Positions 1 through 64,000 of a DNA stretch of 64,000 nt are shown piece by piece (the stretch's first letter is position 1; every line of letters starts with the position of its first letter). This stretch comes from Chitinophagaceae bacterium (lineage in GTDB: Bacteria > Bacteroidota > Bacteroidia > Chitinophagales > Chitinophagaceae): positions 124,001-188,000 of the forward strand of contig JAIEMP010000003.1 of NCBI GenBank assembly GCA_019752045.1, read 5' to 3'. The position numbers and the translations under genes are program-made. The notes under the pieces are model-generated. The model made no database searches and was not told the DNA's origin. It saw only the letters and a program-made list of their open reading frames with translations.

Positions 1-1401
1 GTAAACCGATTTGCCATCTGCACTTTCCATAATCAACTGATTGTTGGGAGATGTTTTTGCATCTTTATCATTTTCTTCACGACGAACACCATACGATGCT
101 TTTAAAATTCCATCACCTGCAAAATGCATCAGAATAATATCTTCATACTCAGGACCTCCGCCTTGTTCGCCGCCAATTGAACCAAGGTTGCCAAACTTTA
201 CTTTATGTCCGCCGTTTTTAGGTTTGGTATATTTTTGACCGGCCAGCAAAATATCTCCGTTGCTTAACACTTTTATATCGGCCACTTTAAATTTTCTGCC
301 GGTATATTCCGGATTCTTTTTTTGTGAGGGGGGTGATTGTGATTTTTTATCAAAGTCTTCCAGTGTATTATTGTTTACAAAGGCTACTTTACCGTTTGCA
401 ATTTTTACAATCTGGAAACCTTTGGCTTTAAATTTTTCTGTTTCATCATCACGCATGTTTACGGGTGCTGCAAATTTTTCATCATAATAATCATCTGTTT
501 TATCGCCGGTAGCACCCATAATTAATACATCTGCACCCAACGTAACAAACATGGTTCCGTTAAAAATTCCGGCTTTCGATGCAATGCTGATGCGTTCTTT
601 CACAGTGCCATCTTTACCCACACGAACAAACGTATAATTGGTTGCATTTGGATCAGCCGATTTTTTATATCCTTTGCCACCCATTGGTGCAAACAACAGC
701 AACACATCATTATCCGTATCATCATCATCATCCTGGTCATCGGTGTTTACTGCAACCACTGTTTGCGGATGATCAAATTTCAGAAGCTGGTCGCTTACTT
801 TATTTAAATCATGATCAAAACGAAGAATATGAATTTCGGTTGTCATCTTTAACGCATTGCCCAGTCCTGTTCCTTTATCTCCTGCGAAAATTAAAATGTT
901 TCCGCTCTCCGGTTGTTCGGAATGTGCGATGTACTGAAACTTACCACCATCATCACTTTTGGGTTTTATTTTTTCACCAAAACTTACTTTGGTATCGTAG
1001 CCACCCCAAAACCAGTTCCATTTACGTTTGTACGTTTTACTTTTTAAGATAAGTGTGCCAAGAAGATTAGGTTCTACAGTAACTGCTTCTACAGTATACT
1101 CTTCACCTTTATCTGCCTTAAAGCCTTTAATTTTTTCCAAAGGCACTTCACTTTCTTCAACCGACTTAAATGTAAAGTTCATATCAAACTTATAGGTTTC
1201 AAACTTGGCAAACCTGCCGGTTGCTTTTGTAACATAGGTTAATGAAATTTCATTTTTTGCCTCGTCTACTTTTGGTTCATACAAATAACCTTTGTTGGCT
1301 TTTTTTGAAATTTCGTGTGTGGCTTCTTTCGAAAGTTGTTGTGCCTGCAGGGTACAGGCGAAAAGAAGCAGTAAAAATGTGTAAAAGAGTTTGGGTTTCA
1401 T
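1..1401 (-). CDS. Secreted protein of unknown function, C-terminus cut by window edge
   Basis: The minus-strand frame is open from an ATG at 1401 to the window edge, giving 467 codons without a stop, so the C-terminus is missing. Residues 1 to about 21 form a signal peptide (MKPKLFYTFLLLLF, then a likely cut after LQAQ), which places it in the periplasm or outside. A strongly acidic stretch (DDQDDDDDTDND) lies in the middle. Short segments such as NGDILLAGQKY and NILIFAGDKG recur in style and could be beta-propeller blades, but I do not recognise a family. The L,D-transpeptidase gene lies upstream in the same direction, 71 bases away. A short dyad (AGGGTATACCCT at 1443-1454) lies between them. 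Confidence 0.75.
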   Translation of the reverse strand, partial: MKPKLFYTFLLLLFACTLQAQQLSKEATHEISKKANKGYLYEPKVDEAKNEISLTYVTKATGRFAKFETYKFDMNFTFKSVEESEVPLEKIKGFKADKGEEYTVEAVTVEPNLLGTLILKSKTYKRKWNWFWGGYDTKVSFGEKIKPKSDDGGKFQYIAHSEQPESGNILIFAGDKGTGLGNALKMTTEIHILRFDHDLNKVSDQLLKFDHPQTVVAVNTDDQDDDDDTDNDVLLLFAPMGGKGYKKSADPNATNYTFVRVGKDGTVKERISIASKAGIFNGTMFVTLGADVLIMGATGDKTDDYYDEKFAAPVNMRDDETEKFKAKGFQIVKIANGKVAFVNNNTLEDFDKKSQSPPSQKKNPEYTGRKFKVADIKVLSNGDILLAGQKYTKPKNGGHKVKFGNLGSIGGEQGGGPEYEDIILMHFAGDGILKASYGVRREENDKDAKTSPNNQLIMESADGKSVY

Positions 1402-1472
1402 GTTATATGTTTAAAGCACAAGAAACCTTTATTATATAAATCAGGGTATACCCTTGGCAGGGTATTTATGAA

Positions 1473-2030
1473 TTAATGGAGAATGGTTACTTCTGTTCCT
1501 ACAGGCAGCATGTTGTACAATTCTTTTGCATATTCACGTTTGGTGGAGATACAACCCAATGTCCAGTTATAGAAATAATCTACAAAGCGGTCTTCGTTTC
1601 TGCGGGTGGCGTGTATACCAATGCCGCCGCCGGGTTTGGCACTGTATGGAATTAATCCTTGCTGTTTGCGTGCATTAAATTTTTGAATATCGGTTTGTGT
1701 AGGATAATCGAGCAATAAAAAATGGCCCCATTCGGGATGAAGTTTTTTTGCAATGATTTTGTAATGTCCTTCGGGAGTGCGGCGGTCTCCTTCCATCATT
1801 TTATCAGTGAGCTCGCTGCTGCCAAACACCACGGGATAGGTGAGCAGCCATCCATCTTCATCATATACCTTCAACTCGTAGTTGCTCTTGTCAATAATCA
1901 CTTTAAATGAAGTTGATTTTTTAACATGTAAGGGAGCACTTACTTTTTTATTCCGGTGCAAAAAGGAAAACCCGCTCAGGAAGAGCATGAGAACGGAAGA
2001 AAGTAAAAGGGCGGCTGACTGGCTTTTCAT
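1473..2030 (-). CDS. L,D-transpeptidase (YkuD fold) family protein
   Basis: This 185-residue protein has an N-terminal hydrophobic segment (residues 7-24) that anchors or exports it, then a YkuD-type catalytic domain (about 42-184). The catalytic signature is visible as H140 in GIGIHATRR and C160 in TLGCIS, the usual His followed about 20 residues later by Gly-Cys. Family members cross-link peptidoglycan 3-3 or attach proteins to it, using the cysteine as nucleophile; some small Bacteroidota members have unknown substrates. The Ser-x-Gly-Cys-x-Arg form is altered here to LGCIS, so the usual arginine is absent. The ATG at 2030 starts the signal peptide directly. Confidence 0.85.
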   Translation of the reverse strand: MKSQSAALLLSSVLMLFLSGFSFLHRNKKVSAPLHVKKSTSFKVIIDKSNYELKVYDEDGWLLTYPVVFGSSELTDKMMEGDRRTPEGHYKIIAKKLHPEWGHFLLLDYPTQTDIQKFNARKQQGLIPYSAKPGGGIGIHATRRNEDRFVDYFYNWTLGCISTKREYAKELYNMLPVGTEVTILH

Positions 2031-2146
2031 TTACACAATTGATATTGGATTAACGGCGAAAAACTATGCCATATTTCGTGTGTAAAATTAATTAACAAAC
2101 TCTTGATGAAGAAGGGTTGTGGATTACTTTTTCAGGAGCATAAAAA

Positions 2147-2170
2147 AACCGCATTCAGTAAGAAGCGGTT
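2147..2170 (-). terminator. Rho-independent terminator of the DUF4332 gene
   Basis: Inverted repeat AACCGC/GCGGTT at 2147-2152 and 2165-2170. Read on the minus strand it is followed by seven T residues, just past the stop of the gene ending at 2194. Confidence 0.7.
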
Positions 2171-2193
2171 GATGCTATCGTTGGTAACTATGC

Positions 2194-2601
2194 TTAGTGA
2201 AAAACTTTTTGCTCCAGTGTTTTTGCTTCAGCAATCATGGCCATTAACGATTCTGCTGATGGAACTTTGCCGCTCAGTCCAAACTTGTCATTGGTTTCAA
2301 CCAGCTTGGCATGTAAGTTTTCTGCGTTACGGGTTGCAAATTCTTTTACCGTATCAACCCCTGCTGCTTCCAGTAACTCGCTGAACTGTGCAGCCACTCC
2401 TTTAATGCGGTGCAGATCGGCATGATTTACCCATGTAAGAATTAAGTTCTCCGGAATACCGGTTATTTCATGAATAGCTGTTCTCCCTTTTTTTGTACTG
2501 CCTTGTGCCAGCAAATCATCGGTGGTAAAAATGGCCAATGCACTCAGTTTTGCCGCATAGTTGGGACCTATTCCTTCAATATCTACTACTTTATATGCCA
2601 T
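2194..2601 (-). CDS. DUF4332 domain protein (helix-hairpin-helix-like)
   Basis: This 135-residue soluble protein begins MAYKVVDIEGIGPNYAAKL, a helix-hairpin-helix-like motif typical of DUF4332 proteins. A second hairpin-like segment, HRIKGVAAQFSELLEAAGVD, lies at about residues 67-86. The spacing of two HhH units suggests nucleic-acid or protein binding, but no function is established for the family. I chose the ATG at 2601; an in-frame TTG at 2619 would add six residues. It is monocistronic between two terminators. Confidence 0.8.
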   Translation of the reverse strand: MAYKVVDIEGIGPNYAAKLSALAIFTTDDLLAQGSTKKGRTAIHEITGIPENLILTWVNHADLHRIKGVAAQFSELLEAAGVDTVKEFATRNAENLHAKLVETNDKFGLSGKVPSAESLMAMIAEAKTLEQKVFH

Positions 2602-2653
2602 GTATTTTTTTGTGGGCAAATTAAGGAATTCCTGAAAACTCTTTGTATAATAA

Positions 2654-2683
2654 AAAGCCGCCTCTCAAAAGAAAGGCGGCTTT
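2654..2683 (-). terminator. Rho-independent terminator of the outer-membrane protein gene
   Basis: Perfect 9-base arms AAAGCCGCC (2654-2662) and GGCGGCTTT (2675-2683). Minus-strand transcripts leaving the gene that ends at 2709 would form the hairpin followed by a T-run. Confidence 0.85.
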
Positions 2684-2708
2684 ACCAGAGCATACATTAT
2701 GAGCTATA

Positions 2709-3575
2709 TTACCAGCTACTGAGTCGTATGCCAAAAGTGTAAGGGGTTTGTTCCAATCCGTTTTTATGTAAGTTGTTAAGTGCATAACTGCCGTACAGAT
2801 TTACCACACCCAGATTTAATTCACCAATGGCTGCTAATTTCCATGGCTCCAGGTTAAAATCGTTTTTAATTTTTTCTTTTCCTCTTGCATCGCTGATCAG
2901 TTTCTGACGGGCAGCATACAGATACCCTGCACTTACACCTGCACTGAGTCCGTATGTGCGTTTTCTTTTTGGTGCAAAGTTGAAGTTGAGCATCACCGGT
3001 AAGGTAATATAGTTTGTTGCCAGTTTATTTTTTGAAAAAGCAATACTGTCGCTGTAAAGGATCTGCGGATCAATTCCGTAACGGATATTTTTTTCGTAGC
3101 GATAATTATTCAGCTCAACACCCAGACCATATTTCAGGTTTACAACGTGTGAAATCAAATTCACTTTTTGCATAAAAAACCAGATGTTGATGTTGGATGA
3201 TTTGCCATTCCGAATACTCAAACCGTTTTTTGTTCCGCCAGGATAAAAGGCCTGTGCTGCGGGTGAACTGTAATTGGTTTGATCATTCAGATTGGAGAAA
3301 CCAAGATCAAGAATGAGCCAGTTGGTACTTACGTTCGACTTTTTGTATTCTTTGCGCTTAGTAACTTTAAAACCTTCTTCATTGTCATCGTCGTCGTCAT
3401 CATCTTCATCTTCTTTTGTTTTTTCTTCTTTCTTTTCTTTACCATCATGTCTTTTAATGATGATCATGTTGCCCACTTTAATTGTATCGGCACCTTGTGG
3501 TTTCGTGGTATCACTTTGAGCCATGCCGGTTAAGCATAATAAAAGCCCCAGCAATGAGAATAAAAGTTGCTTCAT
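2709..3575 (-). CDS. Outer-membrane beta-barrel protein with an acidic linker
   Basis: This 288-residue protein has a classical signal peptide (MKQLLFSLLGLLLCLTGMAQ), a charged linker at about residues 48-80 with a run of seven aspartates, and a C-terminal region of alternating aromatic and hydrophobic strands ending in FGIRLSSW, typical of small Bacteroidota outer-membrane beta-barrels (PorT-like family). It is the last gene of a row with the ECF sigma factor (5188-4703) and the membrane anti-sigma-like protein (4652-3597), and has its own terminator, so it may be a sigma target. The ligand or cargo is unknown. Confidence 0.75.
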   Translation of the reverse strand: MKQLLFSLLGLLLCLTGMAQSDTTKPQGADTIKVGNMIIIKRHDGKEKKEEKTKEDEDDDDDDDNEEGFKVTKRKEYKKSNVSTNWLILDLGFSNLNDQTNYSSPAAQAFYPGGTKNGLSIRNGKSSNINIWFFMQKVNLISHVVNLKYGLGVELNNYRYEKNIRYGIDPQILYSDSIAFSKNKLATNYITLPVMLNFNFAPKRKRTYGLSAGVSAGYLYAARQKLISDARGKEKIKNDFNLEPWKLAAIGELNLGVVNLYGSYALNNLHKNGLEQTPYTFGIRLSSW

Positions 3576-3596
3576 AAATAAATCTGTTTAAATTTT

Positions 3597-4652
3597 TTAT
3601 TGAGTGTTTACTGCAAATACAGCAAAGCGTACTTCGGAGCTGCCTGACTGAATACCGGTTTTACGTTCAAACATCCGTTTTGCTTTTTTCACGAATCCTG
3701 TTAAACCGCTTCTGCGCTGACGATCTTCGTTGAAGAGTTGTGGTTCATCTTCTGTATTCGAATCGTTATTGTAAGAAGCATAACTGATTGTGTTTGCTGT
3801 GCTTGTTATTGGTTGTACGGTTGGAGTTTCTATTTTGTTACTTGCTGTTGCAGAATTATTTTCAGGATTAACAGTTACAGGTGTTTCAACTTTAGCAATG
3901 GTAGTTGTTTCCTGTGTTGGGTTATTTATTTGCTGTTGTTTTTCTGTATCTGTTTTTACAATATTGATCTGTTGTTTAATAACACCCTTTTTGTTACCTG
4001 CTGTTTCATCTGTTACAGTGGGTTGTATGGTTGAAATTTGTTGTTGTTTTTCTTCGGTTGGTTTCATTACTGCAGGTGCTGATTGTTGTTTGGGTGCAGT
4101 TACAGTTGGTGTAAGAGCAATGGGTGTAACAGTATTGTTCGGTTTATCCAACATCAACCACACCGCACTGCCGAGTAATAAAATTACAGCAGCTGCAGCG
4201 GCCCATCTTTTTGCAACAGTGCTCATATAAAATACACGGGCAGGTGCGGCTTGTTTGTACAGTAATGATTTATCGGGAAATACAATGGATGTATCTGCAG
4301 TTGCCTTACTGCGACGCAGCCACTGCAATTCTTTCTGCAATGGAATATTGCTCAGCAATTCTTTTTCAACTGCTTCTTTTTGGGCTGCGTTTAATTCATC
4401 ATCAACATACAATAATAACTGCTCTTCGCTGATGCTGCTTTCATCTGCAACTGGTTTTAACAGCGATTGAATAAAACCTTCATCCAGTTTTGCATCGGTT
4501 GTAAACGTACTTTGTTGTATCAACTCAAACTCCTGCCGCAGATCCGGGTTTGATGCAACAAAGGCATCCACAATTTTTCGCTGGCCGGCTGTTAACTCAT
4601 TGTCAACATACAGCAGAAAAAATTCTTCGTAATTATGGCGGTTAATATTCAT
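3597..4652 (-). CDS. Single-pass membrane protein, probable anti-sigma factor
   Basis: The 351-residue protein starts at the ATG at 4652; a GTG at 4706 overlapping the sigma-factor stop is an alternative. Two copies of an anti-sigma-like motif are visible at about residues 8-43 and 75-112 (FFLLYVDNELTAGQRK and QLLLYVDDELNAAQKE). One membrane helix lies at about 150-168 (AAAAAVILLLGSAVWLML). A long Thr/Gln/Pro-rich periplasmic part follows, and a basic C-terminal tail. The zinc-binding His-Cys-Cys motif of many anti-sigmas is absent. Its position directly after the ECF sigma gene supports a role in holding that sigma factor at the membrane; this is inference. Confidence 0.7.
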   Translation of the reverse strand: MNINRHNYEEFFLLYVDNELTAGQRKIVDAFVASNPDLRQEFELIQQSTFTTDAKLDEGFIQSLLKPVADESSISEEQLLLYVDDELNAAQKEAVEKELLSNIPLQKELQWLRRSKATADTSIVFPDKSLLYKQAAPARVFYMSTVAKRWAAAAAVILLLGSAVWLMLDKPNNTVTPIALTPTVTAPKQQSAPAVMKPTEEKQQQISTIQPTVTDETAGNKKGVIKQQINIVKTDTEKQQQINNPTQETTTIAKVETPVTVNPENNSATASNKIETPTVQPITSTANTISYASYNNDSNTEDEPQLFNEDRQRRSGLTGFVKKAKRMFERKTGIQSGSSEVRFAVFAVNTQ

Positions 4653-4702
4653 TGCTTTTTTTGTTTTCCTGAACCTTGGATTTTGGGCCTTGGTTCTTTC
4701 GA

Positions 4703-5188
4703 TCACATTACATTTTCAATACTCACTAAATAATTTTTCAGTTGTAAACGGGCTCTGTGCAAATACACTTTCACCTGGCTTTCGTTCAATCCCGTTATTT
4801 CACCAATCTCATCGTAGCTGTAACCTTCGTAATCTTTTAATAAAACCAGGCTTCTTGCTGTTTCACTTAAACGGGCCAGCGCATCTTCCAGCACTTTTTT
4901 CATATTATGCTGTGGTTTGTCCTGTATCCGTACCTGCTCATTAAACTCTTCTTTCAATGTTACCCGTTTATGTTTACGGATATGATCAATCATCTGGTTA
5001 TAGGCAATGGTAAAGAGGTACGATTTGCTGCGTTCATTCTCCACATTGTCTTTGTTCAGCCAGAGTTTTTCGTAAGCACTCTGTACTACATCCCTTGCAT
5101 CTTCTTCATGCCCCAGGTTTTTGAGGATAAAGCGGTACACATTATCAGCATACCTGGTTACACATTCATTGTATTCTCTGGCGGTCAT
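4703..5188 (-). CDS. ECF-type RNA polymerase sigma factor
   Basis: This 161-residue protein has region 2 at about residues 8-75 (ARDVVQSAYEKLWLN, then SYLFTIAYNQMIDHIRKHKR) and region 4 at about 100-152 (LSETARSLVLLKDYEGYSYD and QVKVYLHRARLQLKNYL, the recognition helix). This is the standard layout of extracytoplasmic-function sigma factors, which direct RNA polymerase to stress or envelope promoters. The downstream gene has anti-sigma features and the third gene encodes an outer-membrane protein, giving a plausible self-contained envelope-response operon. The signal and regulon cannot be read from the sequence. Confidence 0.9.
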   Translation of the reverse strand: MTAREYNECVTRYADNVYRFILKNLGHEEDARDVVQSAYEKLWLNKDNVENERSKSYLFTIAYNQMIDHIRKHKRVTLKEEFNEQVRIQDKPQHNMKKVLEDALARLSETARSLVLLKDYEGYSYDEIGEITGLNESQVKVYLHRARLQLKNYLVSIENVM

Positions 5189-5273
5189 AAATCAGTTAGA
5201 GGTCTGTAAATGATAAGTTTAATATCCCTGAGACGGATATCTCTATAAAAAGTTACAGTCTTTTTGAATTATT

Positions 5274-5465
5274 TCAGAGATTACCCGGAAAAGAATCGAA
5301 AATGAAAAAACCGGTTTGTGGAGTGGCAGCCGGCTTGCTTTGGCAGGTTTTACTGCATTTGGGAGAAGCAGTCTTTTGATTGTGAACAGGAGTGGCAGCA
5401 AGAAAAACGCTTACAGCAATTACCAGAAGTAAAACTGCGGCAATAGCCAATACCTGTTTTTTCAT
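5274..5465 (-). CDS. Small membrane-anchored cysteine-containing protein, unknown
   Basis: A 63-residue ORF starting at the ATG at 5465 with a strong hydrophobic helix at residues 5-25 (VLAIAAVLLLVIAVSVFLAA) and a short exported tail carrying KCSKTCQSK. A near-match to the -7 box (TACCTTCG) lies upstream on the minus strand. No family is recognised. The two closely spaced cysteines could bind metal or form a disulfide. It may be a real small gene, but its length leaves doubt. Confidence 0.5.
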   Translation of the reverse strand: MKKQVLAIAAVLLLVIAVSVFLAATPVHNQKTASPKCSKTCQSKPAATPQTGFFIFDSFPGNL

Positions 5466-5569
5466 GATGTACCTGTTTAAAATGTGTAACGAAGGTAAAG
5501 TGAAAAATGTTACACAGCAACAGCATATTTACAGGCTAAATGTTAAACATGCATCTGCTTATCCGGTTT

Positions 5570-5596
5570 TTTGCCCGCTAATTCCCCCTATTTTTG
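5570..5596 (+). promoter_or_regulatory. Bacteroidota-type promoter of kbl
   Basis: A perfect -7 box TATTTTTG (TAnnTTTG) lies at 5589-5596, with a TTTG at 5570-5573 as a possible -33 box. The 15-base spacer is shorter than usual, so the -33 assignment is weak. Confidence 0.6.
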
Positions 5597-5615
5597 TTCC
5601 CCTAAACAGCTAGTT

Positions 5616-6803
5616 ATGAACCAAAACCTGGTAAAGCGAATTGCAGCAGAGCTTGATGAAATTAAAACCAACGGATTGTTTAAAACCGAACGGGTAATTG
5701 AAAGTGCTCAGGGTCCTGAGATTATGGTAAACGGGAAAATTGTGCTCAACTTTTGTGCAAATAATTATCTTGGTCTTTCTTCTCATCCAAAAGTAATTGA
5801 AGCAGCCAAAAAGTACATTGATCTGCGTGGATTTGGTATGAGCAGCGTACGCTTTATCTGCGGTACACAGGATATACACAAAGAACTCGAAGCCAAAATT
5901 TCAAAATTTCTCGGTACAGAAGATACCATTCTTTATGCTGCAGCTTTCGACGCCAATGGCGGCGTATTTGAACCATTGTTTAATGAGCAGGATGCCATCA
6001 TCAGCGATGCATTGAACCATGCAAGTATTATTGATGGTGTTCGTTTATGCAAGGCGCAGCGTTACCGTTATGAGCATAACAATATGGAAGATCTCGAAGC
6101 CAAGCTGAAAGAAAGTGCTCATTTACGCAACCGGATTATTGTAACCGACGGAAGTTTCAGCATGGATGGAACCATTGCACAGTTAGATAAGATTGTTGCG
6201 CTGGCTGAACAATATGATGCAAGTATTATGGTTGATGAATGCCATTCAAGCGGGTTTCTTGGCAAAACAGGAAGAGGTACACATGAATATCGTGGAGTGA
6301 TGGGTAAAATTGATATCATCACCGGTACATTGGGTAAAGCGTTGGGTGGTGCAAGCGGTGGATTTACCAGCGGCAATAAAGAAGTGATTGAAATGCTGCG
6401 TCAGCGTTCAAGACCATACCTGTTCAGTAATACATTAGCACCAAGTATTGTGGGTGCATCTATTGCAGTGTTTGATCTGTTGAGTGAAACAACAGAGTTG
6501 AGAGATCAACTGGAAACAAACACCAAATACTTCAGAACAAAAATGACAGAGGCGGGATTTGATATTAAGCCTGGTGATCATCCCATTGTGCCCATCATGT
6601 TATACGATGCGGTGGTTGCACAAAACTTTGCAGCAAAGTTGTTAGAGCAGGGGATTTATGTGATTGGCTTCTTTTTTCCGGTTGTTGCAAAAGGTCAGGC
6701 AAGAATACGGGTACAGTTGAGTGCGGCACACGACAAACAACATTTGGATAAAGCCATTGCTGCTTTTGCAAAAGTGGGGAAGGAGTTGGGAGTGTTGAAA
6801 TAA
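5616..6803 (+). CDS. kbl: Glycine C-acetyltransferase (2-amino-3-ketobutyrate CoA ligase)
   Basis: This 395-residue enzyme of the PLP-dependent alpha-oxoamine synthase family cleaves 2-amino-3-ketobutyrate with CoA to glycine and acetyl-CoA in threonine breakdown. The PLP-binding lysine is K241 in GTLGKALGG; the cofactor-contacting D207 and H210 sit in VDECHSSGFLG; the N-terminal NYLGLSSHP and the GTQDIHKELE stretch are diagnostic. Length equals the family norm. The ATG at 5616 gives the canonical N-terminus; the reading frame upstream of it has no conserved residues. No threonine dehydrogenase gene is adjacent. A strong terminator follows. Confidence 0.95.
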   Translation: MNQNLVKRIAAELDEIKTNGLFKTERVIESAQGPEIMVNGKIVLNFCANNYLGLSSHPKVIEAAKKYIDLRGFGMSSVRFICGTQDIHKELEAKISKFLGTEDTILYAAAFDANGGVFEPLFNEQDAIISDALNHASIIDGVRLCKAQRYRYEHNNMEDLEAKLKESAHLRNRIIVTDGSFSMDGTIAQLDKIVALAEQYDASIMVDECHSSGFLGKTGRGTHEYRGVMGKIDIITGTLGKALGGASGGFTSGNKEVIEMLRQRSRPYLFSNTLAPSIVGASIAVFDLLSETTELRDQLETNTKYFRTKMTEAGFDIKPGDHPIVPIMLYDAVVAQNFAAKLLEQGIYVIGFFFPVVAKGQARIRVQLSAAHDKQHLDKAIAAFAKVGKELGVLK

Positions 6804-6822
6804 GATATTGAAATAAGTAAAG

Positions 6823-6848
6823 GCCACACAAATTGTGTGGCTTTTTTT
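6823..6848 (+). terminator. Rho-independent terminator of kbl
   Basis: Arms GCCACACA (6823-6830) and TGTGTGGC (6834-6841), followed by seven T residues. Confidence 0.9.
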
Positions 6849-6901
6849 ATGTATGTCAGGCATGTTCAAAAACTTTTAAGAAGGTATTGGCAATCCCACT
6901 T

Positions 6902-6909
6902 TACTTTTG
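6902..6909 (+). promoter_or_regulatory. -7 box of the class D beta-lactamase gene
   Basis: TACTTTTG is a perfect TAnnTTTG, 15 bases before the ATG at 6925. No clear -33 TTTG was found at the usual distance. Confidence 0.55.
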
Positions 6910-6924
6910 TGCAAAATCTCAATC

Positions 6925-7734
6925 ATGCGTGTTGTTCTTCTTGCTGTTGTTGCGTTTTCGTTCCTGTTTCATTCCTGCTCCATTAATAATTTTGAGATTG
7001 ATAATGATCTCAAAAAATATTTTGATCAGTATAAAGTAACCGGCACATTTGCTCTGTTCGATAATGCACAGGCGCATTTTATTATTTACGATTCGGCTAA
7101 TTTCAGAAAGCAATACACACCTGCATCTACGTTCAAGATCGTTAACTCATTAATTGGTTTAGAAACCGGAAAAATCTTTGATGAAAAGATGATCATCAAA
7201 TGGGATAGTGTAGTACGGGAGCGTGAAGAACTGAATAAAGATATGACAATGGAAGAAGCGTTTAAGGTATCTTCTGTTCCTTATTACCAGGAAGTGGCCC
7301 GCCGCATTGGAAGAGATACCATGCAGCGTTGGATAGATACTGTACAATACGGTAATAAAAACATCAGTGGCCCGATAGATTCTTTCTGGCTCAACAATAC
7401 AATAAAAATTTCGCCCGATGAGCAATTGGGTCTGGTGAAGCGTTTATACTTTGAGCAATTACCATTTCAAAAACGTACGCAGCAGATTGTACGTAAAGTA
7501 ATGATGCAGGAAGATAATTCCCTCTACAAAATAGCCTACAAAACTGGTTGGGGTTTTGATGAGAAAGGGGATAATGTTGGCTGGATCGTTGGCTGGATTG
7601 AAGAGAACCGTCACCCGTATTTCTTTGTACTGTTGGTACAATCGCCGGATCGGAATTACGATATGCGTAATAACCGCCTTGGATTGTTGAAAGATATTTT
7701 GAAGCATTACGATTTTATGGAAGGGAAAAAGTAA
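6925..7734 (+). CDS. Class D (OXA-type) beta-lactamase, lipoprotein
   Basis: This 269-residue protein carries all class D active-site motifs. S68-T-F-K71 contains the nucleophile and the lysine that is carboxylated in this family. S116-x-V118, Y142-G-N144, W155 in DSFWLNN and K206-T-G208 follow at family spacing. It should hydrolyse beta-lactams in the periplasm. The N-terminus is a lipoprotein signal with cysteine at residue 18 (LFHSC), so it is probably lipid-anchored. I chose the ATG at 6925 over a TTG at 6907 because the -7 box ends at 6909. The gene stands between kbl and an unknown secreted protein with no mobile-element remnants, which suggests an intrinsic chromosomal enzyme. Spectrum cannot be predicted. 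Confidence 0.9.
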   Translation: MRVVLLAVVAFSFLFHSCSINNFEIDNDLKKYFDQYKVTGTFALFDNAQAHFIIYDSANFRKQYTPASTFKIVNSLIGLETGKIFDEKMIIKWDSVVREREELNKDMTMEEAFKVSSVPYYQEVARRIGRDTMQRWIDTVQYGNKNISGPIDSFWLNNTIKISPDEQLGLVKRLYFEQLPFQKRTQQIVRKVMMQEDNSLYKIAYKTGWGFDEKGDNVGWIVGWIEENRHPYFFVLLVQSPDRNYDMRNNRLGLLKDILKHYDFMEGKK

Positions 7735-7775
7735 TGAATAAGTAATTGGCAAAAAGCAATAAGTTAGCAGCAACT

Positions 7776-8558
7776 ATGAGAAGTACTCATTTTTATATCA
7801 TCTTTCTACTAATTCTTTTTTCACTTTCCAGTAAATCGCAATCCTATTCTCGCATGGTCAAGGATTGGGCATATTTCGATGTCCCAACGAACAAAGACAC
7901 AGTTTATTCATATAACCTCAGTGATACAAGTTGGATAGTGTATCATAAGAATTCCCTCATTTTGGCTAGACAACTGGGAGACACAACAGATCGGGAATAT
8001 CTGCCATTTACAACTCCAGTCCCAAAGTCATATAGTAAAATGGAGGAGTTTTCCGGCAAGCGGTCTTTTATAAAAGTAAGTGACGGATACTTGATTGCAT
8101 TCTGGCGTGGAGAGTTTGGAGCAAGTCTATTTTGGTTTTCAAACGACGGAACAAACTATTATAAGATACCAGATGCCGGCGCAGTACAGTTTATTTCCAG
8201 ATACGGAGAAATATTTGCTATTAATGGATTAGCTCATTTAAGTATGTCGAGTGGACGAATCCTTAAAATCATACAAGAAAATGGTAAATGGATTGCGCAG
8301 AACTACGTGGAATTGCCCTTTGCAGCATACACATTTTCACTCGATGTAAATAACGACTTCATTGTAGTTACATCAGATAACTTAGTTAAAGTAAAGAAAA
8401 ACAAAAAGATAAAGACAATTCAACAGACTGATTTTTGGAGCGGATTATACCCAACAAGTTCGGTTATTGACGGAGATGAGATTTTTATTGGGATGAGGAA
8501 AGGTATTTATTTATACAACTTTAGAACAAAGAAAAGTAAATGGCTGCTGCCACAATAG
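7776..8558 (+). CDS. Secreted protein of unknown function
   Basis: A 260-residue protein starting at the ATG at 7776, with a signal peptide (residues 1-22, hydrophobic FYIIFLLILFSLSS). The rest is rich in aromatic and beta-forming segments such as DGYLIAFWRGEFGASLFWFS and GDEIFIGMRKGIYLYNF, with propeller-like character, but no family is recognised. It follows the beta-lactamase by 41 bases. Both flanks carry AT-rich text with AGCAATAAG / CTTATTG inversions that may be remnants of a repeat. An in-frame TTG at 7746 is a weaker start. Confidence 0.65.
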   Translation: MRSTHFYIIFLLILFSLSSKSQSYSRMVKDWAYFDVPTNKDTVYSYNLSDTSWIVYHKNSLILARQLGDTTDREYLPFTTPVPKSYSKMEEFSGKRSFIKVSDGYLIAFWRGEFGASLFWFSNDGTNYYKIPDAGAVQFISRYGEIFAINGLAHLSMSSGRILKIIQENGKWIAQNYVELPFAAYTFSLDVNNDFIVVTSDNLVKVKKNKKIKTIQQTDFWSGLYPTSSVIDGDEIFIGMRKGIYLYNFRTKKSKWLLPQ

Positions 8559-8708
8559 CTATTGCCTTAACGCAACTGATATTATAATGAGTGCAGTTCC
8601 TTGCCAATCGTCAATTGTATATTGCTTATTGAGGAAAAGCTGGCTTAACTTTTGTTCCACTGTTTCTGTATCTGTAATCTTGTATCTTGTGCCTTCAATA
8701 GAATAGCA

Positions 8709-9707
8709 TTGTTTTCCTTCGCACATATCGAGTACTTATTATTACTGGGTTTACTGGTACCGGTAGTCCTGTTATTTATTTTTTATCGCAGATGGAAGAA
8801 GAAAACAAAAAAGAAACTGGGCGATGAACAATTGGTGAACCTCTTAACAGCTAATCATTCCACAAAAAAGTTTTCAGCTAAGTTTATTCTGCTTTTAGCG
8901 GCCATGGCTTTTATTACATTAGGTGCTGCAAATCTGAGAGCGCCGGGTGCAGCAGAAAATGTAAACAGGAAAGGAAGAGATATTATCATTGCAATGGATG
9001 TAAGCAAGAGTATGCTGGCCGATGATGTAAAACCCAGCCGCCTTGAAAAATCAAAACAATTCATCAGCAAGTTATTTGATCAGTTACCTGATGATCGTAT
9101 TGGATTAATCTGGTTTGCAGGCAAAGCTTATTTGCCTATGCCGTTAACAGCCGACCAAGGCGCAGCAAGTTTGTTTGTACAATCTGCCGGTCCTGATGCG
9201 GTACCCACACAAGGCACAGTGATTGGTGAAGCATTGCGTTTATCAGCAGAAAGTTTTCCGCAGCAAAGCAAACGGTACAAAGTAGTATTGCTCATTACAG
9301 ATGGTGAAGATCATGATGAGAGTGCAATGAGCATGGCCAAACAATTAAAAGACAGGGGAATTTTATTAATCACTCTGGGTTTGGGTACTGCAGAGGGTTC
9401 GCCCATTATGGATCCTGACACAAAAGATTTCAAAAAAGATAAACTCGGTCAAACAATTGTAACCAAACTCAACGAACCCTTGCTTCAACAAATGGCTGTT
9501 ACCAACGGAGGGTTGTATGGCAACCTGCAGAATAATACAGATGCAATGATCAAAGAAGTGGCAGGTATCATTAATCAGCTGGAGAAAAAAGGAACGGAAG
9601 GCGAAGTGAGCAATACCAATTATATCAACTACTTTATGTGGTTTCTTGCATTTGCATTGCTGCTCTTAGTGATTGAAACATTTATCACCGAACGGAAAAA
9701 AGCATGA
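8709..9707 (+). CDS. VWA-domain membrane protein (BatA/BatB type)
   Basis: A 332-residue protein if translated from the TTG at 8709 (MFSFAHIEYLLLL), which matches the usual beginning of Bat proteins. Codons upstream back to 8652 have no conserved residues. Membrane helices lie at about 8-26, 58-75 and near the C-terminus (about 305-325). A von Willebrand A domain spans about 90-290 with a complete MIDAS: D97-V-S99-K-S101, the PLTAD threonine and ITDGED. Bat proteins were named from the Bacteroides aerotolerance operon. It overlaps the TPR gene by four bases (ATGA), so the two are translationally coupled. The moxR, DUF58 and batD neighbours normally found with it are absent. Confidence 0.85.
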   Translation: MFSFAHIEYLLLLGLLVPVVLLFIFYRRWKKKTKKKLGDEQLVNLLTANHSTKKFSAKFILLLAAMAFITLGAANLRAPGAAENVNRKGRDIIIAMDVSKSMLADDVKPSRLEKSKQFISKLFDQLPDDRIGLIWFAGKAYLPMPLTADQGAASLFVQSAGPDAVPTQGTVIGEALRLSAESFPQQSKRYKVVLLITDGEDHDESAMSMAKQLKDRGILLITLGLGTAEGSPIMDPDTKDFKKDKLGQTIVTKLNEPLLQQMAVTNGGLYGNLQNNTDAMIKEVAGIINQLEKKGTEGEVSNTNYINYFMWFLAFALLLLVIETFITERKKA

Positions 9708-10333
9708 AGATTTCATTCACCATATTATTCAGTTTAATTGTTTGCATTGCCTTTGCACAAACAGGCGAAGTGGTAAAAGGCAACAAACATTATAAAGAAG
9801 GTGATTTTGATAAAGCCGAAGCGGCCTATCAAAAAGCATTGAGCAAAAAACAAAATCCTGTTGCTCAGTACAACCTGGGTAATACGCTGTATAAGAAAGA
9901 AAAAACAGCTGATGCGATTAAGTCGTTTGAAGAAACAATCGCCAACACAACAGAAGCTGAACTGAAAGCAAAAGCATTGTACAATAAAGGAGTGCTTCTG
10001 CATAAGGATAACAAACTCAACGAAGCAATTGAAGCATACAAACAGGCATTGCGTTTAACTCCTGCCGATGAAGAGATCAGGAATAATCTGCAGCTTGCTT
10101 TAAGAGCCAAAAAGCAAAAAGATCCGCAGGAGCAGAAAAAGCAAAAGCAAAAAGAACAAAAGCCGAAAGAAGATAAAAAAACACCTCCCCCTCAGCCAAA
10201 ACCCCAGCAAAGTAAACTCACAAAGAAGCAGGCTGAACAATACCTCAAAGCATTGGAGCAAAAGGAAAAGCAACTACAGGAAAAAATGCGGAAAAAAACA
10301 GGCGTGCCAAGCCAACCGGAGAAGGACTGGTAA
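9704..10333 (+). CDS. TPR protein (BatC type)
   Basis: A 209-residue exported protein: signal peptide 1-18 (ending CIAFAQ), tetratricopeptide repeats at about residues 20-130 (AEAAYQKALSK, AQYNLGNTLYKKEKTADAIK, ALYNKGVLLHKDNKLNEAIE), then a highly charged Lys/Gln/Pro-rich tail with a coiled-coil-like end (ALEQKEKQLQEKMRKK). It overlaps the VWA gene by four bases and matches BatC in order and domain plan. It probably scaffolds a periplasmic or membrane complex with the VWA protein. Function in stress tolerance is family-level inference only. Confidence 0.85.
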   Translation: MKISFTILFSLIVCIAFAQTGEVVKGNKHYKEGDFDKAEAAYQKALSKKQNPVAQYNLGNTLYKKEKTADAIKSFEETIANTTEAELKAKALYNKGVLLHKDNKLNEAIEAYKQALRLTPADEEIRNNLQLALRAKKQKDPQEQKKQKQKEQKPKEDKKTPPPQPKPQQSKLTKKQAEQYLKALEQKEKQLQEKMRKKTGVPSQPEKDW

Positions 10334-10352
10334 AGAATTTGAAGATTGCTTC

Positions 10353-10487
10353 ATTTGAAAATTTGAAAATGGCAGTAAGTGCTTTTTGCTTAAACCTTAC
10401 AGCCCTTTCTTTGTTACATTTGTGCTGAAAATTCACAAGGTTTGTAAAGACGAATTTTCAAATTCAACCATTTTCAAATTTTCAAAT
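10353..10487. repeat. Perfect 20-bp inverted repeat enclosing the ispG promoter
   Basis: ATTTGAAAATTTGAAAATGG at 10353-10372 is the exact reverse complement of 10468-10487. The 95 bases between contain the ispG -7 box. The right arm ends two bases before the ispG ATG. Each arm also contains a short ATTTGAAA tandem. Confidence 0.85.
10415..10422 (+). promoter_or_regulatory. -7 box upstream of ispG
   Basis: TACATTTG is a perfect TAnnTTTG. It would give a leader of about 60 bases that ends with the right arm of the 20-bp inverted repeat. Confidence 0.5.
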
Positions 10488-10489
10488 AG

Positions 10490-12643
10490 ATGTTTTTATA
10501 TACTCCTTCCTTAACTGAATACAAACGACTGGCTACAAAAGAAGTAAAGATTGGTGATCTGTTGCTGGGCAACTTCAACCCCATCCGTGTGCAAACCATG
10601 ACGACTACCGATACCATGGATACCCTTGCAACAGTTGAGCAGAGTATCCGCTGTATTGAAGCAGGTGCAGAGCTGGTACGTATTACGGCACCATCAAAAA
10701 AAGAAGCTGAGAATTTACTCAACATTAAAAATGAATTGCGGAAAAGAGGTTACAATACACCGTTAGTAGCCGATATTCATTTTACACCAAATGCAGCAGA
10801 GATTGCAGCAAGGATCGTAGAAAAAGTGAGAGTGAACCCCGGTAACTATGTAGATAAGAAAAAATTTGAGCAGATTGATTATACCGATGCAGAATATCTG
10901 GAAGAGATCGATCGTATCCGTGAACGGTTTACTCCGTTAGTAAGTATTTGTAAAGAATATGGAACAGCAATGCGGATCGGAACCAATCATGGCTCATTAA
11001 GCGATCGTATCATGAGCCGTTATGGCGATACGGCCATTGGTATGGTGGAGAGTGCCATGGAGTTCTTACGGATTGCACGTGCCGAAAGCTTTCACAACAT
11101 TGTGCTGAGTATGAAGAGCAGTAACCCGCAGGTGATGGTGCAGGCGTATCGTTTGCTTATTCAGCAAATGGAAAATGAATTTCACGAAGCGTATCCTTTG
11201 CATCTGGGTGTTACTGAAGCAGGTGATGGTGAAGACGGACGTGTAAAAAGTGCTGCCGGTATTGGTACATTATTAGAAGATGGTATTGGCGATACCGTTC
11301 GGGTAAGTTTAACTGAAGATCCTGAGTTTGAAATTCCCGTTTGCAGAGATTTGGTGAAGCGATATAGCAGCCCCTCCCAAACCCTCCCCGGAAGGGAGGG
11401 CTTTGCCATAACACAAGCCACGCTTAACAGAGTTCCGGCAATTAATAATACGAGTTTGCAAAGCGGGCCTGGTGACATGATGGCCTCACCCTCCGGGGGA
11501 GGTCGGGAGGGGGCTTGGGGTTCTTTGCCTTACTCTCCCTTTGAATACAAACGAAGACAAACTTTTGCTGTATCAAATATTGGTGGTAAGCAAGTGCCGG
11601 TTGTTATAGCTGATCTCAGCAAGCTTCATAAAATTGAAGCAAAAGATCTGGAGAGTGTAGGTTATAAATATGATCCTGCAACAGATAAATGGACCATTGG
11701 AGATATGGCTGCTGATTATATTTTCATCAGCAATCAAACACTACATTTTGAACTGCCGGGTACATTAAAAGTAATTGTGTATCCTGAAACATGGAAAGAC
11801 TCAGTTACAACTGCAGCAGGTGAGCAAAAGTATTTTCCGATTTTTATGGACAGCGGTTATGCAGAGGCAGAAGAAAAAAGTGATGTATTGAATTTTGTGA
11901 TGATTGATTGCTATAGTGATGAAACACCGGTGAATGATTATCCCTATCTCGATGTATTGGCCAATGACCCAACAGTTGTGCTATGTTTAAGCAGTACCAA
12001 CAAAAACGCCATGCAAAGTGTACGGCGTATGTTTGTTGAGTTGATGAACAGACATATCAAGAACCCGGTTGTGTTGATTACCGACAGCAACTGGCAAACT
12101 GCAGATGAACATTTAATTCATTATTCAACAGAGTGTGGTGCATTGTTACTCGATGGTATGGGCGATGGTATTTGTTTGGGAATGACCGGTGAAAGCTATC
12201 AGCAATTTGCAGACGAAGAAAATAAATTAGGAGGCCGGCGTTACTCCTCACCCTTTGGGGGAGGTCGGGAGGGGGCCGAACAATTCATCAATAACACTGC
12301 TTTCACTATTTTACAAGCTACACGTACAAGAATTTCAAAGACAGAATATATTTCCTGCCCCAGTTGCGGACGAACCTTATTTGATCTGCAGGAAACAACT
12401 GCAAAGATCCGTTCGGTTACTAATCATCTCAAAGGTGTAAAAATTGCAATTATGGGGTGTATTGTAAATGGCCCCGGCGAAATGGCCGATGCAGATTTTG
12501 GATATGTGGGCAGCGGTCCCGGAAAGATTACGTTGTATAAAGGAAAAGAAGTGGTTAAAAAAAATATAGACAGTGAGGTTGCAGTAAACGAACTCATTGG
12601 TTTATTAAAAGAAAGTGATGCGTGGGTAGAGCCTGCAGTATAA
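10490..12643 (+). CDS. ispG: IspG, 4-hydroxy-3-methylbut-2-enyl diphosphate synthase, long form with three repeat-encoded insertions
   Basis: IspG reduces 2-C-methyl-erythritol 2,4-cyclodiphosphate to HMBPP in the MEP isoprenoid pathway, using a [4Fe-4S] cluster. The N-terminal TIM barrel (about 15-290) carries ITAPSKKEAENL and GVTEAGDGEDG. A large insert domain follows, as in plant and Bacteroidota enzymes. The reductase domain (about 600-717) has cluster ligands C623, C626 and C657 and the conserved glutamate E664 in NGPGE. At 717 residues it is longer than I would expect even for the long form. The excess is at least partly explained by three copies of a palindromic repeat translated at about residues 293-304, 332-342 and 585-596. 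All catalytic residues are intact, so it is probably functional. Confidence 0.93.
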   Translation: MFLYTPSLTEYKRLATKEVKIGDLLLGNFNPIRVQTMTTTDTMDTLATVEQSIRCIEAGAELVRITAPSKKEAENLLNIKNELRKRGYNTPLVADIHFTPNAAEIAARIVEKVRVNPGNYVDKKKFEQIDYTDAEYLEEIDRIRERFTPLVSICKEYGTAMRIGTNHGSLSDRIMSRYGDTAIGMVESAMEFLRIARAESFHNIVLSMKSSNPQVMVQAYRLLIQQMENEFHEAYPLHLGVTEAGDGEDGRVKSAAGIGTLLEDGIGDTVRVSLTEDPEFEIPVCRDLVKRYSSPSQTLPGREGFAITQATLNRVPAINNTSLQSGPGDMMASPSGGGREGAWGSLPYSPFEYKRRQTFAVSNIGGKQVPVVIADLSKLHKIEAKDLESVGYKYDPATDKWTIGDMAADYIFISNQTLHFELPGTLKVIVYPETWKDSVTTAAGEQKYFPIFMDSGYAEAEEKSDVLNFVMIDCYSDETPVNDYPYLDVLANDPTVVLCLSSTNKNAMQSVRRMFVELMNRHIKNPVVLITDSNWQTADEHLIHYSTECGALLLDGMGDGICLGMTGESYQQFADEENKLGGRRYSSPFGGGREGAEQFINNTAFTILQATRTRISKTEYISCPSCGRTLFDLQETTAKIRSVTNHLKGVKIAIMGCIVNGPGEMADADFGYVGSGPGKITLYKGKEVVKKNIDSEVAVNELIGLLKESDAWVEPAV
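11369..11403 (+). repeat. Palindromic repeat family 1, copy A (inside ispG)
   Basis: A C-rich arm followed by CCCTCCCC-GGAA-GGGAGGG. It is translated as part of ispG to SPSQTLPGREG. It lies in the opposite orientation to copies B and D relative to the coding strand. Confidence 0.85.
11483..11515 (-). repeat. Palindromic repeat family 1, copy B (inside ispG)
   Basis: Read on the minus strand: GCCCCCTCCCGACC, then CTCCCCCGGAGGGTGAGG. The coding strand yields ASPSGGGREGA, the same peptide as copies C and D. Confidence 0.85.
12242..12277 (-). repeat. Palindromic repeat family 1, copy D (inside ispG)
   Basis: Nearly identical to copy B, with CCAAAGG instead of CGGAGG at the hairpin tip. It is translated as YSSPFGGGREGA in the segment just before the IspG cluster-binding domain. 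Confidence 0.85.
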
Positions 12644-12679
12644 TGTTTACTTTATGATTTTTAATTCCCTGTTTTTATT

Positions 12680-14284
12680 ATGATTCAAACAGATTTTTTA
12701 GTGATAGGCTCGGGTATTGCAGGTTTAACTTATGCCATTAAAGTAGCAGAAGCTTGCCCCGATAAAAAAGTGTTGATTGTTACCAAATCAACTTCCGATG
12801 AAACCAATACCAAGTATGCACAAGGTGGAATTGCTGTTGTACATGATCCGGAGAACGACAGCTTTGATAAACATATTGATGATACATTGATTGCAGGAGA
12901 TGGGTTGTGTAATAAAGATATTGTTGAGATAGTTGTAAAGGAAGGTCCGCAACGGGTGAATGAACTTATTGAATGGGGTGCCAAATTCGACAAAGAAAAA
13001 GATGGTGATTATTCATTGGGAAAAGAAGGTGGCCATAGTGAACACCGCATCATGCATCATAAAGATGTAACCGGTGCAGAAATGGAAAGAGCTTTATTGG
13101 AAACCATCCGCAGGAGTAAGAATATTCAACTGGTGAATCATTATTTTATTGTTGATCTTATTACACAGCATCACCTCGGTTTTCTCATCACCAAAGCAAC
13201 ACCCGATGTACAATGTTATGGCGTGTATGCACTTAATCTGCAAACCAACCAGATTGAAATTTTACAGTCAACCATTACTTTACTGGCAACAGGTGGTAAC
13301 GGTCAGGTATATCGCACAACAACCAATCCATCTATTGCAAGTGGCGATGGTGTGGCAATGGTGTACCGTGCAAAAGGGCGTATAGAAAATATGGAGTTCA
13401 TACAATTTCATCCAACAGCATTGTACCAGGCCGGACAAAAAGGCCAGGCTTTTTTAATTACTGAAGCAGTACGTGGCGATGGTGGTATACTTCGTAACCA
13501 CAAAGGTGAAGCGTTTATGGAACGTTACGATGAACGGAAAGATCTTGCACCCCGTGATATTGTTGCAAGAGCAATTGACAGTGAAATGAAGATCAACGGC
13601 ACCGAACATGTGTGGCTCGATTGCAGGCATATGGATGTAAAAAAATTCATTCATCATTTTCCGAATATTTATGAGAAATGCATAAGTCTCGGTATTGATG
13701 TAGCGCAACACATGATCCCCGTTGCACCAGCAGCACATTACAGTTGCGGCGGTATTAAAACAGATGAGTGGGGAAGAACATCCATCCGGAATTTATATGC
13801 AGCAGGCGAATGTGCCAGCACAGGATTGCATGGAGCAAATCGTTTAGCCAGCAATTCATTACTGGAAGCAATGGTGTTTGCACACCGCAGTTATATGGAT
13901 GCATCTGAGAAAATAAAATCTGCAGATGCTATTCAGCCACCACTTCCTGCATGGAATACAAGAGGTACCAGTTATCCAAAAGAAATGATCCTGATTACAC
14001 AAAGCCTGAAAGAATTGCAACAGGTGATGAGTGATTATGTTGGTATTGTGCGGAATGATATTCGTTTGCAAAGAGCTTTAAGAAGATTGGATCTGTTATG
14101 GGAAGAAACAGAAGAGCTATACCGCAGCACCATCATATCACCGCAGATCATGGAACTGCGTAACATGATCACTGTTGGTTATCTTATTACAAAAGCTGCG
14201 GGGTTCCGGAAAGAAAGCAGGGGTCTGCATTACAATACGGATTATCCTGAAAAAAACCCTTTACTGCAAAACATCGTTCTGTAA
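12680..14284 (+). CDS. nadB: L-aspartate oxidase
   Basis: This 534-residue FAD enzyme oxidises L-aspartate to iminoaspartate, the first step of de novo NAD synthesis. The dinucleotide-binding GSGIAGL is at residues 9-15. The flavoprotein signatures TKYAQGGIAVV (about 44-54), EGGHSEHRIMHHKD, MEFIQFHPTALY and AGECASTGLHGANRLASNSL are all present. The C-terminal helical domain is complete. Length matches the family (about 530-540). It starts 36 bases after ispG in the same direction. nadA and nadC are not in the window. Confidence 0.95.
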   Translation: MIQTDFLVIGSGIAGLTYAIKVAEACPDKKVLIVTKSTSDETNTKYAQGGIAVVHDPENDSFDKHIDDTLIAGDGLCNKDIVEIVVKEGPQRVNELIEWGAKFDKEKDGDYSLGKEGGHSEHRIMHHKDVTGAEMERALLETIRRSKNIQLVNHYFIVDLITQHHLGFLITKATPDVQCYGVYALNLQTNQIEILQSTITLLATGGNGQVYRTTTNPSIASGDGVAMVYRAKGRIENMEFIQFHPTALYQAGQKGQAFLITEAVRGDGGILRNHKGEAFMERYDERKDLAPRDIVARAIDSEMKINGTEHVWLDCRHMDVKKFIHHFPNIYEKCISLGIDVAQHMIPVAPAAHYSCGGIKTDEWGRTSIRNLYAAGECASTGLHGANRLASNSLLEAMVFAHRSYMDASEKIKSADAIQPPLPAWNTRGTSYPKEMILITQSLKELQQVMSDYVGIVRNDIRLQRALRRLDLLWEETEELYRSTIISPQIMELRNMITVGYLITKAAGFRKESRGLHYNTDYPEKNPLLQNIVL

Positions 14285-14297
14285 TTTTATTGCACGC

Positions 14298-15179
14298 ATG
14301 TATTATATCATTTACCCTTTTCTGAAACTGCTTTCATTTCTTCCACTTGCTGTATTGTACCTGTTGAGTGATGTTGTTTATTTTCTTGCAGTATATGTAT
14401 TTAAATACCGCAGAAAAGTAGTGATGAGTAACCTGCTCATTGCATTCCCTGAAAAAACAGAAGCAGAACGAACAAGGATTATGAAAGACTTTTATCATAA
14501 TTTTTGTGATACACTCATTGAAACAATCAAACTGTTTTCCTGGAACAGAGAAAAAATTCTCAGGCATATTGATGGAAATATTGAAGTGATCAATGCATTT
14601 GTTGGTAAGGAACAAAGCGTACAGGTCATGAGCGGTCATTTTTTTAATTGGGAAATTGCAAACCTTGGTGTAAGTGAATTATGTAAGCTTCCGTTTGTTG
14701 CTGTGTACATGCCCATCTCTAATAAACCATTGAACCGTATTTTTTATGAACTACGAAAAAAAACAGGAACCATCCTCATCTCTGCAACAGATTTTAAAAA
14801 CGAAATAGGCGATTATTTAAAGAATCAATATGCGCTGATTCTTGTGGGCGATCAGAATCCCGGCAATCCGGCAAATGCATACTGGCTCAATTTTTTTGGT
14901 AAACCTGCTCCGTTTGTAAAGGGTCCTGAAAAAGGAGCAAGGCAGAATAGTACAGCAGTTGTATACATAGATTATTATAAAGTAAAACGTGGATACTACC
15001 GTTTTGATGTGGAGCTGATTACAACCACACCCAATGTATATAAAGAAGCTGAACTAACAAGGCTGCTGGTAAATAAAGTAGAAGACTCTATCCGTCAACG
15101 CCCCGCTAACTATTTATGGAGCCATCGCCGCTGGAAACATGAATGGAAAGAAGAATACAGAGAGTCATTCATAGATTAG
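14298..15179 (+). CDS. Lysophospholipid/lipid A acyltransferase (LpxL/HtrB family)
   Basis: A 293-residue membrane protein with an N-terminal helix (about residues 5-35) and the catalytic H(x4)E motif as H114-FFNW-E119, typical of lipid A secondary acyltransferases. Further family marks are FPEKTEAE (50-57), GDQNPGNP and NYLWSHRRWK near the C-terminus. It should acylate lipid A precursors, or a related lipid, on the inner face of the inner membrane. The ATG at 14298, 13 bases after nadB stops, gives the canonical N-terminus; the reading frame continues upstream inside nadB, but that is overlap without conserved residues. The exact acyl donor and position cannot be told. Confidence 0.88.
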   Translation: MYYIIYPFLKLLSFLPLAVLYLLSDVVYFLAVYVFKYRRKVVMSNLLIAFPEKTEAERTRIMKDFYHNFCDTLIETIKLFSWNREKILRHIDGNIEVINAFVGKEQSVQVMSGHFFNWEIANLGVSELCKLPFVAVYMPISNKPLNRIFYELRKKTGTILISATDFKNEIGDYLKNQYALILVGDQNPGNPANAYWLNFFGKPAPFVKGPEKGARQNSTAVVYIDYYKVKRGYYRFDVELITTTPNVYKEAELTRLLVNKVEDSIRQRPANYLWSHRRWKHEWKEEYRESFID

Positions 15180-15196
15180 CAAAACGATGAGAAGCA

Positions 15197-15817
15197 TTAA
15201 CGTTGTCTTGGTCCCCACATCAGTTTTAACCCTGCACCAAAACCACCTCCCGAATACTTATTTGTATAATTTGCTTCGTAATCTTCCTTACTTCCGGTAA
15301 ACGCTCTGTAAGAGCCAAAGAGTCCTACAAAAAGCGGCCGTCCCTGACCGTTACCTCTTACCTGAAAATTATAACCTACATCGCCTCCATAGTTGAACAC
15401 ATAAGGCAATTCGCCAGTATCTGAGTCGGATAAGAGTGAATAACCAATCATTGGTTTTAAGTACAAGCCTTTGATGAGGATAAAATACAGACCATAGTCG
15501 AGCGATAAGGCATAGTTGCCATTAAAATAATTAAACCCAACCTGGCTCGATCCGGCAATTTTCCTGGTTAAGGTGTTATAACCTTCAAACGAAATACCAA
15601 AGGATGGGTAAGGTATTTCATAAGTTTTATCACGGCTGTCGAGTGAATAATTGATACGGCTGTAATGAAAATTAAAAGCACTGTACTTAATAAAATTCCG
15701 GTTGCCACTCGATTTGGTGGTTTCAAATTCAAAGTCGTTAAATCCTTCCATCGAACGTTGGGCGCTGGCGGTATAACAGGCCATGCAAATGCATAGCAGT
15801 CGGAACATTTTTCTCAT
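15197..15817 (-). CDS. Secreted outer-membrane-type protein, unknown
   Basis: A 206-residue protein from the ATG at 15817 with a signal peptide (residues 1-20, ending YTASAQ). The mature part shows repeated short amphipathic strands, with many Tyr/Phe/Gly (SLDYGLYFILIKGLYLKPMI, GGGFGAGLKLMWG), as in small outer-membrane beta-barrels. No specific family is recognised. It is convergent with the acyltransferase gene, 17 bases apart, with no clear terminator in between. Confidence 0.7.
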   Translation of the reverse strand: MRKMFRLLCICMACYTASAQRSMEGFNDFEFETTKSSGNRNFIKYSAFNFHYSRINYSLDSRDKTYEIPYPSFGISFEGYNTLTRKIAGSSQVGFNYFNGNYALSLDYGLYFILIKGLYLKPMIGYSLLSDSDTGELPYVFNYGGDVGYNFQVRGNGQGRPLFVGLFGSYRAFTGSKEDYEANYTNKYSGGGFGAGLKLMWGPRQR

Positions 15818-16006
15818 ACAAGTGTTTTGGGTGATGATGATGTAAAGATTCGTAAGAGACCACAGCAAATCAATGGAATACCAACGGTATATCGCGGGGT
15901 GAAAACACCCGAAACAATTAGTTATTGAACGCTTGAATGAAAGGCTTGCAAGAATGAGATTTGAGTTCTATATTGAATGTATTATCCACATTTTAAATTT
16001 ACAATT

Positions 16007-16495
16007 ATGCCAGTAACACAACAGAGCAAACCAATTACCCGGATGGAAGCAAATGCGTATATTAAAAACTATCAGGAAACGCAGGATATTATTCAAAAAG
16101 CAGCAATTGCCAAATTTGAGGTACAAACCGATACGATGGGCAAAAGGGCATTAAATATGAGCAAATGTGAATGGAATGCTTTTATTTTCACTAAAGAATC
16201 AATATTAGATTTTTTTGGGATTAAGGAGTTGCAGCCAAGAGATCCGAAAAAAAACTGTGAGTATTTAGCCGTTATTTTGGGTGCATATGGAGATAATGAA
16301 AGTCCCAAAAAACCTGGCGAGATCACTGTAATGGTAGCAGGGGTTAATAAAAAACAAGGAAGTGAAGATGAATTGGTTACACTAAATTGGCCCGAACCGG
16401 CAAGGCAGCATCCTCCAACAAGAGTAGTTGATTATTTACCAGATCCAAACTCAACTGATTCAAATAATCAAATAACCTTTAAAATTTTACAATAG
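16007..16495 (+). CDS. Cytoplasmic protein of unknown function
   Basis: A 162-residue protein from the ATG at 16007 with no signal peptide or membrane segment. It begins MPVTQQSKPITRMEANAYI and contains a central hydrophobic strand pair (YLAVILGAYGD and EITVMVAGVNKK). No family is recognised. It is 28 bases ahead of the seven-helix membrane protein gene and may belong to the same transcript as the two-component system. The upstream region carries TAAATTTA, one base off the -7 consensus. Confidence 0.65.
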   Translation: MPVTQQSKPITRMEANAYIKNYQETQDIIQKAAIAKFEVQTDTMGKRALNMSKCEWNAFIFTKESILDFFGIKELQPRDPKKNCEYLAVILGAYGDNESPKKPGEITVMVAGVNKKQGSEDELVTLNWPEPARQHPPTRVVDYLPDPNSTDSNNQITFKILQ

Positions 16496-16523
16496 TTCTT
16501 TTTCTGATCGTATTTTCATAGAT

Positions 16524-17204
16524 ATGAAAATAAGTTTTCAGGAAATACTTGGTTTCATTTCTATATGGAGTATTATGTTGCCTCTTTTGTGCGGACTTAT
16601 TTTATTTAAGTATTTATCAAAAGATTCTTTTATTATTTGGGGGGTTGTTGTTGCGGCTACAATCCCTCAAGTAATTTCAAAATTAATAAATGATAAATCA
16701 TTTATTAGTATTACATACAACTTGTATACGATTGTTGAGTTCCTTTTTTTATTCTTATTTATGTTTAGAAAAATGACCTCTAATAAATCTAAAATAATTA
16801 TTGGAAGTGTATCAATATTTTTCCCTGTACTAATTATTTTCTTTTTAGTGAAACTTAATCTGTCTTCAAGATTTTTTAATGAGTGGGTATGCTTTACTAG
16901 TATTATATATACGTTAGGAGTACTGTTAATATTATTTGAGCAGTATATTTCTGATAATATATCAATTACTAAAAAAAGCCCTCATTTTTGGTTTTTGTCA
17001 GGAATCCTTTTCTATTCACCCTGCACCATTCTTGTTTTTTCACTTTGGAATTTTATAAAGAAGGCACAATCTGAAGTACTGTATAATATTTGGATCATAC
17101 ATCATTTGTTTAATATTTTGTTATACGTAACTTTTTTTATTGGAATGTATATTGATTATCGTAATAAGCATTTAAGTAAATTAACTAATAAGCAGGATGC
17201 TTAA
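16524..17204 (+). CDS. Seven-helix integral membrane protein, possible sensor partner
   Basis: A 226-residue protein made almost wholly of seven hydrophobic helices, at about residues 8-28, 36-52, 65-81, 90-109, 122-141, 152-176 and 190-210, with a short charged tail. No enzymatic motif is seen. It overlaps the histidine kinase gene by eight bases, so the two are likely coupled. The kinase has just one membrane helix and no sensory domain, so this protein is a reasonable candidate for the sensory module. Base composition is more AT-rich than the neighbours. Its ligand is unknown. Confidence 0.75.
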   Translation: MKISFQEILGFISIWSIMLPLLCGLILFKYLSKDSFIIWGVVVAATIPQVISKLINDKSFISITYNLYTIVEFLFLFLFMFRKMTSNKSKIIIGSVSIFFPVLIIFFLVKLNLSSRFFNEWVCFTSIIYTLGVLLILFEQYISDNISITKKSPHFWFLSGILFYSPCTILVFSLWNFIKKAQSEVLYNIWIIHHLFNILLYVTFFIGMYIDYRNKHLSKLTNKQDA

Positions 17205-18006
17205 AAGCCAAACCGGAGAATTGATATTAGCAATTGTAGCAATAACCATCCTTATTTTGTTATTGTCAAGTTTTATAATTTCATTTTTATTTTTGTATAA
17301 AAGAAAAAAGGAACAGCACTTTATTGAAAAAGGCAATCTGCAAAATCAATTCCAAAAAACGTTGCTTCAATCACAACTCGAAATACAGGAACAAACCCTC
17401 AAAAACATTTCCCAGGAAATTCATGATAATGTGGGGCAGGTATTAACACTGGCCAAACTGAATCTTGCTACAATAACATTATCAGAAGATGCAGCCTCAG
17501 AAAAAATAAAAACATCGCAACAGCTGATTGGCAAAGCCATCCAGGATCTGCGTGATCTCAGCCGCAGCCTGAATACGGATTATGTTGAAGAAATGGGCTT
17601 TGTACGTTCTGTTGAGTATGAACTGGAACTCCTGCAAAAAACCGGAACCATTGAAGCAGAATTAACCATTGAAGGAAAGATTATCAAGTTTGATAAACAT
17701 AAAGAGCTCATTCTTTTCCGGATTGTACAGGAGAGCATTCATAATATTATTAAACATGCAGAAGCAAAAAGAATATCAGCATCGTTCGACTTTTCAAATG
17801 AGGCAATTGTAGTGCAGATTAAAGATAACGGCAAAGGCTTTGACCTTGCTCCATTAAATGATGCCGGTAACCAAACCTTTGGTCTGGGCCTTCGCAACAT
17901 GAACAACAGAGCAACGTTGATTGGTGCAAAATTTTCTGTAGACAGTATCATTGGAACTGGAACAACAGTTTATCTTCAGTTACCCGTTAATGAAACGCAT
18001 ATATGA
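17197..18006 (+). CDS. Sensor histidine kinase (HisKA_3/NarL-type partner)
   Basis: A 269-residue kinase with one membrane helix (about 8-34), a short coiled linker, then a HisKA_3 dimerisation segment with phospho-accepting H76 in QEIHDNVGQ, and an HATPase_c domain (about 165-265) with N-box ESIHNIIKHA, G1 box DNGKGFDL and G2 box GLGLRNMNNRA. It lacks any extracellular or PAS sensory domain. Its stop overlaps the response regulator start by four bases (ATGA). Family knowledge says it phosphorylates a LuxR/NarL regulator; the next gene is one. Confidence 0.92.
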   Translation: MLKSQTGELILAIVAITILILLLSSFIISFLFLYKRKKEQHFIEKGNLQNQFQKTLLQSQLEIQEQTLKNISQEIHDNVGQVLTLAKLNLATITLSEDAASEKIKTSQQLIGKAIQDLRDLSRSLNTDYVEEMGFVRSVEYELELLQKTGTIEAELTIEGKIIKFDKHKELILFRIVQESIHNIIKHAEAKRISASFDFSNEAIVVQIKDNGKGFDLAPLNDAGNQTFGLGLRNMNNRATLIGAKFSVDSIIGTGTTVYLQLPVNETHI

Positions 18007-18668
18007 AAGAACAACAAAAAATAAAAGTGGCTTTGGCCGATGATCATGTACTGCTGCGTAAAGGGTTGGCAGGAGTAGTAGATAGTTTTGGAGATTATAC
18101 TGTTACGTTTGAAGCAGATAACGGACGGCATTTCACTGAACAGATTGCCAAACATGGAGAGCCGTCGATTGTATTGATGGATATAAATATGCCGGAGATG
18201 GATGGTTATGCAACTGCACAATGGATCAAAGAACATCATCCATTGATCAATGTTATTGCACTTTCGATGTACGATAATGAAAATGCAATCATCCGCATGT
18301 TTAAAGCAGGAGCCAAAGGATATATCCTAAAAGACAGTGAACCGCCTGAACTGAAGAAAGCATTAGACTCTGTTCATCAAAAAGGGTATTACTATTCTGA
18401 ATTAGTGACGGGTCGTCTTATTCATTCCATTAATAAAATGGATGATGCAAATGGTGAAGTGAAAACTGTAGCTGATCTCAATGACCGTGAACTTGATTTT
18501 TTGAAATATGCATGTACCGAAATGACGTATAAAGAAATTGCTGAGAAAATGTTTCTCAGCCCCAGAACCATTGATGGATACAGAGATGCCTTGTTCGAAA
18601 AACTGCAATTAAAAACGAGAGTAGGGCTGGTGATGTATGCCATCAAAAACGGAATCGTAACCATATAA
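18003..18668 (+). CDS. Response regulator, NarL/LuxR family
   Basis: A 221-residue regulator with an N-terminal receiver domain (1-125): acidic pocket D13-D14, phospho-acceptor D60 in VLMDINMPEMDG, T/S position ALSMYD and K104-type lysine in GYILKDS. A LuxR-type helix-turn-helix follows at about 155-215 (LNDRELDFLKYACTEMTYKE, then SPRTIDGYRDALFEKL). It is encoded with its kinase in one operon and should activate or repress genes upon phosphorylation. Its targets are unknown. Confidence 0.93.
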   Translation: MKEQQKIKVALADDHVLLRKGLAGVVDSFGDYTVTFEADNGRHFTEQIAKHGEPSIVLMDINMPEMDGYATAQWIKEHHPLINVIALSMYDNENAIIRMFKAGAKGYILKDSEPPELKKALDSVHQKGYYYSELVTGRLIHSINKMDDANGEVKTVADLNDRELDFLKYACTEMTYKEIAEKMFLSPRTIDGYRDALFEKLQLKTRVGLVMYAIKNGIVTI

Positions 18669-18671
18669 AAA

Positions 18672-18700
18672 AAAGTCCCCCGATGCATCCGGGGGACTTC
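18672..18700 (-). terminator. Terminator between the response regulator and MBL/rhodanese genes
   Basis: Arms AAGTCCCCC (18673-18681) and GGGGGACTT (18691-18699). On the minus strand the hairpin is followed by a run of T, so it serves the gene ending at 18703. It may also stop the convergent operon. Confidence 0.85.
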
Positions 18701-18702
18701 CA

Positions 18703-20109
18703 TTAATTCAGAACACTGGTTTCTTTTACAATATCAATTTTCTGTTCTTTAATTTTAATAAATCCGCCAACCACATTGCGGAGATTATGAAACCCCTGGC
18801 GTTTTAACAACGAGGAAGCAATTACACTTCTGTAACCACCGGCGCAATGCACATAAAGGTTATCACGTTCATCAATATTTGCAAGCAAGCCGGGATCATT
18901 CATTTCACTTAAAGGAAGGTTCACTGCATTTTTTACATGACCATCTGCAAACTCAGTTTCTTTTCTTACATCAACTACTACAAGATTGTTATCATGCGGA
19001 ATGTCCATGGCCAGTTCGTCTGCTTCTACATCAATAATAAGATCAACTGTTTCACCTGCATTTTTCCATGCATCAAAACCTCCTTTTAAAAAGCCTTTCA
19101 CCTGATCAAATCCAACTCTTGCCAAACGGATAATGGTTTCTTCTTCTTTGCCTTCTTCACAAACCAATAAAATGTTTTCATCAAAAGGTAAAATGGCACC
19201 CGCCCATTCTGCAAACCTGCCTTCGAGACCAATGCTGACAGAGCCGGGAATAAATCCCTGTGTAAATTCATTCGCATTTCTTGTATCAAGGATAATGGTC
19301 TTGGGTTCTTTGCTCAGTTGTTTTAATGCATCAATGTTTAATGGCGTCAGTCCTTTTTTTAATAAGGTTTCTAACGATCCATATCCTTCTTTGTTGATCT
19401 TTGCATTAATAGGAAAATATTTGGGCGGTGCTTCCAAACCATTTGTTACCGCTTTAATAAAAGCTTCTTTAGAAGATTGCTGTAAAGCATAATTGCTTTG
19501 TTTCTGTTCACCAATAGTACTGTAGGTTTCTGCACCAAGATTTTTACCACAAGCGCTGCCGGGCCCGTGTGCAGGATATACAATGACATCATCCGCAAGT
19601 GGTAATAATTTGTTTTGTAATGAGTCAAACATCATTCCGGCAAGCTCATGCATTGAAATATTACCGCCCTGTGCAAGATCGGGCCGGCCAACATCACCTA
19701 CAAACAAGGTGTCACCTGTAAATACACAATGATCTTTTCCCTGTGGATCTTTTAATAAGTAGCAGGAGCTTTCAAAGGTATGTCCGGGTGTATGTAAAAC
19801 TTCAATGGTAAGATCACCCACTTTAAACTGCTCTCCATCTTTTGCCACATAAACAGGAAATGCAGTTTCGGTTTGCGGTCCGTAAACAATAGGAGTATTT
19901 GATTCTTTTGCCAGATCCAGATGACCACTCACAAAATCGGCATGAAAATGTGTTTCAAAAATGTATTTGATGGTTGCCTTTCTTTCTTTAGCAAGATTGA
20001 GATAAACCTCAATATCACGCAGGGGGTCAATAATGGCACACTCACCATTACTTTCAATATAATAGGCTGCCTCGCTCAGGCAATTGGTGTAAAGCTGTTG
20101 TATAAACAT
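18703..20109 (-). CDS. MBL-fold persulfide dioxygenase-like protein with two rhodanese domains
   Basis: A 468-residue fusion. The metallo-beta-lactamase domain (1 to about 205) has the metal ligands H54-x-H56-x-D58 and H63, H110, D133 and H181, as in ETHE1-type persulfide dioxygenases and glyoxalase II. Two rhodanese domains follow, with active-site cysteines C317 (VCEEGKE) and C422 (HCAGGYRS). Only the second has the usual CxxGxR loop; the first has Lys where Arg is usual. The protein probably oxidises glutathione- or other thiol-bound persulfide and shuttles sulfane sulfur in the cytoplasm. It has its own -7 box and terminator and lies downstream of an ArsR repressor gene. Confidence 0.9.
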   Translation of the reverse strand: MFIQQLYTNCLSEAAYYIESNGECAIIDPLRDIEVYLNLAKERKATIKYIFETHFHADFVSGHLDLAKESNTPIVYGPQTETAFPVYVAKDGEQFKVGDLTIEVLHTPGHTFESSCYLLKDPQGKDHCVFTGDTLFVGDVGRPDLAQGGNISMHELAGMMFDSLQNKLLPLADDVIVYPAHGPGSACGKNLGAETYSTIGEQKQSNYALQQSSKEAFIKAVTNGLEAPPKYFPINAKINKEGYGSLETLLKKGLTPLNIDALKQLSKEPKTIILDTRNANEFTQGFIPGSVSIGLEGRFAEWAGAILPFDENILLVCEEGKEEETIIRLARVGFDQVKGFLKGGFDAWKNAGETVDLIIDVEADELAMDIPHDNNLVVVDVRKETEFADGHVKNAVNLPLSEMNDPGLLANIDERDNLYVHCAGGYRSVIASSLLKRQGFHNLRNVVGGFIKIKEQKIDIVKETSVLN

Positions 20110-20128
20110 TGTTCACTCTTCTTTTTTG

Positions 20129-20136
20129 CAAAGATA
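20129..20136 (-). promoter_or_regulatory. -7 box of the MBL/rhodanese gene
   Basis: On the minus strand TATCTTTG, a perfect TAnnTTTG, 19 bases before the ATG at 20109. It lies after the terminator of the ArsR gene, so the two genes are transcribed separately. Confidence 0.6.
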
Positions 20137-20152
20137 AGTGACAGGCAAGAAA

Positions 20153-20179
20153 AAAGCCCCTGCTGTGAACAGGGGCTTT
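20153..20179 (-). terminator. Terminator of the ArsR-type gene
   Basis: Arms AAAGCCCCTG (20153-20162) and CAGGGGCTTT (20170-20179), followed on the minus strand by a T-rich run. Confidence 0.88.
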
Positions 20180-20183
20180 AATG

Positions 20184-20513
20184 TCAGACAATAAGATCTG
20201 TAACAAATTTTTCAATCTCTTCCAATCGTTGATGGTTAACACCGTACCAGATAAATTTTCCTTCTCTGGTAGTAGTTACAATGTTGCTCCGGCGAAGAAT
20301 AGCCAAATGTTGTGAAGCAACTGATTGTTCCAGCCTCAGTTTTACATAAATTTCTGTGACTGTCATTTGACCGTTTTCATTGATCAATTGAATAATTTGC
20401 TGACGAAGTTTGTGATTGATTGACCGTAAAATTAGCGCCGCTTTCTTTACGGCATGGTAATCAATTTGAATAGCAATGTTGCTATTCTCTTTTTTTAATA
20501 GAATAGTAGCCAT
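20184..20513 (-). CDS. ArsR-family winged-helix transcriptional regulator
   Basis: A 109-residue protein with an ArsR-type winged helix: helices around LRSINHKLRQQIIQLINENG, recognition region SVASQHLAILRRSNIV and wing EGKFIWYGVN. It has no cysteine at all, so it is unlike the thiol-switch sulfur sensors (BigR/SqrR) that often control persulfide dioxygenases, and unlike cysteine-based metal sensors. His and acidic residues near the C-terminus (VNHQRLEEIEKF) could be metal or dimer contacts. It lies just upstream of the MBL/rhodanese gene and may control it or itself. Confidence 0.88.
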   Translation of the reverse strand: MATILLKKENSNIAIQIDYHAVKKAALILRSINHKLRQQIIQLINENGQMTVTEIYVKLRLEQSVASQHLAILRRSNIVTTTREGKFIWYGVNHQRLEEIEKFVTDLIV

Positions 20514-20611
20514 TTCAAGGGGGTGAGTTTAAAAGTTGGTTGTTTGGGGTTATATATAACACATAAAATTATTATTAAGTGTAAACATGTAGTAGTTATA
20601 AAGGACATTCT

Positions 20612-21298
20612 TTACTTATTGCCGTTATTAAATTCTTTTCCATACTCGGGCAGGGTGTAAGCAACTGAAGCAAACTGCTGCAGCCGGTATCTTTCAAGGG
20701 CGGGGATCATCATATCGCTGGCATTCCAGGATACATCTGTAAACAGAGCTTGTGTGCTGTTGCAAAGTTGCTTCCATTTTAATGCACCGTCCCCAAAAAA
20801 GCAGGTTATTTTTTCTGCCAGCAAGTCGGAAAAGGAGTGATTTTCAAGAATTAACGCCCTGTTATCCTTTATGCATTTCAGATTCCGGTCGTAGGTTGCA
20901 GTAAATACTTCCATTCGTCTGGCATCTATCATTGGGCAGAGAAAAAAATCGGCAGGAGATTGCTGATCCTGCTTCAGTTGCTGTAACGCTGCATAACTCA
21001 TAACCAATGTTGTGGAAAGAGTAATCAGCGGAAGCTGTAAAGCATAACATAAACCTTTTGCAGAGGAAAGTCCCACCCTTAATCCCGTATAAGAACCCGG
21101 ACCTGCTGTTACGGCAATGGCATTGAGATCTGATAATTGTATATTCATTTCATGCATCATTGCGTGTATGGCAGGTTGCAGAAACGAAGCATGATCTTTT
21201 TGATTTTTATTGGTTCTGGTTGAACTTACAATATCATCTTTCACCAGTGCAATGGATGCATTTGCAGTAGCAGTATCTATACAAAGTAAAAGAGGCAT
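20612..21298 (-). CDS. tsaB: tRNA threonylcarbamoyladenosine biosynthesis protein TsaB
   Basis: A 228-residue ASKHA-fold protein. The N-terminus LLLCIDTATANASIAL and the segment AVTAGPGSYTGLRVGLSSAK are hallmarks of TsaB, the scaffold paralogue that works with TsaD and TsaE to make t6A at position 37 of ANN-decoding tRNAs. It lacks the metal-binding histidines of TsaD, as expected. The ATG at 21298 is one base after the stop of the upstream gene, so the two are probably cotranscribed. Confidence 0.92.
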   Translation of the reverse strand: MPLLLCIDTATANASIALVKDDIVSSTRTNKNQKDHASFLQPAIHAMMHEMNIQLSDLNAIAVTAGPGSYTGLRVGLSSAKGLCYALQLPLITLSTTLVMSYAALQQLKQDQQSPADFFLCPMIDARRMEVFTATYDRNLKCIKDNRALILENHSFSDLLAEKITCFFGDGALKWKQLCNSTQALFTDVSWNASDMMIPALERYRLQQFASVAYTLPEYGKEFNNGNK

Positions 21299-21299
21299 A

Positions 21300-21935
21300 T
21301 TAAACAGCGGCTTTGAATTGAAGCAATGATGCAGTTGGCTGATAGCGATGATCTTTTACTGCAAGTATTTGTAACAGATTTTTTATATGCTCAATACCAA
21401 TCAGCTTACTCCACTCGAATGGGCCAAACGGATAGCCCGTGCCGAGTTTCATGGCGGTGTCAATTTCATCTGCAGTTGTTACCTGCTGTTCCTCTGTTAT
21501 AAAAGCTTCATTAATAATCATACTGATGGTTCTTGCAGTTACAAAACCCGGTTCATCGGCAGTTGCAAGAAATGGAATTTCCCATTGTTGAAAGAGCGAT
21601 TGAAACAAAGCTTCCTGTTGTTTTGAAAAAGCAATTTCTACTGTATTTCTGTTCAAAAATCCGGGCCAATGATTAAACCGTGCAACAGGTGCATCTTTTA
21701 CCTGCAATTGATGAAGCGTATAAAGTACCGAGCCAATCAATACCGGACGGGTGCGTTGTAAATAATAACTTATCCGGTTGGAGTTGCTTTCAAAATCCAG
21801 ATCTATCAGCACATCAGCCAGCTCTGCCTCTGCAAGTTCCAGTTTATCTGCAACCTTACACAATGTGCCCTTCAATGGAAGTGTTTTTCCAAAGAGTGTT
21901 GTAACAGGGCCGCCGCTGAGAATAAGAATGTTCAT
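21300..21935 (-). CDS. 3-hydroxyacyl-CoA dehydrogenase C-terminal-domain-like protein
   Basis: A 211-residue protein whose second half resembles the C-terminal helical domain of 3-hydroxybutyryl-CoA dehydrogenase (ARTISMIINEAFI, then DEIDTAMKLGTGYPFGPFEW). Its N-terminal part is short and lacks the GxGxxG NAD-binding loop, starting instead MNILILSGG, so it is probably not an ordinary dehydrogenase. It is joined to tsaB with one base spacing. The ATG at 21935 lies six bases after a perfect -7 box. Function is unknown; a degenerate or specialised acyl-CoA binding role is possible. Confidence 0.75.
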   Translation of the reverse strand: MNILILSGGPVTTLFGKTLPLKGTLCKVADKLELAEAELADVLIDLDFESNSNRISYYLQRTRPVLIGSVLYTLHQLQVKDAPVARFNHWPGFLNRNTVEIAFSKQQEALFQSLFQQWEIPFLATADEPGFVTARTISMIINEAFITEEQQVTTADEIDTAMKLGTGYPFGPFEWSKLIGIEHIKNLLQILAVKDHRYQPTASLLQFKAAV

Positions 21936-21941
21936 GCACCG

Positions 21942-21949
21942 CAAATTTA
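21942..21949 (-). promoter_or_regulatory. -7 box of the tsaB operon, near-leaderless
   Basis: TAAATTTG on the minus strand, six bases before the ATG at 21935. It is back-to-back with the ridA promoter. Confidence 0.6.
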
Positions 21950-21995
21950 AAGGGATCGGCCAGCAAACATGATTTTTTTCTTAAATCTAAAAAAC

Positions 21996-22003
21996 TAAGT
22001 TTG
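21996..22003 (+). promoter_or_regulatory. -7 box of ridA, near-leaderless
   Basis: TAAGTTTG, a perfect TAnnTTTG, seven bases before the ATG at 22011. Confidence 0.6.
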
Positions 22004-22010
22004 TGGTACA

Positions 22011-22391
22011 ATGGAAAAGAAAATTATACAAACCGATCAGGCGCCTGCACCCATAGGGCCTTATAATCAGGCAGTTGCTGCCGGCAATTTTTTATTTATT
22101 TCGGGTCAGGTATGCATTAAGCCTGGTACCGGTGATCTCAACAATCCTGATATCCAAACCGAAACACACCAGGTAATGCACAACCTCAAAGCTATTTTAC
22201 AGGAGGCCGGCACCGATTTTAATCATGTAGTAAAGACGACCATTTTTTTAAGCGATATGAATTTGTTTGGTGATGTAAATGAAATCTATGGCAAATATTT
22301 CGAAGGAGCATTTCCTGCACGTGAAACTGTTGCTGTGAAAGGGTTGCCGAAGAATGTGAATGTTGAAATCAGTATGATTGTAATGTTGTAA
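22011..22391 (+). CDS. ridA: RidA family enamine/imine deaminase
   Basis: A 126-residue protein that matches RidA (YjgF/YER057c/UK114) along its whole length: QAPAPIGPYNQAV at residues 9-21, FISGQVCI, the HQVMHNLKAILQEAG helix and the C-terminal FPARETVAVKGLPKNVNVEI, which contains the Arg that binds the substrate carboxylate. RidA hydrolyses 2-aminoacrylate and related imines released by PLP enzymes, which protects other enzymes in the cytoplasm. It is transcribed alone, divergently from the tsaB pair. Confidence 0.94.
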   Translation: MEKKIIQTDQAPAPIGPYNQAVAAGNFLFISGQVCIKPGTGDLNNPDIQTETHQVMHNLKAILQEAGTDFNHVVKTTIFLSDMNLFGDVNEIYGKYFEGAFPARETVAVKGLPKNVNVEISMIVML

Positions 22392-22410
22392 TCATACGTT
22401 CAAATAAAAA

Positions 22411-22442
22411 AAAACGCTGGCTTTTTTATAAGCCAGCGTTTT
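22411..22442. terminator. Bidirectional terminator between ridA and the T9SS cargo gene
   Basis: Perfect arms AAAACGCTGGCTT (22411-22423) and AAGCCAGCGTTTT (22430-22442), with A-run and T-run outside, usable from both converging genes. Confidence 0.92.
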
Positions 22443-22460
22443 GTATGTACAGATATTCTA

Positions 22461-24174
22461 TTAATTCTTTTGTAACTGCAGCGTTCCCCGTTCATTGCCA
22501 TTATACCAGGTAAGAAGATATGTACCAGGTTGCAGATGACTGATATGAATCACTGTTTGTCTGCTTTGCAGTTTTGCTTCAGATGTATAAACTGTATTAC
22601 CATTCATGTCTTTAATAACAATTGTAGCAGTTTTCTTTTTTACTAATGGGTGGTTAATTGTTGCACTGTTTACAACAGGATTTGGAAATACTTTTAGCGA
22701 GGATGAAATATCCACTTCATTTCGAACGGAAGAAACGGTGTTGATGTTTAATTGATTTTTGAAATAACTCATTGCACCTGTTGAACTGTTTGTAGAAGTA
22801 CCGGCCATCATATCCATAAGGCCGTCATTGTTCATATCAGCAAGTGCTACTGTGCCGGGGCCGCCGGCTGTAGTGTAGTTCACTGTTTCATTAAAAGAAA
22901 TGGTGCCCGGCGTACTTGTATTTTTTAAAACTGATACAATGGAGTTTGAAAAATAACAGGCTACTGCAACATCAGGCTTTCCATCGGCATTTAAATCACC
23001 AAGTTTTATTCCACGTGGTGAACTGGCCACAGAAAAATTTGCTGCGGTGTTAAACAGGAGCGTACCAATAGTAGAATTGTTTTTAAATACAGATACAGTG
23101 TTGGGTCCCAGATTCGAAGCAACTACTTCGGGTTTGCCATCTCCGTCAACATCTCCAATTGTAATACCCCAAGTGCCTGCGCCAGCAGCCAGATCTGTTT
23201 TAGCAGCAAATGATATGGCACCAGTTGTTGACGTATTTCTTAATACCGAAACTACCATTTGAACCGGAGCATTAAACTGCAATCTCAGGTTTGCCATCTC
23301 CATCCAGATCGCCTGCTGTAATATCTTCCGGTTCTGTCGCAACAGTAAAATCAACTTTAGCTTCAAACGAAATAGTTGATGCTGTACTTGTATTTCTTAA
23401 AACGGAAACTGTATTTGCGCCTTGATTACTGGAAATGATATCTAACTTTCCATCTGCATCTATATCAGCAACGGTTACTTTGCGTGGTTCGCTGCCTGTA
23501 GATAATCCCGTTGGTCCGAAAAAGAAAATAGAGCCCGGAGCACTGCTGCCGTTTCTGAACACATACACTGCATTTGAAAAAGGAGTTGCAGCAACAAGAT
23601 CCAGTTTACCATCGGCATTAAAGTCGCCTTTAGCAAGACCTATTACATTTACAAGTCCTCCAAAAAAGTCTGGAAAATTTGTAAAAGTCAGATTAGAACC
23701 TGTTGTGGTATTACGGAAAAAGAACACTCTGTTTTCTGAGAATATATTGTAAGCAATATCAATTTTACCATCGTTATCCCAATCGGCATCTATTACTGTA
23801 CTGCCACCGCTGTAATCTACTTTTGCAGCAAATGAAGTGGAAACAAAATCCATCCCACCTTCGGGATAAGTAACTGTAAATGGTTTGTTTGAATAAGCAA
23901 TCAGGTTGTTGACTGCTACAGAGATTGATTCATAGCCTGCTCCAAGCGGTACAACAACGGTAAGTGTTGTTGCGGTAGATGCATTCACAGTTCCTTTTAC
24001 AGAACCAAAGAATACAACATTGTTTGCAGCAGTTGTACTGAAGTTGTTGCCTGTAATGGTAACTATTGTTCCGGGTGCGCCGGTTACGGGCGTAAATGAA
24101 CTGATGATGGGTGTTTGGGCTGATGCAAACTGTATACATAAAAGTACAATACAGCAGAGTATACTTTTTTTCAT
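22461..24174 (-). pseudogene. T9SS-secreted IPT/TIG plus FG-GAP (VCBS) repeat protein, frame interrupted by one base
   Basis: Two overlapping frames form one gene. The 5' part (24174-23272) has a signal peptide (MKKSILCCIVLLCIQFASAQ), an IPT/TIG domain (ISSFTPVTGAPGTIVTITG) and FG-GAP/VCBS repeats with DxDxDG calcium loops (ADIDADGKLDI, GDLDGDGKPEI). The 3' part (ending 22461) continues the repeats and ends in a Por-type T9SS sorting domain (FPNPVVNSATI to the C-terminus). The break is near 23272-23280, at GCAGTTTAATGC: removing one T turns the stop into a repeat of exactly the usual length. The total of 1714 bases is one more than a multiple of three. It would be about 570 residues if intact. 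It is either a recent pseudogene, a phase-variable site or a sequencing error. Confidence 0.8.
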
Positions 24175-24197
24175 AAGTAAACGGAAGTGGTTATTAA

Positions 24198-25745
24198 TTA
24201 GAGTTTGATTTCTTCTTCCTGATGATCGAAGAAATGATATTCTGTAAGATGGTATGAATTGTTCGCTTTTACTCTGATTTTCTGTTTGTACTTCCAGCTC
24301 CATTTCAATCGTCTGGATGGGAACCCTTTCTTCAGGTAGGCTTCCATAATAGGATGTACTGATATGTACAGCTCTTTATGCTTTTGCATAACGAGGTAAC
24401 TGATGTTCTTTTCAATTTCATCTTCAAGAATAAGTGTAGAAGAAACTTTTCCGGTTCCGTTACAGCTGGGGCAAACTTCCTGTGTATTGATGTTTACCTC
24501 AGGCTTCATCCGTTGCCTGGTGATTTGCATCAATCCAAATTTCGAAATGGGGAGGATGGCATGCTTAGCTCTGTCGGCACGCATGAAATCTTCAACTGCT
24601 TCTGCTAAACGTCGTTTGTTATCGGGCAGCTTCATATCAATAAAGTCAACCACAATAATTCCGCCAATATCTCTTAAACGTAACTGGCGTGCAATTTCTT
24701 CTGCAGCTTCCAGGTTGGTTTGCAAAGCATTTTCTTCCTGGTTGGTGCTAACGCTTTTATATCCACTGTTTACATCAATCACATGTAATGCCTCAGTATG
24801 TTCTATAATAAGATAAGCACCACTGGCAAGGTTCACCGTTTTTCCAAACGATCCTTTTACCTGCTTGGTAACGCCAAAGCTGTCGAAAATTGGAGAGCCG
24901 TTTTGATAGAAACTTACAATCTCTGTTTTATCAGGTGCCACTTTCTGTATGTAACTACGGGCATCGTTGTAAATGTTTTTATCATTAACAACAATGCGGT
25001 TAAAATCGGCACTCAACAAATCACGGAGGATGCTGGTGGTTTTATCTGTTTCGCCAAGAATTTTAGAAGGAGGTGTAGCGTTTTTCAGATTTTGCTGTAT
25101 CTGCTTCCACATGGCTACAAGGTTGTTAAGATCTTCATGCAGCTCAGCTGTATTTTTTCCTTCAGCAGCAGTACGAACAATTACACCAAAGTTTTTTGTT
25201 TTGATGGCTTCAACAATTTTCTGCAAACGCTTTCTTTCATCACCTGAATGGATTTTGCGTGAAACAGCAACGATATCGTTGAAAGGGGTAAGTACAACAA
25301 AACGACCGGGTAGAGAAATTTCACAACTGAGGCGGGGACCTTTGGCAGCGATGGGTTCTTTCAGAATCTGCACCAATACATTTGGCTTTCCGTTTAATAC
25401 TTCACCAATTTTTCCGGTTTTAATGATCTCGGCTTCTGTCTGGAATTTTCCAAAATCTGCAATGCCCTCACTCTTATCGGTAATGGATTGGTTGGTAAAC
25501 TTAAGGATAGACCGAACGTATGGACTGAGGTCGGTGTAGTGGAGAAAGCCGTCTTTCTCAAACCCAACATCTACAAATGCGGCATTCATACCCGGGACCA
25601 GTTTTTTTACTTTTCCTAAGTACAAATCACCAACAGTAAAGCTTGTATCAAGACTTTCCTGATGCAGCTCTACAAGTTTTTTATCTTCTAATAATGCGAT
25701 TTCCACTCCGGTAGGAGCGGCATTAATGATCAGTTCCTTGTTCAC
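24198..25745 (-). CDS. rng: Ribonuclease G/E family endoribonuclease
   Basis: A 515-residue protein starting at a GTG (25745) with the RNase G/E plan: N-terminal MNKELIINAAPTGVEIALLE, S1 domain (about 36-125), then the DNase I-like catalytic region with the metal-binding aspartates in HVIDVNSGYKS and IVVDFIDMK, and the zinc-link motif CPSCNGTG, which joins protomers in the tetramer. It lacks the long C-terminal scaffold of RNase E, so it is RNase G-like. It cleaves single-stranded AU-rich RNA and matures rRNA. It lies downstream of the mS38-like gene. Confidence 0.93.
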   Translation of the reverse strand: MNKELIINAAPTGVEIALLEDKKLVELHQESLDTSFTVGDLYLGKVKKLVPGMNAAFVDVGFEKDGFLHYTDLSPYVRSILKFTNQSITDKSEGIADFGKFQTEAEIIKTGKIGEVLNGKPNVLVQILKEPIAAKGPRLSCEISLPGRFVVLTPFNDIVAVSRKIHSGDERKRLQKIVEAIKTKNFGVIVRTAAEGKNTAELHEDLNNLVAMWKQIQQNLKNATPPSKILGETDKTTSILRDLLSADFNRIVVNDKNIYNDARSYIQKVAPDKTEIVSFYQNGSPIFDSFGVTKQVKGSFGKTVNLASGAYLIIEHTEALHVIDVNSGYKSVSTNQEENALQTNLEAAEEIARQLRLRDIGGIIVVDFIDMKLPDNKRRLAEAVEDFMRADRAKHAILPISKFGLMQITRQRMKPEVNINTQEVCPSCNGTGKVSSTLILEDEIEKNISYLVMQKHKELYISVHPIMEAYLKKGFPSRRLKWSWKYKQKIRVKANNSYHLTEYHFFDHQEEEIKL

Positions 25746-25872
25746 ACAATACGTCTTTAAAATTGTACCATTCTTATCTTACTTCACCTGATCAGGAAGG
25801 AATAAGCCATATGCAGCATGAGTATACAAGCAAGCAGACAAATTTCTGCATCGGCTGAACAGAATAGAAACA

Positions 25873-25893
25873 GAGTCCTGATTTACAGGACTC
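25873..25893 (-). terminator. Hairpin downstream of the mS38-like gene
   Basis: Perfect arms GAGTCCTG (25873-25880) and CAGGACTC (25886-25893); the following T-run on the minus strand is weak, so attenuation is as likely as termination. Confidence 0.55.
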
Positions 25894-25909
25894 CGTTCAA
25901 TAAAGAAGC

Positions 25910-26005
25910 TTATTTGTTCTTCTTCTTATGACGGTTCTTTCTGAGACGTTTTTTACGTTTGTGCGTAGCAATTTTATGACGCTTTCTCTTTTTTCCGCAA
26001 GGCAT
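25910..26005 (-). CDS. AURKAIP1/COX24 (mS38-like) domain mini-protein
   Basis: A 31-codon gene. From the ATG at 26005 it reads MPCGKKRKRHKIATHKRK, then KRLRKNRHKKKNK and TAA at 25910. About two thirds of residues are Lys, Arg or His. This matches the short conserved protein of Bacteroidota related to the COX24/AURKAIP1 domain of mitochondrial ribosomal protein mS38, so it is probably a ribosome-bound protein. The RNase G gene downstream and the TPR and HU genes upstream run in the same direction. Confidence 0.85.
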   Translation of the reverse strand: MPCGKKRKRHKIATHKRKKRLRKNRHKKKNK

Positions 26006-26038
26006 GTTTAATACGTTTTACGTTCGTTAAAAATATTG

Positions 26039-26941
26039 TTATAACAATTTAATGTGTTCTTCTATTTGCTTCATCATCTCCGGGTTACTGCGAAATTTCT
26101 TTTGTGCTTCCAGTGCTTTCACTGTTTGCACAAACTGCAGATACCATTTTTTTGCATTTGCTTTGTTACCGCTCTGTTCATAAGAATCAGCCAGTCTTAA
26201 CATGGCCTCCAGGTTTGCCGGTTCCAGTTGCAGCACTTTTTCAAAGCGTTCAATCGCTTTTGGCCATTGAGCACTGATGAATGAGCCAACTCCCAGCATA
26301 TACTGAGCAAATGCATTATCAGGATTTTTTTCAGCTGCTTCCCTTATCAATGCAATCCCCTTCATAGGAGGTTCGCTGCCGGCACCACCAAAGAAATAGG
26401 TGCTGCCGAGACCGATTTTTGTTGAATCGTTTCCGGGATTCAGCTCTAAAGCCTTTTCAAATAACTCTTTTGCTTCTCTGGCCATCCACACTTTCAGAGG
26501 CTGTTCCTCTACTGTTTGCAGTTCACCTAAAAACAAATGGGCAGCAAAAGTGAGGTTTTTCTCCGAATTTTCCAACTTAGCAGCCTCTCCCAGATATTTA
26601 GCATAAGGAACAAAGGCGCCAATGGTATCCATCCAGAAAGCAGAGAGCCTGCGGTAAACCTGAATTTGTTGTGCCTTTACATCGCCACGAACAACAGAAT
26701 TTTCCCATTCCGTTACTTTTTGCAACTGAGCAGGATTAAGCCTTTTCTTAGCCAAACCGAGCATGGTAGGGAAGTCCAGACTTTCAGCAGCAGCAGTTGT
26801 GCCGGTAGTTGTATGCGGGGTTTTTGCATGATCATGCCCGGCATGATCATCTTTTTTTGGAGGTATTGTTCTCCCGAAAAAAAACAAAAGAAAAACTGCT
26901 GAGATTGCAGCAGTTATATAAATGATTTGTTGCCTGTTCAC
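26039..26941 (-). CDS. Membrane-anchored TPR protein
   Basis: A 300-residue protein (GTG start at 26941) with one N-terminal membrane helix (about 7-24, IYITAAISAVFLLFFFGRTI), a His/Asp-rich stretch (KKDDHAGHDHAKTPHTT, residues 29-45) that may bind metal, and TPR-type helices to the C-terminus (ALELNPGNDSTKIGLGSTYF, AFAQYMLGVGSFISAQWPKA, NLEAMLRLADSYEQSGNKAN). It lies 61 bases after HU in the same direction. Partners are unknown. Confidence 0.82.
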   Translation of the reverse strand: MNRQQIIYITAAISAVFLLFFFGRTIPPKKDDHAGHDHAKTPHTTTGTTAAAESLDFPTMLGLAKKRLNPAQLQKVTEWENSVVRGDVKAQQIQVYRRLSAFWMDTIGAFVPYAKYLGEAAKLENSEKNLTFAAHLFLGELQTVEEQPLKVWMAREAKELFEKALELNPGNDSTKIGLGSTYFFGGAGSEPPMKGIALIREAAEKNPDNAFAQYMLGVGSFISAQWPKAIERFEKVLQLEPANLEAMLRLADSYEQSGNKANAKKWYLQFVQTVKALEAQKKFRSNPEMMKQIEEHIKLL

Positions 26942-27002
26942 GTTAAAAATTTGAAATGCAAAGCTAAAGGAAGACAGGCATTAAAACAGTAGAAACAGAG
27001 AC

Positions 27003-27293
27003 TTAACTTCCCTTGTATTGTGTTTTAACCTCCTGCACAAACTCTTTTGCAGGTTTAAAAGCCGGAATAAAATGTTCAGGAATATGCACAGCAGTGTTGC
27101 GTTTAATATTGCGGCCAATTTTTGCAGCTCTCTTTTTGGTAATAAAACTTCCAAAACCACGGATATAAATATTCTGTCCGGCCGACAATGAATCTTTTAC
27201 CTCTTTGAACATGGTTTCAAGCGTTACAAGCACATCAACCTTTGGGATTCCTGTTTTTTCTGAAATTTGATTAACCAAATCTGCTTTTCTCAT
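27003..27293 (-). CDS. HU/IHF family nucleoid DNA-binding protein
   Basis: A 96-residue HU-fold protein: N-terminal helices MRKADLVNQISEKTGIPKVD, the beta-arm start IYIRGFGSFITKKRAAK and the conserved GRNIKRNTAVHIPEHFIPAF with the arm-tip proline region. It bends DNA and organises the nucleoid. It lies opposite mutY, 185 bases apart, and upstream of the TPR gene. Whether it is a HU homodimer or an IHF-like subunit cannot be told. Confidence 0.93.
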   Translation of the reverse strand: MRKADLVNQISEKTGIPKVDVLVTLETMFKEVKDSLSAGQNIYIRGFGSFITKKRAAKIGRNIKRNTAVHIPEHFIPAFKPAKEFVQEVKTQYKGS

Positions 27294-27478
27294 ATTGATA
27301 ATTTTTGGGTTGTGATGAATGTAGAACTAAGATCATGAAATATTTTTAAAAACAGAAAAATATCAGCCAAAACTTATTAAATAACTGGTTGATTATGAAC
27401 AAAAAGCAAACAAATTGCCTGAAAATGATGTTTTAATTGGCCTGATTGGGTAAAACCTGTTTTTTTGCTTTACGTCAT

Positions 27479-28594
27479 ATGGATTTAAAAAAATACTTTC
27501 AGCAGCAACTTTTGTACTGGCACGATACCGAAAACAACCGTCTGCTCCCATGGAAAGAAGAGAAGAATGTTTACCGCATCTGGCTCAGCGAAATTATTTT
27601 GCAGCAGACAAGGGCAGAGCAGGGAATGAAGTATTATGAGCGATTTATCAAAGCATATCCCACTATTCAAAAACTGGCAAAAGCCCCTTTGGAAGAAGTG
27701 TATAAATTATGGGAAGGACTTGGATATTACAACCGCTGCAAAAATTTGCACAGTACTGCACAAAAAATTGCTTTTGAACTAAAAGGGAAGTTCCCAAACA
27801 CTTACGATTCTATACTGGAGTTAAAAGGAATTGGACCTTACACAGCAGCGGCTATTTCATCGTTTGGATTTGGACTGCCTTATGCAGTGGTTGATGGGAA
27901 TGTGTTTCGGGTGTTAAGCCGTTTTTTTGGAGTTGATGATCCTGTTGATTCAACAAGTGGAAAGAAAATATTCCAGCAATTGGCACAGGATTGTCTTGCA
28001 ACAAAAGAACCAGCTGCCTATAATCAGGCAATCATGGATTTTGGAGCTGTGGTTTGTAAACCCGATCTGCCCGATTGTGCAAATTGTGTGATGCAGAAAA
28101 AATGCATTGCTTTTCAAACATCTGCGGTTGCATCATATCCCGTAAAAGAGAAAAAAACAAAACAGCGGAGTCGTTGGTTTTTATTTTATATACTGGAACA
28201 GAATGGCCGGTTTGCTGTACAAAAAAGAACAGCTAAAGATGTGTGGGCCAATTTGTATGAATTTCCGAATGAAGAATTTGCAGAAGAAAAATTATGGAAA
28301 CAGGCCGCTAAAAAAGATGCAGCCCAATGGTTAAATGCAAAAAATATCAATTCAGCCCACCAGTTGTTAACCATTACAAAACCATTGAAACAACAGTTAA
28401 GCCATCAAATGATCTATGCCAATGCAGTTTTAATCCGGTTGAAAAACAATGGCAAAAAAATTAAGCAATACGAGTGGAAATCGATCACAGAATTAAAGCA
28501 CCTGCCTTTCCCTAAAATTCTCAACGATTTTTTAAATGCAAAGATTCTTCAATTATTTCAGCTGAATGATGCAGTCATAACGCAAAAAACGTAA
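27479..28594 (+). CDS. mutY: A/G-specific adenine glycosylase MutY
   Basis: A 371-residue base-excision repair enzyme that removes adenine opposite 8-oxoguanine. The catalytic glutamate is E38 in WLSEIILQQT and the essential aspartate D139 in VVDGNVFRV. The helix-hairpin-helix is LELKGIGPYTAAAI. The [4Fe-4S] ligands are C193, C200, C203 and C209 with the standard C-x6-C-x2-C-x5-C spacing. A C-terminal NUDIX-like domain (about 225-350) reads 8-oxoG. The ATG at 27479 gives the correct start; a TTG at 27446 is less likely. It begins the mutY-ssb-gldE-gldD row common in Bacteroidota. Confidence 0.95.
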   Translation: MDLKKYFQQQLLYWHDTENNRLLPWKEEKNVYRIWLSEIILQQTRAEQGMKYYERFIKAYPTIQKLAKAPLEEVYKLWEGLGYYNRCKNLHSTAQKIAFELKGKFPNTYDSILELKGIGPYTAAAISSFGFGLPYAVVDGNVFRVLSRFFGVDDPVDSTSGKKIFQQLAQDCLATKEPAAYNQAIMDFGAVVCKPDLPDCANCVMQKKCIAFQTSAVASYPVKEKKTKQRSRWFLFYILEQNGRFAVQKRTAKDVWANLYEFPNEEFAEEKLWKQAAKKDAAQWLNAKNINSAHQLLTITKPLKQQLSHQMIYANAVLIRLKNNGKKIKQYEWKSITELKHLPFPKILNDFLNAKILQLFQLNDAVITQKT

Positions 28595-28657
28595 CTTAGA
28601 AGTAATATCAAAGAGTGTTTCGATCTCATCAATTTATTCAGAAAAAAAATTATTCGT

Positions 28658-29089
28658 ATGAGAGGAGTTAACCGTGTAATGCTTATTGGTAATCTGGGTA
28701 AAGATCCGGATGTACAGGTACTGGAAGGTAATATTGCTGTAGCAAAATTTCCACTGGCAACAACTGAAACGTTTAAAGACCGAACCGGAAAACTGGTGAG
28801 CCAAACCGAATGGCATACGGTTGTGTTGTGGCGTGGTTTAGCAGAGCTTGCACAAAAGTATTTACACAAAGGAAGTCTCGTTTATATTGAAGGCCGTTTA
28901 AAAACCAGAAGCTGGGAAGATAAAGAAGGCGTAAAAAAATATGCAACAGAAATTGTTGGAGACAATTTAATTATGCTGGATAAACGTGCCGATGGTACTG
29001 CAAAACCGGAAGGCGCAGATCCCATAGCCGGTTATCATGGTGATGATTTGCCCCCTATTGGCGAACCAAGTGAAGAATTACCTTTTTAG
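28658..29089 (+). CDS. ssb: Single-stranded DNA-binding protein
   Basis: A 143-residue OB-fold protein: MRGVNRVMLIGNLGKDPDV, WHTVVLWRGLAELAQKYLHK, GSLVYIEGRLKTRSWEDKEG and the C-terminal acidic tip ending EELPF, the partner-binding tail typical of SSB. It coats single-stranded DNA in replication, repair and recombination. It lies 63 bases after mutY and may share its transcript. Confidence 0.95.
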   Translation: MRGVNRVMLIGNLGKDPDVQVLEGNIAVAKFPLATTETFKDRTGKLVSQTEWHTVVLWRGLAELAQKYLHKGSLVYIEGRLKTRSWEDKEGVKKYATEIVGDNLIMLDKRADGTAKPEGADPIAGYHGDDLPPIGEPSEELPF

Positions 29090-29154
29090 GAAATACCGCT
29101 GCTATGCCTATTTTTGTTAAGTAAGCAGCACATTGTTCATTTAATCTCGATGCT

Positions 29155-30501
29155 TTGGATTATCACCCGTTCAGTTTTTCATTTTTACTTTCTATTAAAC
29201 CTGTATTGCTGGCCATCAACAGCCAGGGGCTAACCCTGATGGTGATCTTTTTTTTAATTCTCCTGTTTTTTTCTTTTGTGGTAAGTGGGGCTGAAGTTGC
29301 TTTTTTTTCGTTGAGATATAAAGATCTCAACATGATCAAAACAAGACCTGAACCTGCTGCAAAACGAATTGTAAATCTGCTGGAAGAACCGAAAGTATTA
29401 TTGGCAAGTTTACTTTGTGCCAATATCATTTTTAATCTCGGCATTATTTTTCTTACCAACTTTTTAATTGACGAAGCATTAAACCTGCGGCATAATTTAT
29501 TCTGGGTTGAGTTGATCTTAAAAGCAGCAGCTATTACTTCATTGATCTTATTGTTTTGTCAAATTCTTCCAAAGGTATGGGCATCGCAGAACAATGTTTT
29601 CTTTGCGTACTTCGCCAGTTGGTGGGTTGATTCCATTGTTTACCCCATTTTTAAATCAACCGGCAGCTGGCTTGCAGGGTATACAGACAGTATTGAAAAA
29701 CGGTTGGCAAAATATCAAACATCCACTACCAAATCAGACGAGTTGGATTATGCCATTGATCTCATGAGTGAAGAAGAAGCTACTGATGAAGAAAAGCAGA
29801 TTTTGAAAGGCATTCAGAACTTCAGCAACATTACCGTTAAACAAATTATGCGTTCAAGGCTGGATGTTAGCGGCATTGAATTTAATGCGTCATTTGAAAG
29901 TGTGGTGGCCCGAATAAAGGAACTGCATTACAGCCGTTTGCCGGTGTATAAAAATAATCTGGATGAAGTAGTGGGGATATTGCAAACAAAAGATGTGCTT
30001 CCGCATTTGAATGATGCAGAAAGTTTTCACTGGCAGCAGTTGATACGCACACCGTTTTTTGTACCGGAACAAAAATTAATCGATGATCTGTTGAAAGAGT
30101 TTCAGCATAAACGAATTCATATTGCTGTGGTAGTGGATGAGTTTGGCGGAACAAGCGGCATTGTAACCATGGAAGATATCGTTGAAGAAATTATTGGCGA
30201 AATAAAAGATGAGTTTGATGATGAAGAAACCATCAACAAAAAAATTGATGAACGCAATTATATTTTCGAAGGCAAAACCATGATTCATGACCTGTGCCGC
30301 ACAATGAATCTCCCGCCGGATACGTTTGATGAAGTGCGTGGAGAAAGCGAATCGCTTGCCGGACTTTTACTAGAACTGGCAGAACGGCTGCCACGTGTAA
30401 ACGATGCCATTGAAACAGGCGATTTTTTATTTACAGTGCTGGAAGTGAGCCGTAACCGTATTGAAAAAGTAAAAGTGACAATTAAACCACTGAATGATTA
30501 A
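29155..30501 (+). CDS. gldE: Gliding motility-associated protein GldE (CNNM/CBS transporter-like)
   Basis: A 448-residue membrane protein from a TTG at 29155; no in-frame ATG occurs before M29. An N-terminal DUF21/CNNM membrane domain (about 20-190; VVSGAEVAFFSL) is followed by two CBS domains (about 205-330; RSRLDVSGIEF and RIHIAVVVDEFGGTSGIVTM) and a C-terminal CorC/HlyC domain. Such proteins resemble magnesium/cobalt transporters. GldE partners genetically with GldD in Flavobacterium gliding and type IX secretion, and gldD follows with an overlap here. A -7 box TATTTTTG lies at 29109-29116. Confidence 0.9.
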   Translation: MDYHPFSFSFLLSIKPVLLAINSQGLTLMVIFFLILLFFSFVVSGAEVAFFSLRYKDLNMIKTRPEPAAKRIVNLLEEPKVLLASLLCANIIFNLGIIFLTNFLIDEALNLRHNLFWVELILKAAAITSLILLFCQILPKVWASQNNVFFAYFASWWVDSIVYPIFKSTGSWLAGYTDSIEKRLAKYQTSTTKSDELDYAIDLMSEEEATDEEKQILKGIQNFSNITVKQIMRSRLDVSGIEFNASFESVVARIKELHYSRLPVYKNNLDEVVGILQTKDVLPHLNDAESFHWQQLIRTPFFVPEQKLIDDLLKEFQHKRIHIAVVVDEFGGTSGIVTMEDIVEEIIGEIKDEFDDEETINKKIDERNYIFEGKTMIHDLCRTMNLPPDTFDEVRGESESLAGLLLELAERLPRVNDAIETGDFLFTVLEVSRNRIEKVKVTIKPLND

Positions 30502-31123
30502 AATGAAACATTTGCAAGTAAGTACTTCGTCTATTGTACTTCGTACTTTTTATATTCTCAGTGTAGTTATTTTTTTTGTTGCATGCAACTCCGATCCACG
30601 ACCAAGACCCAAAGGTTATTTTCAAATTGATTTTCCAGAAAAAAAATATGTGCTCTTTGATGAGCCGGGTTATCCTTATACGTTTGAATATCCTGCTTAT
30701 GGTGCTGTGATCAAAGACAGCACTTTTTTCGACAATCAACCGGAGAATCCATACTGGGTGAATCTTGACTTTCCAACCATGGGCGGACGAATGTATCTCA
30801 GCTATAAGACAGTTGGAGAAAAAAATCTATTCAGCAAGTTGGTGGAAGATGCGTTTAAGATGACGAGCAAGCACAGTTTGAAAGCAACATCTATTGATGA
30901 GATCCCTGTTGAAGGCGGTCCCGGTGTGCAAGGGTTTGTATTTGATGTAGGTGGCAATGCAGCAACAGGTAAACAGTTTTTTGTTACTGACAGTACCAAA
31001 CATTTTTTAAGAGGGGCTTTGTACTTTGATGCAACGCCTAATTACGATTCCATTAAACCGGTTGAACAGTTTTTGTATAAAGACATGCAACACTTGATAC
31101 AAACATTGAAGTGGAGGAACTGA
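30494..31123 (+). CDS. gldD: Gliding motility lipoprotein GldD
   Basis: A 209-residue lipoprotein (lipobox around FFVACNS, cysteine near residue 31). The mature part has the GldD hallmarks KGYFQIDFPEKKYVLFD, PYWVNLDFP, GGRMYLSYK and a C-terminal helix KDMQHLIQTLKWRN. GldD is needed for gliding and for type IX secretion in Flavobacterium. The ATG at 30494 overlaps gldE by eight bases; an ATG at 30503, just past the gldE stop, is an equally good start. T9SS sorting domains on two proteins in this window agree with its presence. Confidence 0.92.
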   Translation: MIKMKHLQVSTSSIVLRTFYILSVVIFFVACNSDPRPRPKGYFQIDFPEKKYVLFDEPGYPYTFEYPAYGAVIKDSTFFDNQPENPYWVNLDFPTMGGRMYLSYKTVGEKNLFSKLVEDAFKMTSKHSLKATSIDEIPVEGGPGVQGFVFDVGGNAATGKQFFVTDSTKHFLRGALYFDATPNYDSIKPVEQFLYKDMQHLIQTLKWRN

Positions 31124-31130
31124 TGAGAAA

Positions 31131-31811
31131 CTAATAATTAATTTGAAGAATGTTGTTTTGATTTCTTCTGAAAATAGCAGAATCGTATGTGGTTATAATT
31201 GTGCCTGATGCTAAAGTTTTAACAAGTTTAATTCTGGTATATATATCAGCTGTTGTTTTTATCGTGTATTCATAGTTTTGAGAAAAATTATTAAGTATGT
31301 AGGCAAAAGGGATGGCTTTTTCATTGTTGAAGTTGAATGACAAATGAAGAGTTTTTAATGAGTCAGTTTGCATTCTTACCAATTTAATCTTAGCTTCTGT
31401 TACCGGGTAAAGTTTAAAATCAATTTTATTAAATGCTGATGCATCATAATCGTAAAAACTAACCGTGGAGAAAAAAAGAAGGCCATCAAAATTACCCGTT
31501 AACTCATACCCAGATGGAGCATCAAATTGAATATGTAATGTTTTGCTGTTAAAATAGAAATGATTGATTTTTGCTTTTAGTTCAAATATTCCGGAGCTAT
31601 TAGTTCGATCAATATCTACTTCCGGGTATAAATAATCCTGACTTTGATTCGACCAGATGGCTCTTACTTTGATACGGTCAAATCCTTTATTTGTTGTTGC
31701 ATCATATATTCTCCCTTTAAATGTTGTTGTAACACAATCGCCATCGCATTTAGCTTTTAAACAGGAATTTAGAAAACAGGAAAGAATAAAAATAAAAGCA
31801 GCGTATTTCAT
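31131..31811 (-). CDS. Lipoprotein of unknown function
   Basis: A 226-residue protein from the ATG at 31811 with a lipoprotein signal (FILSCFLNSCLKAKC, lipidated cysteine near residue 17). The mature part begins with a possible carboxypeptidase-regulatory or Ig-like beta-fold (TTFKGRIYDATTNKGFDRIK, SSGIFELKAKIN) and is then beta-rich without known motifs. It is convergent with gldD, seven bases apart. No function can be assigned. Confidence 0.7.
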   Translation of the reverse strand: MKYAAFIFILSCFLNSCLKAKCDGDCVTTTFKGRIYDATTNKGFDRIKVRAIWSNQSQDYLYPEVDIDRTNSSGIFELKAKINHFYFNSKTLHIQFDAPSGYELTGNFDGLLFFSTVSFYDYDASAFNKIDFKLYPVTEAKIKLVRMQTDSLKTLHLSFNFNNEKAIPFAYILNNFSQNYEYTIKTTADIYTRIKLVKTLASGTIITTYDSAIFRRNQNNILQINY

Positions 31812-31895
31812 GAGCAAAATTGTAAGGTGTTGCACTACTAAGATAAATTAGTTTTATCATACCTCATATTTACCCATAAAAATAATAAATAAAAA

Positions 31896-31929
31896 AGGGC
31901 ATATCCGTCTTTTGTACAGAACATGCCCT
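31896..31929 (-). terminator. Terminator of the Lys-rich membrane protein gene
   Basis: Arms AGGGCAT (31896-31902) and ATGCCCT (31923-31929), followed by a run of T on the minus strand. Confidence 0.75.
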
Positions 31930-31936
31930 GTTTTAT

Positions 31937-32398
31937 TTACTGCTTCTTTTCTTCAACCACTTCTTCTCTTGGCGCAGCTCTTGAAAACTTTTTCAATGTG
32001 ATTCTTTTATTAATCGATTTCTTTTCTGTCGGAGCTTTTGCAAAGCTCGCTTCTGGCTTTACAGATTCATTTTTTGTTTCAACTGCAACAGGTTTTAATT
32101 CTTCTTTCAATTCTGCTGATGCATAACTGGATGTTTTCTTCTTCTTCAGGGTTTTTGTTTTCGCAGGTTGGGGAGCAACGGCCACTTCTTTTTGTGATGC
32201 TGGTAAAGGTTCCATTTTACCACGGGAATAATCTTCTTCTTTAATGTCTTTAACGGTGATTTCTTTTGTTTGTACAACAGGGGCTTCTTTATAAAGCTCC
32301 TTAAAAGCCTTCTTGTTTTTGGTTTGCAAATAATCAGTTACGCCGTAAACTGATGCGGCTGTTAACAGCAAGCCGCCTGCCATGAGATAGAACTTCAT
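31937..32398 (-). CDS. Membrane-anchored lysine-rich protein, unknown
   Basis: A 153-residue protein with one N-terminal hydrophobic helix (MAGGLLLTAASVYGVTDYL) and a long low-complexity tail rich in Lys, Glu, Ala and Pro (KTKTLKKKKTSSYASAE, INKRITLKKFSRAAPREE). The tail is probably disordered. It lies 12 bases downstream of the DUF2306-type gene, probably on one transcript. No family is recognised. Confidence 0.65.
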   Translation of the reverse strand: MKFYLMAGGLLLTAASVYGVTDYLQTKNKKAFKELYKEAPVVQTKEITVKDIKEEDYSRGKMEPLPASQKEVAVAPQPAKTKTLKKKKTSSYASAELKEELKPVAVETKNESVKPEASFAKAPTEKKSINKRITLKKFSRAAPREEVVEEKKQ

Positions 32399-32410
32399 TT
32401 TGTGTAAGAT

Positions 32411-33103
32411 TTAAATGGTGAAAGAGTTGAGATAACGTTTGCTTTGTTTGTATATAAAATATTCAGCTACCAGCATATTGCCCAGCACACTGATCCAGAG
32501 TGATATCTCATAGTTTTCCAAATGGCCCCAGTCGAGTACATAAAACACTAAATGATAAATGCGAAAGGTAACTGCTGTCATCGCCATAGAGTAGGAGCGG
32601 ATCATCCAGATTTTATGCGCCACTACATTTTTTTCTTTGATCGTTTTTAATCCCCACCAGGTTGTAAAGAACCAGTACAATGCCATAAATAAAAACAACC
32701 CTCTTTCCCAAAAACTTCCTTTCGCAAAGAAGCTCATATATAAACCAGTTGGCGCACCAATTAGCAGCACCACAAATACATAGATCTTTCCACTCCATAC
32801 ATGGATCTTTCTTCTCTTTTTAATAATAGAAGTGGAAAACTGAAGCAGTGCAGCACAAATACAAAACATACCGGCACCAATGTGCAGATAAAAACTCCAG
32901 TAGTACAAAGGCTTTGCAAAAAGAATAGCTCTTTCTTCAATAAAAGAAAAAGTTTGACTGAACGAATAATACAGAATGGTATTTCGAACAAGTAATAAGC
33001 TGAAAAAAATAACCGGAACCCAGAACAACAGTCGAAAGATAAAGCGGCTGGCTTGCTGAAGCGTCAGCATTCTTATATTAGCCATGTTGGTGGTGGTTTG
33101 CAT
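32411..33103 (-). CDS. DUF2306-type polytopic membrane protein
   Basis: A 230-residue protein with about six membrane helices (for example FRLLFWVPVIFFSLLLV, IYVFVVLLIGAPTGLYMSFF, GLFLFMALYWFFTTWWGL). The histidines in FYLHIGAGM, RKIHVWSGKIYV and VAHKIWMIRSY fit the DUF2306 pattern of membrane-embedded His positions, which suggests haem or metal binding. Function is not established. An internal ATG (residue 7) is an alternative start. Confidence 0.75.
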   Translation of the reverse strand: MQTTTNMANIRMLTLQQASRFIFRLLFWVPVIFFSLLLVRNTILYYSFSQTFSFIEERAILFAKPLYYWSFYLHIGAGMFCICAALLQFSTSIIKKRRKIHVWSGKIYVFVVLLIGAPTGLYMSFFAKGSFWERGLFLFMALYWFFTTWWGLKTIKEKNVVAHKIWMIRSYSMAMTAVTFRIYHLVFYVLDWGHLENYEISLWISVLGNMLVAEYFIYKQSKRYLNSFTI

Positions 33104-33179
33104 GTGTGATGAGGCTGTGTTTTCTTTTCCATAAAGGATTGCTGTTAATAGTTTGCTAAAGGAATAACCGCTATGGGCT

Positions 33180-33187
33180 TATCTTTG
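33180..33187 (+). promoter_or_regulatory. -7 box of the DUF3109 gene, probably leaderless
   Basis: TATCTTTG, a perfect TAnnTTTG, only four bases before the ATG at 33192. A TTTG at 33152-33155 could be the -33 box with a long 24-base spacer. Confidence 0.6.
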
Positions 33188-33191
33188 CGAC

Positions 33192-33788
33192 ATGATTGTA
33201 ATTGACAATATCTATATCAGCGACGAGGTGGTGGAAGAGCAGTTTGTATGTGATCTGCATAAATGCAAAGGTGGTTGTTGTATTGATGGTGATGCGGGAG
33301 CTCCGCTTACAAACGAAGAACTGGAAGAAGTGAATATTGCAACTGAACATGTAAAGCATTTGCTGAATGATGAAGCAATCGAGATCATTGAACAGGAAGG
33401 TAAATATGTATACGACCGAGAGTTCGGATGGGTAACGCCTACCATGCGGAACGGGATGTGTGTGTATGGGTTGGTTGATGAAAACGGAATCGTTAAATGT
33501 TCTTTTGAGCAGCTGTATAACGAAGGCAAGATCAAATGGAAGAAACCGATCTCCTGTCATCTCTATCCCATCAAAATCAGCAAAAGCAAAAATACCGATC
33601 AGGATTATGTGAACTATGAACCGAGAGATCCCATGTGTAATCCCGGTTGTGCATTAGGACAAAAACTGAAAGTTCCTGCCTATGTATTTTTGAAAGAAGC
33701 AATCATCCGCAAGTATGGTGATGATTTTTATGAAGTGCTCACCCAAATAGCAGATCAGTATTACGATTCAAAGGAAGCAAACAAGTAA
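33192..33788 (+). CDS. DUF3109 family cysteine-rich protein
   Basis: A 198-residue soluble protein with clustered cysteines: FVCDLHKCKGGCCIDGDAG near the N-terminus, GMCVYGLV in the middle, SCHLYPIKI and PMCNPGCALG later. This CxxxxCxxxCC pattern and HLYP motif belong to the DUF3109 family, which resembles YkgJ-type metal- or cluster-binding proteins. Function is unknown. The LutB-type gene follows ten bases after its stop, so both may be one transcript. Confidence 0.85.
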   Translation: MIVIDNIYISDEVVEEQFVCDLHKCKGGCCIDGDAGAPLTNEELEEVNIATEHVKHLLNDEAIEIIEQEGKYVYDREFGWVTPTMRNGMCVYGLVDENGIVKCSFEQLYNEGKIKWKKPISCHLYPIKISKSKNTDQDYVNYEPRDPMCNPGCALGQKLKVPAYVFLKEAIIRKYGDDFYEVLTQIADQYYDSKEANK

Positions 33789-33797
33789 CTTTAGTAC

Positions 33798-35183
33798 ATG
33801 AGCCAAACAGCTGATAAGTTTATTGCCAAGAGTACGATCAAAGCCGCTGATCTGGATCACAGGCGTACTATTAATTTTAATATTGGCAAATACAATTCAA
33901 AAGTTCCTGAAGGGAAACAGCAGTTCACGCAGTTATTAACTGCACGTGAACGGGCTAAGAATGTTAAGTGGCGTGCATTGGAAACACTGGATCAGCAACT
34001 GGAAGAATTTGAGTTGCAGTTCACCCGCAGAGGTGGTAAAGTGATCTGGGCCGAAACCGCACAACAGGCCTGTGATGAAATCCTGAAAATATGTGAAGCA
34101 AAAAATTGCAAAACATTGGTGAAGAGCAAGAGCATGGTTACAGAAGAAATTCACCTGAACGAATTCATGGAGAAGCACCACATTGAAAGTGTGGAAACAG
34201 ACTTGGGAGAATATATTCAGCAACTCGATGGTGAAGCGCCTTATCATATTGTTACACCTGCCATGCACAAGAGCAAGGAAGATGTTGCCAAACTCTTTGC
34301 AGAAAAACTGGGAACCGATCCTAAAGCAACACCTGAACAGTTAACACTTGTTGCACGAAAAATTCTGCGTGAAAAATATGTACAGGCCGAAGTAGGTGTA
34401 ACAGGTGCTAATTTTATTTTAGCTGATGTGGGCGCTGTTGCTGTAACAGAAAATGAAGGTAACGCAAGATTGAGCTGCGCCTTTCCAAAAACACATATTG
34501 TAATTGTTGGTATAGAAAAAGTATTACCCGGGATGTATGATCTTGGTTTGTTCTGGCCATTGCTTGCAACTTATGGAACGGGTCAACAGATTACAGTGTA
34601 TAACAGTATTGTGTTGGGTCCAAAGCAACCCGGTGAAAAAGATGGTCCGGAAGAAATGATTGTGATCCTGCTGGACAATGGCAGAACCAACGTATTAAAA
34701 AATCCTGCCACGAGAGAAAGTTTGTATTGTATCCGTTGCGGGGCTTGTTTAAATGCATGCCCTGTTTATAAAAATATTGGCGGTCATAGTTATGGTGCAA
34801 CTTACAGTGGCCCAATTGGAAAAGTGATCACACCACATCTTAATCAGTTAGATGAATACAAACATTTAAGTTATGCTTCATCGCTTTGTGGTAACTGCAC
34901 AGAGGTTTGTCCTGTGCGGATTAATTTGCACGAACTGTTATTAGAAAACCGTCATGAAGCAGTTGATCATGGTTATTCATCTTTTGGCGAACGCATGGCA
35001 TGGAAGGTTTGGAAAAGAGCTTCATTGAACCGCAAACTCATGAACATGGGCAGCAGCAAAATTAAAAGCTGGATGATTAACCGGTTTGTAAAAGCGTGGA
35101 CCAAACATCACGGCGAGATGCAGTTTCCTGAAAAAAGTTTTAATCAGCTTTGGCAGGAAAAAAACAATAAAAATGTTTCGTAA
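33798..35183 (+). CDS. lutB: LutB-type lactate utilisation iron-sulfur protein
   Basis: A 461-residue protein with an N-terminal LUD domain (about 60-300; TLVKSKSMVTEEIHLNEF, GVTGANFILADVGAVAVTEN) and two C-terminal [4Fe-4S] motifs (CIRCGACLNACPVY and CGNCTEVCPVRI), then a C-terminal helical region. This is the LutB/YkgF plan; LutABC oxidises L-lactate to pyruvate. No lutA or lutC is adjacent, so the role here may differ or the partners lie elsewhere. Length is typical. Confidence 0.92.
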   Translation: MSQTADKFIAKSTIKAADLDHRRTINFNIGKYNSKVPEGKQQFTQLLTARERAKNVKWRALETLDQQLEEFELQFTRRGGKVIWAETAQQACDEILKICEAKNCKTLVKSKSMVTEEIHLNEFMEKHHIESVETDLGEYIQQLDGEAPYHIVTPAMHKSKEDVAKLFAEKLGTDPKATPEQLTLVARKILREKYVQAEVGVTGANFILADVGAVAVTENEGNARLSCAFPKTHIVIVGIEKVLPGMYDLGLFWPLLATYGTGQQITVYNSIVLGPKQPGEKDGPEEMIVILLDNGRTNVLKNPATRESLYCIRCGACLNACPVYKNIGGHSYGATYSGPIGKVITPHLNQLDEYKHLSYASSLCGNCTEVCPVRINLHELLLENRHEAVDHGYSSFGERMAWKVWKRASLNRKLMNMGSSKIKSWMINRFVKAWTKHHGEMQFPEKSFNQLWQEKNNKNVS

Positions 35184-35203
35184 CTTGTAATAAAATCAAT
35201 TAC

Positions 35204-35428
35204 ATGCAGCAGACGTTTACGGCAAATATTGAAAAAGATGATGAAACAGGTTTCTTTATAGGAACTGTTCCTGCTGTTCCGGGTGCTCATACACAGGCAA
35301 AGACTTTAGATGAATTGCATTTGCGTTTGCAGGAAGTTCTTGAGCTTTGTCTGTCATCAATGTCTGCCGATGAAAAGAAAGAACTTCCCCATTTTATAGG
35401 AATACAGCAAATTGCAATTGCAGTATGA
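35204..35428 (+). CDS. hicB: HicB-type antitoxin, short form
   Basis: A 74-residue HicB-fold protein: TANIEKDDETGFFIGTVPAV, then PGAHTQAKTLDELHLRLQEV. It lacks the C-terminal DNA-binding domain that many HicB antitoxins carry, so it may neutralise the toxin without strong autorepression. The gene precedes hicA (order antitoxin-toxin, reverse of the classical hicAB) and overlaps it by four bases (ATGA). Confidence 0.88.
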   Translation: MQQTFTANIEKDDETGFFIGTVPAVPGAHTQAKTLDELHLRLQEVLELCLSSMSADEKKELPHFIGIQQIAIAV

Positions 35429-35658
35429 GTAAGCTCCCTATAATTTCTGCAAAGGAATTAGAGAAAATTTTATTTCGATTAGGCTTTGAAGAAATGAGGC
35501 AAAAAGGAAGTCATCGGTTTTACAGGCATACAGATGGCCGCTATACAACCATTCCACACCACCCGGGTGAAGATTTATCAAGACCACTCATCAGAGCAAT
35601 TCTTAAGCAGATTAATCTTGATGCGGAAGAGTATGTTCGTTTACTGAATCAGAAATAA
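35425..35658 (+). CDS. hicA: HicA-type mRNA interferase toxin
   Basis: A 77-residue double-stranded-RNA-binding-fold protein: the ISAKELEKILFRLGFEEMRQ helix, then GSHRFYRHTDGRYTTIPHH with the catalytic histidine H30, and HPGEDLSRPLIRAILKQINL. HicA cleaves mRNA when not bound by HicB. All family marks are intact, so the toxin is probably active. It ends two bases before the deacetylase gene, so read-through may link the two. Confidence 0.9.
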   Translation: MSKLPIISAKELEKILFRLGFEEMRQKGSHRFYRHTDGRYTTIPHHPGEDLSRPLIRAILKQINLDAEEYVRLLNQK

Positions 35659-35660
35659 GC

Positions 35661-36953
35661 ATGCTTGTTTACACGGAACATATCACTCCACGTATTGCAT
35701 ACATCCTGCAGTATTTCAATGAAAAATTATTTATTGATGCGCAACTTACAGATGACGTGGAACTGTATCGTTCATCAACAGAAGCAAAGATCAATTATTC
35801 TACTGAACGAATAGATGCTGATGAGTTGTTGATCCACCCTGCAGGTTTATTACATCAGTCTGCAATCAAAAAACAAGCAATTGAATGTTTTGATTGGAAC
35901 AATGTAAGAGCTTTCTTTAAAACAGAAGATGATCTTGGTTTTGATCTGTTCTCAGCCGTATTTTATCTCCTTACACGGTATGAAGAATACATGGAACATG
36001 AACCCGATGAATATGGACGTTATGCGCATTGGAACTCATTGGCATGGAAGGAAGAGTTTTTGAATAAACCTTTAATTGATATCTGGCTGCTGAAGTTTAA
36101 ACAGGTACTTGAATCGAAATACACTACTATCAAACTACAAACTACAAACTTTGAATTTCTCCCTACCTACGATATTGATATTGCCTGGAGTTACAAAAAC
36201 AAAGGGCTTTGGCGGAATGTAGCAGCATCCATCAATCATCCTTCAACTATTCCGCAACGGGTGAGCGTTCTGTTCGGAAACACAAAAGATCCTTACGATT
36301 CTTATGACTGGTTGAAGCAGCTGCATCAACAACATGTACTACAACCCATTTATTTTTTTTTGGTTGCTGAAGAAAACAGCGAGTATGATAAGAATATTTC
36401 TCCTAAGAAAAAGGCGATGTTACAACTGACGAGAGATACTGCACAGCAGGCCGTCATCGCATTACATCCTTCCGTGCAAACTAATACGAGCAAAGAATTG
36501 TTGCTGAAAGAAAAACTTACATTACAGCGTATCAGTAACAAAGTGATTACAGCATCACGACATCATTACATCAAATTCCATCTGCCGCATTCTTACCGGG
36601 AACTGATTGCCGCCGGATTTATAGATGATTACAGCATGGGGTACGGCACAGTCAATGGGTTTCGTGCATCTACCTCTCATTCATTTTTGTGGTATGATCT
36701 GGAAAACGAACAAAGTACATCACTTCGCATTCATCCATTTGCATATATGGAAGCGAACTCATTTTATGAATTAAATCAATCGCCGTCAAAAGCATTGGAA
36801 GAAGCAAAGCAATTAGCAGAAGAAGTAAAACATGTAAACGGAACCTTCATCAGTATTTTTCATAATCATTTTCTCGGTACTGATACTATGTTCAAAGGAT
36901 GGAGGGAAATGTACAAAGAGCTGGTGAACGAAATAATTTTGCCAACGTTGTAA
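35661..36953 (+). CDS. Polysaccharide deacetylase-like protein
   Basis: A 430-residue protein. A Bacteroidota-specific N-terminal domain (about 1-160; DLFSAVFYLLTRYEEYMEHE) precedes a NodB-like region with a DxD (YDIDIAW, about residues 171-176), the ALHPS and SRHHYIKFHLPH segments and a late FHNHFLG. The carbohydrate esterase 4 plan is recognisable but the metal triad H-x3-H is not fully conserved, so substrate and activity are uncertain. No signal peptide, so it would act in the cytoplasm. Confidence 0.75.
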   Translation: MLVYTEHITPRIAYILQYFNEKLFIDAQLTDDVELYRSSTEAKINYSTERIDADELLIHPAGLLHQSAIKKQAIECFDWNNVRAFFKTEDDLGFDLFSAVFYLLTRYEEYMEHEPDEYGRYAHWNSLAWKEEFLNKPLIDIWLLKFKQVLESKYTTIKLQTTNFEFLPTYDIDIAWSYKNKGLWRNVAASINHPSTIPQRVSVLFGNTKDPYDSYDWLKQLHQQHVLQPIYFFLVAEENSEYDKNISPKKKAMLQLTRDTAQQAVIALHPSVQTNTSKELLLKEKLTLQRISNKVITASRHHYIKFHLPHSYRELIAAGFIDDYSMGYGTVNGFRASTSHSFLWYDLENEQSTSLRIHPFAYMEANSFYELNQSPSKALEEAKQLAEEVKHVNGTFISIFHNHFLGTDTMFKGWREMYKELVNEIILPTL

Positions 36954-36965
36954 TCTGATGAAATT

Positions 36966-37029
36966 AACTTTGCCAAAGTTTCTGAAGAATGACTGTTATC
37001 AATCAGGCTGTTTAAACTTTGGCAAAGTT
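36966..37029. repeat. Perfect 16-bp inverted repeat with self-palindromic arms
   Basis: AACTTTGCCAAAGTTT (36966-36981) is the exact reverse complement of 37014-37029. Each arm contains the odd-centred palindrome AACTTTG-C-CAAAGTT. It fills the gap between two convergent genes and may act as a terminator or as a repeat copy. Confidence 0.8.
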
Positions 37030-37036
37030 CTCATTA

Positions 37037-37771
37037 CTACTGCTCATTTTTCGATCCTTCCAGCATCTGCATCAATTCTTTCATTTCCGGATCGCTTAAA
37101 TAACGCCATTTACCAACGGCGATATTTCCGAGTTGAATATGCATGATGCGTACACGGCGTAAACTCACCACTTCATAATCAAATGCTTCACACATACGTC
37201 TGATCTGACGGTTCAATCCCTGTTTGAGAATAATGGAAAAACTTTTACTGCTGAGTGTTCGCACTTTGCAAGGTAGCGTAGTTGTGTCCATAATATGAAC
37301 ACCCTTGCTCATCTTCGCTGCAAAGTCGGACGTTAATTTTTTATTGACAGTTACGATGTATTCTTTTTCGTGTTCATTACCTGCACGCAGAATTTTATTT
37401 ACAATGTCGCCGTTGTTCGTAAGAAAGATCAATCCTTCCGAATCTTTATCTAACCTTCCAATTGGAAAAATGCGTTTAGGGTGATTGATAAAGCGGATAA
37501 TATTGGTACGGTCTTTTTCATCGGTGGTAGAAGTAATATTCATTGGTTTATTAAACGCAATAATAAATTGATCCTGTTTTGCTGTTGATTTTACTTTCAG
37601 CAACTCATCATCAATATACACTTTGTCTTTAGAAGAAACTCTTGTACCGGCCAAAGCAATATTTCCATTCACCACAACACGTGCCTGATCAATGAGCTTG
37701 TCTGCTTCACGGCGTGAACAATAACCTGTTGCACTGATATATTTATTGAGACTGATTTTTTCTTCAGACAT
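37037..37771 (-). CDS. rluF: 23S rRNA pseudouridine synthase, RluF-type
   Basis: A 244-residue enzyme from the ATG at 37771: S4 RNA-binding domain (about 6-65; SLNKYISATGYCSRREADKL) and an RsuA/RluF catalytic domain with the nucleophilic aspartate in IGRLDKDSEGLIFLTN. The KQGLNRQIRRMCEAFDYEV and SLRRVRIMHIQLG segments are typical of RluF, which makes pseudouridine 2604 in 23S rRNA. A -7 box lies four bases ahead of the ATG, so the frame upstream of it is not translated. Confidence 0.9.
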   Translation of the reverse strand: MSEEKISLNKYISATGYCSRREADKLIDQARVVVNGNIALAGTRVSSKDKVYIDDELLKVKSTAKQDQFIIAFNKPMNITSTTDEKDRTNIIRFINHPKRIFPIGRLDKDSEGLIFLTNNGDIVNKILRAGNEHEKEYIVTVNKKLTSDFAAKMSKGVHIMDTTTLPCKVRTLSSKSFSIILKQGLNRQIRRMCEAFDYEVVSLRRVRIMHIQLGNIAVGKWRYLSDPEMKELMQMLEGSKNEQ

Positions 37772-37775
37772 AACG

Positions 37776-37783
37776 CAAATGTA
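37776..37783 (-). promoter_or_regulatory. -7 box of rluF, probably leaderless
   Basis: TACATTTG on the minus strand, four bases before the ATG at 37771. It overlaps nothing but the start region; the upstream transporter gene stops at 37791. Confidence 0.6.
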
Positions 37784-37790
37784 AGCAGGA

Positions 37791-38795
37791 TTAATTGTCG
37801 AGCACTTCCCGTTGTTCTTCTGCTGTGCGTTTAAATGCTCTGTTAACCAAATACACGCCAAGCAAGGTTACCAGGCCGCCGATAGTTAATGTAAGAGTAA
37901 GTTTTTCATCAAAGATCAAAGCGCCAAGAAGCACAGCAACAATGGGGTTGATGTAAGCATAAATACTGGCCTGCTCTGTAGGCAGTCGTTGCAATGAATA
38001 TAAATAGCAGGCAAAAGCAATGATAGAACCAAAAATAACCAGATAGGCAATTGCAAGCCAGGATGCAGAAGGAATTTCATTGAATGGTAAAAAGCTTTTA
38101 TCAAAAGTAGATACGCCTAATAATGCAGCTCCGCCAATGAGCATTTGAAAACCTAAACCAAAATACGGATTAAATGATGCCGCATGTTTCTTGGTGTAAA
38201 GCGAACCGAATGCCCATGTCCATGTAGCAATCAATGAAAGAAAAATTCCAAAACGGAAATCCGGGTTAAAGAAATCGGCGAGGTGTTCAAAAAAAATAAT
38301 ACATACACCTCCAAAGCCAATCATTAATCCAAGTATAGCATTGGAAGGGATTTTTCCTTTGGAAGAAAACAAACCAATAATCACCAGCCATAATGGAAAG
38401 ATAGCACCCATGATGGCACCGAGGCCTGATGAAATATATTTCAAGCCCCATGTACTAAGTCCATTGCTCATTACAAAGTTTAAAAATGAAAGTACGAGCA
38501 GGGGCAGAAGATCTTTTGCTTTTGGCCAGCTTGATCCTTTGATGATAAAGAAGATCATGTAACAAATGCCGCCAAGCAGTTGACGAATACCTGCCAACTG
38601 TAAGGCAGGCATATGCCGCACACCTTCTTTTGATGCGATCCATGTAGTGCCCCACAAAATGCAAACAACGGCTAAAGCAAAAACAGCTTTTGCTTTGGTT
38701 CCTTTTTTGTGAATGGTCAAAGGATTAAAGACCGATAAACTTTTTAAAGTATCAGCAGAATAGTTGAACGCTTTATTGATGTCGAGTTTTGGCAT
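37791..38795 (-). CDS. DMT-superfamily (EamA) transporter
   Basis: A 334-residue polytopic protein with ten predicted helices in two EamA repeats (LAVVCILWGTTWIASKEG begins the first; GFQMLIGGAALLGVSTF precedes the second). The C-terminus has the usual PTEQASIYAYINPIVAVLLG and LTIGGLVTLLGVYLVNRAFK. Substrate is unknown. The first 34 residues (MPKLDINKAFNYSADTLKSL onwards) are a hydrophilic extension unusual for the family; no better ATG exists downstream, so a non-ATG start is possible. The ATG at 38795 is five bases downstream of a palindromic repeat copy. Confidence 0.85.
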   Translation of the reverse strand: MPKLDINKAFNYSADTLKSLSVFNPLTIHKKGTKAKAVFALAVVCILWGTTWIASKEGVRHMPALQLAGIRQLLGGICYMIFFIIKGSSWPKAKDLLPLLVLSFLNFVMSNGLSTWGLKYISSGLGAIMGAIFPLWLVIIGLFSSKGKIPSNAILGLMIGFGGVCIIFFEHLADFFNPDFRFGIFLSLIATWTWAFGSLYTKKHAASFNPYFGLGFQMLIGGAALLGVSTFDKSFLPFNEIPSASWLAIAYLVIFGSIIAFACYLYSLQRLPTEQASIYAYINPIVAVLLGALIFDEKLTLTLTIGGLVTLLGVYLVNRAFKRTAEEQREVLDN

Positions 38796-38800
38796 TGGGG

Positions 38801-38841
38801 AGCCTCATCCTCCAACTCCTTCTCCAAAAGAGAAGGAGCGG
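38801..38841 (+). repeat. Palindromic repeat family 1, copy F (upstream of the EamA gene)
   Basis: GCCTCATCCTCCAACTCC, then TTCTCCAAAAGAGAAGGAG. This is the second subfamily (hairpin with an AAAA tip). It lies five bases upstream of the EamA start and, on the minus strand, supplies a GGAGG sequence near the start codon. Confidence 0.8.
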
Positions 38842-38953
38842 TGCTTTTAGTTATTAATTAATCGTTTTGTTCTTCCACATCCACTTCAAATGTTTCTTCA
38901 TCTTTTTTTGCATTGATTTTTCTTTTAAACAAGATGGCTTTGTGCTTTGCTGT

Positions 38954-38985
38954 TCTCCCCCTCGGGGGGAGTTAGAGGGGGCTTC
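38954..38985 (-). repeat. Palindromic repeat family 1, copy E (at the purH stop)
   Basis: On the minus strand: AAGCCCCCTCTAACTCCCC, then CCGAGGGGGAGA. It begins directly after the purH TAG at 38986-38988. It matches the first subfamily and forms a hairpin CTCCCCC/GGGGGAG. Confidence 0.82.
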
Positions 38986-40521
38986 CTAATGTTTAAAATG
39001 CCGCATCCCTGTAATCACCATCGCTAAATTATTTTGCTTACAGTATTCAATCGAATCATTATCACGAATAGAACCACCCGGTTGAATAAATGCAGTGATG
39101 CCTGCTGCATGACCCATTTGCACACAATCATTAAAAGGAAAGAATGCATCACTCGCCATTACTGCACCGGTAAGATCGAAGTTAAACTGTTTTGCTTTTT
39201 CAACCGATTGACGAAGTGAATCAATACGACTGGTTTGTCCGCAACCTTTACCCACCAGTTGCTTCTTCTTCACTAATGCAATGGCATTACTCTTTAAATG
39301 TTTGCAGATAATATTTGCAAATACAAGATCGTCTTTTTCTTCTGCAGTGGTTTCTCTTCCACCAGCTTCCTTCCATTCGGTATAGTTGCCTTCATCAATT
39401 CCCTGCACCAATACACCGTTCAACAATGATTTGTATTGTTCTTTTACTTTTGGTTGATTTTTCAGTTGTAACAGAATACGATTCTTTTTCGACTTCAATA
39501 CTTCCAATGCATCTGCTGCAAACGATGGAGCGATCAATACTTCAAAGAAAATTTCATTAATGGCTTCGGCAGTGGCTTTATCAATTTCTCCATTGCTAAC
39601 CAACACTCCACCAAATGCACTTTCAGGATCACCTGCCAATGCAGCATCCCAGCTTTCTTTTACAGCAGCACGTTGTGCCACACCACATACATTGGTATGT
39701 TTGATGATGGCAAAAACGGCCCCCTCCTGACCTCCCCCGGAAGGGGAGGAGAATGCAAACTCTCCGATTAATTGTACGGCAGCATCAACATCAACCAAAT
39801 TATTATAGCTTAATTCTTTTCCGTTTAATTGAGTAAACAACTCATCGAGATTGCCGAAGAAACGTGCAGACTGATGCGGGTTTTCACCATAACGCATGAT
39901 CTTTTCTTCTTTGTTGAATGGTGTGTCAACTGCTGATTGATGAAAGTAGTTAGAGATAGCAGTATCATAAGCCGTACACACATCAAATGCTTTGATAGCA
40001 AATGCACGACGTTGTTCATAACTTGTTTCACCATTTTGATTGCGCAGGATTTCTTCCAGCACAGCGTATTCTTTCTTTGCTGCAAGCACTACTACATCTT
40101 TATGATTTTTTGCAGCAGCACGAATCATAGATGGTCCGCCGATATCAATTTTTTCAATAATAGCCTTTTCATCGGTTGTTGAAGCAACAGTTTCTTCAAA
40201 CGGATAGAGATCTACAATCACCAGATCAAGTTCAGGAATATTGTACTGCTTCATTTCTTGCAGATGCTGTGCATCATCTCTTTTTCCAAGGATGCCTCCA
40301 AACACAGAGGGATGCAATGTTTTTACACGACCTCCTAAAATAGAAGGGTAGCTGGTTAAACTTTCAACAGGTACAACAGGGATGCCGAGTTTTTCAATAA
40401 ACTGCTGTGTGCCACCGGTAGAATAAATGGTTACGTTTTGTGTATGTAATAATTGAACGAGTGAATCCAGCCCGTCTTTATAAAACACTGAAATGAGAGC
40501 CGATTGAATTTTCTTTGTCAT
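38986..40521 (-). CDS. purH: Bifunctional AICAR transformylase/IMP cyclohydrolase, with one repeat-encoded insertion
   Basis: PurH performs the last two steps of purine synthesis, AICAR to FAICAR to IMP. The 511-residue protein has the IMP cyclohydrolase domain (1-200; YSTGGTQQFIEKLG, GGRVKTLHPSVFGGIL) and the AICARFT domain (from about 205; YGENPHQSARFF, K274-H275 in IIKHTNVCG, C-terminal RHFKH). Residues 257-269 (FSSPSGGGQEGAV) are encoded by a palindromic repeat inserted five residues before the catalytic Lys-His pair, where homologues have a short turn. The frame remains open and all key residues are intact. Confidence 0.94.
   Translation of the reverse strand: MTKKIQSALISVFYKDGLDSLVQLLHTQNVTIYSTGGTQQFIEKLGIPVVPVESLTSYPSILGGRVKTLHPSVFGGILGKRDDAQHLQEMKQYNIPELDLVIVDLYPFEETVASTTDEKAIIEKIDIGGPSMIRAAAKNHKDVVVLAAKKEYAVLEEILRNQNGETSYEQRRAFAIKAFDVCTAYDTAISNYFHQSAVDTPFNKEEKIMRYGENPHQSARFFGNLDELFTQLNGKELSYNNLVDVDAAVQLIGEFAFSSPSGGGQEGAVFAIIKHTNVCGVAQRAAVKESWDAALAGDPESAFGGVLVSNGEIDKATAEAINEIFFEVLIAPSFAADALEVLKSKKNRILLQLKNQPKVKEQYKSLLNGVLVQGIDEGNYTEWKEAGGRETTAEEKDDLVFANIICKHLKSNAIALVKKKQLVGKGCGQTSRIDSLRQSVEKAKQFNFDLTGAVMASDAFFPFNDCVQMGHAAGITAFIQPGGSIRDNDSIEYCKQNNLAMVITGMRHFKH
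39716..39753 (+). repeat. Palindromic repeat family 1, copy C (inside purH)
   Basis: GCCCCCTCCTGACCTCCCCC, then GGAAGGGGAGGAG. The coding (minus) strand reads SSPSGGGQEGA, the same frame and orientation as copies B and D in ispG. Confidence 0.87.
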
Positions 40522-40575
40522 TTGAATAAAGCGTCAAAAAATTGAAAAATGTGGCATCAACCGTGATAGAAGTTG

Positions 40576-40583
40576 CAAAGGTA
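40576..40583 (-). promoter_or_regulatory. -7 box of purH
   Basis: TACCTTTG on the minus strand, about 55 bases before the ATG at 40521. Confidence 0.5.
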
Positions 40584-40588
40584 AGCGT

Positions 40589-42664
40589 CTAAAGATTCAT
40601 CACAAAAGCACCTTGTTCACTTGTGCAGAAATAGTTGAGCTGCAAACGTTCGCAGTCTTTTTTCCAGAGATTGATCTTCCATTGCGGGTTAGAACTGTCA
40701 AACACAATCAGCTTGCAATCTACTGTTTTAAGCAGATCGGAGATATACAGACGTGGATTTTTTGAAATAATCAATACATCTGCCTTAATTCTGTTTTGAA
40801 GCGAATCAAATACATAAGATTGGTTGATGTGGATAATCTTTTTTCCATTGATGCGGTAAGAGTTGTTTTGCACGGATCCCGGCATCAGCGGTGAATGATA
40901 GCTATGGTACAATATCCGTGAAGGTTTTAGATGAAAGTTGCGGAGAAAACCATCCTGCAATAAAACAGCATCGCCTTTAAGCACATATTGTTTACCCAGC
41001 ATAAAATCAATGGCGGTGTGTTGCGATAAATTATAAACAATCAGTTTTTTCTGCCTGGTTGTTTGATACAGAGAAAAACTTTGCAATAGAAAAAATGCGG
41101 CAAGAAAGCCTACACTCCATTTGAAGGCCTTTGTATTTTTTTGTAAGAGCCATACACCCAAAGCTGCAATAAAAGCATACAGGAATATTGTTTGCAATGG
41201 ATGATGTTGAATGCCATCGGTTACAGCAAACGTAAAATGATCGGCCCATGTAATAAATCCATTCATCCATTTTAATAAATAACTAAACAGCGTTCCCGTA
41301 AAAGCAGCAATGGGTTGAATAAAAGAAACTGCAATCAGCAGAATTTCTCCAAACAGGATCAAGCTGCTTAACGGTACGGCAACAAAGTTGGTGATGAGAA
41401 ATAAATTCGGAGCCTGGTGAAAATGATACATGCAAAGTGGCAGCGTTACGATCTGTGCAGATAATGTAACTGCATTCAGTTGCCATGCTTTATCCAATAG
41501 TTTATTGTTGAATGAAAGCCAGTGATAAATTGGTTTCATAAATAATACTATACTTAATACTGCAGCATAAGAAAGTTGAAAGCCGACATCCCACAAATAG
41601 AAAGGGTTGTAACAAAGCAATACAAAAGCTGAGGCCGCCATGCTGTTATAGATATTTCCTTTTTTATTGAGCAGATCACCACCTGAAATAAACGTAAACA
41701 TGATAGCAGCCCTTAACACTGATGCTCCTGCACCGGTGAGTAAACTGAAGATCCATAAGAAAGAAAGCACCAGCAACGGTTTCAGCCATTTCAATTGTTT
41801 GTATTTATTCAAAGGCTGAAAGAGTAATAACAGCAACCAGTATATCAACCCAAGATGCAAACCACTTATGGCAATTACATGCACCACACCGGTATTGCTG
41901 TAAGCCTGTACTAAATCTCTGTCCAGATCATCACGGTAGCCAATGAGCAATGCTTCTGCCACACTGATCTCCTGCTCGCCTTTAATATGTTTTCGAAGTA
42001 CAGAAAGGATATATGCTTTTGTTCGATAGATCAACGACCAGAAAAAAGAAGTTTTTGTTGCATTCAATACCACATAATCTGTTTTCTTTAAAAAGAGTTG
42101 ATGCGTAATGCCGTTGAATAATGCATAGCGTTTATAATCGAACCCACCGGGATTACCTGCATTTTTTATTTCCTGCAAGGGCTTGTTAAGAGCAATGATG
42201 TTGCCGTAATGTAAAGCAGGCATTGCACTGTCTTTCTGAAAATAGAGAATAATATCCCCGTTAACCTTTATTGTTTTTTGATTGCTTTCAATCGTACTGA
42301 TTTCAGCAAGTGCTTTATATGTTTTTTGTTTTTCACTCAAAGGTTCAAGCAAACGGAGCTGCACAACATCGCCGGGTTTGTACAGATGGCCCACCCATTG
42401 CTGCTGATGTGGCAACTGTTTGAGCCATGTGAGCAGAACAGCAAAGCCCAACATGCTAAATGAAATACCAACACCGGGTAACCAGCTGTATCTGAATTTC
42501 TGTTGTTCGTTACTGAACATGTAGAAGAGGAGGAAAGGAATTGCAGCAACCAAAAGATAAATGCCAATGGTCCATTGCAGTGAAAAGTACCAACTGCAAA
42601 TAATCCCTGCTGCAAGCGGAACCAGCAAACGCAGAAAGGGAATATTTTTCCAAATGGGAATCAT
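40589..42664 (-). CDS. ComEC/Rec2 family DNA-uptake channel protein
   Basis: A 691-residue polytopic protein. An N-terminal DUF4131 domain (about 25-190) is followed by the Competence domain (about 225-500) with HVIAISGLHLGLIYWLLLLL, GAGASVLRAAIMFTF and YNPFYLWDVGFQLSYAAV. The C-terminal part (about 530-691) resembles a degenerate MBL-like domain without the HxHxDH metal motif. Family members carry transforming DNA across the inner membrane; other competence genes are not visible here. It stands alone, upstream of purH on the same strand. Confidence 0.9.
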   Translation of the reverse strand: MIPIWKNIPFLRLLVPLAAGIICSWYFSLQWTIGIYLLVAAIPFLLFYMFSNEQQKFRYSWLPGVGISFSMLGFAVLLTWLKQLPHQQQWVGHLYKPGDVVQLRLLEPLSEKQKTYKALAEISTIESNQKTIKVNGDIILYFQKDSAMPALHYGNIIALNKPLQEIKNAGNPGGFDYKRYALFNGITHQLFLKKTDYVVLNATKTSFFWSLIYRTKAYILSVLRKHIKGEQEISVAEALLIGYRDDLDRDLVQAYSNTGVVHVIAISGLHLGLIYWLLLLLFQPLNKYKQLKWLKPLLVLSFLWIFSLLTGAGASVLRAAIMFTFISGGDLLNKKGNIYNSMAASAFVLLCYNPFYLWDVGFQLSYAAVLSIVLFMKPIYHWLSFNNKLLDKAWQLNAVTLSAQIVTLPLCMYHFHQAPNLFLITNFVAVPLSSLILFGEILLIAVSFIQPIAAFTGTLFSYLLKWMNGFITWADHFTFAVTDGIQHHPLQTIFLYAFIAALGVWLLQKNTKAFKWSVGFLAAFFLLQSFSLYQTTRQKKLIVYNLSQHTAIDFMLGKQYVLKGDAVLLQDGFLRNFHLKPSRILYHSYHSPLMPGSVQNNSYRINGKKIIHINQSYVFDSLQNRIKADVLIISKNPRLYISDLLKTVDCKLIVFDSSNPQWKINLWKKDCERLQLNYFCTSEQGAFVMNL

Positions 42665-42735
42665 GGGTTAAAAGAATTGCGTTTTGTAAGATATAGCCCC
42701 TTTTACTAATAAGCAATATAATGGCGTAACAAAAG

Positions 42736-42765
42736 TTTATCTCAATTTAGAAAATACTAAATTTG
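42736..42765 (+). promoter_or_regulatory. Promoter of the methyltransferase/HNH pair
   Basis: A -7 box TAAATTTG at 42758-42765 and TTTA at 42736-42739 (18-base spacer, one mismatch to the -33 TTTG). The TTG start of the methyltransferase follows 16 bases later. Confidence 0.6.
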
Positions 42766-42781
42766 TTATCAAACCGTCAAA

Positions 42782-43762
42782 TTGAAATTTACTTCCATAG
42801 AAATATGTGCTGGTGCAGGTGGGCAAGCTATTGGTCTTGAACAAGCAGGATTCAATCACCTAGCGCTTATAGAAATTGAACAAATCGCTTGCGATACATT
42901 ACGTTTAAACAGACCTAATTGGAATATTATTAATATGGATGTTAAGGAGTTTACTGCTAAAAAGTATCAGAATATAGACTTATTGGCAGGAGGAGTGCCA
43001 TGTCCTCCTTTTTCAATTGCTGGTAAACAACTTGGTAAGGAAGATGATCGAGATTTGTTTCCTGAAGCACTTAGGCTTGTTAAAGAATGTAGCCCCAAAG
43101 CTGTTATGCTTGAAAACGTAAGAGGGTTACTTGATGTTAAGTTCAAAGAATATCGAAGATATATTCTTAATGAACTTTATAAGATGGGATATCTTTGTGA
43201 TTGGAGATTAGTAAATGCATCGGATTATGGAGTGTCTCAATTAAGACCTAGAGCTATTCTTGTTGCACTAAAAAAAGAATATTTTGATTACTTCGAATGG
43301 CCCACAAAAAGTAAAATACCTCCGTTAACTGTCGGCGAACTTTTGTACGATGAAATGGCATCGCTTGGTTGGGAGAATGTTGATAATTGGAAAAAATCTG
43401 CAAACAGTATTGCTCCTACAATAGTTGGGGGTTCAAAAAAACATGGTGGCGCAGATCTAGGACCAACCAGAGCAAAGCAGTCATGGGCTTTGCTTGGCGT
43501 TGATGGCAAAGGGCTCGCTGATACACCTCCACTTAATGGTTCAAAGGCAATGCCACGTCTTACACTTAAAATGACTGCATTAATTCAAGGCTTTCCGAAA
43601 GAATGGGAGTTTGCAGGTAAAAAAACACCAGCCTATAGACAGGTAGGGAATGCTTTTCCACCACCAGTTGCAAAGGCTATAGGTATAGCAATTAAAAAAG
43701 CACTAAATACTTATGACTCAAAAAGTACCAAAGGGAAAAGGTTCCAGGGCCAAACTGCGTAA
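42782..43762 (+). CDS. DNA (cytosine-5) methyltransferase
   Basis: A 326-residue enzyme from a TTG at 42782. C5-MTase motifs in order: motif I SIEICAGAGGQAIGLEQAG, motif IV GGVPCPPFS with the catalytic Cys of PCxx, motif VI MLENVRGL, motif VIII SQLRPRAILVA, and motif X RQVGNAFPPPVAKAIG. The target-recognition region (about 185-260) is between VIII and IX. It methylates cytosine at C5 in an unknown target. Composition is more AT-rich than the flanks and the start codon is unusual. It overlaps the HNH gene by 50 bases, the layout of a type II restriction-modification unit. Confidence 0.93.
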   Translation: MKFTSIEICAGAGGQAIGLEQAGFNHLALIEIEQIACDTLRLNRPNWNIINMDVKEFTAKKYQNIDLLAGGVPCPPFSIAGKQLGKEDDRDLFPEALRLVKECSPKAVMLENVRGLLDVKFKEYRRYILNELYKMGYLCDWRLVNASDYGVSQLRPRAILVALKKEYFDYFEWPTKSKIPPLTVGELLYDEMASLGWENVDNWKKSANSIAPTIVGGSKKHGGADLGPTRAKQSWALLGVDGKGLADTPPLNGSKAMPRLTLKMTALIQGFPKEWEFAGKKTPAYRQVGNAFPPPVAKAIGIAIKKALNTYDSKSTKGKRFQGQTA

Positions 43763-44318
43763 TTATTTTAGTGATCATGTTGGGGAAGTTCTAAATTCCA
43801 AAACATTAAGTAAAGTGGCGGGTACTAGCGAATGGGCAAGAAGAGTTCGTGAATTACGTAATGAAGAGGGAATGAATATCGTTACTCACAATGATCGAAG
43901 TGAATTAAAACCCGGCGAATATTTGTTGATCGATCTAAAGCCTTTGCCTTCTTTTGAAAGAGGTATTTCAAAAGAAGTGCGTGCATTTGTTTTAGATAGA
44001 AATGGATTTACTTGTCAAATGTGTGGAACCGCTGCTGGAGAGCCACATCCATACGATGCAGGAAGAAAAACAAGGCTACACATTGGACATATTATTGATA
44101 AGACCATGGGTGGTGGTGACGAACCAGGTAATTTAAGAGCAATTTGTTCTGTTTGCAATGAAGGGGCATCAAACCTAACTCTTAATAGACCTCAAGCTAT
44201 TAAATTATTAGCACAAATAAGGCGAGCACCTACATCTGATCAAATTGATGTTTTAAAATGGGTATTAGCAAAATTTCCTAAACAGGCGAAAGAATTAATT
44301 AACAAGAAGAAGGAATGA
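43713..44318 (+). CDS. HNH endonuclease, likely restriction partner
   Basis: A 201-residue protein with an N-terminal winged-helix-like region (about 8-70; LSKVAGTSEWARRVRELRN), then a HNH nuclease domain (about 100-170): zinc pair CQMCG, HNH core RLHIGHIIDKTMGGGDEPGN, second zinc pair CSVCN. All usual HNH histidine and zinc positions are present. The 50-base overlap with the C5 methyltransferase means coordinate expression, so it is probably the restriction enzyme of the pair. The sequence cut cannot be read. A modification-dependent or regulatory nuclease is an alternative. Confidence 0.85.
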   Translation: MTQKVPKGKGSRAKLRNYFSDHVGEVLNSKTLSKVAGTSEWARRVRELRNEEGMNIVTHNDRSELKPGEYLLIDLKPLPSFERGISKEVRAFVLDRNGFTCQMCGTAAGEPHPYDAGRKTRLHIGHIIDKTMGGGDEPGNLRAICSVCNEGASNLTLNRPQAIKLLAQIRRAPTSDQIDVLKWVLAKFPKQAKELINKKKE

Positions 44319-44342
44319 TAATAATTTGTCTTCAGTTTTAAA

Positions 44343-44813
44343 TTATTCTCCCAACAAATTTTTGAGAAAAGCAATCTGCCCCAAGTGATATATATGATGT
44401 TGTATTAATCCGTTCAGCAGAAAACGGTAATTGTATTCACGGAAATCAACCAGCTCACTTAAAAAAGCGTCGTCTTTTTTTCCCAGCACAGAAATGAGTT
44501 GTTGGTGAATGGATTCAAATTCAGCCAATCCATTTTTCCATGTATGTATTTTTGGATCAATGATCCGCCAATCCATTTCTTCGGATGCTTTGAGATCATA
44601 GTCCTGATTTTTTTCCAGCCGCTTCAATGTAAAATCGGCCCAGGTAATCATGTGATACAATATTTCAATAGCTGCATGTGAGTTTTCCGGATTGATATAC
44701 ACAACTGCCGGATGAATTTTCCTGAGCATAGGCATCACAGCCTCACCATACCATGGTTGACCATTTAAAACACGTTCAAGGTTGAGGGCAATTGATTGTA
44801 CTTCTTTGTTCAT
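44343..44813 (-). CDS. DinB-family four-helix protein
   Basis: A 156-residue protein with the DinB/YfiT-like four-helix bundle and histidines at metal-binding positions (ILYHMITWADF, and IQHHIYHLGQIAFLKNLL near the C-terminus). Relatives are metal-dependent thiol transferases or are of unknown role. It is convergent with the HNH gene and preceded by a palindromic repeat copy 28 bases upstream. Confidence 0.85.
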   Translation of the reverse strand: MNKEVQSIALNLERVLNGQPWYGEAVMPMLRKIHPAVVYINPENSHAAIEILYHMITWADFTLKRLEKNQDYDLKASEEMDWRIIDPKIHTWKNGLAEFESIHQQLISVLGKKDDAFLSELVDFREYNYRFLLNGLIQHHIYHLGQIAFLKNLLGE

Positions 44814-44840
44814 ATCTGAAAGTTACAAAAAACAAGACGA

Positions 44841-44877
44841 CCTCACCCTCAATCCCTCTCCAAAAGAGAGGGAGGCC
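44841..44877 (+). repeat. Palindromic repeat family 1, copy G
   Basis: CCTCACCCTCAATCCCTCTC, then CAAAAGAGAGGGAGGCC; the second subfamily, in the gap upstream of the DinB gene. Confidence 0.8.
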
Positions 44878-44965
44878 AAGCAAACAATTAAACTGATCCA
44901 TAGTAACTAAGCATTTCAACAAGGAATCATCTTTCAACTGTCGTAAGTATTAACAACTTACCGGC

Positions 44966-44994
44966 AAAAAAAACTCCGCAACAAGTGCGGAGTT
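44966..44994 (-). terminator. Terminator of the carB C-terminal gene
   Basis: Perfect arms AACTCCGCA (44972-44980) and TGCGGAGTT (44986-44994), followed on the minus strand by a long T-run. Confidence 0.9.
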
Positions 44995-45040
44995 AAATAT
45001 CTTCTGAATCCTAAAAAATCCTACAAATCATGGTTCAGAT

Positions 45041-46234
45041 TTACTTACTGAGATACATACTTCTGTCTTTATACAACTGTCGGAAGTAAGGATCACGCAG
45101 ATCTTTTATGAAACGGATGGCTTCACCCGTACTTTTCATTTCGGGCCCAAGCTCTTTATTTACATTCGGGAATTTATTAAAGCTAAACACCGGTTCTTTA
45201 ATGGCATAACCGGTTAGTTTCTTTTCGTAGGTAAAATCAGTGAGCTTCTTTTCACCCAACATCACTTTGGTTGCAATGTTCAGGTAAGGAATCTGATATG
45301 CTTTTGCAATAAACGGTGTTGTACGAGATGCTCTTGGGTTGGCTTCAATTACATACACTTTGCCATCTTTAATGGCAAACTGAATATTGATGAGTCCAAG
45401 AATGTTGAGCGATTGTGCAATGCGTTTTGCATAATCTTTCATGGTTGTTACAATCAATGGTGTTAAGTTGAACTCAGGCAATACCGCATGGCTGTCGCCA
45501 CTATGGATACCTGCCGGCTCAATGTGTTCCATTACACCCATTACATGAAAATTCTCACCATCATAAATGGCATCAATCTCAGCTTCCTGACAACGATCAA
45601 GGAAATGATCAATCAAAATTTTATTGCCCGGTAAATGTTTGATCAAACTCAATACACCTTTTTCTAATTCTTCATCATTCAACACAATCCGCATACGCTG
45701 CCCACCCAATACATAACTGGGACGAACAAGCACAGGGTAACCCACTTCTTTTGCCACTTCAATGGCATCATCTGTATTATACGCTGTACCATATCTTGGA
45801 TAAGGAATTCCTAATTCTTTCAACAGATCACTAAAGCGGCCACGATCTTCGGCGATGTCCATACTGTCGAACGAAGAACCAATGATGCGGATACCTTTTT
45901 CATGTAAACGTTTTGCCAGCTTCAGGGCTGTTTGCCCACCTAACTGAACAATTACACCATAAGGTTTTTCCAGTTCAATGATTTCCCAGAGATGCTCCCA
46001 ATAAACCGGTTCAAAATAAAGTTTATCGGCCATGTCGAAATCAGTACTCACTGTTTCGGGGTTGCAGTTTACCATGATTGCCTCAAAGCCGCACTCTTTA
46101 ATAGCCAACAGGCCGTGTACACAGCAGTAATCAAATTCAATACCCTGACCAATACGGTTAGGGCCGCTGCCGAGAACAATAATTTTTTTGCGTTGAGATG
46201 GAATGGATTCGTTGTGGAGGATCGTATTTGCCAT
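45041..46234 (-). CDS. carB: Carbamoyl-phosphate synthase large subunit, C-terminal (carbamoyl phosphate) half only
   Basis: A 397-residue protein from the ATG at 46234 that matches only the second half-domain of CarB (equivalent to about residues 554-936 in E. coli): IIVLGSGPNRIGQGIEFDYC opens it, ATP-grasp segments VLVRPSYVLGGQRM, HIEPAGIHSGDS and YVIEANPRASRTTPFIAK follow, and it ends LYKDRSMYLSK. The C-terminal allosteric (MGS-like) domain is missing. The N-terminal half is a separate gene at 53085-54731, same strand, with about 6.9 kb between. It should assemble with that half and CarA to turn carbamate into carbamoyl phosphate. It has its own -7 box and terminator. Confidence 0.93.
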   Translation of the reverse strand: MANTILHNESIPSQRKKIIVLGSGPNRIGQGIEFDYCCVHGLLAIKECGFEAIMVNCNPETVSTDFDMADKLYFEPVYWEHLWEIIELEKPYGVIVQLGGQTALKLAKRLHEKGIRIIGSSFDSMDIAEDRGRFSDLLKELGIPYPRYGTAYNTDDAIEVAKEVGYPVLVRPSYVLGGQRMRIVLNDEELEKGVLSLIKHLPGNKILIDHFLDRCQEAEIDAIYDGENFHVMGVMEHIEPAGIHSGDSHAVLPEFNLTPLIVTTMKDYAKRIAQSLNILGLINIQFAIKDGKVYVIEANPRASRTTPFIAKAYQIPYLNIATKVMLGEKKLTDFTYEKKLTGYAIKEPVFSFNKFPNVNKELGPEMKSTGEAIRFIKDLRDPYFRQLYKDRSMYLSK

Positions 46235-46241
46235 TGCGCTG

Positions 46242-46249
46242 CAAATGTA
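46242..46249 (-). promoter_or_regulatory. -7 box of the carB C-terminal gene, near-leaderless
   Basis: TACATTTG on the minus strand, seven bases before the ATG at 46234; it shows that this half is expressed independently. Confidence 0.6.
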
Positions 46250-46330
46250 CGGTTGTAGGAAAAATTTTGAGGGATTTTTTTCACCCAAATTTTGCTTAGG
46301 ATTTGCTAACGGGTATGAGTTTGGCGGCGA

Positions 46331-47902
46331 TTATTGACTCACTCTTACCCTGTACAGACTTATACCGTTCTTGCTGGCAACTGCCTGTGGTTGAATAGAA
46401 GAACGGAGTTGGGGAAGCAACCAGATCGTGGCTGGGGTAAGGAGGATATAATCGGGCTTATATAGGGCAATTAGATTAGCCCGCTCGGTTTCATTTGCGT
46501 TTACTGAAAAGAAAAGCTGCACCAGTCTTTTGCGTTCGTCAGCATCAGCTACCCAATAAACAGGATAAACGGCTGCTACCACTCTGGCGCCTATTGCAGG
46601 AATGAACAGGCTGGTTGGCATATCTGTAAGTACTACTGAGGTTTTTTTTTGTAAAACAGGTTCAATGAAAGATAAGAGTCGGGCTTTTGAATGATGGCTG
46701 GCTTTTTGAAATTGGTCAGCATTTAAAGTAATTTCAACTTCTTGTGCAAAGAGATATTTGAGCGTAGTTTTTGTTTGAATCAAGTAAGGGATGGCAAGCA
46801 AAAAAAGTATAGCAAACCAAAGTTCTTTTGATTGTTTAATGCTCATTAGGTTTTTTACAATAAACAAATGACAGAATATAAACACGAACGCAATCATACG
46901 CCCCAGACCATACGCTCTCGTGAAATAGCCAATAACAAAAAGAATAAACAAGATTGATATACTTACGAGCCATGGCCATTCTTTTCTTAAGGACATGGAT
47001 GAGTTGAAGAAAACTAAAACAGGTAAAAACATTAAAGGGAATAATTGTTTTAGTAAAGATTGATAAAGCGAAAGACTATCAGCATGGAATTGATTACCTC
47101 CTTCTATATATTTAAACAACTCAAAGACCGGATAGTATGGCCAAAGGCCTGCAAACATTAATGAAAGTATTGCGGCAGCAAACATCAATAATGTCTTTTT
47201 GATGAGTTGTTGTTTGGTGAATTGGTTTTGTGCCCAGGCAGTATTGTAAACATAAAGCAGCAATGATGCCGCAAAAACAAATGTCAATGGATGACAAAGT
47301 AATGTAAGTGAAAGAAGAAGGATTAATGTAATAAAGAATACAACTTGTTTATTTATTGTTGCTGTATTGGTCAGTAGCTGTTTTGTAATACTTGCAGCAA
47401 ACACTGAACAGCTAAAAGCAAAGGTGGAAGGGTAGGACAGAGTAAGCACTAAAGACCGGAAATGAAAAAATGAACTATAAAGCGGTGCGTGTATACCCCA
47501 GAAAAAGAGAATGAGCAGCAGAAGCAATAAAAATGCTTTTGAACGATTCCCATTTTCATCGATAAATAAGGTTACGAGCATATAGATGGCTGCAAGAAAC
47601 AACAGCAGATTAACAATCATGGCAATGTTCAATACTGTACTTACTGCAATGCCAGTTGTCGAAATTGTTGCTCCCAGTAAAATCATATAAGGTGAAAAGA
47701 AAGCATGCGGAGCATCAACTTTTAAAATTGGATGTGAAGGATGTTGTAAATGCAGCGATAATTCACGAACAACTGCTTTGTGTTCCCAGTAGTCACCCGT
47801 CCATGGGGTTTCATTGATTAATAATGCCTGCAGTAATACTAATAAACAACAACTGAGGATTGATGCAATGAACCATAGATCATAATGTTGATTAAGTTTC
47901 AT
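46331..47902 (-). CDS. Large polytopic membrane protein, possible GT-C-like enzyme
   Basis: A 523-residue protein with about eleven hydrophobic helices and a soluble C-terminal part (about 400-523). After the first helix comes a loop with acidic and aromatic residues (TGDYWEHKAVVREL), reminiscent of GT-C glycosyltransferases whose catalytic acid sits in the first outer loop. I do not recognise a specific family. It lies six bases downstream of an SGNH-type gene and belongs to the surface-modification locus between the two carB halves. Confidence 0.75.
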   Translation of the reverse strand: MKLNQHYDLWFIASILSCCLLVLLQALLINETPWTGDYWEHKAVVRELSLHLQHPSHPILKVDAPHAFFSPYMILLGATISTTGIAVSTVLNIAMIVNLLLFLAAIYMLVTLFIDENGNRSKAFLLLLLLILFFWGIHAPLYSSFFHFRSLVLTLSYPSTFAFSCSVFAASITKQLLTNTATINKQVVFFITLILLLSLTLLCHPLTFVFAASLLLYVYNTAWAQNQFTKQQLIKKTLLMFAAAILSLMFAGLWPYYPVFELFKYIEGGNQFHADSLSLYQSLLKQLFPLMFLPVLVFFNSSMSLRKEWPWLVSISILFILFVIGYFTRAYGLGRMIAFVFIFCHLFIVKNLMSIKQSKELWFAILFLLAIPYLIQTKTTLKYLFAQEVEITLNADQFQKASHHSKARLLSFIEPVLQKKTSVVLTDMPTSLFIPAIGARVVAAVYPVYWVADADERKRLVQLFFSVNANETERANLIALYKPDYILLTPATIWLLPQLRSSIQPQAVASKNGISLYRVRVSQ

Positions 47903-47908
47903 GGTAAA

Positions 47909-49057
47909 TTATAGCTGTTGAAGCATGGGCAGCATTTGCTCTATCATTGCAGCAGCAATCTTTTTGCTAAATGAGGGAGAGTAATGCAATGCATCAGCAA
48001 ATGGATAGCCTGTTTCTTCTTTTAGTAAGTTGCCAAGAAAATAAAAGCCAGAAATCGTTGTTGATTTTTTCTCCAGTTCAGGGTAAATAAGTTGAAACTG
48101 AGGTCGATTATTCTTATCGCACACGGGATCTTTTTCTAAGCCGGCATAATCATAAAAAGGAACCGGCTGTAAAAAGAAGCAGGTTTGTACGTTGTAAGCT
48201 TTTGCTATGGTACGAATCTGCTCTTGTGTCTTTAGATAGTTACTTGCGAGCTGCCTGCTCATTATCGTTATCGAATCTTTAGATGGCAAACGGAAACTAT
48301 ATTGAAAAGAATATTCTAATTCTTCTGCATGGTTAACCGGAGTTGCAGCATTGAAAATGGTTTGAAAATAATGATTTAGCATCGGGTGTTTCTGTGAAGC
48401 TTCATTGATCGAAAGAAAATCATTTAAGCCATCAAAAAAAACAGCAAGCTTAGGCGTTTTATTTTGTTGCAGTAGTTGAAAAAAAAGCATCAATTCCTGG
48501 TAGCTGAAATAAGTAGGCACTCCGTAATTAACAACACGTATGTTTTTTTGAACGCCTTTTTCTTTACAAAGAGCTGCGAAATAGGATGGAATTGTTTCAT
48601 TGTCTGCTGCATGCACCCCAAATAAGGTAGAACCCCCAAAGAAATAAATGGTTATAGCAGAATCACTATTTGATATTGAAAATTCAGGAGCTGATTTTCT
48701 TACAAACTGAGATACGTTTACATATTTGCCATTTATATTAGCTGATTTGTACATCACCCATGGTGTGTATTCAAACGATAATGCTTGTTTTGTTTCTCTT
48801 ATAAGTGTCTGTGCCATCTGTGCGTGAGCACCAGGTCTTATAAGTAATTGATGTGAATCGATATTGGAAGTAGCAGGACGACTTGCGAACCTGCTTTGAA
48901 TTTTCTTGATCAATGCAATTGTTGCCGACACACTTTTGCCATTTTTTTGATAATAGGAAATACTTGCAATTGATTCAATCAAAAAAAATATAATTAATAC
49001 CAGAAGTAGTAAATAACTAAATCTTCTGCTTATAGAAATGGATTTTGTTTTTGTCAA
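47909..49057 (-). CDS. SGNH/GDSL-type hydrolase, membrane-anchored
   Basis: A 382-residue protein (TTG start at 49057) with one N-terminal membrane helix (about 11-30) and an SGNH fold outside: block I FFGGSTLFG (Gly-Gly-Ser-Thr form), the block II-like NYGVPTYFS, block III DGLNDFLS and block V DALHYSPSFS (Asp-x-x-His). The family includes acyl esterases and O-acetyl or acyl modification enzymes. It is 27 bases downstream of the SxtJ-type gene. A second SGNH protein (51710-52804) flanks the carbamoyltransferase on the other side. Confidence 0.85.
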   Translation of the reverse strand: MTKTKSISISRRFSYLLLLVLIIFFLIESIASISYYQKNGKSVSATIALIKKIQSRFASRPATSNIDSHQLLIRPGAHAQMAQTLIRETKQALSFEYTPWVMYKSANINGKYVNVSQFVRKSAPEFSISNSDSAITIYFFGGSTLFGVHAADNETIPSYFAALCKEKGVQKNIRVVNYGVPTYFSYQELMLFFQLLQQNKTPKLAVFFDGLNDFLSINEASQKHPMLNHYFQTIFNAATPVNHAEELEYSFQYSFRLPSKDSITIMSRQLASNYLKTQEQIRTIAKAYNVQTCFFLQPVPFYDYAGLEKDPVCDKNNRPQFQLIYPELEKKSTTISGFYFLGNLLKEETGYPFADALHYSPSFSKKIAAAMIEQMLPMLQQL

Positions 49058-49084
49058 CTTATGCGCTTTTAATAGTAAATCTCT

Positions 49085-49441
49085 TTACCAGGGGTTTTGC
49101 AAATCAACTGCTTTGTACTGTTGGATTCTATTTTGAAAATACGAAGTAATCTTGTTTTTATCCTGTATTGTTTTTTTACCGAAGAGCTTACGTAAAAAAG
49201 CAATAGGAGTTAAGATGATGAAAAATATAATAAAAAGGAGAATACGGCTGTTGATATAGCCCAGCATTTTCGCCAGCTGCATCCATATGATATGTGTAAA
49301 GTTACCCACCGGTTCAATGAGGAAACCAATAAAGCAAAGGACAATAGGAGTTAGCATCCATTCTTTTCTGAAAAAGAAATAGAGGATGCCAAAGCCAATG
49401 GCGATGACGATTAAAGAACTATGCTTTTTTTGCCACTTCAT
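49085..49441 (-). CDS. SxtJ-family membrane protein
   Basis: A 118-residue protein with three membrane helices (SLIVIAIGFGILYFFF, MLTPIVLCFIGFLIEPVGNF, ILLFIIFFIILTPIAFLRKL). The segment after the second helix (IIWMQLAKMLGYINSRILL) and the C-terminal end LFGKK fit the SxtJ family, named after a gene beside the sxtI carbamoyltransferase in saxitoxin clusters. The function of SxtJ is unknown. Its ATG follows the stop of the DUF5989 gene without any gap (TAAATG). Confidence 0.85.
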   Translation of the reverse strand: MKWQKKHSSLIVIAIGFGILYFFFRKEWMLTPIVLCFIGFLIEPVGNFTHIIWMQLAKMLGYINSRILLFIIFFIILTPIAFLRKLFGKKTIQDKNKITSYFQNRIQQYKAVDLQNPW

Positions 49442-49594
49442 TTAAAATAAAGAATAAATAAACGGAGCTACAGCACTGCTGCCACCAAAGATTAATAAAA
49501 CGCCAAGTAAGAGCATTACAATAATGATTGGCGCAAGCCACCATTTCTTTCGCTCTTTCAAAAAGGCCCACATGTCTTTTAAAAATTCAATCAT
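49442..49594 (-). CDS. DUF5989 family 50-residue membrane protein
   Basis: A short gene. From the ATG at 49594 it reads MIEFLKDMWAFLKERKKWW, then a membrane helix (LAPIIIVMLLLGVLLIFGG) and the tail SSAVAPFIYSLF, ending TAA at 49442. The KERKKWW and SAVAPFIY marks are diagnostic of DUF5989, which occurs beside carbamoyltransferase and SxtJ genes in many bacteria. The -7 box TACATTTG is eight bases upstream. It probably forms a membrane complex with the SxtJ-type protein; this is inference. Confidence 0.9.
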   Translation of the reverse strand: MIEFLKDMWAFLKERKKWWLAPIIIVMLLLGVLLIFGGSSAVAPFIYSLF

Positions 49595-49602
49595 AGTTGT
49601 AG

Positions 49603-49610
49603 CAAATGTA
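49603..49610 (-). promoter_or_regulatory. -7 box of the DUF5989-sxtJ-SGNH transcript
   Basis: TACATTTG on the minus strand, eight bases ahead of the ATG at 49594. Confidence 0.6.
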
Positions 49611-49621
49611 AAGTTTCTTTT

Positions 49622-49675
49622 GTCAGACGCCCTCGTCGGACAATTTAAGCAGTATCGTCAACGAGGGCACCTGAC
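49622..49675. repeat. Hairpin repeat after the carbamoyltransferase gene
   Basis: Arms GCCCTCGT (49629-49636) and ACGAGGGC (49661-49668), extended by GTCAG (49622-49626) and CTGAC (49671-49675) with an AC/AC mismatch. It starts two bases after the carbamoyltransferase stop. There is no T-run, so it may be an interspersed repeat rather than a terminator. Confidence 0.7.
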
Positions 49676-49677
49676 GA

Positions 49678-51540
49678 TTAATCTATTTTCAACATTTTCT
49701 TCCAATCATCTTTTTCTTTCCACTCTGGTTGTTGCTGTTTGCTGAACAGGTAGTTTTCAATGACAAGATAATCCATTTCCGTTCGCATGAAACATTGATA
49801 CGCTTCCTGCGGCGTACACACAACCGGTTCGCCACGTACATTAAAACTGGTGTTAATCAACACAGCACAACCGGTGAGTTGTTTAAATGCAGTGAGTAGT
49901 TCATGAAATGTTTTGTTGGTTGATGCATGCACTGTTTGAATACGTGCTGAGTAATCAATATGTGTGATGGCAGGTAATGTACTTCGTTGGAAATATAATT
50001 TTTCATTCATGCTTAGCTGCTGGTAATTATCAGGAACCTCTTTTTGCAATTCTTTTTTTACTTGTTGTACCAATAACATATAGGGCGATGGAGTAGATAA
50101 TTCAAAATAATCTTGTGCATCTTCGGCTAATACGGCAGGAGCAAAAGGACGAAATCCTTCACGGTATTTTATTTTCAGGTTAAGTTTCTTTTGCATCTCG
50201 GGGTTGCGTGGGTCAGCCAAAATACTACGGTTGCCCAATGCTCTTGGTCCAAACTCCATGCGCCCTTGAAACCAACCTACCACATTTCCTTCATTGATCA
50301 ATCTTGCAACTACTTCATTCAATGCATCCCTTTCTTCATATCGTTTATATTTTGCGTTGAAGGTTTTTGCTGTTGCAACAATCTCTTCATTGGTATAAGA
50401 CGGTCCGAGGTACGAACCTTTCATTGCATCCATTGCAGTTGTAACTGTACGTTCCCTTTCAAAAAAAAGATGATATGCTGCTAATGCTGCACCAATTGCA
50501 CCGCCTGCATCGCCACTTGCAGGTTGAATAAAAATGTTTTCGAACAAATTCGCATTTTGCAGTTTGCCATTCGCCACACAATTCAAAGCCACACCACCTG
50601 ATAAACAGATATTGTTTGAACCGGTAATTTCTTTTGCATGTGCAGCCAGTTTCAACACAATTTCTTCTGTTACCCGTTGAATGGCCCAAGCAAGATTACA
50701 ATGTTTTTGCGTCAGTTCTTCTTCTTCGCTTCTGCGTTTAAAACCGAACAATGTTTCAAACTTCCTATCCTTTACCATTCGCAACCCAACTGAATAATTG
50801 AAATACTGCTGATCTAAATAGATAGAGCCATCATCATAGATCTTTACAAGTTTTTCTTTAATGATAGAGACAAGCTCTTTTGTTTGTTCAGATGATGGAT
50901 CACCGTACGGAGCCAGCCCCATTAACTTATATTCACCACTGTTTACTTTAAAACCGAGATAGTAAGTAAAAGCAGAATACAGCAATCCAACGGAGTGCGG
51001 AAAGTTAAGCTGCTTCAGTATTTCAATCTGTTTTCCTTTTCCTTTACTGATAGTAGTTGTAGCCCATTCGCCTACACCATCAATGGTGAGGATGGCTGCT
51101 TCTTCAAACGGAGATGGATAAAAAGCAGAGGCTGCATGACTGAGATGATGTTCAGGAAACAACAACTTCAGTTTCTTTTTATCATAGCGTTGAATTTTCT
51201 TCAGCTCATCACGGATCATCTTTTTCAAAAATAATTTTTCATTCAGCCATACCGGCATTACCATTAGAAAAGAACGAAAACCTTTTGGTGCAAATGCATA
51301 ATAGGTTTCAAGCAAGCGCTCAAACTTGAGCAAAGGCTTATCATAAAACACAACTGCTTGGAGATCATCAATGGTAATACCGGCTTCTTTTAAACAATAA
51401 CTGATTGATTGGGACGGAAACCCGGCATCATGTTTTTTTCGACTGAATCGTTCTTCCTGTGCGGCGGCAACCACTTCTCCATCTTTAATGATGGCTGCTG
51501 CAGAATCATGATAAAAAGCCGAAATGCCGAGGATGTACAT
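49678..51540 (-). CDS. Carbamoyltransferase (NodU/CmcH/SxtI family)
   Basis: A 620-residue protein: N-terminal ASKHA-fold domain (MYILGISAFYHDSAAAIIKD, then FPEHHLSHAASAFYPSPFEE, ILTIDGVGEWATTTIS, CLSGGVALNCVANGKL) and a C-terminal carbamoyl-transfer domain (GWFQGRMEFGPRALGNRSIL, LINTSFNVRGEPVVCTPQEA). These enzymes use carbamoyl phosphate and ATP to O-carbamoylate a sugar or natural product. The ATG at 51540 is canonical; the frame upstream is repeat-derived sequence. No soluble small-molecule cluster is present, so a surface glycan or lipid is the likely acceptor. Confidence 0.95.
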   Translation of the reverse strand: MYILGISAFYHDSAAAIIKDGEVVAAAQEERFSRKKHDAGFPSQSISYCLKEAGITIDDLQAVVFYDKPLLKFERLLETYYAFAPKGFRSFLMVMPVWLNEKLFLKKMIRDELKKIQRYDKKKLKLLFPEHHLSHAASAFYPSPFEEAAILTIDGVGEWATTTISKGKGKQIEILKQLNFPHSVGLLYSAFTYYLGFKVNSGEYKLMGLAPYGDPSSEQTKELVSIIKEKLVKIYDDGSIYLDQQYFNYSVGLRMVKDRKFETLFGFKRRSEEEELTQKHCNLAWAIQRVTEEIVLKLAAHAKEITGSNNICLSGGVALNCVANGKLQNANLFENIFIQPASGDAGGAIGAALAAYHLFFERERTVTTAMDAMKGSYLGPSYTNEEIVATAKTFNAKYKRYEERDALNEVVARLINEGNVVGWFQGRMEFGPRALGNRSILADPRNPEMQKKLNLKIKYREGFRPFAPAVLAEDAQDYFELSTPSPYMLLVQQVKKELQKEVPDNYQQLSMNEKLYFQRSTLPAITHIDYSARIQTVHASTNKTFHELLTAFKQLTGCAVLINTSFNVRGEPVVCTPQEAYQCFMRTEMDYLVIENYLFSKQQQPEWKEKDDWKKMLKID

Positions 51541-51638
51541 GGGTGCAAGATAATTGAAGAAAGTGGATAGCCGATAGTCGAAAGCAAAAGACAAGTGACA
51601 ACGGACGATAGACCACAGACAACAGTCCACAAAGAAAA

Positions 51639-51690
51639 GATGACGCTGATTTAACTGATCAAAACAGATTTAATCTGTGTTGATCAGTTG
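51639..51690. repeat. Repeat family 2, copy 1 (upstream of the carbamoyltransferase)
   Basis: GATGACGCTGATT begins the copy; arms AACTGATCAA (51653-51662) and TTGATCAGTT (51680-51689) enclose CAGATT-TAATCTG, a long near-perfect hairpin. Similar text recurs at 52858-52930 and 59680-59727. Confidence 0.75.
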
Positions 51691-51691
51691 C

Positions 51692-51722
51692 ATCCCCGCC
51701 TGAATGACTTTAGTCGGGCAGG
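51692..51722 (-). repeat. Dyad repeat overlapping the 3' end of the SGNH gene
   Basis: On the minus strand ACCTGCCCGACTAAAGTCAT, then TCAGGCGGGG. The GACT-AA-AGTC core is exact and the outer arms are imperfect. The last codons of the SGNH gene (HLPD and stop) lie in it. Confidence 0.6.
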
Positions 51723-52804
51723 TGTGTTATCTGTGATTCTATTGCTTTACTCAGGATCTCCGCCACTTTCACTGCTCCCTGTTTATTAAAATGAATAAAG
51801 TCGTAATAGTAAACCGTATTCTTTGGCATCAGTTGCGCTAAATCAATCACCGTTACCTGCGAACTAAATGATCGAACAACATTGTTGTATTCTTCCAATA
51901 CCTGCTCCTGCAGGAGATTATTTTTTGCCGGATTGCTTTCATGAAATTTCAAATCCATCTTAACGCCGCTTGTACTATCAGTAAAAGAACCGTACAGAGA
52001 TGGTTGTGTTAAGAGGATGGGTTGTATGCCATTTGCTTTACAAATTGTAATGATCTCCTGCAATCTTGTTTGATAACCGTTGAGATAAGGTTTTTGTTTT
52101 GCTATAGTTTCCTGCATGTAAGCAGCAGGGAAGGTAGTGTCGGGCAACTGTTTAAAATCAACTTCTTTATGAATCAATCCTTTTTTATATGCTAAACGGA
52201 TGGCATAGAATTGAAAGATGGTGGAACCGATTTCTGTTTTATTCAATACCGATTTACAAAACTGTTTAAAGCTGTTGTACTGAATCCTGTTATCATTCAT
52301 CAGATCAAAACTTTCCGGTTGTTCTGTTTCCACATCGTTTACACCTGTTAACAGCAAAACATATTTTGGTTTGAGTTTGATCACATATTCTTTGAGTAAG
52401 TGCAAATGACCAAATGTTGAATGACCGTCAAGACCTGCATTGTTCACCCATACATTCGGAACAGAATCTTTCAGTTGTTCACCCAACAAAAAAGGCCAGG
52501 TAGTACTGTCGCTTAAAAATTTACATTCAGTGGTGCTGCCGCCGATTGTAATGATGGAGTTGAGCTTATGAATACTGTCTGTTGGTTCCGGTCCACGAAA
52601 CCCTAATGAATTTCTTGAATAGAAAATCTGTTTGTCTAGCTGACCGATCCATTTATTTTGAAACACAGTTTTTTGATTGGCTGGTAAAACCAGTTTTCCC
52701 TGTTTGGTGTAAGTGGAAAAAGGATTGTAGATCCGCAGCACAATTTCGCAAAGAACAAGTGCAACAGTTAAACCAAACAAAAGCGCTTTGAGATTTTTGA
52801 TCAT
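51710..52804 (-). CDS. SGNH/GDSL-type hydrolase, membrane-anchored (second copy)
   Basis: A 364-residue protein with an N-terminal membrane helix (about 5-24, LKALLFGLTVALVLCEIVL) and SGNH blocks: ITIGGSTTECKFL, GLDGHSTFGH, LLTGVNDVE and YYDFIHFNKQG (block V Asp-x-x-His). It differs clearly from the other SGNH protein. It lies upstream of the carbamoyltransferase in the same direction, separated by repeats. Likely role: acyl-group removal or transfer on an exported glycan or lipid. The last four residues are encoded by a repeat element. Confidence 0.85.
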   Translation of the reverse strand: MIKNLKALLFGLTVALVLCEIVLRIYNPFSTYTKQGKLVLPANQKTVFQNKWIGQLDKQIFYSRNSLGFRGPEPTDSIHKLNSIITIGGSTTECKFLSDSTTWPFLLGEQLKDSVPNVWVNNAGLDGHSTFGHLHLLKEYVIKLKPKYVLLLTGVNDVETEQPESFDLMNDNRIQYNSFKQFCKSVLNKTEIGSTIFQFYAIRLAYKKGLIHKEVDFKQLPDTTFPAAYMQETIAKQKPYLNGYQTRLQEIITICKANGIQPILLTQPSLYGSFTDSTSGVKMDLKFHESNPAKNNLLQEQVLEEYNNVVRSFSSQVTVIDLAQLMPKNTVYYYDFIHFNKQGAVKVAEILSKAIESQITHLPD

Positions 52805-52857
52805 CGGGATGTAAGATAAAAACTGTTTGTGATAGCTGTAAAAAAATACAATAGATA

Positions 52858-52930
52858 CACAGATGACACTGATTAAGCTGATGAAAACGGATTTGATCTG
52901 TGCCTATCTGTTTTATCCGTGTCATCTGTG
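52858..52930. repeat. Repeat family 2, copy 2
   Basis: Perfect 12-base outer arms CACAGATGACAC (52858-52869) and GTGTCATCTGTG (52919-52930), with GAAAACGGATTTGATCTGTG inside. It lies between the SGNH and carB N-terminal genes. Confidence 0.82.
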
Positions 52931-52951
52931 ACTCTATTTTCTTCAACAATA

Positions 52952-52977
52952 AAAAAACAGCGAATCATCTCCGCTGC
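52952..52977 (-). terminator. Terminator downstream of the carB N-terminal gene
   Basis: Arms CAGCG (52958-52962) and CGCTG (52972-52976), followed on the minus strand by seven T residues. It serves the gene ending at 53085. Confidence 0.65.
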
Positions 52978-53046
52978 TTATTAAAGTTCATTTTATATTC
53001 ATTGTTGAAGTGGAAGCTTCAACAGTTGAGCAAAATTCCGAAGCAC

Positions 53047-53087
53047 CGTCCCCTCTCTTTCGGAGAGGGGAACGAGGGGTGAGGTCA
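53047..53087 (-). repeat. Palindromic repeat family 1, copy H (at the carB N-terminal stop)
   Basis: On the minus strand: TGACCTCACCCCTCGTTCC, then CCTCTCCGAAAGAGAGGGG. The TGA is the carB stop codon. Second subfamily. Confidence 0.8.
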
Positions 53088-54731
53088 TTCAAACGTACTA
53101 TAGAAATACGGCGTCTTTGCCTCAAACTCTGCACTGCAGGTATCTACCATTTTATACACTCGGGTAATGCCCCATGCTTTCCGTTTTTCGTAGAGTGCAT
53201 CTTCGCTGGCATCTTCTTTCATAATTCGGCAGATCTGCTCATCGCCAAAACCCATGCGTTTTGCTTCTGTGAGTAATTCTTTTGTGAGGGTTTGCATATC
53301 ATGCTTTGCCAGTTCTTTTTCCATGTTTACAATATCCTGGATCTGGTAAATAAACCAACGATCAATCTTGGTGGCTTCAACAATCGTCTTCACACTCACA
53401 CCAGCCATCAACGCATCTTTAATGCGGAAGATGCGGTCCCACTTCGGCACCTTGATATATTCAATCAGCTCTTCAGCATGTTTTACACTTTGTCCGTAGT
53501 AACCTAAACCAACGGCGTTGTTCTCCAAACTCTGACAAGCTTTCTGCACCGCTTCTGTAAAACTTCGGCCAATGGCCATCACTTCACCCACACTTTTCAT
53601 TTGTAAACCTAAACGATCATCGGCTCCTTTAAACTTATCAAAATTCCAACGGGGCATTTTTACAATTACATAATCCAATGCCGGTTCAAAGTAAGCAGAT
53701 GTTGTTTGTGTGATCTGATTTTTCAATTCATCCAAAGTATAACCAATGGCCAGCTTGGCTGCAACTTTTGCAATGGGATATCCTGTTGCCTTACTTGCCA
53801 ACGCAGATGAACGGCTAACCCTTGGATTAATTTCAACCGAAATAATTTCTTCGTTCTCCGGATTCATGGCAAACTGTACGTTACAACCACCGGCAAAGTT
53901 GCCAAGACTACGCATCATTAAAATGGCCATGTTCCGCATGTTCTGAAAAGCCGTATCGCTCAATGTCATTGCAGGAGCAACGGTAATACTGTCGCCGGTA
54001 TGTACACCCATGGGATCAAAATTCTCTACCGTGCAAATGATTACCACATTATCATTCTTATCACGCAACAACTCTAATTCAAATTCTTTCCAGCCCAGCA
54101 ATGCTTTCTCTACCAATACTTCGTGCATAGGACTTGCCTTCAAACCTCGGTCGAGAGCTGCATCCAGTTCATCTTTATGAAACACAATACTGCCACCCGT
54201 ACCACCCAATGTAAACGACGGACGGATCACCAACGGAATACCGATTTGCTGTGCAAACTCTTTTCCTTCGAGTAACGAATTGGCTACACGGCTCGGTGCT
54301 ACACCAATGCCAATATCAATCATCAGCTGACGGAATTTTTCTCTGTCTTCTGCTGTATCAATCGCTTTTACATCCACCCCAATCATCCGCACATTAAATT
54401 TTTCCCACACAGCCAGTTCATCCGCTTCCTTACAAAGGTTCAGGGCTGTTTGTCCGCCCATGGTTGGCAACACTGCATCAATCTGCGGGTTTTCTTCCAG
54501 GATCTGTTCAATACTTTCAATGGTGAGTGGCAACAGATACACACGGTCGGCCATCATCGGATCGGTCATGATGGTGGCAGGATTGCTGTTGATGAGGATC
54601 ACCTCAATTCCTTCTTCACGTAAGCTGCGGGCTGCTTGCGAACCCGAATAATCAAACTCACAGGCCTGGCCAATTACAATGGGGCCACTGCCTACAATGA
54701 GAACACTCTTGATGGAACTGTCTTTTGGCAT
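53085..54731 (-). CDS. carB: Carbamoyl-phosphate synthase large subunit, N-terminal half
   Basis: A 548-residue protein equivalent to the carboxyphosphate and oligomerisation domains of CarB (about 1-553 in E. coli): [23 protein letters not shown]-grasp [33 protein letters not shown] and [20 protein letters not shown], then the helical [20 protein letters not shown] region. It ends TPYFYSTFE, near the E. coli domain boundary. Its partner half is at 45041-46234. Together with CarA they make carbamoyl phosphate for pyrimidines and arginine. A palindromic repeat begins at its stop codon. Confidence 0.95.
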
Positions 54732-54747
54732 GGGGAGAATTTGGCTG

Positions 54748-54755
54748 CAAAAGTA
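54748..54755 (-). promoter_or_regulatory. -7 box of the carB N-terminal gene
   Basis: TACTTTTG on the minus strand, 16 bases before the ATG at 54731. Confidence 0.6.
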
Positions 54756-54908
54756 TTGGATTGAGCGGAATGTGAACGTGAAATTTTGAACGGTTTGGCA
54801 GGTTTTTTTTGTAACGGTCGTTAGGAATTCTGTTGAGTTGAAGTGCAGTTTACCTTGGGCTTGTCGAAGGGTACTCTTTTACTGAAGTACTTTATTGAAC
54901 AACGCTTT

Positions 54909-57413
54909 TTAACGAATCAGTAAAACAGTTCCTTTTGTAAATTGTATCTTCCGGTTTTTGAATCTGTAAGAAAGTTGCCAGATATAGTTTCCGGGTATTT
55001 GTTGAACAGATCGGAAAGATCCATCCCATCCTCTGGAGGAATCAACTGATGAAAACACCTGTTGCCCGTAGCGATTGAAAACGCTGAAACGATATTCACT
55101 TAAACTGCCCTGAATAATTGGTTTAAACAAATCATTCGTTCCATCGCCGTTTGGCGTAAAACTATTCGGAACAAAACAGGTTTCGGGGCACTGTATAATT
55201 TTTACCAGAACAGATGCTTCAACCGCACAGCCTGCATTTGTTTGTGCATTCACTGTATATCGGGTGTTAGTTTCGGGGTATGATAAAACAGATGAATGAA
55301 CAGAACCTGATAAAAAAATTTGTGGTGTCCATTGATAGTTTACAAAACCTCCAGTTGCCTGCAGTAAAACCGTATCGCCTTTACAGATTGTTGTATCTTT
55401 TTCAATCACTAAGGATTGATGTTCTTCTTTTACTTCAATGGTATCTGTTGATGTGGTTCCGCAGTAATCTGTAACACGTATCCAGTATGTACCTGATGCA
55501 GAAACCGAAATCACACTGTCTCTGCTTCCTGTATTCCACAGATAAGTAGTATAAACGGCACCTGCTTTCAGCAATATTGGTTTGTTGTTACACAACACGG
55601 TATCTTTTCCTATGTTCACTGCTGTGGGTTTAGATAACACAGTTATAAACAGCGAATCTCTTATGGTATTACAGTTTCCGGTATAGCTGTAAACAGTTCC
55701 CTGCCATGGTTGTTTAAAACGGATAACAAGAGTGCTGTCATTGATGAAAGAAGTATCGGCAACTGATGCAGGTGGTAATTGCCAGCCAACAGGCGACAGA
55801 CAATTGTTTTTTTTATGCACTTGAATCCTTGCATTTTCTCCGGTACATACACTCTCGGGCCCGGTGATGGAAAAATTACTGCAATCGCTTACAAGGCTAC
55901 ATATTTCTGTTTGCGCAACGGGTATATCTTCCAATACAATGCTTGTATTAACAGGCAGTAGAATATTGGTAAACTGCTGATCCCAAAAAAAAGCACTTTG
56001 CTCAATTGCGGCATCTTTTACTTCTATAAAACTGGTATCCTCACCAAAACAGGGGTTGTTGTATTTTATTTGCGGGTTAAACCGGATTAGTTCAAAACTA
56101 CGCTGTATGTTACCGGGATTATTTTTAGTAATATGTGAAAGTGCAATTTGTGTATTGCAATCATTTGTTTCTATAATGGACGGAGCCTCCTGGTTAATAT
56201 TGTTTTTGGAATAAATAAAAAACTTCTTCTGCCACACGGGAGTATATCCATTTGATAACTTTACAAAATAATATTTAAGCGTGTCGGTTATGCTTGATAC
56301 GTTATCGAAGCGGTTAAAGTGTTTAAAGCCAATCAAAACTTCACCCAAGGAGTTAAAATAAAATTGTTTACTGTAGTTACTGTTATCAGAGCTCAGGTTT
56401 TTCTGCCTTAAACCTTTATAGTGGATTTCTTTTGCCAGTAATAAATTTAAATTACTATCAATATCAAAACTGATTGCCTGCAGGTCATCCGCCAAAAAGG
56501 TTTGGTTATTCAAATACGGCCTTGAATTAAAGTCTATTATGTTTTTTATTACACCCCCTGTAAAAACAGCATTGCCATCATCAAGTATTGAACCTTTTTC
56601 CCAGCTTAGGCCGGTGAATTTAAATTTTTTGGCTTGAAGGTTATTACCTGTAAAGCCGTTTAATTTCAATGCTAATGAATACGTTTCTCCATTAATGCCG
56701 GCCGATTCATTGTCCTGCATGTCAAAATTTACAACAATATTATTTCCTATTTCAACTGCAGTTCTTGTAAAGCAATTAGTCCAACGATTATTTACCTTAA
56801 AAAAATATCTGTTCCAGATAAGGCTACCCAAATTATCAAACTTGGCAATTGCCGGAAAGTTTTGTTGCCGGCCGTTTAGCATATCTACTTTCCTTAAAAC
56901 AAAGCAGGAATAAAACCCTCCATCGTTTGCTACTTTAAGGATTGGATAATTAATTTGGCTTGTATTATTAACTGTTTTATTTAACTGATAAAATTTACTC
57001 CAAATCAAATCTCCATCGGTATTCATCTTTAGAAAAAAGAGCTTTTCTGAATAATCAGACATTATTAATTTGTGTACTAAGGTGCCGGTTAGTAATACCG
57101 ATTCGTCTTTTAAAAGAATGGCCTCTTTTACTCCACAATCGTAGATTGTATTTTTAATTTTTTTACTCCATAGTACGGTTCCGGATTTATTGATCTTGAT
57201 TATTCCATACACATTTTCTCCTTCAGATTGAGTTCCCCACCATCTCGACTTTATTATTAAAATAGTTGAACTGTCTTTTAACGAAAACTGTTTGCTTGCA
57301 ATACCATCAAAATAACTTGTTAAAGAATATTTGTAACGAAACCCGTTCTCGTTTTGAGAACGGGTTTCGTTACAAAATAACAGAATATTTATTAGGATAA
57401 TAATGTATTTCAT
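54909..57413 (-). CDS. Large T9SS-secreted protein with gliding-motility-type C-terminal domain
   Basis: An 834-residue protein with a signal peptide (MKYIIILINILLFCNETRSQ), a long region of repeated beta-strand blocks (about 20-470; propeller-like, e.g. ILKDESVLLTGTLVHKLIMS), Ig/PKD-like repeats (about 520-740, with NIGKDTVLCNNKPILLKAGA and VIEKDTTICKGDTVLLQATG) and the CHU_C domain (about 745-834; CFVPNSFTPNGDGTNDLFKP, YRFSVFNRYGQQVFSS, GTVLLIR). CHU_C is the type B sorting signal for type IX secretion. The protein is probably exported to the surface or medium. Substrate or function is unknown. Confidence 0.87.
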   Translation of the reverse strand: MKYIIILINILLFCNETRSQNENGFRYKYSLTSYFDGIASKQFSLKDSSTILIIKSRWWGTQSEGENVYGIIKINKSGTVLWSKKIKNTIYDCGVKEAILLKDESVLLTGTLVHKLIMSDYSEKLFFLKMNTDGDLIWSKFYQLNKTVNNTSQINYPILKVANDGGFYSCFVLRKVDMLNGRQQNFPAIAKFDNLGSLIWNRYFFKVNNRWTNCFTRTAVEIGNNIVVNFDMQDNESAGINGETYSLALKLNGFTGNNLQAKKFKFTGLSWEKGSILDDGNAVFTGGVIKNIIDFNSRPYLNNQTFLADDLQAISFDIDSNLNLLLAKEIHYKGLRQKNLSSDNSNYSKQFYFNSLGEVLIGFKHFNRFDNVSSITDTLKYYFVKLSNGYTPVWQKKFFIYSKNNINQEAPSIIETNDCNTQIALSHITKNNPGNIQRSFELIRFNPQIKYNNPCFGEDTSFIEVKDAAIEQSAFFWDQQFTNILLPVNTSIVLEDIPVAQTEICSLVSDCSNFSITGPESVCTGENARIQVHKKNNCLSPVGWQLPPASVADTSFINDSTLVIRFKQPWQGTVYSYTGNCNTIRDSLFITVLSKPTAVNIGKDTVLCNNKPILLKAGAVYTTYLWNTGSRDSVISVSASGTYWIRVTDYCGTTSTDTIEVKEEHQSLVIEKDTTICKGDTVLLQATGGFVNYQWTPQIFLSGSVHSSVLSYPETNTRYTVNAQTNAGCAVEASVLVKIIQCPETCFVPNSFTPNGDGTNDLFKPIIQGSLSEYRFSVFNRYGQQVFSSVDSSRGWDGSFRSVQQIPGNYIWQLSYRFKNRKIQFTKGTVLLIR

Positions 57414-57793
57414 TGATGCTGCTTACCCAAAGCTTGTAATCAATATTTTGTTTTTAGTGTTTGAAATAAATAGTTAGTAATTGTTATAGAAGAATTGAGA
57501 GGAATATCTGTGCTAAAATTTACTAGCAGGGTTGGTGTTTGTTTTTAGTAAGCATGCCGTTTAGGTTATGATGTAAATTAAGTAAAAAAAATTATTATAT
57601 GAGTGGGTTTGAAAGAAAACCTGCTCACTAAGTATTTACACTTATAACAAAGGTTGTCCTGATATCTATATGGTATTGTATATTCTTTCCTATTACATCA
57701 AAACATAAGAAACATGGATCATCTTCAATCGTAAGTTCGTCTTCTACTTAAATGAGGTAGGAATTGCGGGTAACCCGTTTAGTTCATCTTCGT
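57414..57793. other. Non-coding interval between divergent genes
   Basis: About 390 AT-rich bases up to the M23 gene, without a credible reading frame, tRNA or strong hairpin. It must hold the promoters of both neighbours. An odd palindrome CGGGT-A-ACCCG lies at 57767-57777. No perfect -7 box for the minus-strand gene was found. Confidence 0.6.
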
Positions 57794-57801
57794 TATTTTT
57801 G
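57794..57801 (+). promoter_or_regulatory. -7 box of the M23 peptidase gene, probably leaderless
   Basis: TATTTTTG, a perfect TAnnTTTG, four bases before the ATG at 57806. Confidence 0.6.
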
Positions 57802-57805
57802 CAGC

Positions 57806-59512
57806 ATGCTGAAAAAAATCATTACTTTTTATTTTTCACTTTTTGCTTTTCACTTTGCCTCAGCTCAACTCTTCCCAGAAAAAAATTATCCAACTGATTA
57901 TTTCCGTTATCCGTTAAATATTCCGTTAAAGCTCAACGCCAACTTTGGTGAAATGCGTCCCAACCATTTTCACATGGGCTTAGATCTGTTTACACTACGC
58001 AGAGAAAATCTGGAAGTGTATGTACCGGCCGATGGATGGATTGCCAAAGTAAAAGTTGATCCCAATGGTTTTGGTAATGCCATCTATGTCAATCATCCAA
58101 ATGGATATACTACGTTGTATTGTCACATGAATACCTTTCCAACAAAAGTGCGTGCTGCAATGATCGAAGCACAGTACGCAAAACAAAGCTGGAAAGGAGA
58201 TATTGAGTTTGCAAAAAATCAGTTTCCTGTAAAGAGAGGGGAGTTTCTGGCATACAGTGGTAATACAGGTGCATCGGCAGGTCCGCATGTGCATTATGAA
58301 ATACGCCGCACAGAAGATGATGCCTGTTTAAACGCATTGTTGTTTCATCGTGTGCATGATGTAACGCCACCTGATATCAGTAAACTGGCTGTGTACGATC
58401 GGAATAAAAGCACCTATGAACAATTTGCCAGAACAATGGGTCTTACAAAAGTAGCAGGTGGATATTCTGTTTCGGGCGGAGTAATAACGGTAAGCACTAA
58501 TGCAGTAAGTTTTGCAATTGTTGCAACAGACCGCATCACCGGTGTGCCCAACAGTAACGGTATTTATGAAGCCGTCGTTTATTTAGATGATGAGCCCATC
58601 AGCGGTTTCCGGATTGATGCGTTTGATTATATCCAAACACGTTATCTCAATGCACATATTGATTACCGCATAAAAGCAGCTGGTGGTTCTTACTTTCAGC
58701 ACCTGTCTCCATTACCCGGCGATCAATTGCCCATCTATTATAAAAAAGGTGATGGACTCATTCATTTAGATGATACCGCAACGCATGATATTAAGATAGT
58801 AGTGAACGATGCCAATGAAAATGCATCTACCCTCCGCTTTAAAATAAAACGTACAGCAACTGTAACTGCTGCTGCCAATGTGCAAAAGGATAGTCGGTAT
58901 ATGTTGCCCAACCAACTCAATATTTTTGAACAGGATGAAGTGCAGATGGTGAGTACTACAAAAAGTTTTTATGATGCATTCCGTTTGGTATACAATTATA
59001 AAACGAGCGCTGCTGCTTATTCAAATATTCATGTAGTGCATACGCCCATGATTCCCGTGCATGATTCCATGATGATTCGCATTAAACCAAATAAACTGAT
59101 TCCTGAAAGCAGTCGTAACCGAATGTTGATGATTAAAAATGCCAGAGGGAAAAAAGAAGTTGCAAGAGCAACATTTGTAAAAGGCTGGTACGAAGCAAAA
59201 TTCCGTGAGTTTGGTGAGTTTTGGCTGGAAGCAGATGAAGTGCCGCCAACGCTTGCAATCAGCGGAGTAGTGGATGGCGGAACAGTTACATCCAATACCT
59301 TGATCACCTGCACTGCTGCAGATAATAAATTAAAGATCCGCAGTTTTCGTGCAGAGCTGGATGGTGAGTGGTTAATGTTCAGCGGACTTGGACCTGTGTA
59401 TCGTTACAGGGTAGATGAATATTGTCCGGAAGGAGAACATGAATTGAAAATAAAAATAGAAGATGAAGCAGGTAATACTGTTGAACGGGTGATGAGGTTT
59501 ACGAGAAAGTAG
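57806..59512 (+). CDS. M23-family peptidase, secreted
   Basis: A 568-residue protein from the ATG at 57806 with a signal peptide (about 1-20, ending HFASA). The LytM/M23 domain (about 35-180) has zinc ligands in NHFHMGLDLF and GPHVHYEIRR, with NAIYVNHPNGYTTLYCHMN between them. The remainder (about 190-568) is a beta-rich region ending in a beta-sandwich (AADNKLKIRSFRAELDGEWL). Family members cleave peptidoglycan cross-links in the periplasm or activate cell-wall hydrolases. It has its own promoter. Confidence 0.9.
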   Translation: MLKKIITFYFSLFAFHFASAQLFPEKNYPTDYFRYPLNIPLKLNANFGEMRPNHFHMGLDLFTLRRENLEVYVPADGWIAKVKVDPNGFGNAIYVNHPNGYTTLYCHMNTFPTKVRAAMIEAQYAKQSWKGDIEFAKNQFPVKRGEFLAYSGNTGASAGPHVHYEIRRTEDDACLNALLFHRVHDVTPPDISKLAVYDRNKSTYEQFARTMGLTKVAGGYSVSGGVITVSTNAVSFAIVATDRITGVPNSNGIYEAVVYLDDEPISGFRIDAFDYIQTRYLNAHIDYRIKAAGGSYFQHLSPLPGDQLPIYYKKGDGLIHLDDTATHDIKIVVNDANENASTLRFKIKRTATVTAAANVQKDSRYMLPNQLNIFEQDEVQMVSTTKSFYDAFRLVYNYKTSAAAYSNIHVVHTPMIPVHDSMMIRIKPNKLIPESSRNRMLMIKNARGKKEVARATFVKGWYEAKFREFGEFWLEADEVPPTLAISGVVDGGTVTSNTLITCTAADNKLKIRSFRAELDGEWLMFSGLGPVYRYRVDEYCPEGEHELKIKIEDEAGNTVERVMRFTRK

Positions 59513-59573
59513 TTAATACGAACCTGCCTGTCGGCAGACATGTTACACGAATAAAGGCACGAATTTCTAACAG

Positions 59574-59630
59574 TGGTCGGTGAGGACACCGACCATGGTC
59601 CGCCGCCGCCGTTGCTGTCCCCACCAACGG
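59574..59630. repeat. Two adjacent hairpins, GC-rich interspersed repeat
   Basis: Perfect arms TGGTCGGTG/CACCGACCA (59574-59595) and CCGTTG/CAACGG (59609-59630), separated by CGCCGCCG. Just upstream (59524-59540) is CTGCCTGTCGGCAGACA, another short dyad. They are much more GC-rich than the surroundings. Confidence 0.75.
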
Positions 59631-59679
59631 CTTGCATGAAAATTTGTTGAATCCTCGTTATAGTAAAAGTGGTTTTTAT

Positions 59680-59727
59680 AATCCGTGTGTATCGAACAAA
59701 TCAGCGTCATCTGCGTTTCTATTCAAA
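59680..59727. repeat. Repeat family 2, fragment
   Basis: AATCCGTGTGTATC and AATCAGCGTCATCTGCGTTT resemble halves of the copy at 52858-52930. It lies directly upstream of the bcp gene. Confidence 0.6.
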
Positions 59728-59737
59728 CAACTAATTA

Positions 59738-60244
59738 ATGCCAACAAAAAAAACAGCAGTTAAAAAAGAACCATTCAAAAATTATGTTACCAAACTAAAA
59801 GCCGGTGATAAAGCGCCTGCATTTAAAGCTGTTGATCAGGATGGAAAAAAGATTTCATTGGCTGAGTATAAAGGCAAAAAGATCATCCTTTATTTTTATC
59901 CTGAAGATGATACATTGAGCTGCACTGCACAGGCATGCAACCTGCGGGATAATTTTACCGATTTAAAACAACTGGGTTTTGAAATCATCGGCGTAAGTGA
60001 AGATGCGGTTGCAAAGCATAAAAAATTTGAAACAAAATACAAACTCCCGTTCCGTTTAATTGCCGATGAAGATCATGCAGTGATCAATGCCTACGATGTA
60101 TGGGGCAAAAAACAATTCATGGGTAAAATTTATGATGGACTGGTACGCACCACATTCATCATCAATGAAAAGGGGATCATCCATGGAATTGTTACAAGAG
60201 TTCTTACAAAAAAACATACAGAACAAATCCTGGCCTTGCTTTAA
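59738..60244 (+). CDS. bcp: Bcp-type thiol peroxidase (peroxiredoxin)
   Basis: A 168-residue protein of the AhpC/TSA superfamily: KAGDKAPAFKAVDQDGKKIS, then FYPEDDTLSCTAQACNLRDNF with the peroxidatic and resolving cysteines four residues apart, and IIGVSEDAVAKHKKFETKY. It reduces peroxides with thioredoxin as electron donor. The usual TPGC before the peroxidatic cysteine is TLSC here, a change next to the active site. A Lys-rich N-terminal extension of about 20 residues is also unusual. The T of the TxxC motif is kept. Confidence 0.9.
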   Translation: MPTKKTAVKKEPFKNYVTKLKAGDKAPAFKAVDQDGKKISLAEYKGKKIILYFYPEDDTLSCTAQACNLRDNFTDLKQLGFEIIGVSEDAVAKHKKFETKYKLPFRLIADEDHAVINAYDVWGKKQFMGKIYDGLVRTTFIINEKGIIHGIVTRVLTKKHTEQILALL

Positions 60245-60311
60245 ACAGAAACAAGCGTACAGCGTTTTTTAGTGTATATTGATCTGGTTAATACTACTAA
60301 ACTGTAACCAT

Positions 60312-60650
60312 ATGCGTCAGCTGTTTTTTTGTGTGATTCTTTTAACGGGAGCAATACTTCTCCATGCATGTAAAAAAGATCAGCCAAAACCTGATCCCAC
60401 CTGTTCAACCAGTTTTTCTGCTACTGTTTCAGTGATTGTACAAACCAATTGTGCGTATTCAGGCGGATGCCATGGAAGCGGCAGCACCAATGCCGGCGGA
60501 CCTTTTACCAGTTATGCATTGATTGCAGCAAAAAAAGATATCATCAAAGGTCAGGTAGAAGCGGGCATTATGCCGCAGGGCGCCAGCTTAACAGCAGGCG
60601 ATAAAGCTGCATTGATTGCATGGATCAACTGTGGTGCTCCAAATAATTAA
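60312..60650 (+). CDS. Cytochrome c-like lipoprotein with CX5CH motif
   Basis: A 112-residue lipoprotein from the ATG at 60312 (lipobox LLHACKK). Its small c-type fold carries NCAYSGGCHGSGS, a CX5CH motif where the usual haem c motif is CXXCH, and IMPQG near the C-terminus, where the methionine could be the axial haem ligand. It ends IAWINCGAPNN. A paralogue follows 98 bases later with nearly the same end. It could carry electrons on the outer leaflet of the periplasm; haem attachment is not proven. Confidence 0.75.
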   Translation: MRQLFFCVILLTGAILLHACKKDQPKPDPTCSTSFSATVSVIVQTNCAYSGGCHGSGSTNAGGPFTSYALIAAKKDIIKGQVEAGIMPQGASLTAGDKAALIAWINCGAPNN

Positions 60651-60748
60651 AAAATTACTATCCGTTTCAAACAACAGAAATCCCTGTTCAAACTGTTTTT
60701 ATTCCCTGCCGGACGATCAATCCATAATTTCAAAAAAAAAGCTCCGGT

Positions 60749-61120
60749 ATGAAATGGATATTATCTGTGTTGTTGATTGTTTCAATTTCTTTTCTCTACG
60801 CCTGTAAAAAAACAAACAGTGCTGGTAATCCTGGCGGTGGCGGTACTGTTCCGTTTACTCCCAACTGTACGAGTGCAGCAATCAATTTTACAGCTGATGT
60901 TGTTCCCATCTTTCAATCGGTTTGCGGACAAAGCGGTTGCCATAACAGCGGCAGCACCAATGGCCCCGGACCACTAACAACACATGCTCAAATTAATGCA
61001 GCCAAAGCTTCAATCAGGCCTGCAATTATCAGCGGGGCTATGCCAAAAAATACAACGCTTTCTGCAGCACAAAAAAATTCAATCATTTGCTGGATAGATG
61101 CCGGTGCTCCAAATAATTAA
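60749..61120 (+). CDS. Cytochrome c-like lipoprotein with CX4CH motif (paralogue)
   Basis: A 123-residue lipoprotein (lipobox FLYACKK) with a Gly-rich linker, then VVPIFQSVCGQSGCHNSGST, a CX4CH motif, and AMPKN with the possible axial Met. It ends ICWIDAGAPNN, like the preceding gene. The two arose by tandem duplication and then diverged at the haem-binding spacing (CX5CH and CX4CH). Both should lie in the periplasm, facing out from a lipid anchor. Confidence 0.78.
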   Translation: MKWILSVLLIVSISFLYACKKTNSAGNPGGGGTVPFTPNCTSAAINFTADVVPIFQSVCGQSGCHNSGSTNGPGPLTTHAQINAAKASIRPAIISGAMPKNTTLSAAQKNSIICWIDAGAPNN

Positions 61121-61151
61121 CAGATTATAAAAACACCGAGTTATCAATACA

Positions 61152-61177
61152 GTGCATCTTTACGGTGCACTTTTTTT
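61152..61177 (+). terminator. Hairpin plus T-run just before the HExxH protein gene
   Basis: AGTGCA (61151-61156) and TGCACT (61166-61171) with seven T residues (61171-61177) ending directly at the ATG at 61178. Terminator for the cytochrome pair or a leader hairpin of the next gene. Confidence 0.65.
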
Positions 61178-61471
61178 ATGACAAACGAACTACACATTAA
61201 AGAACAGTCTTTTCTTGCAATGCTTGCAGCAAGAAAATTAAAGACCAATAAAGTTGCGATGGTGATCGGGCAAACCATTCACCTGCATAATACGAGCAAG
61301 GAAGATTTCTTAAAGAATGAGCGTTGGGTAAAACACGAGCTGGCGCATATTGAGCAATACAAAAAATATGGCTTGCTGAAATTTCTTACACTTTACACAT
61401 GGTACAGTATAAAGTATGGCTATCATTTAAACCCATTTGAAGTGGAAGCAAGAGAAAAAGAAAAAGCGTAG
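61178..61471 (+). CDS. Small HExxH metalloprotein (DUF4157-like)
   Basis: A 97-residue protein with VKHELAHIEQYKKYG, a zinc-binding HExxH motif, followed by LLKFLTLYTWYSIKYGYHLN and the acidic NPFEVEAREKE that could supply the third ligand. The size and motif fit DUF4157-type small peptidases found in Bacteroidota. There is no signal peptide. Substrate is unknown. The stop codon lies inside its own terminator hairpin. Confidence 0.78.
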   Translation: MTNELHIKEQSFLAMLAARKLKTNKVAMVIGQTIHLHNTSKEDFLKNERWVKHELAHIEQYKKYGLLKFLTLYTWYSIKYGYHLNPFEVEAREKEKA

Positions 61472-61493
61472 TGTAAAACACCACGCTTTTTTT
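61463..61493 (+). terminator. Terminator overlapping the stop of the HExxH gene
   Basis: Stem AAAGCGT-A-GTGT / ACAC-C-ACGCTTT (61463-61489) followed by T residues. The TAG at 61469-61471 lies in the left arm. Confidence 0.82.
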
Positions 61494-61512
61494 ATCAAAA
61501 AACAAATTCTAT

Positions 61513-62964
61513 TTATTGCCCCTGCGCCAAACTGTAAGCTTTTTTACCAGCCCACATATTCAACACTTCCAGTGAACATACTTTAAAGTCTTTCATGATT
61601 AAGCGATACAGTTCTGATATATCGGTTTGAGTAAGTGCTGCTTCTTCAATACTTTCAAAACGTGCACGGTATTGGTTTACCAGGTTGGTAAACACACTGC
61701 CTTTTGGCCATACCTGTGTACCACGGTTGCTGATCGTTACAAGTTTAAACAGGTTGCCGGTATGCTGCAGCAGTTTTTCGGCCAGTACTGTTGGCTGTTC
61801 AAAGCTTTCAATAAAAAAATCAACCCCCACAATTACTTCATCTTCCATTTCCTTGCTCATGATGAGTGGATTTTTTTCCAGCTTAAATACTGTTTGAGTT
61901 GCCGGTTTATCTTCCAGCTGTGGTCTTGGGTTATGCACCGGCGTTTTTCCAAAATTGCTGATGATGGCATTTGCAAATTCTGTAGTGTTTACAGCTGCAG
62001 TTGATTTATCGCCAAAATCTCCTGTATGAACACCATTTTCAAGGGTGTACAGCAATGCGTTTTCAATCATCGCTGCTTTTTGCATTAAACCAAGATGGCG
62101 AAGCATGCCAAAACCGCTGAGCAGTAATGCGGTTGGGTTGGCAATATTTTTTCCGGCAATATCCGGTGCTGTACCATGCACGGCTTCAAAAATGCAAATG
62201 TGATCACCAATATTTGCAGATGGAGCAAAACCTAAACCGCCCACAAGTCCTGCGCAAAGATCACTCACAATATCTCCCTGTAAATTGGTGAGCACCACCA
62301 CATCAAATACATCGGGCCGGCTAACCAGTTTCATACAGAGGTCATCTACAATTACATCATCTGCTTTCAGTTCCGGGTATTCTTTGGCAATTTCATAAAA
62401 CACTTCCAGAAAAAGTCCGTCAGTTATTTTCATGATGTTGGCCTTGTGCCCGCAGGTAATTCGTTTACATCCTTTTTTGCGGGCCATTTCAAATGCATAC
62501 TTAATCACCTGCATGCTGCCCGGTCTTGTTATAAAACGACGGCTCAACGCCACATCATGCGTAAGCATGTGTTCAATACCGCCATACGTATCTTCAATAT
62601 TTTCTCTTACAATGGTAATATCAATGGGAATACCTGCTTTGCTGAAAACCGTATCAACACCATGCAGTGTTTGAAAGGTGCGTTTGTTGGCATAAGTGTT
62701 CCAGGTTTTACGGGCTGTAACGTTTACACTTTTAACGCCCTTGCCTTTCGGTGTTTCCATGGGTCCTTTAAACAGGATACCCAGCGATTCGATAGTGGCC
62801 TGCGCTTCAGGAGTCATGCCATTTGAATGTCCTTTGTCAAACACCCATTTACCCATATCTACAAATTCGTACTCCAGCGGCACTTCTGCTGCTTTAAAAA
62901 TGTTGAGTACAGATTCCATGATTTCGGGTCCTATACCATCTCCTTTGGCTACAGCTATTTTCAT
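61513..62964 (-). CDS. icd: NADP-type isocitrate dehydrogenase with C-terminal extension
   Basis: A 483-residue enzyme from the ATG at 62964. The isocitrate/isopropylmalate dehydrogenase signature is seen in AVAKGDGIGPEIMESVLN, VRENIEDTYGG (phosphate-recognition loop), NLQGDIVSDLCAGLVGGLGF and EAVHGTAPDIAGKNIANPTA. Beyond about residue 335 there is an extra domain of some 150 residues (EVIVGVDFFIESFEQPTVLA to MWAGKKAY), as in the Thermus-type NADP enzyme. It turns isocitrate into 2-oxoglutarate in the TCA cycle. It is preceded by a -7 box and a dyad (CCCGGGAATAATCGGG) in the leader. Confidence 0.93.
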   Translation of the reverse strand: MKIAVAKGDGIGPEIMESVLNIFKAAEVPLEYEFVDMGKWVFDKGHSNGMTPEAQATIESLGILFKGPMETPKGKGVKSVNVTARKTWNTYANKRTFQTLHGVDTVFSKAGIPIDITIVRENIEDTYGGIEHMLTHDVALSRRFITRPGSMQVIKYAFEMARKKGCKRITCGHKANIMKITDGLFLEVFYEIAKEYPELKADDVIVDDLCMKLVSRPDVFDVVVLTNLQGDIVSDLCAGLVGGLGFAPSANIGDHICIFEAVHGTAPDIAGKNIANPTALLLSGFGMLRHLGLMQKAAMIENALLYTLENGVHTGDFGDKSTAAVNTTEFANAIISNFGKTPVHNPRPQLEDKPATQTVFKLEKNPLIMSKEMEDEVIVGVDFFIESFEQPTVLAEKLLQHTGNLFKLVTISNRGTQVWPKGSVFTNLVNQYRARFESIEEAALTQTDISELYRLIMKDFKVCSLEVLNMWAGKKAYSLAQGQ

Positions 62965-63001
62965 ATTGTGCAATTTTAATCCCGGGAATAATCGGGAGCC
63001 G

Positions 63002-63009
63002 CAAAGGTA
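63002..63009 (-). promoter_or_regulatory. -7 box of the isocitrate dehydrogenase gene
   Basis: TACCTTTG on the minus strand, about 37 bases before the ATG at 62964. Confidence 0.5.
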
Positions 63010-63060
63010 AGCTTCGGAGCTGTTTACAGAAAAAGAAGAAGTTGAAAAAAGAATTAAATT

Positions 63061-63804
63061 TTACAGGATCCATTCAACCTCACCAAAAGCAAAACACTGC
63101 GCTGCATCTTTACCGGTTACCAGTTGCCCCCGTTTGTTTACAGACTGAATTTCGGTTTCAAAATTCCGGTTGCCTTTTTTCAACCGAACGGTTTCGTTGC
63201 GTTTGTAAAGTTGTTGGTTGTAGCCAGCATAAAACGCATCAAATCCCTGTTGTTCCAGCAGCAGCAAATCGTTCATGAGTTGCGAATAAATTGCACGGGC
63301 CAGTTCCTGTACATCGGTTTGTTTTCCTGTAATCTGTTTCACTGATACCGGGTTCTGCAGCTCCTCAAATGCTGTTTGATTAACGTTGATGCCAATACCA
63401 ATCACTGCCCATTGCCAATGTGCTCCTCTGAATATATTTTCAATGAGGATGCCCCCTGTCTTTCTGTCACGCCAATACAAATCATTGGGCCATTTTATTT
63501 TCAATTCATCACCAACAATGGGCAATAACTGTGTATGCACCGAAACGGCAGTAACGGCCAGTAGCTGAAAAGCCTTTGCTGCTGTGAGAAAATGCGGCTG
63601 TACAACAATTGAAAAACTGAGGTTGGCACCTGCAACGGTTTTCCATTCTTTACCCCGCTGGCCTTTTCCCTTTGTTTGATGATGGGCAAACACCACTGTA
63701 CCATGCTGTGCCAGTCCTTCATGAACCATTGCCATGGCATAGTTGTTGGTGCTGTCCACCGTGTTCAGTACAATCCAGGAGGCGTTTGATTTTTTAAGGG
63801 GCAA
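63061..63804 (-). CDS. birA: Biotin-[acetyl-CoA carboxylase] ligase (BirA, short form)
   Basis: A protein of about 247 residues with the biotin protein ligase fold: VLNTVDSTNNYAMAMVHEGL, the biotinyl-AMP loop GKGQRGKEW, NLSFSIVV, LKIKWPNDLYWRDRKTGGIL and VIGIGINVNQ. It joins biotin to the carboxyl carrier protein. There is no N-terminal DNA-binding domain, so it is not a repressor. No ATG is available; I chose a TTG at 63804 because it lies just beyond a near -7 box (TTATTTTG). A TTG at 63870 would add 22 residues. Confidence 0.88.
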   Translation of the reverse strand: MPLKKSNASWIVLNTVDSTNNYAMAMVHEGLAQHGTVVFAHHQTKGKGQRGKEWKTVAGANLSFSIVVQPHFLTAAKAFQLLAVTAVSVHTQLLPIVGDELKIKWPNDLYWRDRKTGGILIENIFRGAHWQWAVIGIGINVNQTAFEELQNPVSVKQITGKQTDVQELARAIYSQLMNDLLLLEQQGFDAFYAGYNQQLYKRNETVRLKKGNRNFETEIQSVNKRGQLVTGKDAAQCFAFGEVEWIL

Positions 63805-63907
63805 GGTTGATGAAGATTGTTTAATTTTGAGCAAAATAAGAAACAATGGCGTTGTTCGGTTAAGCAGCAACGTTTAAACAGATTTTTTTCATTAAACAAA
63901 CAAGCGA

Positions 63908-64000
63908 TTGAGTACATTATCTCTGTTGGCTGCCAGAAGCAAAGAAACGAAAGCCTCTCCCCGCATAAACCGTAACAGCAAATTATTTAAGACTATCCTG
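63908..64000 (+). CDS. rsfS: Ribosome silencing factor RsfS, N-terminus only (cut by window edge)
   Basis: The frame from the TTG at 63908 is open to the window edge (31 codons) and reads MSTLSLLAARSKETKASPRI, then NRNSKLFKTIL, which resembles the start of Bacteroidota RsfS proteins (the SK-LFKTI-L segment). In this phylum rsfS is often divergent from birA, as here. RsfS binds uL14 and stops subunit joining in starved cells. The identification rests on 31 residues and gene order. Confidence 0.55.
   Translation, partial: MSTLSLLAARSKETKASPRINRNSKLFKTIL

Follow-up and report, generated by a model that had tools for sequence, protein, structure and literature searches.

Three copies of one palindromic repeat are translated within the ispG gene of a Chitinophagaceae bacterium. 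They belong to a family that we interpret, with a probability of roughly 60%, as small palindrome-ended mobile elements inserting in frame, of which a nuclease-bearing form would be autonomous and the short copies would be derivatives. That the repeats are mobile and not ancestral loops is well supported, because congeners have empty sites, the copy number is patchy and different species have unlike inserts at one and the same site of IspG or PurH. The in-frame tolerance of palindromes in Bacteroidota genes is also well supported. What is new here is the nuclease-bearing form, which may deserve a class of its own; it goes beyond the earlier sequence-only reading of this DNA and changes the likely mechanism. 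To our knowledge, coding palindromes are best known from the intracellular Rickettsiales, and we know of no mover for them. The case described here is from a different phylum; it has dozens of copies, congeners whose sites are empty, and a possible mover carried by the element itself. In titles and the beginnings of abstracts, an incomplete coverage of the literature, neither palindromes nor DUF559 domains are reported in frame in Bacteroidota.

The window, i.e. the whole stretch of 64,000 nucleotides analysed, has a GC content of 39% and comes from a genome of 4.16 Mb (G000). It contains the following features, where R1 is the repeat model described below:

10490-12643, plus strand: ispG, host of three in-frame copies (open reading frame; PF04551; NCBIfam IspG)
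11370-11401, minus strand: core of copy A in ispG (R1 match; minus denotes the strand on which the element is G-rich)
11370-11428, right limit approximate, minus strand: copy A, hairpin and subterminal part, translated SPSQTLPGREGFAITQATLN
11455-11514, upstream limit by eye, plus strand: copy B with a longer upstream part
11483-11514, plus strand: core of copy B in ispG, translated ASPSGGGREGA (R1 match)
12245-12276, plus strand: core of copy D in ispG, translated SSPFGGGREGA (R1 match)
38802-38982, minus strand: two-ended nuclease-less element, intergenic, directly downstream of purH (R1 match)
38986-40521, minus strand: purH, host gene (NCBIfam PurH)
39719-39750, minus strand: in-frame copy in purH, translated SSPSGGGQEGA (R1 match)
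44846-44875, plus strand: intergenic palindrome with a different stem, family membership uncertain (absent from the R1 matches)

The ispG frame of 717 residues is open throughout, and palindromes A, B and D are translated without a stop or shift, as had been claimed from the sequence alone. The peptides are also those claimed, i.e. the two listed for B and D, and SPSQTLPGREG for A in the opposite orientation. This is the single PF04551 gene found in G000, matched in two stretches of one open reading frame. Residues C623, C626 and C657 of IspG lie where the sequence-only reading had placed them and are invariant in our IspG alignment (A3). Copy A runs about 25 nt further than claimed, matching a copy on contig C8 at 80% over 64 nt with the similarity reaching 11426. 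In copy B, positions 11455-11482 upstream of the core resemble longer copies (by eye). The repeats are not a product of chance, by the genome-wide matches described below and by a shuffle test, in which the 29-nt D sequence occurs twice in the window at up to three mismatches vs 0 occurrences in 100 shuffles. A fourth coding copy lies in purH, a few residues ahead of the KHTN motif, and the element downstream of purH, 181 nt as delimited, is a full-length relative. When 45 conserved open reading frames of the window are compared with up to eight congeners, there are four internal insertions of at least 5 residues, all of them R1 palindromes; the other flagged runs are at the starts of reading frames or 4 residues long. 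The palindrome at 44846-44875 has a CCCTCTCC-type stem and resembles stems flanking DUF559 in distant families of the order.

Searching G000 with a 26-nt pattern at up to three mismatches gives 20 matches vs 0 for the reversed control. Model R1 was built from 19 of these, leaving out one with an indel, and its consensus TCCTCCCCCTCnGGGGGAGGTCGGGAGGGGGC consists of a hairpin, CCTCCCC/GGGGAGG, and a G-rich tail. The genome search for all copies, proposed in the sequence-only reading, was run with this model and finds at least 84 places in G000 at E<=0.05, and 69 at E<=1e-3; the 84 is a lower bound, as 150 of 626 candidates were scored. Some copies show covariation in the stem (CCTTCCCC/GGGGAAGG; GCTTC/GAAG, by eye). 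By our own reading of the loci, not by curated annotation, 35 of the 84 copies are inside 25 conserved genes, 12 near gene ends and 37 intergenic or unassigned:

Several internal copies: IspG (three), Acs (three), IcmF (two), FadB (two), LeuS (two), GcvP (two), a pyruvate dehydrogenase E1 alpha-beta fusion (two) and a large protein without an assigned name (two), where for IcmF and the large protein it is inferred from the spacing that both copies are in one gene
Single internal copies: a second pyruvate dehydrogenase E1 alpha-beta fusion, PurH, ValS, MetG, TadA, RlmD, PhzF, UDP-glucose dehydrogenase, gamma-glutamyltransferase, ArgC, HemF, TrpE, TrpF, PcrA, MetH, adenine deaminase and RarA
Copies near protein ends (12, the coding status being uncertain for some): MurC, ArgH, FtsW, LeuB, ThrB, PheA, CobA, IlvN, IlvE, ArgB, NuoG and HutH

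Among the hosts, genes such as valS, leuS, metG and ispG are generally known to be essential.

Longer forms are seen in a 14-kb locus on contig C8 (L144) with seven R1 matches, where copies of about 180-190 nt have inverted hairpin ends (for example positions 2901-3086 and 6162-6350 of the locus). The outer ends of such two-ended copies pair and vary together (GGCCTC..GAGGCC, GCCCC..GGGGC, GACC..GGTC, by eye). Two full-length copies fold better as RNA than their shuffles (z -3.4 and -2.7); single copies folded as DNA do so only mildly (z -0.8 to -1.9 in six folds). Both forms occur in coding sequence, two-ended for example in the pyruvate dehydrogenase linker and GcvP, and single-ended for example in PurH, IspG-D and MurC. 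In one of the pyruvate dehydrogenase loci (L030:376-2493) a single open reading frame joins E1 alpha to E1 beta, and the linker is largely a two-ended copy. Two stretches of contig C1 between inverted R1 matches were read for a classical transposase; they contain ffh-, rpsP- and nuo-type genes (named by our own reading, except NuoG) and none that is a transposase. We also dropped the notion that the core never contains stops, as cores are stop-free in all six frames in only 40 of the 84 copies.

The comparison with relatives reveals both filled and empty sites. Of 29 genomes, including G000, 23 yielded an IspG protein, and all 23 proteins were aligned. Site D is filled in two of them (G000 and G012), site A in the same two with a divergent insert in G017, and site B in five (G000, G012, G001, G009 and G017), while the remaining proteins have other, mostly shorter loops. 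The sequence-only reading had named, as the outcome that would speak against it, the presence of the same residues in all related IspG proteins; this outcome did not occur, the inserts being missing from most of the 23. The boundaries, which it had proposed to check for exactness, are not clean, as a single-ended copy replaces 4-6 host residues both at PurH and at IspG-D, and no clear case of a target-site duplication was seen. Outside the genus, 40 aligned IspG proteins from 80 named loci have no comparable peptide at the three places, and the motifs tried pick up no palindrome-type peptide anywhere else in them.

The occupants of one site also differ. At IspG site B the copy in G012 belongs to another subfamily than the copy in G000. 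The copy that G009 has there recurs without any difference over 32 nt at four further G009 loci that were read, some of them outside long open reading frames. PurH was found in 28 of the 29 genomes, and in the 19 aligned proteins the site is a short loop in 12, differs by a few residues in four and holds unlike inserts in three, i.e. the R1 palindrome in G000, a longer, other palindrome-like insert in G012 and a short one in G002. With 150 candidates scored per genome, R1 copies at E<=1e-3 number at least 69 in G000, at least 53 in G012, at least 47 in G009 and at least 29 in G004, then 5 in G013, 4 in G001, 2 each in G002, G003 and G017, and 1 each in G007 and G011, with none in the other 18 of the 29 genomes. 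Within the genus, four genomes have 29-69 copies and the other 10 congeners at most 5, four of these having 0. Repeat copies, empty sites and in-frame retention all agree with the earlier suggestion that a mobile palindrome is tolerated in coding sequence of Bacteroidota.

Two enzymes of G000 contain the nuclease-bearing form. A DUF559 domain covers residues 336-441 of LeuS (E 4e-32, NCBIfam and Pfam) and residues 529-634 of Acs, the acetyl-CoA synthetase (E 3e-32, Pfam); PF04480 scores 111 bits in both vs a cut-off of 20.6, and each domain stands between two inverted R1 matches, in spans of 462 and 485 bp. Of 16 LeuS sequences that were aligned (17 loci were chosen and G019 was left out), 13 have an empty site, at which ..AIK is directly followed by LRVYTTRPDTIFG.., and G000, G012 and G004 have the insert, with the ends GCCCCCTCTAA..TTTAGAGGGGGC. 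Within the genus the insert is absent from 10 of 13 and present in 3. Its junctions read ..KKPPLTPPEGE.. and ..VSSPGGDLEGAS.., and a general Pfam scan of LeuS and Acs gave no intein family. The D and ExD residues are kept in an alignment of 55 DUF559 domains, of which 52 had been preselected by a motif containing D/ExD, and the LeuS rows of G000, G012 and G004 by a host motif. A relative of the domain from MetG of G004 has a solved structure, 3hrl (E 1e-15), and DUF559 is described as a Vsr-like member of the PD-(D/E)XK superfamily (PMC12907096).

Among 20 genomes, DUF559 matches number 10 in G009, 7 in G012, 5 in G000, 4 in G004 and 0-3 in the rest; G010 and G005 have two matches each and 0 R1 copies. 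Order-wide, DUF559 is found in 88 of 198 genomes, and among about 150 matches listed 38 are in open frames of at least 800 residues. In-frame DUF559 recurs across the order in LeuS, MetG, MetH, AroC, UvrA and others, mostly with flanking hairpins. From the genus and the order, 29 DUF559 reading frames of at least 300 residues were scanned, and NCBIfam names the host for 27:

Hosts found more than once: LeuS (12), AroC (3), ArgB (2), Ade (2), MetH (2) and IleS (2)
Hosts found once: MetG, UvrA, MnmE and a DEXH helicase

Nine of the 12 LeuS hosts, which come from several families of the order, have the domain at one and the same site (model position about 237-240). The ArgB case is an end fusion and not an internal insertion; DUF559 precedes ArgB in G002, G009 and G010, and in G011 (L371, contig C4) a HisA-like protein (by eye) has DUF559 joined in frame to its start. 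The hairpin test covered 52 domains, chosen from 59 loci by a DUF559 motif. Around 31 reading frames of at least 300 residues, among which one insertion may be represented by copies from sister species and two hosts are without a name, hairpins are found on both sides in 20, on one side in 7 and on none in 4, and control windows of the same loci have any hairpin in 15 of 117. The two IleS cases have none by our criteria. Hairpins are not special to in-frame DUF559, because free-standing DUF559 genes are also flanked: 21 shorter, free-standing reading frames have them on both sides in 13 and on none in 6 (controls, any hairpin in 10 of 84).

A tree of 54 of the 55 domains places most in-frame copies in one weakly supported group (92/91). 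Over the tree as a whole the host label is strongly clustered, needing 16 changes vs 31.7 in shuffles, and therefore much of the inheritance of DUF559 is vertical or site-bound. The sorting by host is not clean: MetH, Acs, Ade and MetG hosts are mixed on one branch (96/86), AroC copies adjoin a LeuS copy (99/92), and the copies at LeuS site 1 need four changes, at least two of which are forced by well-supported branches. Judged from these sequences, the tree appears to record both inheritance and hopping.

We suggest that the autonomous form is the nuclease-bearing, palindrome-bounded element. Its Vsr-like nuclease would nick or cut DNA, and repair would then copy the element in, mostly by a homing-like return to established sites and occasionally elsewhere. 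The two-ended copies that lack the nuclease (~110-190 bp) and the single ends, such as those of ispG and purH (~33-60 nt), would be derivatives that arise by movement in trans or by internal deletion, and those copies that hold the frame in a tolerant loop or at a domain junction would survive selection. The tolerance of GGAGG-rich inserts is possibly helped by Bacteroidia ribosomes ignoring Shine-Dalgarno sequences, which they are reported not to recognise (PMC9976891). To the predicted DUF559 nuclease as the driver of the spread we give about an even chance. It can more tentatively be speculated that there is, in this order, a hitherto undescribed class of selfish, palindrome-bounded DUF559 elements which both home and transpose and reside in frame in essential genes without splicing, above all in LeuS. 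Host enzymes might then permanently carry a nuclease domain, and nuclease-less swarms might rewrite the loops of IspG and PurH, which we likewise hold to be somewhat doubtful.

The main rival, now weakened, is a RAYT/Y1 protein as the mover: a Y1 (HUH) transposase would mobilise the palindromes as REP-like units, and DUF559 would be a passenger beside them. REPs with GTAG/CGTC tags and RAYTs are short high-copy hairpins, some of them in open reading frames of several bacteria, and CGTC repeats are also reported from Bacteroidetes (PMC3733652); the available text of that paper names none of the five Bacteroidota genera and one outside species sought. R1 elements are likewise short hairpins at high copy, some in open reading frames, and the single terminal hairpins, dispersed as they are, do look REP-like. 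G000 also has eight Y1_Tnp matches, and across 13 genomes of the genus, uncorrected for kinship, the number of R1 copies correlates with that of Y1 genes (Spearman 0.65) as well as with that of DUF559 (Spearman 0.77). DUF559 and Y1 numbers are themselves correlated (Spearman 0.76), and the correlation fails to single out the nuclease. However, R1 carries no GTAG or CGTC tag: the 32-nt consensus, TCC..GGGGGC, ends in neither and has no GTAG beside the hairpin. The R1 matches nearest to any of the eight Y1 genes of G000 are ~2.6 kb (C2:342395) and ~3.1 kb (C2:470707) away, and among the Y1 loci of G000 and its relatives R1 matches turned up only in the two (L151 and L152) that include these. Moreover, the palindromes of the RAYT-like gene on contig C6, CCCCGATTGCATCGGGG and CCCCGATACAATCGGGG, are of another kind than R1, and the R1 ends flank DUF559. 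We consider this explanation unlikely. The RAYT-like Y1 gene on C6 (L177, C6:253500-256616) lies between CCCCGATTGCATCGGGG and CCCCGATACAATCGGGG, at ~2309 and ~2987 of the locus, as a separate REP-type system.

Pure homing, in which the DUF559 element would pass from allele to allele of one site without ever transposing to a new one, leaving the short copies as decayed scars, could account for the single LeuS site filled in 9 of 12 hosts from several families, and for the unlike variants at the PurH and IspG-B sites. However, at least 84 copies occupy many unrelated sites, many of them intergenic, cores are identical at different G009 loci, and host genes are mixed on parts of the DUF559 tree; it seems quite improbable to us. 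EDxHD nucleases are akin to Vsr. They are a listed homing endonuclease family (PMC6083498). Like introns and inteins with homing endonucleases, the R1/DUF559 form places a nuclease gene within conserved genes, but no splicing element is apparent in it and the host frame runs through the palindromes and the nuclease. Finally, GC-rich ancestral loops with convergent codons would dispense with a mobile element altogether. The inserts are indeed found in variable loops, which often differ in length (alignment A3), but there are exact repeats inside and outside long open reading frames, empty sites in congeners and copies throughout the genome. In view of the empty sites, the identical G009 repeats and the 40 named IspG proteins that lack the peptide, we rejected it and give it next to no credence.

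Palindromic repeats of ~105-150 bp, in frame in conserved protein genes, are described as RPE in Rickettsia (PMC10969869, PMC2229807), and WPE of Wolbachia are of the same type, according to a reference cited there. R1 elements are also in frame and retained in conserved protein genes, but their unit goes down to 33 nt, they have two-ended forms and a nuclease form of ~460-485 bp, they come from another phylum, and they lack the CGTC end reported for R. conorii RPE-4 and RPE-6 (PMC3733652). The independence from Rickettsia suggested earlier is supported only in so far as this end tag is missing. In the same phylum, MITEs of Porphyromonas gingivalis and Cardinium are non-autonomous inverted-repeat elements (PMC4596501, PMC9769881), resembling R1 in this respect by description; in-frame insertion is unmentioned in the available text of these papers. 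Chitinophagaceae include cultured members, and a case of this kind allows tests of the way in which coding palindromes move and of their possible role as a continual supply of new loops to core proteins. A simple explanation is also offered for the additional segments, and for the DUF559 domains, that aminoacyl-tRNA synthetases of the group contain.

Some smaller features accompany the repeats. A TCGGAGG-like motif is found upstream of 9 of the 84 copies, whereas 500 mononucleotide shuffles give 1.7 on average and never more than 5; picked after inspection, it is a weak lead. Against Rfam, the 14-kb locus L144, with its seven R1 matches, gives five weak matches, none near its own gathering score. 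At ~4400 and ~9200 of that locus there is a AATAGAATTACAGAACGTACAAGAGTGCGACGCAAC-like stretch, which several congeners also have in their leu/ilv operon and which is perhaps a leader or attenuator.
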